24,125 nt of DNA from Nitrospinota bacterium (lineage in GTDB: Bacteria; JADFOP01), in the NCBI GenBank assembly GCA_022562795.1, contig JADFOP010000035.1, positions 1 to 24,125 of the forward strand, written 5' to 3'. The position numbers and the translations under genes are program-made. Below, in pieces: positions 1 to 24,125 of this stretch. Numbering within the stretch: the stretch's first letter is position 1; every line of letters begins with the position of its first letter. The notes under the pieces were generated by a model. The model did not search any database. It was not told the DNA's origin and saw nothing but the letters and a program-made list of their open reading frames with translations.

Positions 1-1
1 A

Positions 2-160
2 GAGTTGGGCCCCGGGGAGGTGGCCGACTGGCGGAAGGAAGTCGCGATGGAGGAGGCCCGTTTGCAGTTCCTCGCCGCGAAGACGGACGAGGAGCGGGAG
101 CGGGCTTACGAAGCGATAAAGCGGCTCGACCCCGGGGCGGCCGAAGGTCTCTTGGAGTAG
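2..160 (+). CDS. Unknown protein, C-terminal fragment (5' end outside window)
   Basis: An open frame enters from the left edge and runs for 52 residues to a TAG. It reads ELGPGEVADWRKEVAME... and ends ...DPGAAEGLLE. The residues are strongly charged (Glu, Arg, Lys, Asp) and look like one or two amphipathic helices. Codon use is GC-rich, with G or C at most third positions, like the housekeeping genes further right, which supports real coding. No family is recognisable from this tail. Confidence 0.55.
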   Translation, partial: ELGPGEVADWRKEVAMEEARLQFLAAKTDEERERAYEAIKRLDPGAAEGLLE

Positions 161-230
161 GTCGGGGAGGCCGCCGGCCTTCGCGTCGGGGCGCATCACA
201 CACCCAGATTCGCAACTCACCTGATCACAT

Positions 231-270
231 GTAGGGACCCGCCTCAGGCGGGCCTGAGGCGGGTCCCTAC
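231..270. repeat. Near-perfect 40-bp palindrome (19-bp arms, 2-nt centre)
   Basis: The arm GTAGGGACCCGCCTCAGGC at 231-249 is followed by GG and then by its exact reverse complement at 252-270. It would form a very stable hairpin in DNA or RNA. It shares the GTAGGGAC ends and the GCCTnAGGC core with other spacer elements (1249-1350, 1268-1282, 1489-1503, 10427-10467), so it belongs to a dispersed palindromic family. It contains the stop codon of the adjoining minus-strand nucleotidyltransferase gene and could act as a transcription terminator for it. Confidence 0.9.
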
Positions 271-821
271 CTCTCAAGGCAACCCTCGAAAAAAGTAATA
301 AGGTCGGCGCGCCCTAAATCCTCTTCCAGCCCTCGAAGGATTGGTTCGATGTATTCACGGTCCAACTGGGGTCCGAGGCGGTGGATTATCCCCCGCACGT
401 CTTCGCGGTCCTGGGGACGCTCAGAAATTATTTTGTGGATGATGAGGTCCTCAGGTGAGCAGATGAGAACGGGCACTCCCCCAAAATCGATGGCGCGCGC
501 GCGTTGGATGGCCTGCTCCTCATACGGCAGTTGCCCAAAGATGATGTCTATGCGGATACCCTCTGTGGTCTCGGCCGCTAAGACGCGGGTCCGTTCTACG
601 AAGGCTACCGGTTCTTCAGGCAGAAGGCGCAAGTGTTCTCCCAGGCGATCGATCAAAGTAGGAATCCGTTCCTCCTCGACCCAAACCGTTACGTCTACAT
701 CCATGGTTGCACGCGGGACGCCCCACACCAGGTTCGCAATCCCCCCGATGACCATATAGGGGACCTCTTCGGCGTTGAGCAACCGGGACAGCGATATAAG
801 CGCCTGCTCTAGGGCGCTCAT
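267..821 (-). CDS. Nucleotidyltransferase of the AbiEii/DUF6036 type, probable toxin-like partner
   Basis: A 184-residue protein with the minimal nucleotidyltransferase signature. GG at about residues 26-27 is followed by the metal-binding pair D41 and D43 (motif TMDVDVTV), and a third acidic residue, D92, sits in IRIDIIFG. The C-terminal half has the SPEDLIIHKI and RPQDREDVRGII motifs typical of AbiEii-like and DUF6036 proteins. Members of these families transfer nucleotides to RNA or protein and often act as toxins. The start overlaps the stop of the upstream small gene by ATGA (818-821), so the two are probably co-translated. The TAG stop lies inside the palindrome at 231-270, so the last residues may derive from the repeat. 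Toxin activity is inferred from family and context only. Confidence 0.85.
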   Translation of the reverse strand: MSALEQALISLSRLLNAEEVPYMVIGGIANLVWGVPRATMDVDVTVWVEEERIPTLIDRLGEHLRLLPEEPVAFVERTRVLAAETTEGIRIDIIFGQLPYEEQAIQRARAIDFGGVPVLICSPEDLIIHKIISERPQDREDVRGIIHRLGPQLDREYIEPILRGLEEDLGRADLITFFEGCLER

Positions 822-1051
822 GGGGAGACCCGTACGAAGCGAAGCACTTTCCGCACAGCCCGGATGGCCTCAACTGATTTTTCCAGCGACTCCTCGGTAG
901 CCTCTTTTCCGTGAAGCCGGAGGTAGAGGTCCGCAAGCTCACCGGCCCGCGCCAAGCGCTCTTGGGGGGTGGAGCGATCCGTCTGGCTTCGCTCCCAATC
1001 GTGGAAACGGCGCCAGGCCGCCTCGCGCTCGGCCCAAGCCTGTTTGGTCAT
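818..1051 (-). CDS. Small charged protein, probable antitoxin-like partner of the nucleotidyltransferase
   Basis: A 77-residue protein rich in Arg, Glu and Ala, with an aromatic N-terminal stretch (EAAWRRFHDWER) and otherwise predicted helical. I do not recognise a named family. It lies immediately upstream of the nucleotidyltransferase with a 4-nt ATGA overlap, the usual order for an antitoxin before a toxin. A purine-rich ribosome site (GGGGCAGG) stands about 4 nt before the ATG. There is no obvious DNA-binding motif, so if it neutralises the enzyme it more likely does so by direct contact. The role is inferred from position. Confidence 0.65.
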   Translation of the reverse strand: MTKQAWAEREAAWRRFHDWERSQTDRSTPQERLARAGELADLYLRLHGKEATEESLEKSVEAIRAVRKVLRFVRVSP

Positions 1052-1086
1052 GATACCTGCCCCGCAGATTATGTTATGTTGTATCC

Positions 1087-1136
1087 GGGTAGTTTGGCCT
1101 TCCGCCTAAGGCGGAGACCCCCGACCCTGACTACCC
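1087..1136. repeat. Nested inverted repeat of the dispersed palindromic family
   Basis: Outer arms GGGTAGT (1087-1093) and ACTACCC (1130-1136) enclose the 15-bp palindrome TCCGCCTAAGGCGGA at 1101-1115. The same 15-mer recurs at 1268-1282, and with a central G at 1489-1503. It lies just upstream of the antitoxin-like gene at 1051. Confidence 0.7.
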
Positions 1137-1248
1137 TTTAATCTCCTTTTGAGGTTTGGCGTATCTCAAAGTTCGGCACGGACAATTTTAACAATATCAG
1201 GATTAGACCGTTTAAGGAAGGCTGAGTTGGATATCAGAAAGCACACCA

Positions 1249-1350
1249 TGTAGGGACCCGCCTGAGGTCCGCCTAAGGCGGAGTCGGCCCGAATACCCGG
1301 AGGGGCGGACAGGGAGTCGCAGGCGACCTTTGGTCGACCCTGTCCCTACA
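1249..1350. repeat. About 102-bp MITE-like element with inverted ends
   Basis: The ends TGTAGGGAC (1249-1257) and GTCCCTACA (1342-1350) are exact inverted copies. Inside are TCCGCCTAAGGCGGA (1268-1282) and a second fold formed by GGACAGGG with CCCTGTCC. No coding capacity is visible. The ends match those of the 231-270 palindrome, so this is probably a longer member of the same family. I see no transposase in the window that could move it. Confidence 0.7.
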
Positions 1351-1375
1351 AAAACCGAAAAAATCGCTCTCCATT

Positions 1376-1402
1376 CGGGAAGTGCGGGAAGTACGGGAAG
1401 TG
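1376..1402. repeat. 9-bp tandem repeat, three units
   Basis: CGGGAAGTG, CGGGAAGTA and CGGGAAGTG follow one another without gaps. The array is non-coding and lies in the spacer between the palindromic elements. No function is evident. Confidence 0.75.
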
Positions 1403-1488
1403 CGTGACGACAGGCCCGCCTGTTTTGTGATACTCCTCTCTTAGAAGGTGAAAGTCGCATCGCCGGATGTAAGGAGATGGAGTCGTTA

Positions 1489-1503
1489 TCCGCCTGAGGC
1501 GGA
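1489..1503. repeat. 15-bp palindrome of the dispersed family
   Basis: TCCGCCTGAGGCGGA is a perfect palindrome around the central G. It is a solo copy of the core motif seen at 1101-1115 and 1268-1282. The 1052-1719 spacer therefore contains three copies of this core and, beyond the repeats, no gene that I can support. Confidence 0.75.
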
Positions 1504-1637
1504 CCAAAATAGGCTTGGGGGTCCCCCTTAGGAGGACTCATGCGGAACTACCCTATAAGATGCCCCGCCTCGGCAGCGGGCCGCCCCTGGGCGCGTCTTT
1601 GTTTCTTGGGGGCCTCTACTCCCCGTGGGACTCTACG

Positions 1638-1664
1638 ATTTCCGCGAATTTCCGCGATTTTCCG
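1638..1664. promoter_or_regulatory. Helically phased direct repeats ATTTCCGCGA, possible operator
   Basis: ATTTCCGCGA occurs at 1638-1647 and again at 1648-1657, followed by a partial third copy (TTTTCCG, 1658-1664). The 10-bp period would place the repeats on one face of the helix. The array ends 55 bp before the ATG of the secreted protein gene at 1720. That is a plausible binding site for a dimeric or multimeric regulator, although simple slippage duplication is also possible. Confidence 0.35.
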
Positions 1665-1719
1665 AATAAGAGGCATCTGGGGTTTTCGTTTTTGCCGCCA
1701 GACAACTTCAAAAGATAAT

Positions 1720-2757
1720 ATGCCGCGAGTCAATTTCCAGATACGCATAGGAGGCGCGCCCAGGACGGTGCGCGCTCTCCGGCTCAAGGCAGCCCCGCTC
1801 ATAACAACAATCCTCGCGGCCTCGCTATTGCTTGGCGCCGCTCCCTCACAGTCGTCGGGCTCCGATAAACCAACAGACCGCGCGGCGGCTCTGGTGGCTG
1901 GCGACCCGGTCGGCCGAGAGTGGCTGGCCGTAAGGGAAGCCGCCGGGAGAGACGATTTGGCGCCAGGGGAGCTCCTTCGCCTCCTCGCCCCATGGGCTAA
2001 GCGCTACCACGCGGCTCTGCCCCCGACGCTGCGCTCCCAGCGCCGCCACCCCGCCGCTTCGCCATTGGGCGCCTCAGGCGAGCGGAAGGCCATCTCGTCA
2101 CTGATCGGGGCCATTGACGATGCCGTCCGCCGAAGCGTCGCGGCGAAGAGCTGGGAGCCGATGGGGGAGCTCGCTCCCTGGGAGGCCTTCCTTACAGAGC
2201 ATGGGTTCCACCTTACGGGGGACCGCCCGAGCCGCTACATCGTCGGGGTGCGCCACCGCACGTACAGCCGGCCGCCGCGACTGCCGCAGGCCATCCACTC
2301 CCTCTTGCTGACCACCCGGGTAGAGAGACGCTCGACCATCTTCGCTCTCGCCGTTCGCTACACCTATCCCACGAAGGTCGCCCAGCGGATCGAGGCTCTC
2401 GAGAGGACGGCGGGCGACTACGAAGGGGCGCTGGCCCTTCGACTGCCGGCCTTTCAGGCCGATCGTCCCCTCTTGCTTGCCCTTGGGAGGCAAGCCCTTG
2501 CTGAGACATGGCCCGCCCATCAAGAGGGGTGGAGAGAATTCGTCCATTATATAAGCGCCCAGGCCTTGGTCGTCTCCCGGGCGCGCGTCCTCGCTGCGAA
2601 AGACCCCCCGACCCTCAGCGAGGTTCGACGCTTCGGCGGCCTCATCGCCCACCTCTACGACATCGGCCCCGACGGACGCCTCGAAATTACGCCAGAGGCC
2701 AACGCCCTCGACCTGCGCGGCAATCCCCTATACGGCGTCCGGACAGAAGCCCGATGA
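1720..2757 (+). CDS. Secreted protein of unknown function with N-terminal signal sequence
   Basis: The protein has 345 residues from the ATG at 1720. A basic stretch (PRTVRALRLKAA) precedes a hydrophobic segment at about residues 26-42 (PLITTILAASLLLGAAP), and a SQSSGS linker follows, as expected for a Sec signal peptide. The rest is soluble, rich in Arg, Leu and Ala, and matches no family I know. Start choice is uncertain. The frame is open back to an ATG at 1540 with a good AGGAGG, but that extension is Arg/Pro-rich and would bury the signal peptide. A GTG at 1768 behind AGGAGG (about 13 nt) also gives a neat signal peptide. No cysteine follows the hydrophobic segment, so it is not an obvious lipoprotein. 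Confidence 0.65.
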   Translation: MPRVNFQIRIGGAPRTVRALRLKAAPLITTILAASLLLGAAPSQSSGSDKPTDRAAALVAGDPVGREWLAVREAAGRDDLAPGELLRLLAPWAKRYHAALPPTLRSQRRHPAASPLGASGERKAISSLIGAIDDAVRRSVAAKSWEPMGELAPWEAFLTEHGFHLTGDRPSRYIVGVRHRTYSRPPRLPQAIHSLLLTTRVERRSTIFALAVRYTYPTKVAQRIEALERTAGDYEGALALRLPAFQADRPLLLALGRQALAETWPAHQEGWREFVHYISAQALVVSRARVLAAKDPPTLSEVRRFGGLIAHLYDIGPDGRLEITPEANALDLRGNPLYGVRTEAR

Positions 2758-2882
2758 GGCGCGTTGGAGTTAGAATGGGTCTTAGGGTTTCCAGCCTAAA
2801 AAAATGCACCGGACCGATTAGTCTAGACCATCTTCGGGCCGCAGAGGGCTATAAGGATAAGTCTCAAGAAACCATAGGCTCC

Positions 2883-2911
2883 TTGACAGCATAGTTCGGC
2901 GCATCTACAAT
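2883..2911 (+). promoter_or_regulatory. Sigma-70-type promoter for the thioredoxin-fold gene
   Basis: TTGACA at 2883-2888 is a perfect -35 box. After a 17-bp spacer comes TACAAT at 2906-2911, a five-of-six match to the -10 consensus. Transcription would start near 2918, leaving a 5' leader of about 45 nt before the ATG at 2963. The rest of the 205-bp spacer holds no other gene I can support. Confidence 0.75.
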
Positions 2912-2962
2912 CTCCCAAGCATTTCACCTTGTTTTCTCTGGCCGCTTATAGGGTAGCGGGTT

Positions 2963-3529
2963 ATGGCTTTTCTACGGGATGAAAGGGTTCATTTGTTCGT
3001 GGTCTGCCTGCTTTGCCTCGTGATGATAGCTGCCCCTGCCAAGGCGGTTTCCAGGGGCGGGCGGGCTCCATCCTTCACTCTCCCCGACATCTCCGGCAGG
3101 CCTACCGCCCTTTCCGACCTCCTCCGAGGCCGCCAGGCCGTAGTCCTCGCCCTTGGGACAGCTTGGAGCTACCAATTTCCTCAGTGGATGGAGGAGCTCC
3201 GGCGGCTGGCCGACCGCTACTCCGACGGGAGTGTCGCCGTGGCCGCTGTCTTCCTCAAGGACAAGCCCAAGAGCGTGCGGCTCTTCGTCAACCGATACGG
3301 CCTGACCCGCAGCGGGGTATTGCTCCTGGTCGACTCCAACGGAAGCCTCATCGAGCCGTACGGGATTAGGGAAATACCGCGCATCCTGCTGCTTGATGGG
3401 ACCGGAACCATCCACTACGACGGCCCCGTGGACAAGATTGAAGACTCAGTGGCTCGCCTCTTGCGGGGAGAAGCCGTCCCGAGGCGACCCAGGAGGCCCG
3501 AGTTTACCAAACCACCTCCACTATATTGA
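2963..3529 (+). CDS. Exported TlpA/ResA-like thioredoxin-fold protein lacking the CxxC
   Basis: A 188-residue protein. A hydrophobic signal sequence or anchor (residues 10-28, LFVVCLLCLVMIAAPAKA) is followed by a TlpA/AhpC-TSA-like domain starting at APSFTLPDISGRPTALSDL (35-53). The family's WCxxC site would lie after GTAW (65-68), but the sequence is W68-S69-Y70-Q71-F72, so both redox cysteines are gone. The cis-proline region is kept (GIREIPRILLLD, P139). The only cysteines, C15 and C18, are in the signal segment. The protein cannot act as a thiol-disulfide oxidoreductase. A binding or scaffold role is possible but inferred. The C-terminus ends in a Pro/Arg-rich tail. The gene has its own promoter at 2883-2911. 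Confidence 0.8.
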   Translation: MAFLRDERVHLFVVCLLCLVMIAAPAKAVSRGGRAPSFTLPDISGRPTALSDLLRGRQAVVLALGTAWSYQFPQWMEELRRLADRYSDGSVAVAAVFLKDKPKSVRLFVNRYGLTRSGVLLLVDSNGSLIEPYGIREIPRILLLDGTGTIHYDGPVDKIEDSVARLLRGEAVPRRPRRPEFTKPPPLY

Positions 3530-3531
3530 TG

Positions 3532-3574
3532 CCCTGCCCAAAGAGATCCGCCGCCCCGGGCAGGGACGGCGGAT
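3532..3574. terminator. Interlocked inverted repeats between convergent genes, probable bidirectional terminator
   Basis: CCCTGCCC (3532-3539) pairs with GGGCAGGG (3558-3565), and ATCCGCCG (3546-3553) pairs with CGGCGGAT (3567-3574). The two stems cross, so they are either alternative hairpins or a pseudoknot. The site lies between the stop of the thioredoxin-fold gene (3529) and the stop of the converging OmpA gene (3598), where a terminator is expected. No strong T-run follows on either strand. Confidence 0.5.
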
Positions 3575-3597
3575 TCAATTCTTAAAACGTTCTGAAG

Positions 3598-4260
3598 CTA
3601 GGGCAGCAAGACCAGATCAATCTCCGTCCGTCGGTTTTCGGCTCGCCCTTCTCTAGTCTGATTGGTGGCCCGGGGACTCGACTCGCCAAGCCACTTAGTG
3701 GTGATGCGACTGCCGGCGACGCCCCTGTCTCGAAGCCAACGGGAAACCGCCAAGGTTCGGCGGCGGCTGAGGTCAACGTTGTAGATGTCAGACCCCTTCG
3801 AATCGGTGTGGCCGGTCAGCCGGACTACAAGCTCTGAGTTTCCTTGGAGCCGATCGAGAATTTGTTCCAGGACGGACACGGACCTGGGCTTGAGGATGTC
3901 TTTATCGAAATCGAAAAAGACGTCGTTTTCGAAGACCAGCTTCTCCACCAGCTCAGCGGGTGGGGGCGCAGAGGGGGCCTGACCCAAAGCGGCGAGGGCC
4001 CGGTCGGCGGCGGCTCGGGCGGGAATGGGCCGGCAGAAGTTGAGCTCCTTGACTGCCACATCGAGGTAAGACCATGCGCTCTCAACCTGAGCGTCCCCGA
4101 CCCCAGAAGCTTTAGCCTTTGAGATGGCCCTGCGAGTTTGGTCTATAGCAGACCGAGCAGCGTCGCGATCCATATAGAGGGTCGCACAGCCGGTCGCCAT
4201 AAATGCCGAGACCACCGCAAAAAATAGAAGGCGCTTCAAGGTCCGAGAGGCGTGCATCAT
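3598..4260 (-). CDS. OmpA/Pal-family peptidoglycan-associated lipoprotein
   Basis: A 220-residue protein from the ATG at 4260. Residues 1-24 form a lipoprotein signal (RTLKRLLFFAVVSAFMATG) with the acylated cysteine at C25. A helical linker (about 30-100) with a Pro-rich end (SAPPPAE) leads to an OmpA C-terminal domain (about 108-220). This contains VFFDFDKDILKP, TGHTDSKGSDIYNVDLS and RRRTLAVSRWL, with the Asp and Arg residues that bind peptidoglycan diaminopimelate in this family. It probably tethers the outer membrane to the cell wall. The start is chosen because GGAGGGAGAT directly precedes ATGATG. A longer frame back to 4389 begins inside the predicted -35 box. No tol genes are adjacent, so identity with Pal itself is not claimed. 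Confidence 0.88.
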   Translation of the reverse strand: MMHASRTLKRLLFFAVVSAFMATGCATLYMDRDAARSAIDQTRRAISKAKASGVGDAQVESAWSYLDVAVKELNFCRPIPARAAADRALAALGQAPSAPPPAELVEKLVFENDVFFDFDKDILKPRSVSVLEQILDRLQGNSELVVRLTGHTDSKGSDIYNVDLSRRRTLAVSRWLRDRGVAGSRITTKWLGESSPRATNQTREGRAENRRTEIDLVLLP

Positions 4261-4360
4261 ATCTCCCTCCATCAGTGCTATAGCATGAGCAGGCGATACC
4301 CGTGGACTGCAAGAGTACTCTCTAAAGTGTCCTGTAGAAGCTAAAAGTATATTATAGATG

Positions 4361-4389
4361 AGTATAGATATCCATAATAAATCGGTCAA
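4361..4389 (-). promoter_or_regulatory. Sigma-70-type promoter for the OmpA-family lipoprotein gene
   Basis: On the minus strand TTGACC (4389-4384) is separated by 17 bp from TATACT (4366-4361). This is close to consensus in both boxes. Transcription would start near 4354, giving a leader of about 95 nt before the ATG at 4260. A second AT-rich TATAAT-like stretch lies just downstream. Confidence 0.7.
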
Positions 4390-4479
4390 GGAGAAAATAA
4401 AGAAATATGGGATGCTTATTAACTCTATTGTTTTGATTGGGGAAGTCGGATGGGGCGGGGATGCGAGGCCTGAAGAAAC

Positions 4480-5115
4480 TCATCGCCTATTGACCGGCGG
4501 AAAGCTGAACGAGACACGCTGGTAGCCGAAATCGTAGATGATGTCTGCGCTCTGCGCGCCCGGCTTCTCGCGGGAGAATAAAAGCCAGCCGGAGAGGATG
4601 GAGTGTGACGGAATGCTCCCAACGAAGTAGCCATCGGCCGCGGTCGGCATCCCCCCTGTCGGGACGATAGCCCGATGCTCCTTCCCCTCCAGAAAGAGCC
4701 TCCAGGCGCCGTAATCGAAAGGGTGAGAAAGGTTTGCTCTGTGGTTGACCGCCACCACGCGAAATACTATGTAGTCTTCGACGAGGGAGGCAACCTGTCG
4801 GCGGTGAGAATCGTTGGCAAAAGGCACGAGGCCATCGGCTAGCAATTGAGGCGTAATCCACTGCACGTAAATGTCGAGCCATTCTCGCGGCCAAACCCCA
4901 AGCTTCGCCCCGACCGTGTTGTGATCGTGAGGAATGTCCCACCGCTGCCCCCAAACGTTGCTCTTCCCTTCGCTGGCGCAACCCCAACCGAGAGCGGCAA
5001 TCAGAAGAATGGGCAGCACCCATCTGGTGAGGCCGGGCGAGTTCGATGTGCTCCCCCTGCTCCAGATGTGCCCAATCAGTAACGGTTCCCATGCAATGTC
5101 TTGCAATACTCGCAT
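4480..5115 (-). CDS. Lipoprotein of unknown function with a rebuilt N-terminus
   Basis: The frame is 211 residues. A hydrophobic lipoprotein signal (WVLPILLIAALGWGC) ends at C46 and is followed by a soluble, aromatic-rich domain with no family I recognise. The first 28 residues (MRVLQDIAWEPL...) look nothing like a signal N-region, and they overlap the end of the GH130 gene by 40 nt. The codons for LTRWVLP to NVWG lie in the 83-bp repeat found again at 8516-8598, where a normal N-terminus (MIGDSR before LTRW) is preserved. Joining that start to this body would give an uninterrupted 189-residue lipoprotein. The present gene therefore seems to be the displaced body of a gene split by the cassette to its right. 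Whether it is still exported is uncertain. Confidence 0.65.
   Translation of the reverse strand: MRVLQDIAWEPLLIGHIWSRGSTSNSPGLTRWVLPILLIAALGWGCASEGKSNVWGQRWDIPHDHNTVGAKLGVWPREWLDIYVQWITPQLLADGLVPFANDSHRRQVASLVEDYIVFRVVAVNHRANLSHPFDYGAWRLFLEGKEHRAIVPTGGMPTAADGYFVGSIPSHSILSGWLLFSREKPGAQSADIIYDFGYQRVSFSFPPVNRR
4949..5031. repeat. 83-bp perfect direct repeat, left copy
   Basis: The 83 bases from CCCCAAACGTTG to CATCTGGTGAG are identical to 8516-8598 in the same orientation, offset by 3567 bp. They encode the signal-peptide and lipobox region of the minus-strand lipoprotein. Similarity stops abruptly on the right and fades after a few bases on the left (CGCT is also shared, with a one-base length difference in the C-run). 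Confidence 0.95.
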
Positions 5116-6269
5116 AAATAATTAACTAGGTTATCGAGATTGCAGCTCAAAAGGATTATGTATTTGTCGCCAGCTCCGGCATAGAGAATCAGCTTGTCTT
5201 TTCGAACCAAAACACCTATGGGAAAAACGACTGCAGGCACGTCCACTGAATACTGATCATTACCATGTAATTCGTAAGGTGCTGAAGGGATGTAGATTGG
5301 ATTTGTGGCTCGACAAAGCACCTTTCTTGGATCGTCCAGATCCAAAAGGGCAGCACATACGGAATATCCTCTTTCAATTTTCTCCGCCAACCCGTAGGCT
5401 TTACAAATGGTATCCCCTATCTCACCAACAGCATGATAGATGAGCAACCAACCTCTATCGGTTTTGATCACCTGGGTGCCTGGGCCGATTTTATCCCTTT
5501 CGTGCGGGTAGCGCCCGGCTTCTAAAAGCAGATTCTGGCTCCGACGCTCATAGATTTTCTCCCACTGTGCTATGTGCTTGGAAGGATTTAGTAATTGATC
5601 CATGCCAGCTTCGAGAAAACCAAGGTGAATGTTAGGATGGAAACGCAACAGCATGTAGTACTGGCCATTCACTGACTCGGGGAATGGAACTGCGTTGCGT
5701 GAATCGAAGGATTCGACCATGCCGTGATAGGTTATGTTCACGAAATCTTCAGTCGAGTAGATGGCTATCCGATCTGCGTTCGTGCCTTTGAACGGGGGGT
5801 TGATCTTACCACACCCAATCAGCAGGTATGTCTTGTCGCACTTGACGATCCGAATGTCTTCTATTCCATAGGTAAAGTCCTGATGGTCAGTGCCATCGCC
5901 CCGGATGACCACGTTCTGGAATCTGGTGAAATGGACGCCGTCCTCGCTCACCAGAGGCCAAACCTCAGAGATATAGTTTTCCAGACAGGTGCGCTCAATG
6001 CCAAGCTTTTCATCGAAGAACGTACCCTTCTTATACCCCTGGTGGCATCTCGGCGTCAGGATGACCTTGTCCTGGAATACTTCAGCCCCACCGTTGAAAA
6101 CGGCTCCGACCTTCAGTTCGCCGTTCTCGTACAAGGTGAGCCCGAGGTCTTGAGGCTTCACGATCGGATTATTTTCAAAGGGAGCCAGTTTAAAGGCCAC
6201 TTCGCCAGAGTCCAGCGAGACAACCGTTCCCTCACCTAATTTTGTGATGAAATTGTCAAGAGTCATCAT
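5076..6269 (-). CDS. GH130-family beta-mannoside phosphorylase or mannosidase-like protein
   Basis: A 397-residue protein. Landmarks of the five-bladed GH130 fold are present: FENNPIVKP (31-39), VFNGGAEVFQDKVILTPR (58-74), a SEDGVHFTRF strand (108-117), GIEDIRI (135-141) holding the likely catalytic Asp D138, and the KIGPGTQVIKTDRGWLLIYHAVG block. GH130 enzymes cleave beta-mannosides, mostly by phosphorolysis. Two positions differ from the usual motifs: the EDPR motif reads EDIR, and the strand normally reading KDAxLFP reads SRNAVPFP, so the substrate may be unusual. ATGATG at 6269 has a weak AGAG site. It starts 9 nt after the glycosyltransferase stop and is the last gene of the AT-rich cassette. 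Base composition is intermediate between the glycosyltransferases and the flanking genes. Confidence 0.85.
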   Translation of the reverse strand: MMTLDNFITKLGEGTVVSLDSGEVAFKLAPFENNPIVKPQDLGLTLYENGELKVGAVFNGGAEVFQDKVILTPRCHQGYKKGTFFDEKLGIERTCLENYISEVWPLVSEDGVHFTRFQNVVIRGDGTDHQDFTYGIEDIRIVKCDKTYLLIGCGKINPPFKGTNADRIAIYSTEDFVNITYHGMVESFDSRNAVPFPESVNGQYYMLLRFHPNIHLGFLEAGMDQLLNPSKHIAQWEKIYERRSQNLLLEAGRYPHERDKIGPGTQVIKTDRGWLLIYHAVGEIGDTICKAYGLAEKIERGYSVCAALLDLDDPRKVLCRATNPIYIPSAPYELHGNDQYSVDVPAVVFPIGVLVRKDKLILYAGAGDKYIILLSCNLDNLVNYLCEYCKTLHGNRY

Positions 6270-6278
6270 TTATCTCTT

Positions 6279-7370
6279 TTAACCACCCGAAGTTGCTGTC
6301 AGTCTTTTGATCAATTTCATGTATTCCTGGGCGATTTTTTCTTTAGAGTTCCGCGAGACATACTCTTCCGCCAGTTTTAACGTTTCATTGACGATAGGCT
6401 TTTCTTCAATTACGCTAATCAGTCTATCTTTAAGTTCTTCCATGTCCGAGAATTTCATGACCGCTCGGCCGAGAGGTTGGATATGGGGCGATTCTATCGC
6501 CAATATTGGGGTCAGCGTTCCAAGGTAGGAAAGGATGGAACTCGAAACCATAATCTCACCCGGTTTAAATTCAGATTTAGGTTTATAAAAAATATAGGCA
6601 TCTGAAGCGTGAAAATATCTATCGGTCTTTGGAGTCGGAGGCAATTCATCCCGCCATTCTATAAAATCATGTCTTTCTATCTCTTTTAGGAGTTCTTCAT
6701 CAAGGTACTCGCGTGCGATCACTAATAAGAGAACAAAGTCGTATTGCTTTCTCAACTCAACCAGATACGGTAGGAGGGCAAAGATGTGGGTTTTTGGATA
6801 CCAGCCGTACATAAACACGATTTTCGTGTCCAATGGTAAATTTAGCTCCAGTCTGCATTTATTCTTATCACCTCTTCTCACCGGGTTACAGGGATAGGGA
6901 ATTATGTGTATCCTTTCCTCGGGATATACCTCTTTCCACATCCGCTTATACATTTTATGAAAACAGACAACTGCATCCCATTTGAATTTCCAAAAAATAG
7001 GATTTTCTGGTAATTTAGTTTCATGGATGACATAAATGACTTTTGCTTTTTCTTTTATCTTCGGATATATTTTTATAAGTTCTTCGATAGGTATCCATTC
7101 TATTCTCTGGGTGATAAAAATATCGTAGTCTTTTTCTAAAAAAGGCTTTGGATCAAAAGTCCACTGACCTGATGATGTGCCCTGAACATTGCAACATCTA
7201 ATAACAAAATCTTCATCTGTTATTCCTTTCACTGGTTTGACATCATTAATAGGCGCAAAGACGGTCAGGTCATATTTTTGGGTCAATTCCCTACCGATTA
7301 GTTCAGCAAGAATAGAAGTTCCATCAGCCGCATTCCATTTTGAAAAAATCGCAACTTTAGTTTGGTTCAT
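6279..7370 (-). CDS. GT-B-fold (GT4-like) glycosyltransferase, second of a tandem pair
   Basis: A 363-residue protein. The N-terminal half resembles a GT-B acceptor domain beginning VAIFSKWNAADGTSILAELIGREL. The C-terminal half has the nucleotide-sugar side, with an IVFMYGWYPKTH strand at the domain join and a YFHASDAYIFYKP segment. It is clearly a paralogue of the upstream protein, sharing DEDFVIR, HE before the PE(D/N)P turn, IHxIPYP and HASDA at matching positions. Codon use is AT-rich (many AAA, ATA, TTT), unlike the trp genes, which suggests acquisition by transfer. Only 4 nt separate it from the upstream stop and there is no good ribosome site, so it is probably translated by coupling. 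The donor sugar cannot be read from sequence; mannose is a guess from the GH130 neighbour. Confidence 0.8.
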   Translation of the reverse strand: MNQTKVAIFSKWNAADGTSILAELIGRELTQKYDLTVFAPINDVKPVKGITDEDFVIRCCNVQGTSSGQWTFDPKPFLEKDYDIFITQRIEWIPIEELIKIYPKIKEKAKVIYVIHETKLPENPIFWKFKWDAVVCFHKMYKRMWKEVYPEERIHIIPYPCNPVRRGDKNKCRLELNLPLDTKIVFMYGWYPKTHIFALLPYLVELRKQYDFVLLLVIAREYLDEELLKEIERHDFIEWRDELPPTPKTDRYFHASDAYIFYKPKSEFKPGEIMVSSSILSYLGTLTPILAIESPHIQPLGRAVMKFSDMEELKDRLISVIEEKPIVNETLKLAEEYVSRNSKEKIAQEYMKLIKRLTATSGG

Positions 7371-7374
7371 AAAA

Positions 7375-8484
7375 TCAACGCAGGATACCCCTCAGCTTGC
7401 TGGGGGGTAATTCACTCCTTTGGTCTCCGATTAATTTTTCAAATAATCGTATAAATTTCTGGGCAATTCTTTCAGCTTTATTGTCTTCCAGAAAATCCTC
7501 TATTCTTTTGAGGTCGAACTTGTTTTGGAATAGATCAATGAGCTTGACTTTCATATCCTCAAAATCCAGATACTTCATGATTTCGTCTCCATATAGTTCA
7601 ACGTAGTTTGACTCGTGAAATAGGATAGGGCAACCGGAACCTAGAACTTGGCACACGGAACTTGACAGGACTGCTTTGTACTTCTTTGAGGATTCCCTAT
7701 GAATGAGCAATGCATCCGAAGCATGCAAGAAGTTATACAGCTCGTCTAAGGGAAGTGGCTTTACCTGAAGGTCTACAAAGTCGTATTTCTTTTTCGCTTC
7801 GCGCAATTCATCAACATTGCTTCCGGGATTGGCGATGATCACATATCTGAGAGGATATTCCTTAACGACGTCTTTTAGAGCGGGTAAAACAGAGACAAGA
7901 TCTTCTGGTCTAAAACCAAAGGAGAATACAATCTTTTCGTCCAGCGGGAGGCCCAGCTTTTTTCTCGCTTCCCCTTTATCACCAAGCTCGAGTGGATGGT
8001 AGGGATAGGGGATCATGTGAATCTTTTCAGCAGGGAAATATTTGACCAAGTTGTCTTTGTATCTCTGATCAAAACAGACAATAGTATCCCAGTCAAACTT
8101 ATAGTAAAGAGGATCTTCCGGGGCTTTGCCCTCGTGGACAACCTGAACGGTAACAGCTTTTTCCCTAATTTTTGGAAAGACCTCAAGTAATCTTTCTGCT
8201 GGTAATCTTTCTACATTTTGAGCAATAAAGACATCGTATTCTTCATTCAAAAGGGGAGAAGGATCAAAGAGGGTAGCCCGGGTGACTGGTATGACTTCAT
8301 CAACGCGAAAGTGTCTGATGACAAAATCCTCGTCTTTTTGAAAAGTCGGTCTGGCATCAGGGTGCTTTTGGGCGGAAAATATCCTGAGCTGGTGACCCAA
8401 TTTTACCCAAGCCCTCCCTACCAATTCCGCGTGGATGGAAGGCCCGTTAGCGGCATTCCAAAGACACATCATTCCTATTTTCAT
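7375..8484 (-). CDS. GT-B-fold (GT4-like) glycosyltransferase, first of a tandem pair
   Basis: A 369-residue protein starting MKIGMMCLWNAANGPSIHAE, the glycine-containing N-terminal loop of GT-B enzymes. Later features are FVIRHFRV, a VVHEGKAPEDP turn, IHMIPYPYHP, an IVFSFGFRPEDL strand at the start of the donor domain and HASDALLIH. It is paralogous to the following gene. A strong AAGGAG (8495-8490) stands 5 nt before the ATG and overlaps the TAA of the short upstream frame (8494-8616). That frame is the original start of the neighbouring lipoprotein, so this gene now probably uses the lipoprotein's promoter. The sequence is AT-rich compared with the chromosome around it. Confidence 0.8.
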   Translation of the reverse strand: MKIGMMCLWNAANGPSIHAELVGRAWVKLGHQLRIFSAQKHPDARPTFQKDEDFVIRHFRVDEVIPVTRATLFDPSPLLNEEYDVFIAQNVERLPAERLLEVFPKIREKAVTVQVVHEGKAPEDPLYYKFDWDTIVCFDQRYKDNLVKYFPAEKIHMIPYPYHPLELGDKGEARKKLGLPLDEKIVFSFGFRPEDLVSVLPALKDVVKEYPLRYVIIANPGSNVDELREAKKKYDFVDLQVKPLPLDELYNFLHASDALLIHRESSKKYKAVLSSSVCQVLGSGCPILFHESNYVELYGDEIMKYLDFEDMKVKLIDLFQNKFDLKRIEDFLEDNKAERIAQKFIRLFEKLIGDQRSELPPSKLRGILR

Positions 8485-8493
8485 CTTTGCTCC

Positions 8494-8616
8494 TTATACA
8501 GCCTCCTGGCCGCTTCCCCAAACGTTGCTCTTCCCTTCGCTGGCGCAACCCCAACCGAGAGCGGCAATCAGAAGAATGGGCAGCACCCATCTGGTGAGCC
8601 GTGAGTCACCAATCAT
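8494..8616 (-). pseudogene. Displaced 5' end of the lipoprotein gene, now a 40-residue frame ahead of the glycosyltransferases
   Basis: ATG at 8616 opens a frame beginning MIGDSRLTRWVLPILL, a complete lipoprotein signal peptide with lipobox Cys at residue 24. It continues through NVWG (end of the 83-bp repeat) and then ends after GSGQEAV with TAA at 8496-8494. The same signal region is repeated in the lipoprotein at 4480-5115. The likely reading is that this is the true start of that gene, cut off by insertion of the cassette. The TAA overlaps the AAGGAG of the next gene, so if still translated it would be a coupled leader peptide. GCTGTATAAGG occurs before both this ATG and the next one. Confidence 0.7.
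8516..8598. repeat. 83-bp perfect direct repeat, right copy
   Basis: Identical to 4949-5031. Together the copies bracket 5032-8515, which contains all of the GH130 gene and both glycosyltransferases. The length is far beyond the 2-14 bp target duplications of insertion sequences. Confidence 0.95.
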
Positions 8617-8772
8617 ACGAATGCCTTATACAGCGTCAATCTATTTACTGCTAAATCAATAGCGTATGCAACTGGCAACTGCTTTTAACGTAATACATGC
8701 ACCTGCTGGCTGGGAAGGTGAGCAGGGATATGGGTTAGCTTGTATGGGCGAAAACGCGTGCGCGCTATCTAC

Positions 8773-9051
8773 CTATCTTGAACTAAAAGTATTAGATGCA
8801 CACTGCTGGCGGACAAGTTCAATCATCCCTGAATATCTATCCGCCCACATACCGTCCCAACCATCGCTAAGCCGGTACTTCACGTGGCTCTGCTTGGCCT
8901 GCTGGAGCCATGAAAGAGCGTTCCCGCAGGTAGCTACACTTCTAGAGTTGACGATCGGCCGGGAATGATTAGAAGAATTTAGCTGATTAGCGCCCGCGCA
9001 GCCGCTTAATAGCAGTAAAGCGAGTGCGAGAAGCCAAATCCCTTTACTCAT
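8773..9051 (-). CDS. Small lipoprotein of unknown function
   Basis: A 92-residue protein from the ATG at 9051. MSKGIWLLALALLLLSGCAG is a textbook lipoprotein signal with lipobox LSGC and acyl cysteine C18. The mature part is a Ser/Asn-rich linker followed by a short domain (SRSVATCGNALSWLQQAK... to ...IELVRQQCASN) with two cysteines that could form a disulfide. I recognise no family. The frame is open back to 9147, but that start would bury the signal sequence. The ribosome site (CAGG) is weak. It is the gene preceding the split lipoprotein, 156 nt upstream of 8616. Confidence 0.7.
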   Translation of the reverse strand: MSKGIWLLALALLLLSGCAGANQLNSSNHSRPIVNSRSVATCGNALSWLQQAKQSHVKYRLSDGWDGMWADRYSGMIELVRQQCASNTFSSR

Positions 9052-9731
9052 GAAACCTGATTTTGGCTGGCTGTTTGTGTGGCTTATCCTGAAAAGATGA
9101 CTCTTGTCTGGACCTTTTTTATCGCTCTTCAAAGTAGATACCCCCATATTTACTCGAAGGCTGTTTTTAGACCCAACCAGTTTTCTGAAATTTTTTCCTC
9201 ATTAGCGCTAAACAAAAATCCATAACTAACGATAAGACACTACAGAGAAGGAGAGGTGGCTCTCCAAGCGGAGAATATGACTAAAAAAACACGAAGAAAC
9301 CGAAGAGATAGGCTTCATTGGGAGATGATCCTCCAACCTAAATGGGCTTCTAATGGAGACAAGAGTAACCCTTTGTACCTATTGTACCTAAACTTTTTCG
9401 ATGATCGGTTAAGTAACTGCCTAGGGAGGTGGGGAATAAAATAACCCCTAGGTTCGGTGGCCCAGTGCCCCCTGCACATGGGCTCTAATGCTGATTGTGT
9501 AGATATCCAATATACAATTTTTGCGGCGAAAAATCAAGTCAAACCTCTAACGCCATTCCTCTAAGGTGGCCAAAAAGCCTACTTCTTAAAATTTTAGCAT
9601 AAAATCCTAACATTTCGCTGTTTTCTACAACCCCCCATCCGCTACCCACCTCGGCATCCCTTCAAGAGAAACCGTTGCGTGGGGGACCAGGCTCAGTTAG
9701 GATATAGGGCTATCGGGCGGGAGGTTTGAGA
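9052..9731. other. Gene-poor spacer of about 680 bp with two adjacent hairpins
   Basis: No convincing gene is visible. A plus-strand frame of 62 residues at 9256-9444 follows AAGGAG but is Arg-rich, AT-rich and unlike any protein I know. Two inverted repeats stand side by side: CCTAGGG (9420-9426) with CCCTAGG (9446-9452), and a 9-bp stem with one bulged A at 9460-9483 (GCCCAGTGC with GCACATGGGC around a CCCCT loop). They could be part of a structured RNA or remnants of mobile DNA. A GGAGAG/CTCTCC hairpin lies at 9250-9265. Confidence 0.5.
9675..9703 (+). promoter_or_regulatory. Weak promoter candidate for the small membrane protein
   Basis: TTGCGT (9675-9680), a 17-bp spacer and TAGGAT (9698-9703) lie about 29 bp before the GTG at 9732. 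The boxes match the consensus only moderately, and the spacing and position are what make it plausible. Confidence 0.35.
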
Positions 9732-9902
9732 GTGAACACGTACCAGATGGTCGTGTGCGGATCTGCAGTTATTGTGACAAGCCTGGTTGTAGGAGCCAGC
9801 TATCGCTCCACCGGAGGGCTTGAAATCAAAGCGCTCCTCATCTTGGCGGGCATTGTCACCGCCGCAGCCATGTTTTATTCCATCCTGGGCGATAAAGACT
9901 GA
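9732..9902 (+). CDS. 56-residue two-helix membrane protein
   Basis: A short gene starting GTG at 9732 with GGGAGG about 8 nt before it and ending TGA at 9902. The product reads MNTYQMVVCGSAVIVTSLVV, then a polar turn (GASYRSTGGLEIK), then a second hydrophobic stretch (ALLILAGIVTAAAMFYSIL) and GDKD. It would form a helical hairpin in the inner membrane with a short loop. The coding evidence is the good ribosome site, GC-rich codons and the clean hydrophobic-polar-hydrophobic layout. It is alone between the lipoprotein and the regulator. The family is unknown to me; small proteins of this type often modulate larger membrane complexes. Confidence 0.6.
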   Translation: MNTYQMVVCGSAVIVTSLVVGASYRSTGGLEIKALLILAGIVTAAAMFYSILGDKD

Positions 9903-10042
9903 GAGAGTGGAGAATGTTTTAGCGAAACATTATGCTCAGCTTACCGATGCCGCTTTCAGCCCTTCATCGCGAAATTTACCCTCCCGATGAATGGCAACTC
10001 ACATAAGCATGAGAGGAAGCAACTTAGAATTTCAAAAGATTA

Positions 10043-10420
10043 TCACTTTCGATCCAGCTTTTTGAGAATGGCCAGGGCCCCGGCGTTGTCATCGAAAAGC
10101 CTTTGCAGTGTTCGAATTACCGATCGTCTTTTGGCTTTTGATAGGCCTTTTAAATGAGTTTCCAGAGATTTGGGAGGACGCGGACTGGGGCGATGGAAGA
10201 ATTGGTGGAGCTCAATATTGTAGCACTCAGCTAGTTTCTCTAACACCTCTACGTTCGCCCGACGATTGTTTTTTTCCAGCTGGCCCAAGTACGATGCGTT
10301 AACACCCGTCTTGGCTGATACTTTATCGAGCGAGAGCTTCCGCTCTAATCTTAATTCCCTCATCCTCTTGCCAATGTCATATCGTACCATCTTCTTTAAC
10401 CCTTTGCTCGACTCAAACAC
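10043..10420 (-). CDS. XRE/Cro-CI-family helix-turn-helix transcription regulator
   Basis: A 125-residue protein. Residues 16-70 form an XRE-type helix-turn-helix: IGKRMRELRLERKLSLDKVSAKTGVNASYLGQLEKNNRRANVEVL..., with the recognition helix around NASYLGQLEKN. A linker (HRPSPRPPKS) leads to a short basic C-terminal helix pair (SKAKRRSVIRTLQRLF). Such proteins bind palindromic operators as dimers and often repress themselves. The start given is GTG at 10420, behind AGGGA; an ATG at 10390 (MVRYDIGKRM...) is an equally reasonable start. The gene is isolated, and a perfect palindrome (10427-10440) lies directly upstream. Confidence 0.85.
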   Translation of the reverse strand: MFESSKGLKKMVRYDIGKRMRELRLERKLSLDKVSAKTGVNASYLGQLEKNNRRANVEVLEKLAECYNIELHQFFHRPSPRPPKSLETHLKGLSKAKRRSVIRTLQRLFDDNAGALAILKKLDRK

Positions 10421-10426
10421 TCAAAA

Positions 10427-10440
10427 GTCCCTATAGGGAC
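10427..10440. promoter_or_regulatory. Perfect 14-bp palindrome, operator candidate for the XRE regulator
   Basis: GTCCCTATAGGGAC is fully self-complementary and ends 7 bp before the GTG start of the XRE regulator gene. A TTGACC (minus strand, 10449-10444) could be a -35 box on its far side. The caveat is that TAGGGAC and the nearby GCCTGAGGCGG (10456-10466) also resemble the dispersed repeat family, so the palindrome may be a repeat remnant instead of an operator. Confidence 0.4.
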
Positions 10441-10541
10441 AGCGGTCAAAGCTCTGCCTGAGGCGGGAGGAGGGGCTACAATTAGCGACATTTCCTCAAC
10501 CATTCATATCATAATATCTCCAGAAATCATACTCACGCAGG

Positions 10542-10558
10542 AAGGGGACTCTCCCCCT
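10542..10558 (-). terminator. Short hairpin downstream of trpA, weak terminator candidate
   Basis: On the minus strand AGGGGGA, loop GAG, TCCCCTT forms a 7-bp stem with one wobble pair. It lies about 65 nt after the trpA stop, where the trp transcript should end. No U-run follows, so a Rho-independent terminator is not clearly shown. Otherwise the 10421-10621 spacer contains only the palindrome and repeat remnant near the regulator. Confidence 0.3.
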
Positions 10559-10621
10559 CATTACTTTAAGCGCAGATGATGTGAGTCCAAGTTTTCCAGA
10601 TTGGGGTATATCCGAGGAAGC

Positions 10622-11431
10622 TTAGCCCTCGGTCGCCTTGAGCACCCCAGCCTTCAGCTCTTTTAGCAAAGACCCGACGGATTCTGAGAGCTCCTCCGGC
10701 GAGCCGCCCTCCTCGATGAGCCTCACCAGGGCGCTTCCCACAACCACACCGTCCGACCAAGATGCCACCTCACGGGCCTGGTCGGGGGTGGAAATGCCGA
10801 ACCCTACGACCACGGGTCGGTCGGTGACACTCTTGATGTGGCTCAGATGCTCGGCAATTGTGTCGGCAAGCGCCTCCCGGACTCCGGTTATGCCCATGAG
10901 GGAGACATAGTAGATGAACCCCCTGCCCCGCTTGGCCACCATGGCGATCCGGTCCTCCGTGGATGAAGGGGCCAAGAGGAAAATGAGGTCCACCCCCTCT
11001 CGCTCGGTCAGCTCCTGGAGGCTATCAGCCTCTTCTGGAGGCAGATCGGGCACGATAAGCCCATCCACTCCAACCCTGGCGGCGTTCCGGACGAACTCCT
11101 CCTCGCCGAAGACGAAGATCGGGTTGTAGCTGGACATAAGGATAAGGGGCACGCTCACCTGGGGCCTTACCTCCTCCACCATCGCAAGAATTTTTTTCAG
11201 CGAGGTGCCGCTCTCCAGGGCCCTCAGAGCGGCTTTCTGGATGATGGGGCCATCGGCCAATGGGTCGCTGAATGGCACACCAAGCTCAATCAGGTCCGCA
11301 CCGGCGGCTTCGAGGGCCGGTATGATGGCTTTGGTGGCGGCCAGGTCCGGGTCGCCCGCCTCTATAAATGGAATGAGGGCTTTCCGTCCCTGGGCACGAA
11401 GCTCGGCGAATCGCTCATCTATGCGGCTCAT
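10622..11431 (-). CDS. trpA: Tryptophan synthase alpha subunit
   Basis: A 269-residue TIM-barrel protein, the normal family length. It cleaves indole-3-glycerol phosphate to indole and glyceraldehyde 3-phosphate and passes the indole through a tunnel to TrpB. The catalytic residues E49 and D60 are both present in [17 protein letters not shown], at the same numbers as in the enteric enzyme. The phosphate-binding loops GFGIS and GSALV are near the C-terminus. The ATG overlaps the trpB stop by ATGA (11428-11431), which is the common coupling of the two subunits. It is the last gene of the trp operon. Confidence 0.97.
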
Positions 11432-12615
11432 AGGCGCTCTCCGAGAACCTCAGCCACCAGGTCGACGTCCTTATCGCCACGGCCTGACAGGCAGATGACG
11501 ATGATATGCTCCTTAGGAAGGGTCGGGGCCAGCTTCCGCACGTGGGCGATGGCGTGAGCCGCCTCGAGGGCCGGTATGATTCCCTCCTCCTCGGAACAAA
11601 ATCGAAAGGCCTCGAGCGCTTCCTCGTCGGTGACAGCCACGTATTCGGCCCTTCCCGTCTCCTTGTAATAGGCGTGTTCGGGGCCTACGCCCGGATAGTC
11701 TAGCCCCGCGGAGATGGAATGGGCCGGCAGAATCTGGCCGTCCTCGTTGTGGAGAACATAGCTCTTGGAGCCGTGGAGCACGCCGACGGAGCCAGCCACG
11801 AGGCTCGCCCCGTGGGCGCCGCTCGATATGCCGTGGCCGGCCGCCTCGACCCCAATGAGCGCTACCTCTTTGTCCTCGTAAAAGGGATGGAATATGCCGA
11901 GGGCGTTGGAGCCTCCTCCCACGCAGGCGACGATAGTGTCCGGCAGGCGGTCCTCTTTCTTAAGTATCTGCTCCCTGGTCTCTTGACCGATAACAGCCTG
12001 GAAGTCCCTGATTATCAAGGGAAATGGGTGGGGCCCTACGACGGAGCCTATAATGTAGTGGGTGTAGTCAACAGAGGCTATCCAGTCGCGCAAGGCCTCG
12101 TTGGTGGCGTCCTTGAGGGTCTTTGTGCCTGAGACGACAGAGATGACGCGGGTTCCCAACAGTTTCATACGTACGACGTTCAAGTGCTGGCGCTCCACAT
12201 CCTCCTCGCCCATGAAGACGTCGCACTCCAGGCCGAACATGGCCGCCGCCGTGGCCGTGGCCACTCCGTGCTGCCCTGCTCCCGTCTCGGCGATAATGCG
12301 CCGCTTCTCCATGCGTCGGGCCAGCAAGACCTGGCCCAGGGTGTTGTTAATCTTGTGCGCCCCGGTGTGGTTGAGGTCCTCTCGCTTGAGATAGATTTTG
12401 GCCCCGCCGAGCCGCTCGGTCATCCTCTCGGCTAAATAGAGGGGACTCGGGCGTCCGGCGTACTCGGTCAGGTAGTAGCGGAGCTCCTCGTGGAAGGAGG
12501 GGTCGTCTTTGGCCTCTGCGTAAGCCTGCTCCAGCCCCGTGAGGGCCGGCATAAGGGTCTCAATTACATACTTACCCCCAAAGGGCCCGAAATGGCCTCT
12601 CTCGTCAGGTCTCAT
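11428..12615 (-). CDS. trpB: Tryptophan synthase beta subunit
   Basis: A 395-residue PLP enzyme that condenses indole with serine to give tryptophan in the alpha2-beta2 complex. HTGAHKIN carries the PLP lysine (K88), ETGAGQHG the catalytic glutamate region, and [10 protein letters not shown] the phosphate-binding loop. The length and N-terminal [19 protein letters not shown] mark it as the standard TrpB1 type rather than TrpB2. The ATG at 12615 follows GGAG by about 8 nt and overlaps the end of trpF by 11 nt. Confidence 0.97.
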
Positions 12616-13249
12616 GAATCATCTCCGCCTCGGCCGCCTTGGCGCGCTCGATGAAGGCGCGCACCTTCTCCTGGTCTTTGACGCCCGGCGCCGTCTCAAC
12701 CCCACTTGCCACATCGACCCCGTAGGGGCGGGTCGCCCGGACCGTCTCTCCCACGTTCTCAGCCGTCAGGCCCCCCGCTACGATGATGGGGCGTCCGGCG
12801 GCCTTCTCCTTGGCCTCCTCCACGAGATGATGATCGAAACCCTTGCCCGTGCCGCCGGCCAGATCGGGGTCGAAAGCGTCCAACAGGAACGCCGCGACCT
12901 CATATCTCCGAAGGTCCGCCAGGCTCCCCGAATCCTTTACCCTGACGGCCTTTATGACATCGAGGTCGGCCTTTCGGCAATACTCCGGCGACTCTTGGCC
13001 GTGGAGCTGCACCATCCGAAAGCCGCACATGGCCGATAGCTTTTTGACCTCCTCAAGCGGCGCATCGACGAAAAGCCCGACGGGCGTAACGTATTCGGGC
13101 AAATCAGCGATGATGTCTCTGGCCAGCTGGGGCTCAATCGCCCGAGGGCTCGGGGCGTAAAAATTGAACCCCAGGGCATCGGCCCCGGCCTCCACGGCTA
13201 CGGCGGCATCGGCCCCGCCGGTTATTCCGCAAATCTTAACCCAAACCAT
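12605..13249 (-). CDS. trpF: Phosphoribosylanthranilate isomerase
   Basis: A 214-residue beta/alpha-barrel enzyme converting phosphoribosylanthranilate to its ribulose form (CdRP). The N-terminal VKICGIT holds the catalytic cysteine (C7), and the catalytic aspartate is in [18 protein letters not shown]. The phosphate-binding motifs IIVAGGL and [16 protein letters not shown] are intact. It is a separate protein, not fused to TrpC as in enteric bacteria. It begins 35 nt after trpC, the longest gap inside the trp block, with only a weak GGA ribosome site. Confidence 0.96.
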
Positions 13250-13284
13250 GGGGTATCCATTGAAGGGGCTCTCGCGCCATTATA

Positions 13285-14073
13285 TCAACCCTCGCCTATC
13301 AGCTCGGCCACCTTCGCCCGAATATCCAATGCCCGCATAAAGCTCTCACCGATAAGGACCGCATCCACGCCGGCTTTCCGAAGCCTGAGAAGATCATCCC
13401 GCGACTGGATGCCGCTTTCGCTGACGACGACCTTCCCATCTGGAACGCGGTTTATAAGGTCGAAAGTCACCCCCAGGTCGACTTCAAACGATTTAAGATT
13501 TCTGTTGTTGATGCCTATTATAGACGCCCCCAGGGAAATAGCGCGGTCGAGCTCTTCGGCCGTGTGCACCTCCATGAGAACATGGAGCCCCAAGGCTTGG
13601 GCTGCGCTGAAGCACTCTTCCAAGCCCGCATCGTCGAGGGCGGCAGCGATCAGGAGCACTGCGTCGGCCCCCGCAACCCTCGACTCGGTGACCTGGTAGG
13701 GGTGGATGATAAACTCCTTTCTCAAGATAGGCAGCTTGACGGCGCGGCGGATAGTGGTGACGTATTCGAGTCGCCCCTGGAAGTGGCGCTCGTTGGTTAA
13801 GACGCTAATGGCCGCCGCCCCCCCAGCCTCGAAGGCCGAGGCGATCTCCACCGGATTAAACTCTTCCCGGAGCAGACCTTTAGACGGGGAGGCCCGCTTC
13901 GCTTCAGCAATGACGCTCGGCACAGGCCCCTCGGCTTGAAGCGCCCCATGAAAGTCACGAACGGGGTCGGACGAGGCGAGGGCCTCCTCAAGGCTGCTGA
14001 GCGGAATCTCCCTCATGCGCCGGTCGAGCTCCGCGGCCGTCTCTTCCAAGATGACCTCTAAGATGGCGCTCAC
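13285..14073 (-). CDS. trpC: Indole-3-glycerol-phosphate synthase
   Basis: A 262-residue barrel enzyme that closes the indole ring from CdRP. The hallmark motifs are complete: VIAEAKRASPSKG (substrate-binding lysine), ILRKEFIIHPYQVTESR with the catalytic Lys and Glu, GINNRNLKSFEVDL, and VSESGIQSRDDLLRL. The start is GTG at 14073, overlapping the trpD stop as GTGA, with GAGGA a few bases upstream. The length is typical for the monofunctional enzyme. Confidence 0.97.
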   Translation of the reverse strand: MSAILEVILEETAAELDRRMREIPLSSLEEALASSDPVRDFHGALQAEGPVPSVIAEAKRASPSKGLLREEFNPVEIASAFEAGGAAAISVLTNERHFQGRLEYVTTIRRAVKLPILRKEFIIHPYQVTESRVAGADAVLLIAAALDDAGLEECFSAAQALGLHVLMEVHTAEELDRAISLGASIIGINNRNLKSFEVDLGVTFDLINRVPDGKVVVSESGIQSRDDLLRLRKAGVDAVLIGESFMRALDIRAKVAELIGEG

Positions 14074-15110
14074 CTCTTTTCCTCTTGCCCAGCCACCGCA
14101 GCCAGAGAGAACTCCAGGAGCCGCTCGAGAACGCGTGCTGCCTCTCCGGAGTCAATGGCCTCGGCGGCAAGCTCTACTCCTTCTGCCAGCGTTTCCGCCC
14201 CGCCAGCGCAGTATACGGCTGCCCCGGCGTTGGCCAGGACAATCTCTCTGCGGGGGCCCGGCTCTCCTTCAAGAACGGCCCTGGCGATGGCCGAATTGAC
14301 CTCCACATCGCCACCCCGAATCGCCTCCGGGTCGTCGGCTTTGTTGAGACCCAGGGTTTTGGGGTCAATGCTGTATGTCCTTACCTCGCCGTCTTTCAAT
14401 TCGCTCACAACGGTTGGCCCGTATATCGTAATCTCATCGAGGCCATCCGACCCGTGGACGACTAGCGCCCTTTCGGCGCCTAAATGGTTTAGGACGTGCG
14501 CAAGAGGCTCAACCCAGCGCTCCGCGAAGACGCCCATCACCTGGGCCTTTGCCCCCGCGGGGTTGGTCAACGGGCCCAACAGATTAAAGATCGTCCGAAA
14601 GCCGAGCTCCCTGCGGGTGGCCGCCGCATGACGCATCGCCGGATGAAAGGAGGGGGCAAAGAGGAACCCGATCCCTACCTCCTCGATTGAGCGGGCGGCG
14701 ACCTCAGGCGGGACATCAACGGCGATCCCCAGGCCCTCAAGGAGGTCGGCAGACCCGCAACGAGACGTAACCGAGCGGTTGCCGTGCTTTGCAATCTTGA
14801 CCCCAGCCCCGGAGGCTACGAAGGACGCCACAGTGGAGATGTTGAACGTGCCCTTGTGGTCACCGCCCGTCCCGCAGGTGTCAACAAGCAGCCCTTCGAA
14901 GGGTCCGACGGTGATAGCGGCCTGCTTCATGGCTCTGGCGCACCCGGTGATTTCGGCGACCGACTCCCCTTTCATTTTTAAAGCGGTGAGGAACGCTCCG
15001 ACCTGGGCGGGCGTCGCCCGGTTCTCCATGATGGCTTCCATGGCCTCAAAGGCCTCATCCTCTTCGAGACCTATTCCATCTGATATCTTAGCTACAGCTT
15101 TTTGAATCAT
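14070..15110 (-). CDS. trpD: Anthranilate phosphoribosyltransferase
   Basis: A 346-residue protein transferring phosphoribose from PRPP to anthranilate. The helical N-terminal domain precedes the PRPP-binding VDTCGTGGDHKGTFNIST and the conserved KHGNRSVTSRCGSADLLEGLG. The metal-binding DGLDEI is also present. It is monofunctional: the glutaminase is separate (trpG), not fused as in enteric TrpD. It starts 10 nt after trpG with a weak AAGG site, suggesting coupled translation. Confidence 0.97.
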   Translation of the reverse strand: MIQKAVAKISDGIGLEEDEAFEAMEAIMENRATPAQVGAFLTALKMKGESVAEITGCARAMKQAAITVGPFEGLLVDTCGTGGDHKGTFNISTVASFVASGAGVKIAKHGNRSVTSRCGSADLLEGLGIAVDVPPEVAARSIEEVGIGFLFAPSFHPAMRHAAATRRELGFRTIFNLLGPLTNPAGAKAQVMGVFAERWVEPLAHVLNHLGAERALVVHGSDGLDEITIYGPTVVSELKDGEVRTYSIDPKTLGLNKADDPEAIRGGDVEVNSAIARAVLEGEPGPRREIVLANAGAAVYCAGGAETLAEGVELAAEAIDSGEAARVLERLLEFSLAAVAGQEEKR

Positions 15111-15120
15111 TGCCTTACAG

Positions 15121-15684
15121 CTATAGAGTTAAGAAATTGCTTAAAATGTTCTTCCCCTCAGAGGTCAGGATGCTCTCAGGGTGGAATTGAACCCCCTCGA
15201 CCGGGTACTCTTTGTGGCGCAGGCCCATTATCTCTCCCTCTCGTGTCTCGGCGCTTATCTCCAAGCAGTCGGGCAGCGTCGAGCGCTCCACGACGAGGGA
15301 GTGGTAGCGGGTCGCTTCGAAGGGGCTTGGCACCCCCCCATAGATGCTCAATCCATCATGCTCAATCATGGAAGTCTTGCCATGCATGAGCCTTTCGGCG
15401 CGTACAACAAGCCCCCCGAAAGCTTGGCCTATGGACTGATGCCCCAAGCAGACGCCGAGTATAGGCAACTTTCCGGAGAAGTGGTTGACCACATCTATCG
15501 AGATTCCAGCCTCGCTTGGCGTGCAAGGGCCAGGCGATATGACGATCCTCTCGGGTGCGAGCTCCTCAATTTCCTCGAGCGTAATCTTGTCGTTGCGCCA
15601 GACCTGGGGCTCCTGGCCCAGCTCCCCCAGATACTGGACGAGGTTGTAGGTGAAGGAGTCGTAATTGTCGATGACCAATATCAC
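15121..15684 (-). CDS. trpG: Anthranilate synthase glutamine amidotransferase component
   Basis: A 187-residue class I glutaminase that feeds ammonia to TrpE. The triad is visible: C79 in [10 protein letters not shown], and H168 and E170 in VQFHPES. The N-terminal [19 protein letters not shown] is characteristic. The start codon is GTG, overlapping the trpE stop as GTGA (15681-15684). In some bacteria this subunit also serves p-aminobenzoate synthesis (as PabA); no pabB is visible here to judge that. Confidence 0.96.
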
Positions 15685-17162
15685 GCGTCGAGGCCCTCTT
15701 CGGCCAACTCGATAGCCCTAACCAGGGCCCGGGCCTTATCCATCGTCTCCTCAAACTCCCGCTCAGGGTCGCTGTCGGCGACGATTCCAGCCCCCACCTG
15801 GAGATACGCCCTGTTGTTTTGGATAACCAGGGTGCGAATGGTGATGCAGGTCTCCATGTTGCCGCTGAAGGAAAAATACCCGATGGCCCCGGCGTAGGGG
15901 CCCCGCCTCGTCGGCTCCAATTCCTCGATAATTTCCATGGCTCGAATCTTCGGCGCACCCGAAACCGTCCCGGCAGGGAAGCAGGCCCTCAAGACGTCGT
16001 AACCAGTGCAATCAGGCCTTATGGTGCCGATTACGTTTGAGACGATGTGAGTGACATGGGAGTACTTTTCAATGAGCATCAACTCGTCGACCTCAACGCT
16101 TCCAAGCACGCTCACTCGGCCCAGGTCGTTTCGGCCCAAATCAACGAGCATGATATGCTCGGCCCGCTCCTTGGGGTCGCTTAGTAGCTCACGAACTAGA
16201 GCTTCGTCTTCTTGCTCCGTCTCTCCCCGAGGCCTGGTGCCGGCGAGGGGCCGGAGGATGAGCTTGCTCCCTTCTTGTCGCACAAGAATCTCCGGCGAGG
16301 AGCCCAAGATGGTAACCTCTTCGAGCTCCAAATAGTACATATAGGGCGAGGGGTTAATGGTTCGGAGCGCTCGGTAGATATTGAAGGGGTGCGAGCGAAT
16401 GTCGGTGGCGAGCCGTTGAGAAAGCACCGTCTGGACGCAGTCTCCGGCGGTGATGTATTCCTTGGTGCGCTCGACAGCCCTCAGAAAATCGTCCTTGGCG
16501 AAGTTGCTCGTCATGGCAACCGGGCCGACCCTGGGCGGCGGAAGCTTGGGCGGCTCCGCCGGGCCCCTGAGCTTTTCGATGAGGAGATGAATCTTGTCGC
16601 ACGCATCCTGGTAGGCCTCCTCCAGGGATCGCCCCTCAACGTACGCGTTGCTTACGACCTTTATCTTCTGGAGGATGTTGTCGAAGATGAGTATGGTATC
16701 GGTTATGAGGAAAACCATGTCCGGCAGGTCGAGGTCGTCGTCGGTCTCATCGGGCAGGGACTCGAAGAACCGCACCATATCGTAGCTCAGGTAGCCCACG
16801 GCCCCTCCGAAAAAGCGTGGGAGGCCGTCAACTGTCGCCGGCCGGTATGCCGACAAAATCTCCTCCAGGGCATCCAGCGGGTCGGTCTCTATAGACCTGG
16901 TCTCTTCCACCCCGTTTCGCTTGACCGTAAGGGTTCGGCCTTTGCTGGAGACGACGACCTCCGGCTGGCCGCCTAGAAAGGTGTAGCGGGCCCACTTCTC
17001 CCCCCCCTCTACGCTCTCAAGGAGGTAGGAGTTCGAGCCCCCGATTTTCAGATACGCGCTGACGGGGGTCTCCAGGTCGGCCATAATCTCCCGGTAAACC
17101 GGGATGAGGTTGCCCTCTTCGGCCTTGGCGCAGAACTCCTCAAATGTTGGTACGAATGACAC
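15681..17162 (-). CDS. trpE: Anthranilate synthase component I
   Basis: A 493-residue chorismate-binding enzyme, the committed step of tryptophan synthesis. The N-terminal [20 protein letters not shown] contains the LLES element at which tryptophan binds for feedback inhibition in this family, so it is probably allosterically controlled. The C-terminal catalytic domain includes [58 protein letters not shown] and [17 protein letters not shown]. The start is GTG at 17162, decided by GGGAGG 6 nt upstream. It lies 81 nt after truA, and a promoter candidate falls in that gap. Confidence 0.97.
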
Positions 17163-17186
17163 AAATGACCTCCCGAAAATGCTCCA

Positions 17187-17215
17187 CCCCTAACACACTG
17201 GCCTCAGCGTGTCAA
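17187..17215 (-). promoter_or_regulatory. Promoter candidate for trpE with a dyad in the spacer
   Basis: On the minus strand a perfect TTGACA (17215-17210) is followed after 17 bp by TAGGGG (17192-17187), a poor -10 box. The spacer contains CACGCTG and CAGTGTG around AGGC, a 7-bp dyad with one G-T pair. A regulator bound there would block RNA polymerase, which would suit tryptophan control, but it does not resemble the enteric TrpR operator. The gap is too short for a T-box, and no Trp-rich leader peptide is visible. Confidence 0.45.
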
Positions 17216-17243
17216 GCTCAACACACAAATATGCCTTTGAAGC

Positions 17244-17978
17244 TCAATAGGTTACCTCAAGGAGGAAGAGCCCTTGAGGAGGCGCGGTTGGCCCCGCCTG
17301 GCTCCGATCACGGCTCTCTAGAATAGCCTTCACATCGTCGGGCCGACGGTAGCCACGGCCAACATCAACCAAGGTGCCGACAATGGTGCGGACCATGTGG
17401 CGGAGAAAACCGTCCGCCTCCGCGAGGAAAATCAGGTCTCGTCCCCGCTCGTAAACCTCCAGACGAAAGAGCGTCCTGACGTAGCTTTTGGCCGTAGACG
17501 AGGTGGCCATGAAAGCAGAAAAGTCGCATCTTCCCACCAAATATTGGGTTGCCTGGCGCATGGCCGCCACATCGAGAGCATAATCGACCTCCCACCCGTA
17601 CCGGCAGCCAAAAGCTGAGCGGGTCTCACCTTGTAGGACCACGTAGCGGTATAGCTTTCGCTTCACCGAGTACCTGGCGTGGAAACCCTCGCCCTCTTCA
17701 GAAACCTCGCGGATGGCAATGTCTCGGGGCAGCAGCCCGTTGAGGGCCCGCCGGAACTCATCCGCCGTCATTTCCGAGCTGGTCTTGAAGTGGGCGACCT
17801 GGCCGATGGCATGAACGCCGGCGTCGGTCCGCCCGCTGCCTTCAACCCGTATTTCCTCTCCGGTTATCGTCCGAAGGGCGTCTTGCAAGCGGCCCTGGAT
17901 TGTATCTTGAGCGGGCTGGACCTGCCATCCTGCGTAGTTGGTCCCATCATACTCCAAAAGAACCTTAATCGTTCGCAT
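17244..17978 (-). CDS. truA: tRNA pseudouridine synthase A (positions 38-40)
   Basis: A 244-residue enzyme isomerising uridines in the anticodon stem-loop of many tRNAs. The catalytic aspartate is D52 in SGRTDAGVHA. Other family marks are LEYDGTNYAGWQ at the N-terminus, FHARYSVKRKLYRY in the middle, and FLRHMVRTIVGTLVDVGRG towards the end. It starts 6 nt after uvrA with AGGGCAGG as ribosome site, so the two are surely co-transcribed. Confidence 0.96.
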   Translation of the reverse strand: MRTIKVLLEYDGTNYAGWQVQPAQDTIQGRLQDALRTITGEEIRVEGSGRTDAGVHAIGQVAHFKTSSEMTADEFRRALNGLLPRDIAIREVSEEGEGFHARYSVKRKLYRYVVLQGETRSAFGCRYGWEVDYALDVAAMRQATQYLVGRCDFSAFMATSSTAKSYVRTLFRLEVYERGRDLIFLAEADGFLRHMVRTIVGTLVDVGRGYRRPDDVKAILESRDRSQAGPTAPPQGLFLLEVTY

Positions 17979-17984
17979 CCTGCC

Positions 17985-20825
17985 CTACCCCGCTTTCTTA
18001 AGCTCGAGGACGCTCCGCAGCGCCTGGCCCGTATACGAGGCCTCCAGTCCGGCTAGATCTTCCGGGGCGCCCTCGGCCACGATCCAGCCCCCCTCGCCCC
18101 CCCCTTCCGGACCAAGGTCGATGATGTGATCGGCTGTCTTGATGACGTCGAGGTTATGCTCGATTACCACCACCGTGTTGCCCTGCTCGGTGAGGCGATT
18201 GAGCACTCCGAGGAGCTTCTCGATGTCTGCGAAGTGGAGGCCCGTAGTGGGCTCATCGAGAATATAGAAGGTTCTGCCCGTGGAACGGCGGGAAAGCTCC
18301 TTGGAGAGCTTGACCCGCTGAGCCTCGCCTCCTGAAAGAGTCGTGGCCGACTGGCCCAAAGTGATGTAGCCAAGCCCTACCTCAGCCAGGGTCTCGAGCT
18401 TGCCCTGGATTCTAGGGATATGCTCGAAGAAGGCCAACGCCTGGTTGACGGTCATCGCCAACACATCGGCTATTGAACTGCCTTTATACGTAGCATCAAG
18501 GGTTTCCCGGTTAAAGCGGCGCCCCTGGCACTGGTCGCAGGTAACGTAGATGTCCGGAAGGAAGTGCATCTCGATCTTGATTAGGCCTCCGCCTTCACAG
18601 GACTCACACCGCCCACCCTTCAGGTTGAAGCTGAACCGACCGGGTTTGTAGCCTCGTTTTCGGGATTCTGGCACCTGGCTGAAGAGTTCCCGGATGTATG
18701 TAAAGACCCCCGTGTAAGTGGCAGGATTGCTCCTGGGCGTCCGCCCAATGGGGGACTGATCGATGTCGATGACCTTATCCAGGTACTCCACCCCGCGAAT
18801 AGTGCCGAAGGCCCCAGGGCGAACGCTGCTATTGGAGAGACGTTGGGCAAGGGCCGGGTAAATAATATCGAGCAGCAGGGTGCTCTTGCCCGACCCCGAC
18901 ACCCCGGTAACGCAGGTGAACAACCCCAAGGGGATCCGGACGTCGATCTCCTTGAGGTTATGCTGCTGGCATCGCTGCACCGAGAGGAAGGCCTTGCCCG
19001 GTCGGCGCCGCCTCGTCGGGACGGCTATGGTGAGCTCGCCCGAAAGATAACGGCCCGTAAGTGAACTCCGATTGGCAATAATAGCCTTGGGCGGCCCTGT
19101 GGCGACCACGTGCCCCCCCCGGATCCCCGCACCGGGCCCTAGATCGACTACGTGGTCCCCAGAGAGGATGGTTTCCCGATCATGTTCCACCACGATTACG
19201 GTGTTGCCCAAGTCCCTAAGGCGCAGGAGCGTCTCCAGCAGCTTTCGGTTGTCTCTCTGATGAAGCCCTATCGAGGGCTCGTCAAGAATATAGAGGACCC
19301 CGACGAGGCTCGAGCCGATCTGGGTAGCAAGCCTGATCCGCTGGCCTTCGCCTCCAGCCAGGGTGGCGCTCGGGCGCTCAAGGCTCAAATAGTCTAGTCC
19401 GACGTTGATGAGAAACTGCAGGCGCTCGCGTATTTCCTTTAAGATTCGCCCGCCGACCTCCTCCGCATGGGACGGCAGGGTTAGATCGTCGAAGAACTCC
19501 TTGGCTTTAGCTATCGCCAGCCCCGTCACCTGGGCGATGGAGAGCCCGCCGACCGTCACCGCCAAACTTTCCGGACGGAGCCTGCTGGAGGAGCACGCGG
19601 TGCACGGCCTCAAGCCCATGTAGCGCCCCACTTTTTCGCGAATGAAGGCGCTGCCGCCCTCACTGTAACGCCGTGCGAGGTAGCCGATGACCCCTTCAAA
19701 GGGGCGGTGAAAGAAAACCTGCCGGCGCCCCCTCATGTAAGAGAAGCGGACGGGCTCGCCCTCGGAGCCGTAAAGAATGAGATGCCGGGTTGCCCCGTCA
19801 AGCTCACTAAACGGGGTTGACATGGAAAAACCGTATTGGTCGGCCAGGGCCTCCAGTATCCGGTTGAAATACGCCGAGCTTTTCCGCTCCCACGGCCTTA
19901 GAGCTCCCCCTGCAAGGCTCTTGGAAGGGTCCGGCACCACGAGGTCCGGGTCCACCTCTCGTAGCGAGCCCAGCCCGTCACAGTCGGGACACGCGCCGTG
20001 GGGGCTGTTGAAGGAAAAAAGACGAGGCTCCAGCTCCGGAAACGAGCGCCCGCATGGGATGCACGCGAACTGCTCGCTGAAAAAGAGCTCCTCACCACCC
20101 AAGAGATCGACAATCACGATGCCGTCTGCAAGCCCCATGGCCGTCTCCACGCTGTCGGTCAAGCGGCTCGCGACCTCAGGCGTGATGATCAAGCGATCAA
20201 CGACGGCCTCAATCGTGTGCTTCTTCGTCTTGGCCAGCACGATTGTTTCGGAGAGGTCGCGCACCTCTCCATCAATCCGGGCCCTGACGAACCCCTTACG
20301 GGCCAGATCATCGAGCTCTTTCTTATACTCCCCCTTCCGCTCCCTGACGATGGGGGCCAGAATCTGGCACCGGGTTCCTTTCGGGATGGCCAGAAGGCGG
20401 TCGACGATCTCCTGGGCCGATTGGCTTGCGATGGGCCTGGAACATTCCACGCAGTGGGGCTCGCCAATACGGGTGAAGAGGAGACGCAGGTAGTCGTAAA
20501 TTTCCGTGACGGTGCCTACGGTCGAGCGGGGGTTTTTGGAGGTCGTCTTCTGCTCGATTGCGATGGCGGGGCTTAAGCCCTCGATTGAGTCCACATCGGG
20601 CTTTTCCATCTGCTCGAGAAACTGACGTGCATAGGCCGAGAGGCTCTCGACGTAGCGTCGCTGGCCCTCGGCGTAGATTGTGTCGAAGGCGAGCGAGCTC
20701 TTGCCGGAGCCTGATACTCCCGTAATGACTATCAGGGCGTCGCGGGGCAGGTCGAGATCGATGTTCTTGAGGTTGTGCTCCCTGGCGCCGCGAAGAACGA
20801 TCCTTTTGCCTTGGTTTCGGGACAA
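17985..20825 (-). CDS. uvrA: Excinuclease ABC subunit A (DNA damage recognition ATPase)
   Basis: A 946-residue double ABC ATPase that loads UvrB at bulky lesions in nucleotide excision repair. Walker A motifs GVSGSGKSS and GVSGSGKST mark the two halves, and the signatures [11 protein letters not shown] and [11 protein letters not shown] are intact. Zinc-binding Cys sets are present (CIPC...CPDC in the first half; CESC...CDQC in the second), as is the UvrB-binding region. The start codon is TTG at 20825, fixed by GGAGGGG 7 nt upstream. It is the first gene of the uvrA-truA-trp block. No clear LexA box is visible upstream, so SOS control is not shown. TAGAAT (minus strand, 20867-20862) is a possible -10 box. 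Confidence 0.97.
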
Positions 20826-20942
20826 CAGAGAACCCCTCCGCGTTAAGGACTTAAATAGTGAATTCTAGCACACCACGGTGGATTCTTACAGGGCTCGGCC
20901 CACGCCCACGCACCCGCCCCCAATGGGCGGGAGCGTTTCGCC

Positions 20943-20971
20943 TTGACCCTCTTGTGGGGTGCCGATATACT
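20943..20971 (+). promoter_or_regulatory. Sigma-70-type promoter for the ParA-like gene
   Basis: TTGACC (20943-20948), a 17-bp spacer and TATACT (20966-20971) make a near-consensus promoter. Transcription would start near 20978, about 70 nt before the ATG at 21049. The divergent uvrA start lies about 120 bp to the left. A CCGCCC/GGGCGG inverted repeat lies between them, near 20910-20930. Confidence 0.75.
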
Positions 20972-21048
20972 GAGCCCGTCAATCCGTTGCGCAATCCACG
21001 CAACCACCCCAGCAGACCCAGTCTCCTCCCTTCCTCGGCTAGGGGCCA

Positions 21049-21837
21049 ATGACCACACGACCAATGCGAAAGATAGCTTTCCAAAACCTCAAGGGTGGCA
21101 CCGGAAAGACGACTTCCGCAGTGACGCTGGCCAGCCTCCTTTGCTCACGCGGCTACAAGGTCCTTCTTGTGGACATGGATGCCCAGGGTAACATCAAGGA
21201 GCACTTCGGACTAACCCACCCCCATACCACGTACGATCTGCTGCTGGGAGAGGCTCCGGTCGATACGTGCCTCGCTGTCGCCCGCGACGGCCTTCACTGC
21301 ATTATAAGCGACGCCACTCTGGCGTCATGCGAGAGTATCCTGATGAGCCGCCCACGGCGGGAAGAAGCACTGAGGCATTCTCTGGAAGCAATAGACGGCT
21401 ACGATTTCGTCTTGGTTGACTCCCCCCCGTCCCTCTCAATTCTCAACCAGAATGCCCTTGTCTTTGCCGATGAGCTCATTATCCCGGTGAGCATGGACTA
21501 TCTGGCTCTCCTGGGGGCGGCTCAGGTCGTGGAGCACCTGGCCCTCATCGAGCGCTACTTCGACAAAACCATCCGTGTGCTGGGGGTCCTGCCTACCTTT
21601 TTCGACCGAAGAACCCGAATCAGCTCCGAGGTCTACGAGGCTCTCCAGGCCCGCTACGGTGAGCGAGTCTGGCCTCCCATTCGAATCGATACGAAGATTT
21701 CCCAGGCCCCGAGCGCTCGAAAGACGATCGACACATTCAGGCGTAACAGCCGTGGAGCGCAAGACTACGAGGCTGTCTGCGATCTGCTTATCGGCTCACC
21801 CCATCCCGTAGCCGAGACACCCACGACCCCCCAGTAG
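21049..21837 (+). CDS. ParA/Soj-type P-loop ATPase
   Basis: A 262-residue protein of the ParA/MinD superfamily. The deviant Walker A is KGGTGKTT (15-22) with the signature lysine K15. D42 and D44 lie in VDMDAQGN, and the Walker B region is FVLVDSPPSLS (D124). The short N-terminus without a helix-turn-helix matches chromosomal or cargo-positioning ParAs. Such ATPases bind DNA or membrane as ATP dimers and move partner complexes. No parB gene or parS-like array is visible. The next gene, on the same strand 19 nt on, encodes a membrane protein that may be the partner. AGGGG lies 4 nt before the ATG; a second ATG at 21064 has no ribosome site. Confidence 0.9.
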   Translation: MTTRPMRKIAFQNLKGGTGKTTSAVTLASLLCSRGYKVLLVDMDAQGNIKEHFGLTHPHTTYDLLLGEAPVDTCLAVARDGLHCIISDATLASCESILMSRPRREEALRHSLEAIDGYDFVLVDSPPSLSILNQNALVFADELIIPVSMDYLALLGAAQVVEHLALIERYFDKTIRVLGVLPTFFDRRTRISSEVYEALQARYGERVWPPIRIDTKISQAPSARKTIDTFRRNSRGAQDYEAVCDLLIGSPHPVAETPTTPQ

Positions 21838-21856
21838 GGTCTTGAAAGGAGCAGGC

Positions 21857-22399
21857 ATGAGCGAGAAAGAGAAGAAGGGAGACTCACCATCTGAGAAGAA
21901 GCCCTCCCCTAAGGACGCCCCCCCGAAACCGCCTCCAGAAGCCAAAGAAGCTCCCAAACCCCCTCCTCCTCCACCACCACCTCCGGCCGATCCAAGAAAG
22001 GAGGAGGTTATGGTCAAGCCTCAGAGGGAAGGTGGGGGCAACTTTATCTCGACGATGGCCATGGCCGTGGCCATCGGGAGCCTCCTCCTGACCGGCTTCT
22101 TCGCATTTGGTAAGACCCGCCCAAGGGGGAACGCCAAGTTGGTAGCAGAGATAAAAAAGACAACGTCTGGAGAGCTCAAGGCCCTCAAGGCAAGGGTCGC
22201 CGGGCTCGAAGCGGCTGTGAAAGATCTCAAAACGTTGGGGGGCCAGGCGAGCATGGTCAACACCCTCGACCTGAAACAAGCCCTCGTCTCGCTGCGCGAG
22301 GTGGGCAAGCATTCCTCGGGAGAGACCACCAAGCGAGTCGAGCAGGTAGAGGGAGCCCTCAAGGCGCTCATCAACGAGCTGGAAGCCAAAGGCCGATAG
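21857..22399 (+). CDS. Membrane protein with proline-rich N-terminus and helical C-terminus
   Basis: A 180-residue protein from the ATG at 21857, chosen because AAAGGAG stands about 5 nt before it. Residues 1-60 are Lys/Glu/Pro-rich and disordered, with nine consecutive prolines at 35-43. A single transmembrane helix spans about 64-85 (ISTMAMAVAIGSLLLTGFFAF). Residues 93-180 are charged and heptad-like (ELKALKARVAGLEAAVKDL), suggesting a coiled coil. I know no named family. It follows the ParA-like gene by 19 nt, so the two are probably one operon. A cell-positioning partnership is inference. Topology is uncertain because both flanks of the helix are basic. Confidence 0.75.
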   Translation: MSEKEKKGDSPSEKKPSPKDAPPKPPPEAKEAPKPPPPPPPPPADPRKEEVMVKPQREGGGNFISTMAMAVAIGSLLLTGFFAFGKTRPRGNAKLVAEIKKTTSGELKALKARVAGLEAAVKDLKTLGGQASMVNTLDLKQALVSLREVGKHSSGETTKRVEQVEGALKALINELEAKGR

Positions 22400-22418
22400 C
22401 CCGCCTTACGGCGCTTAG

Positions 22419-23126
22419 ATGGACTACACTGCGGCCATCGTCACAGTTGGTAACGAGCTTCTCAGCGGGGCGGTGGAGAACAGCAACGCCTCCTGGCTCG
22501 CGCGAGAACTCCTAGACTGCGGCATCCTCACCCAACTCATCATCACCCTTCCCGACGAGGTGCCCGTCATTGCCTGGCGCCTCCGGGAGGTCAGGGCGTC
22601 CTACGCCCACGTCTTCGTAACCGGAGGGGTGGGCCCCACCCCGGACGACGTGACCCGCGAGGCGGTCGCCGAGGCCCTCGAGCGGCCCATCGTCGACCAC
22701 CCCGCGATGATCCGCCTCCTTGGCAAGATGTACGGGGATAAACTAACCCCCCAGGTCCTCGTCATGGCCCACCTTCCAAGTGGGGCGGAGCTGCTCTCCG
22801 AAGAGGGCCAGGTATTCCCCGGCTTTCGCATAGAGAACATCTACGTCTTCCCAGGCATCCCAGAGCTCATGCAGGCTAACTTCGCCCTGCTGAAGCCCAC
22901 CTTAAAGGGTGTGCCGTTCCAATCGAAGAGCTTCACCACCTCGGTAGGAGAATCCCAATACGCCGACCTCATGGCCGAAGCGATGGAGAATTTTCCCCAG
23001 GTCCTCTTCGGCTCCTACCCTAACCTTTCTGAAGAGCGATTCAAGGCGACCGTGACACTGCGGTCCCGCGACGCCGAAGCCCTGGAAGAAGCCTTGAGCT
23101 GGCTCACCGAAAGATGGCCTGAGTAG
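22419..23126 (+). CDS. CinA N-terminal-domain (MoCF-biosynthesis fold) protein
   Basis: A 235-residue protein. AIVTVGNELLSGAVENSNASWLARELLDCGI and HVFVTGGVGPTPDDVTREAVAEAL are the hallmark motifs of the CinA N-terminal, MogA/MoeA-like domain. In characterised relatives this domain hydrolyses ADP-ribose or related pyrophosphates. The C-terminal NMN-deamidase domain of full-length CinA (about 410 residues) is absent. Stand-alone N-domains like this are common, and the ending (LEEALSWLTERWPE) looks complete, not broken. It begins 19 nt after the membrane protein gene but without a clear ribosome site, so the start is less certain. Confidence 0.9.
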   Translation: MDYTAAIVTVGNELLSGAVENSNASWLARELLDCGILTQLIITLPDEVPVIAWRLREVRASYAHVFVTGGVGPTPDDVTREAVAEALERPIVDHPAMIRLLGKMYGDKLTPQVLVMAHLPSGAELLSEEGQVFPGFRIENIYVFPGIPELMQANFALLKPTLKGVPFQSKSFTTSVGESQYADLMAEAMENFPQVLFGSYPNLSEERFKATVTLRSRDAEALEEALSWLTERWPE

Positions 23127-23317
23127 GGGGGAATCGCACCATGCCGGAGCCCATACTTTAATTGTAGTGGTTAAGAGCTTCCCGGACAGTATAGCCTGAA
23201 AAAGCATCCTCTCGGCTTCCCCCCGCTCTGGTCAGAGATGAACCCCCCCTTCCCTTAACCTCTGAGGCGAAAATTCCGATTCTTACTATGGGGAATTAGA
23301 TCCTGGGAAGGATAACC
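23127..23317. other. Spacer of about 190 bp without a gene
   Basis: The spacer contains homopolymer-like C and G runs (GGGGGG near 23127, CCCCCC near 23220-23250) and some short AT-rich stretches. I see no consensus promoter, coding frame or clear terminator hairpin here. Confidence 0.4.
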
Positions 23318-23662
23318 ATGCGGAGACTCTTAGTCACAATCTTTGTCGCTTTGTTCCTCACGTTCGCCCTCACCTCGCCGCTGCCCGCGCCGGCCCTGTG
23401 GGCCGCTGAGAAGGTCCTGGGGCCCGACCATCCCGCAATGTCGTGCATATCGGCTGGCGAGAGGCGGTGCAAAGCGGGCCACATCCTGCTCGTCTGGGCC
23501 CTTGGCAACGTGAAGTGGGCCCTGCCCGAAGATTCAGAGCACCAAAGAAGTTTGGATGACTTGATTGAATTCTACAGCAACCCGGAGAGGCAGGACGAAT
23601 GGATGAGGCAGTTCAAAGAGATAGACGAATTCTTAAAAGATGACACCCGAAGGCGATATTAA
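23318..23662 (+). CDS. Small exported protein of unknown function
   Basis: A 114-residue protein with a Sec signal peptide: MRRLLVTIFVALFLTFALTS followed by PLPAPALWA, with a likely cleavage near residues 29-30. The mature part has two cysteines close together (MSCISAGERRCKAGH) that could form a disulfide, then an acidic, helical C-terminus (DEWMRQFKEIDEFLKDD). No lipobox is present and I know no family. GGAAGG lies 7 nt before the ATG, supporting translation. Confidence 0.7.
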   Translation: MRRLLVTIFVALFLTFALTSPLPAPALWAAEKVLGPDHPAMSCISAGERRCKAGHILLVWALGNVKWALPEDSEHQRSLDDLIEFYSNPERQDEWMRQFKEIDEFLKDDTRRRY

Positions 23663-23780
23663 TCCTAGCAAGGCTCTGTTACTAAATAATAAAACGACAC
23701 CTCTTATGACTGTTCGCTGATAGTTTTAAACCCTTCTAATATTCAATATTCTATGGCGCGGTTGGACACTTTTAGGAAAA

Positions 23781-23815
23781 TGTCAAAGGTGTCTAGAAGT
23801 GTCAAATGTGTCAAA
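23781..23815. repeat. Clustered TGTCAAA repeats
   Basis: TGTCAAA occurs at 23781-23787, 23800-23806 and 23809-23815. The 13-mers TGTCAAAGGTGTC and TGTCAAATGTGTC (23781-23793 and 23800-23812) differ at one base. GACACTT (23765-23771) is an inverted partner of AAGTGTC (23797-23803). The cluster lies between convergent genes, so it is more likely a repeat or 3'-end element than a promoter. Confidence 0.5.
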
Positions 23816-23830
23816 GGGCTGCCTTGCGGG

Positions 23831-24124
23831 CTAGGAAGGCGGAATCGTGTCGAGGAGGCGGCGGATCGCGGGCGCCTCGGGGTGATTGGGGGCGATGTCG
23901 AGAACGCGCTTAAGATGGTGGCGTGCCCGCACCGCATCTCGCATCGTCTTCCAATAGAGCAGGCCCAGGTTCTTGTGGGCGACGGCCATCGAGGGATCAA
24001 TCCCCACCGTCCGCTCCAGCTCCTCGATCGTTTCCCGGAAGCGGCGCTGCTGGCCGTAGAGGCTGGCCAGATTGAAGTGATACTCGGCGGAAGCCGGCTG
24101 CAGCTCGATGGCCCGCTGGTAGGC
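23831..24124 (-). CDS. TPR-repeat protein, C-terminal fragment (5' end outside window)
   Basis: A frame without a start codon runs from the right edge to TAG at 23833-23831 and gives 97 residues. The pattern is that of tetratricopeptide repeats: AYQRAIELQPASAEYHFNLASLYGQ, then FRETIEELERTVGIDPSMAVAHKNLGLLY, then ARHHLKRVLDIAPNHPEAPAIRRLL. The recurring Ala, Gly, Leu, Tyr and Pro positions are in register at 34-36 residue spacing. TPR proteins act as scaffolds, often at the envelope; the partner cannot be told from this end. The fragment closes with DTIPPS. Confidence 0.85.
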   Translation of the reverse strand, partial: AYQRAIELQPASAEYHFNLASLYGQQRRFRETIEELERTVGIDPSMAVAHKNLGLLYWKTMRDAVRARHHLKRVLDIAPNHPEAPAIRRLLDTIPPS

Positions 24125-24125
24125 G

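Follow-up and report, generated by a model that had tools for sequence, protein, structure and literature searches.

Two glycosyltransferase-like genes and a GH130-family gene in a Nitrospinota genome bin lie between two identical copies of the 5' end of a signal-peptide gene. The DNA between the copies is of foreign origin and forms a distinct unit. The best explanation, which we put forward tentatively, is that it is an integron-derived cassette that was captured off-target, with a target copy now standing in the place of its attC.

We searched for repeats in the window (the whole stretch of 24,125 nucleotides that was analysed, which is one entire MAG contig). The longest was a direct pair, identical at 83 of 83 positions, and this sequence has just these two copies in the 2.15-Mb genome bin (Table 1). 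RNA folding parameters had hinted at a hairpin within the repeat, yet when it was tested as an attC-like hairpin neither strand folded better than shuffled versions (z 0.45). Third-position GC is 0.39-0.56 for the three bracketed genes and 0.62-0.77 for most flanking genes. The sequence-only reading had described this perfect repeat, the A+T-richer cassette and the lack of a recombination gene beside it, and all three descriptions held: neither a transposase (ORF list and Pfam) nor an integrase (Pfam) was found within the bracketed interval. An inverted-repeat search of the window also gave no terminal inverted repeats at the cassette ends. The element therefore does not qualify as a DNA transposon or insertion sequence, with no transposase or terminal inverted repeats and with a duplication of 83 bp rather than a short one.

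Table 1. Coordinates of the features at the cassette locus, in positions of the window.
Feature	Position	Strand	Remarks
Downstream copy of target gene	4480..5115	-	Complete mature part; ORF list and translation
Repeat copy B	4949..5031	-	Downstream of cassette, continuous with remainder of signal-peptide gene
33-bp filler	5032..5064	-	Between cassette end and repeat copy B; sequence comparison
Mobile unit	5065..8509	-	DNA homologous to cassettes in other genomes; blastn limits
GH130-family mannoside phosphorylase-like enzyme	5076..6269	-	397 aa; PF04041, 120.6 bits
GT2, GT1 paralogue	6279..7370	-	363 aa; 94% identical to archaeal Methanophagales MAG protein
GT1, glycosyltransferase-like	7375..8484	-	369 aa; 88% identical to archaeal Methanophagales MAG protein
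Truncated upstream copy of target gene	8494..8616	-	40 codons, TAA beside GT1 ribosome-binding site; translation
Repeat copy A	8516..8598	-	5' end of signal-peptide gene, upstream of cassette
Junction AACG^TTTGGGG	8516..8526	-	Likened to attC right-hand core AACGTTAGGCG, 2 mismatches; also 4949-4959 in copy B
Promoter-like TTGACG-16-TATGAT	8612..8639	-	Before target gene; rests on consensus match, overall no better than chance

The same cassette was found elsewhere, as the suggestion of a mobile module had anticipated. MAGs of bacteria and of archaea carry the GT1-GT2-GH130 operon in unrelated locations, with homology stopping at the operon edges, and two-gene GT1-GH130 units of 2.3 kb, 93-95% identical, have unrelated flanks in other genomes. 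In the window, homology to distant genomes is confined to the mobile unit, and the repeats begin at 5031 and 8516. With these limits and the near-identical two-gene units, what moves is a compact, promoterless block of open reading frames. A search for plasmids and viruses as carriers gave no match. Trees support transfer of the operon between the bacterial and archaeal domains, and the case documents the crossing of a specific metabolic operon between them. Integrons are known in archaea, and a cross-domain cassette pool has been described (Ghaly et al. 2022, PMC9668308) in which, as here, archaeal and bacterial MAGs have cassettes in common; the words "glycosyltransferase" and "Methanophagales" do not appear in the main text of that paper, and a three-gene cassette of 3.4 kb is long for an integron cassette.

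The insertion lies at the target gene, as had been claimed, and deleting one repeat unit gives the predicted uninterrupted frame, 189 codons from the ATG at 8616. The claim that the gene had been split is too strong because the downstream copy encodes the whole mature protein from a new start: the 5' end is present twice, and the gene has not been destroyed. The part from 4480 to 5031 retains the signal-peptide core and the whole mature protein, and the new N-terminus begins at an ATG at 5115, giving 211 aa and overlapping the last 40 bases of the GH130 gene. The signal-peptide core was likewise borne out; assignment as a lipoprotein is less certain, since its box, ALGWG|C, departs from the canonical form and the protein matches no family. 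The target gene is an orphan, carried by one genome and with no homologue in 386 genomes, and for this reason the search for an empty site in relatives, which the sequence-only reading had proposed, found none; the phylum is represented by only 3 genomes, and the contig of a genome of the same class (G002) offered for a synteny comparison covers trp genes only.

The integron interpretation draws on relatives of the operon. In one of them, L019, an attC (GCCTAAC...AAAACGTTATAA) stands directly after the GH130 gene in a three-attC array, with the two further attC sites within 2.1 kb. This attC family retains TAAC/GTTA ends and was found in 11 of 24 searched genomes, the archaeal L028 included; taken by itself, the structural scan gives weak support to the L019 site (z -0.38). 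The window follows the L019 tail through ...GGGCACATC and parts from it where GCCTAAC begins. At this cassette end, where the filler of the window starts, L019 continues GCCTAAC and L018 continues GCCTGAT. On the other side, AACG^TT lies 38 bp upstream of GT1 in the window, and L017 has an attC-like right end, ...GGGAACG^TCAGGCG, 39 bp upstream of GT1. Both junctions of the window's cassette coincide with attC landmarks, the one on the host side with a candidate core: AACG^TTTGGGG is one of only four distinct sites of its kind in 24 kb, both strands counted. Its GTTTGGG differs at two positions from the GTTRRRY motif of secondary-site insertion (PMC10127599).

From these observations we infer that an integrase was involved, with events in the following order. 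A promoterless GT1-GT2-GH130 operon would circulate, in part as an integron gene cassette, among anaerobic bacteria and archaea of the subsurface and of seeps. It would have been captured off-target at AACG^TTTGGGG, at the 5' end of the orphan gene. During or after this step its attC would have been lost from the first base (R'') onwards, and 76 bp copied from the host DNA to the left of the crossover would have taken its place. Since a further 7 bp are shared at the junction, an 83-bp direct repeat would result. The likely chemistry would be recombination at R'' rather than R', or repair of the attC hairpin from an empty sister chromosome; cleavage of attC hairpins by SbcCD with replicative resolution has been described (PMC8946536). 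The outcome would be one transcription unit consisting of a 40-codon leader, GT1, GT2, GH130 and the re-started target gene, and the promoter-like sequence before the target gene, a putative promoter, could drive this whole operon. As the sequence-only reading had supposed, the cassette of this unit could in principle be lost again through one crossover between the repeats, which would restore the 189-residue gene, and phase variation at the locus is possible.

Several known systems share parts of this arrangement. In delta-attI-type cassettes, such as blaOXA-10 with delta-attI1, attC is replaced by target sequence of variable length, and formation at R'' has been proposed (PMC12901181). These cassettes, like the present one, lack attC and have target-site sequence on both sides, and here the 83-bp target copy stands in place of attC with the filler between. 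They differ in that the target here is the 5' end of a chromosomal orphan-protein gene and not attI, 76-83 bp were copied, a 33-bp filler is present, and the genome is without an integron integrase. Integron cassettes also insert at secondary sites (Recchia and Hall 1995, as cited in PMC10127599) and at attG sites (Loot et al. 2024, as cited in PMC12901181), and our case would share with these off-target capture at a chromosomal GTT core, along with the same orientation of host gene and cassette. Unlike here, attC stays at the 3' end in a classical secondary-site insertion, and no duplication arises. In its fullest form, a "delta-attG" cassette, the proposal would have integron machinery capture a cassette within some ordinary gene of the chromosome and attC be swapped for a target copy with the target protein still encoded, so that an archaeal-type sugar operon is fixed in an integron-free bacterium and stays removable via repeat recombination; taken as a whole, we regard this as rather unlikely. 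If it were true, integron cassettes could become permanent in integron-free genomes by trading attC for a target copy, and a cassette ending at R'' with a target copy behind it would be a searchable signature.

Several observations count against an integron origin. The filler and the 7 bp beyond the crossover require extra assumptions, and the 83-bp repeat does not itself form a hairpin. Structural scans gave no attC at the window's cassette, and the bin (G000), which is 97% complete, contained no match to the L019-family attC and no integron integrase (best TIGR02249 score 83 bits, cut-off 265). The junction matches were noticed post hoc. Among the relatives, attC-like sites adjoin the operon only in L019, L042 (about 100 bp downstream), L022 (an attC of another type) and L017 (on the 5' side); most have none.

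A real though somewhat less likely possibility is repair-driven capture without an integrase, in which a staggered or processed double-strand break in the gene took up a linear operon fragment and the 83-bp duplication of the target arose by fill-in or template switching. This needs no recombinase, in keeping with the lack of an integron integrase in the genome. It accounts for the arbitrary length of the duplication and for the filler, and it fits most relatives, which likewise have no attC and differ in their flanks. However, it leaves unexplained that the cassette stops at the attC's first base, that the host junction lies on a site resembling an attC core, and that the same compact unit has moved repeatedly with its edges at the operon start and stop.

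Direct repeats of such length that keep a target gene intact are typical of attL/attR. The repeats could accordingly delimit a small island that carries a replacement 5' gene end and was integrated in trans by a tyrosine integrase, and the genome does have XerC/D-like tyrosine recombinases. Cis-mobilizable elements and integrase-less islands share with our locus terminal direct repeats, cargo without a recombinase and a target gene left open. The close relatives L017 (141 bp) and L018 (97 bp, 92%) are also flanked by direct repeats, alone among the other operon copies, whereas none of 186 control intervals had flanking repeats of at least 60 bp and at least 90% identity (Fisher p 0.014, the window itself not counted). 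Yet the repeats around L017 and L018 are dispersed ones, and each of the three cases has a different, unrelated host sequence as its repeat (one a gene end, one a REP/RAYT-derived element, one a dispersed repeat). The 3.5 kb contain no integrase or remnant of one, and the target sequence is unique, with no att relatives. We consider such an island improbable.

We think it still less probable that an assembler joined another organism's cassette contig into the target gene, even though the window is an entire MAG contig and the cassette is foreign in composition, with close relatives in other MAGs. A false join requires shared sequence at both ends, and the 83-bp gene fragment would therefore have to have been attached to the cassette already. 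Moreover, assemblers do not usually work with a word length of 83, whereas the 141-bp ends of the L017 contig do correspond to one (k141), and the junctions make genetic sense, with a stop codon beside a ribosome-binding site. Retro-insertion, in which a reverse transcriptase copied the operon mRNA into the gene by target-primed synthesis with an 83-bp target-site duplication, suits a compact promoterless unit whose edges track the coding region and a long target duplication, but it is very improbable given that the L019 tail with its attC is DNA-level evidence for another route.

The two glycosyltransferases and the GH130 enzyme named by the sequence-only reading were recovered with unequal support. 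GT1 reaches 17.1 bits with Glyco_transf_4, under the cut-off, GT2 matches nothing in Pfam, and neither glycosyltransferase has a meaningful match among solved structures. The GH130 protein shares its fold family and best sequence matches with the beta-1,2-mannoside phosphorylases Teth514_1788/1789 and Lin0857, and its nearest solved structures are 1,2-beta-oligomannan and beta-1,2-mannobiose phosphorylases; it is far from any characterised GH130 member, with NCBIfam scores of 118-123 bits against cut-offs of 450-550. The surface-glycan role first proposed is one option among others, since the module in relatives adjoins genes for inositol-1-phosphate cytidylyltransferase/inositolphosphotransferase and myo-inositol-1-phosphate synthase. 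The operon probably carries out beta-mannoside chemistry linked to inositol phosphates.

We found the proposed 83-bp direct repeat to be exact at 4949-5031 and 8516-8598, and these are its only two copies in the whole genome bin to which this complete contig belongs (84 contigs, 2.15 Mb, 97% complete). Between them lie two paralogous putative glycosyltransferase genes (GT1 and GT2; 37-39% identity) and a GH130 gene, tightly spaced with 4 and 9 bp between genes. The sequence-only reading had held that this cassette split a lipoprotein gene, and deleting one repeat unit by script did restore an open 189-codon gene from ATG 8616. This target gene is not destroyed; its 5' end is duplicated instead. 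The lipoprotein label is soft since the box is non-canonical. The hydrophobic core and the cysteine are retained, with the entire mature part, in the downstream frame that carries the 4949-5031 repeat copy, which starts at ATG 5115 and overlaps the final 40 bases of GH130. Given this restart, and given that the 40-codon upstream remnant ends in a TAA adjoining the GT1 ribosome-binding site, the locus can be read as a single operon from the old promoter region (leader, GT1, GT2, GH130, re-started target gene). A promoter-like site in that region, at 8639-8612, is statistically not special.

Coordinates of the cassette genes and of features at related loci
Feature	Positions	Strand	Remarks
GT1	7375-8484	-	weak Pfam match only
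GT2	6279-7370	-	paralogue of GT1; no Pfam match
GH130	5076-6269	-	PF04041, 120.6 bits; assignment secure
L018 repeat	1-97 and 4276-4372		97-bp direct, 92%; Candidatus Tariuqbacter cassette; dispersed family of own genome
L017 cassette contig JAUXAN010000078.1	1-4344		141-bp identical ends, k141 contig, coverage 226.8
L019 array, three attC-like sites	2190-2285, 2918-2960, 4223-4264		family common to several phyla

The foreign, cassette-like character of the insert, and its nature as a unit, are real. GC3 is 0.39 in GT2, 0.45 in GT1 and 0.56 in GH130 versus 0.62-0.77 in most flanking genes, bearing out the suspected compositional contrast; two small flanking genes (8773-9147 and 10043-10420) are likewise low, at 0.50 and 0.54. 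The region 8773-10420, next to the insertion, holds a second small signal-peptide gene, an HTH gene and a lengthy tract with no clear gene, and is perhaps further acquired DNA. A scan of GTDB genomes placed GH130 relatives at 36 loci in many phyla, including archaea. Proteins of one Methanophagales MAG (L028) are 88% identical to GT1 and 94% to GT2, while another (L016) shows ~80% identity across all three genes; trees of the cassette genes depart from taxonomy, a result to be taken with caution since the sequences come from MAG contigs. At the DNA level, homology to all related loci is confined to 5065-8509. Three MAGs (L025, L027 and L029) carry GT1-GH130 units that share 93-95% identity along 2.3 kb although their surroundings are unrelated, and their homology stops a few bases beyond the first start codon and the last stop codon. 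At the nucleotide level, the window's GT1-GT2 is 89% identical to L028, and its GH130 is 74% identical to L028 and 84% to L019, a Dehalococcoidia MAG locus; the cassette is a mosaic. L025 also carries a RAYT (REP-associated transposase) fragment ~100 bp downstream of GH130 and, 6 kb from its cassette at 10074-10201, a long-attC-like 128-nt inverted repeat, GTCTAACG...CTGTTAGCT.

In L019, the GH130 stop is followed by ...GATTGGGCACATC and then GCCTAACAACGGGTAAAAAG...CTTCTTTTATCCGCAAAACGTTATAA, the R''-L''...L'-R' layout of an integron attC site. Searching with this site recovered family members in 11 of 24 genomes, whose ends show compensating changes (CCTAAC/GTTAGG, ATATAAC/GTTATAT). Because an attC follows GH130, its family recurs and two further copies lie within 2.1 kb, the L019 module lies in a cassette array, of which the GT-GH130 genes are the first visible cassette. 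A member of the same family lies ~100 bp downstream of GH130 in L042, L022 has an attC of another type, and L017 has an apparent attC right end (...GGGAACG^TCAGGCG) 39 bp upstream of the GT1 start codon. The folds are unremarkable by energy alone (z -1.33 in L022, -0.38 in L019), and the case for integron ancestry rests on conserved layout and recurrence.

At its right end, the window matches L019 as far as ...GGGCACATC, and the two sequences part where R'' begins (5065/5064). At its left end, the host reads AACG^TTTGGGG, 38 bp upstream of the GT1 start; compared with the attC core AACGTTAGGCG it has two mismatches, and it is one of only four distinct sites of such quality in 24 kb, both strands counted. 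The stretch between R'' and the crossover is absent, and in its place are a 33-bp filler and a 76-bp target-gene segment that closes with AACG. In this account, an integron-derived cassette would have been captured and would have traded its attC for a copy of the target sequence; the 76-bp copy and the seven bases after it, common to both sides by chance or descent, make up the 83-bp repeat. Delta-attI-type cassettes have the layout seen in the window: a stretch of target, variable in length, stands in for attC, and recombination at R'' is the proposed origin (PMC12901181). Capture at off-target GTT cores is an established process (PMC10127599), cassette exchange across domains is documented (PMC9668308), and hairpins formed by attC may undergo cleavage or hold up replication (PMC8946536). 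We consider that this exchange accounts for the two junctions most economically, with at most moderate confidence, since the genome lacks the machinery and an empty site was sought in 386 genomes without success. Neither an integron integrase (in this 97%-complete bin) nor an attC of the L019 family was detected in the window's genome; the 83-bp repeat shows no fold of its own, the matches of the junctions to landmarks were noticed by looking, after the fact, and the filler calls for an additional assumption. Simple break repair leaving an 83-bp duplication is nearly as likely.

The insert might also be an integrase-less island, and close relatives L017 and L018 are flanked by direct repeats too: such flanks (at least 60 bp, at least 90% identity) occur at 2 of ~25 loci versus 0 of 186 control intervals. 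However, both repeats are dispersed elements, the L017 end element recurring elsewhere in its own genome. Since its k141 contig has identical 141-bp ends, L017 may be a 4203-bp circle, a tandem unit or a unit between two REP/RAYT-derived element copies. Its GT2 is broken, and its flanks hold two RAYT fragments.

The nearest matches of GH130 are 1,2-beta-oligomannan and beta-1,2-mannobiose phosphorylases, and it is distant from every characterized member. A bifunctional inositol-1-phosphate cytidylyltransferase/inositolphosphotransferase adjoins the module in L020 and L024, with remnants in L018 and L030, and a myo-inositol-1-phosphate synthase gene adjoins it in L028. The product may reasonably be guessed to be a solute or lipid of the mannosylated inositol-phosphate type; a surface glycan, as suggested earlier, is a possible alternative. 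In L047, a CRISPR-like array (GTGTAAAAAGGAGACCCGACTTATAGGGGATTGAAACG; 4607-4879) lies close to a GH130 gene with its middle part missing. Elsewhere in the window, inverted and direct CCGCCTCAGGCGGG-type repeat copies (228-270 and 1247-1281) flank an AbiEii-like nucleotidyltransferase gene (267-821).
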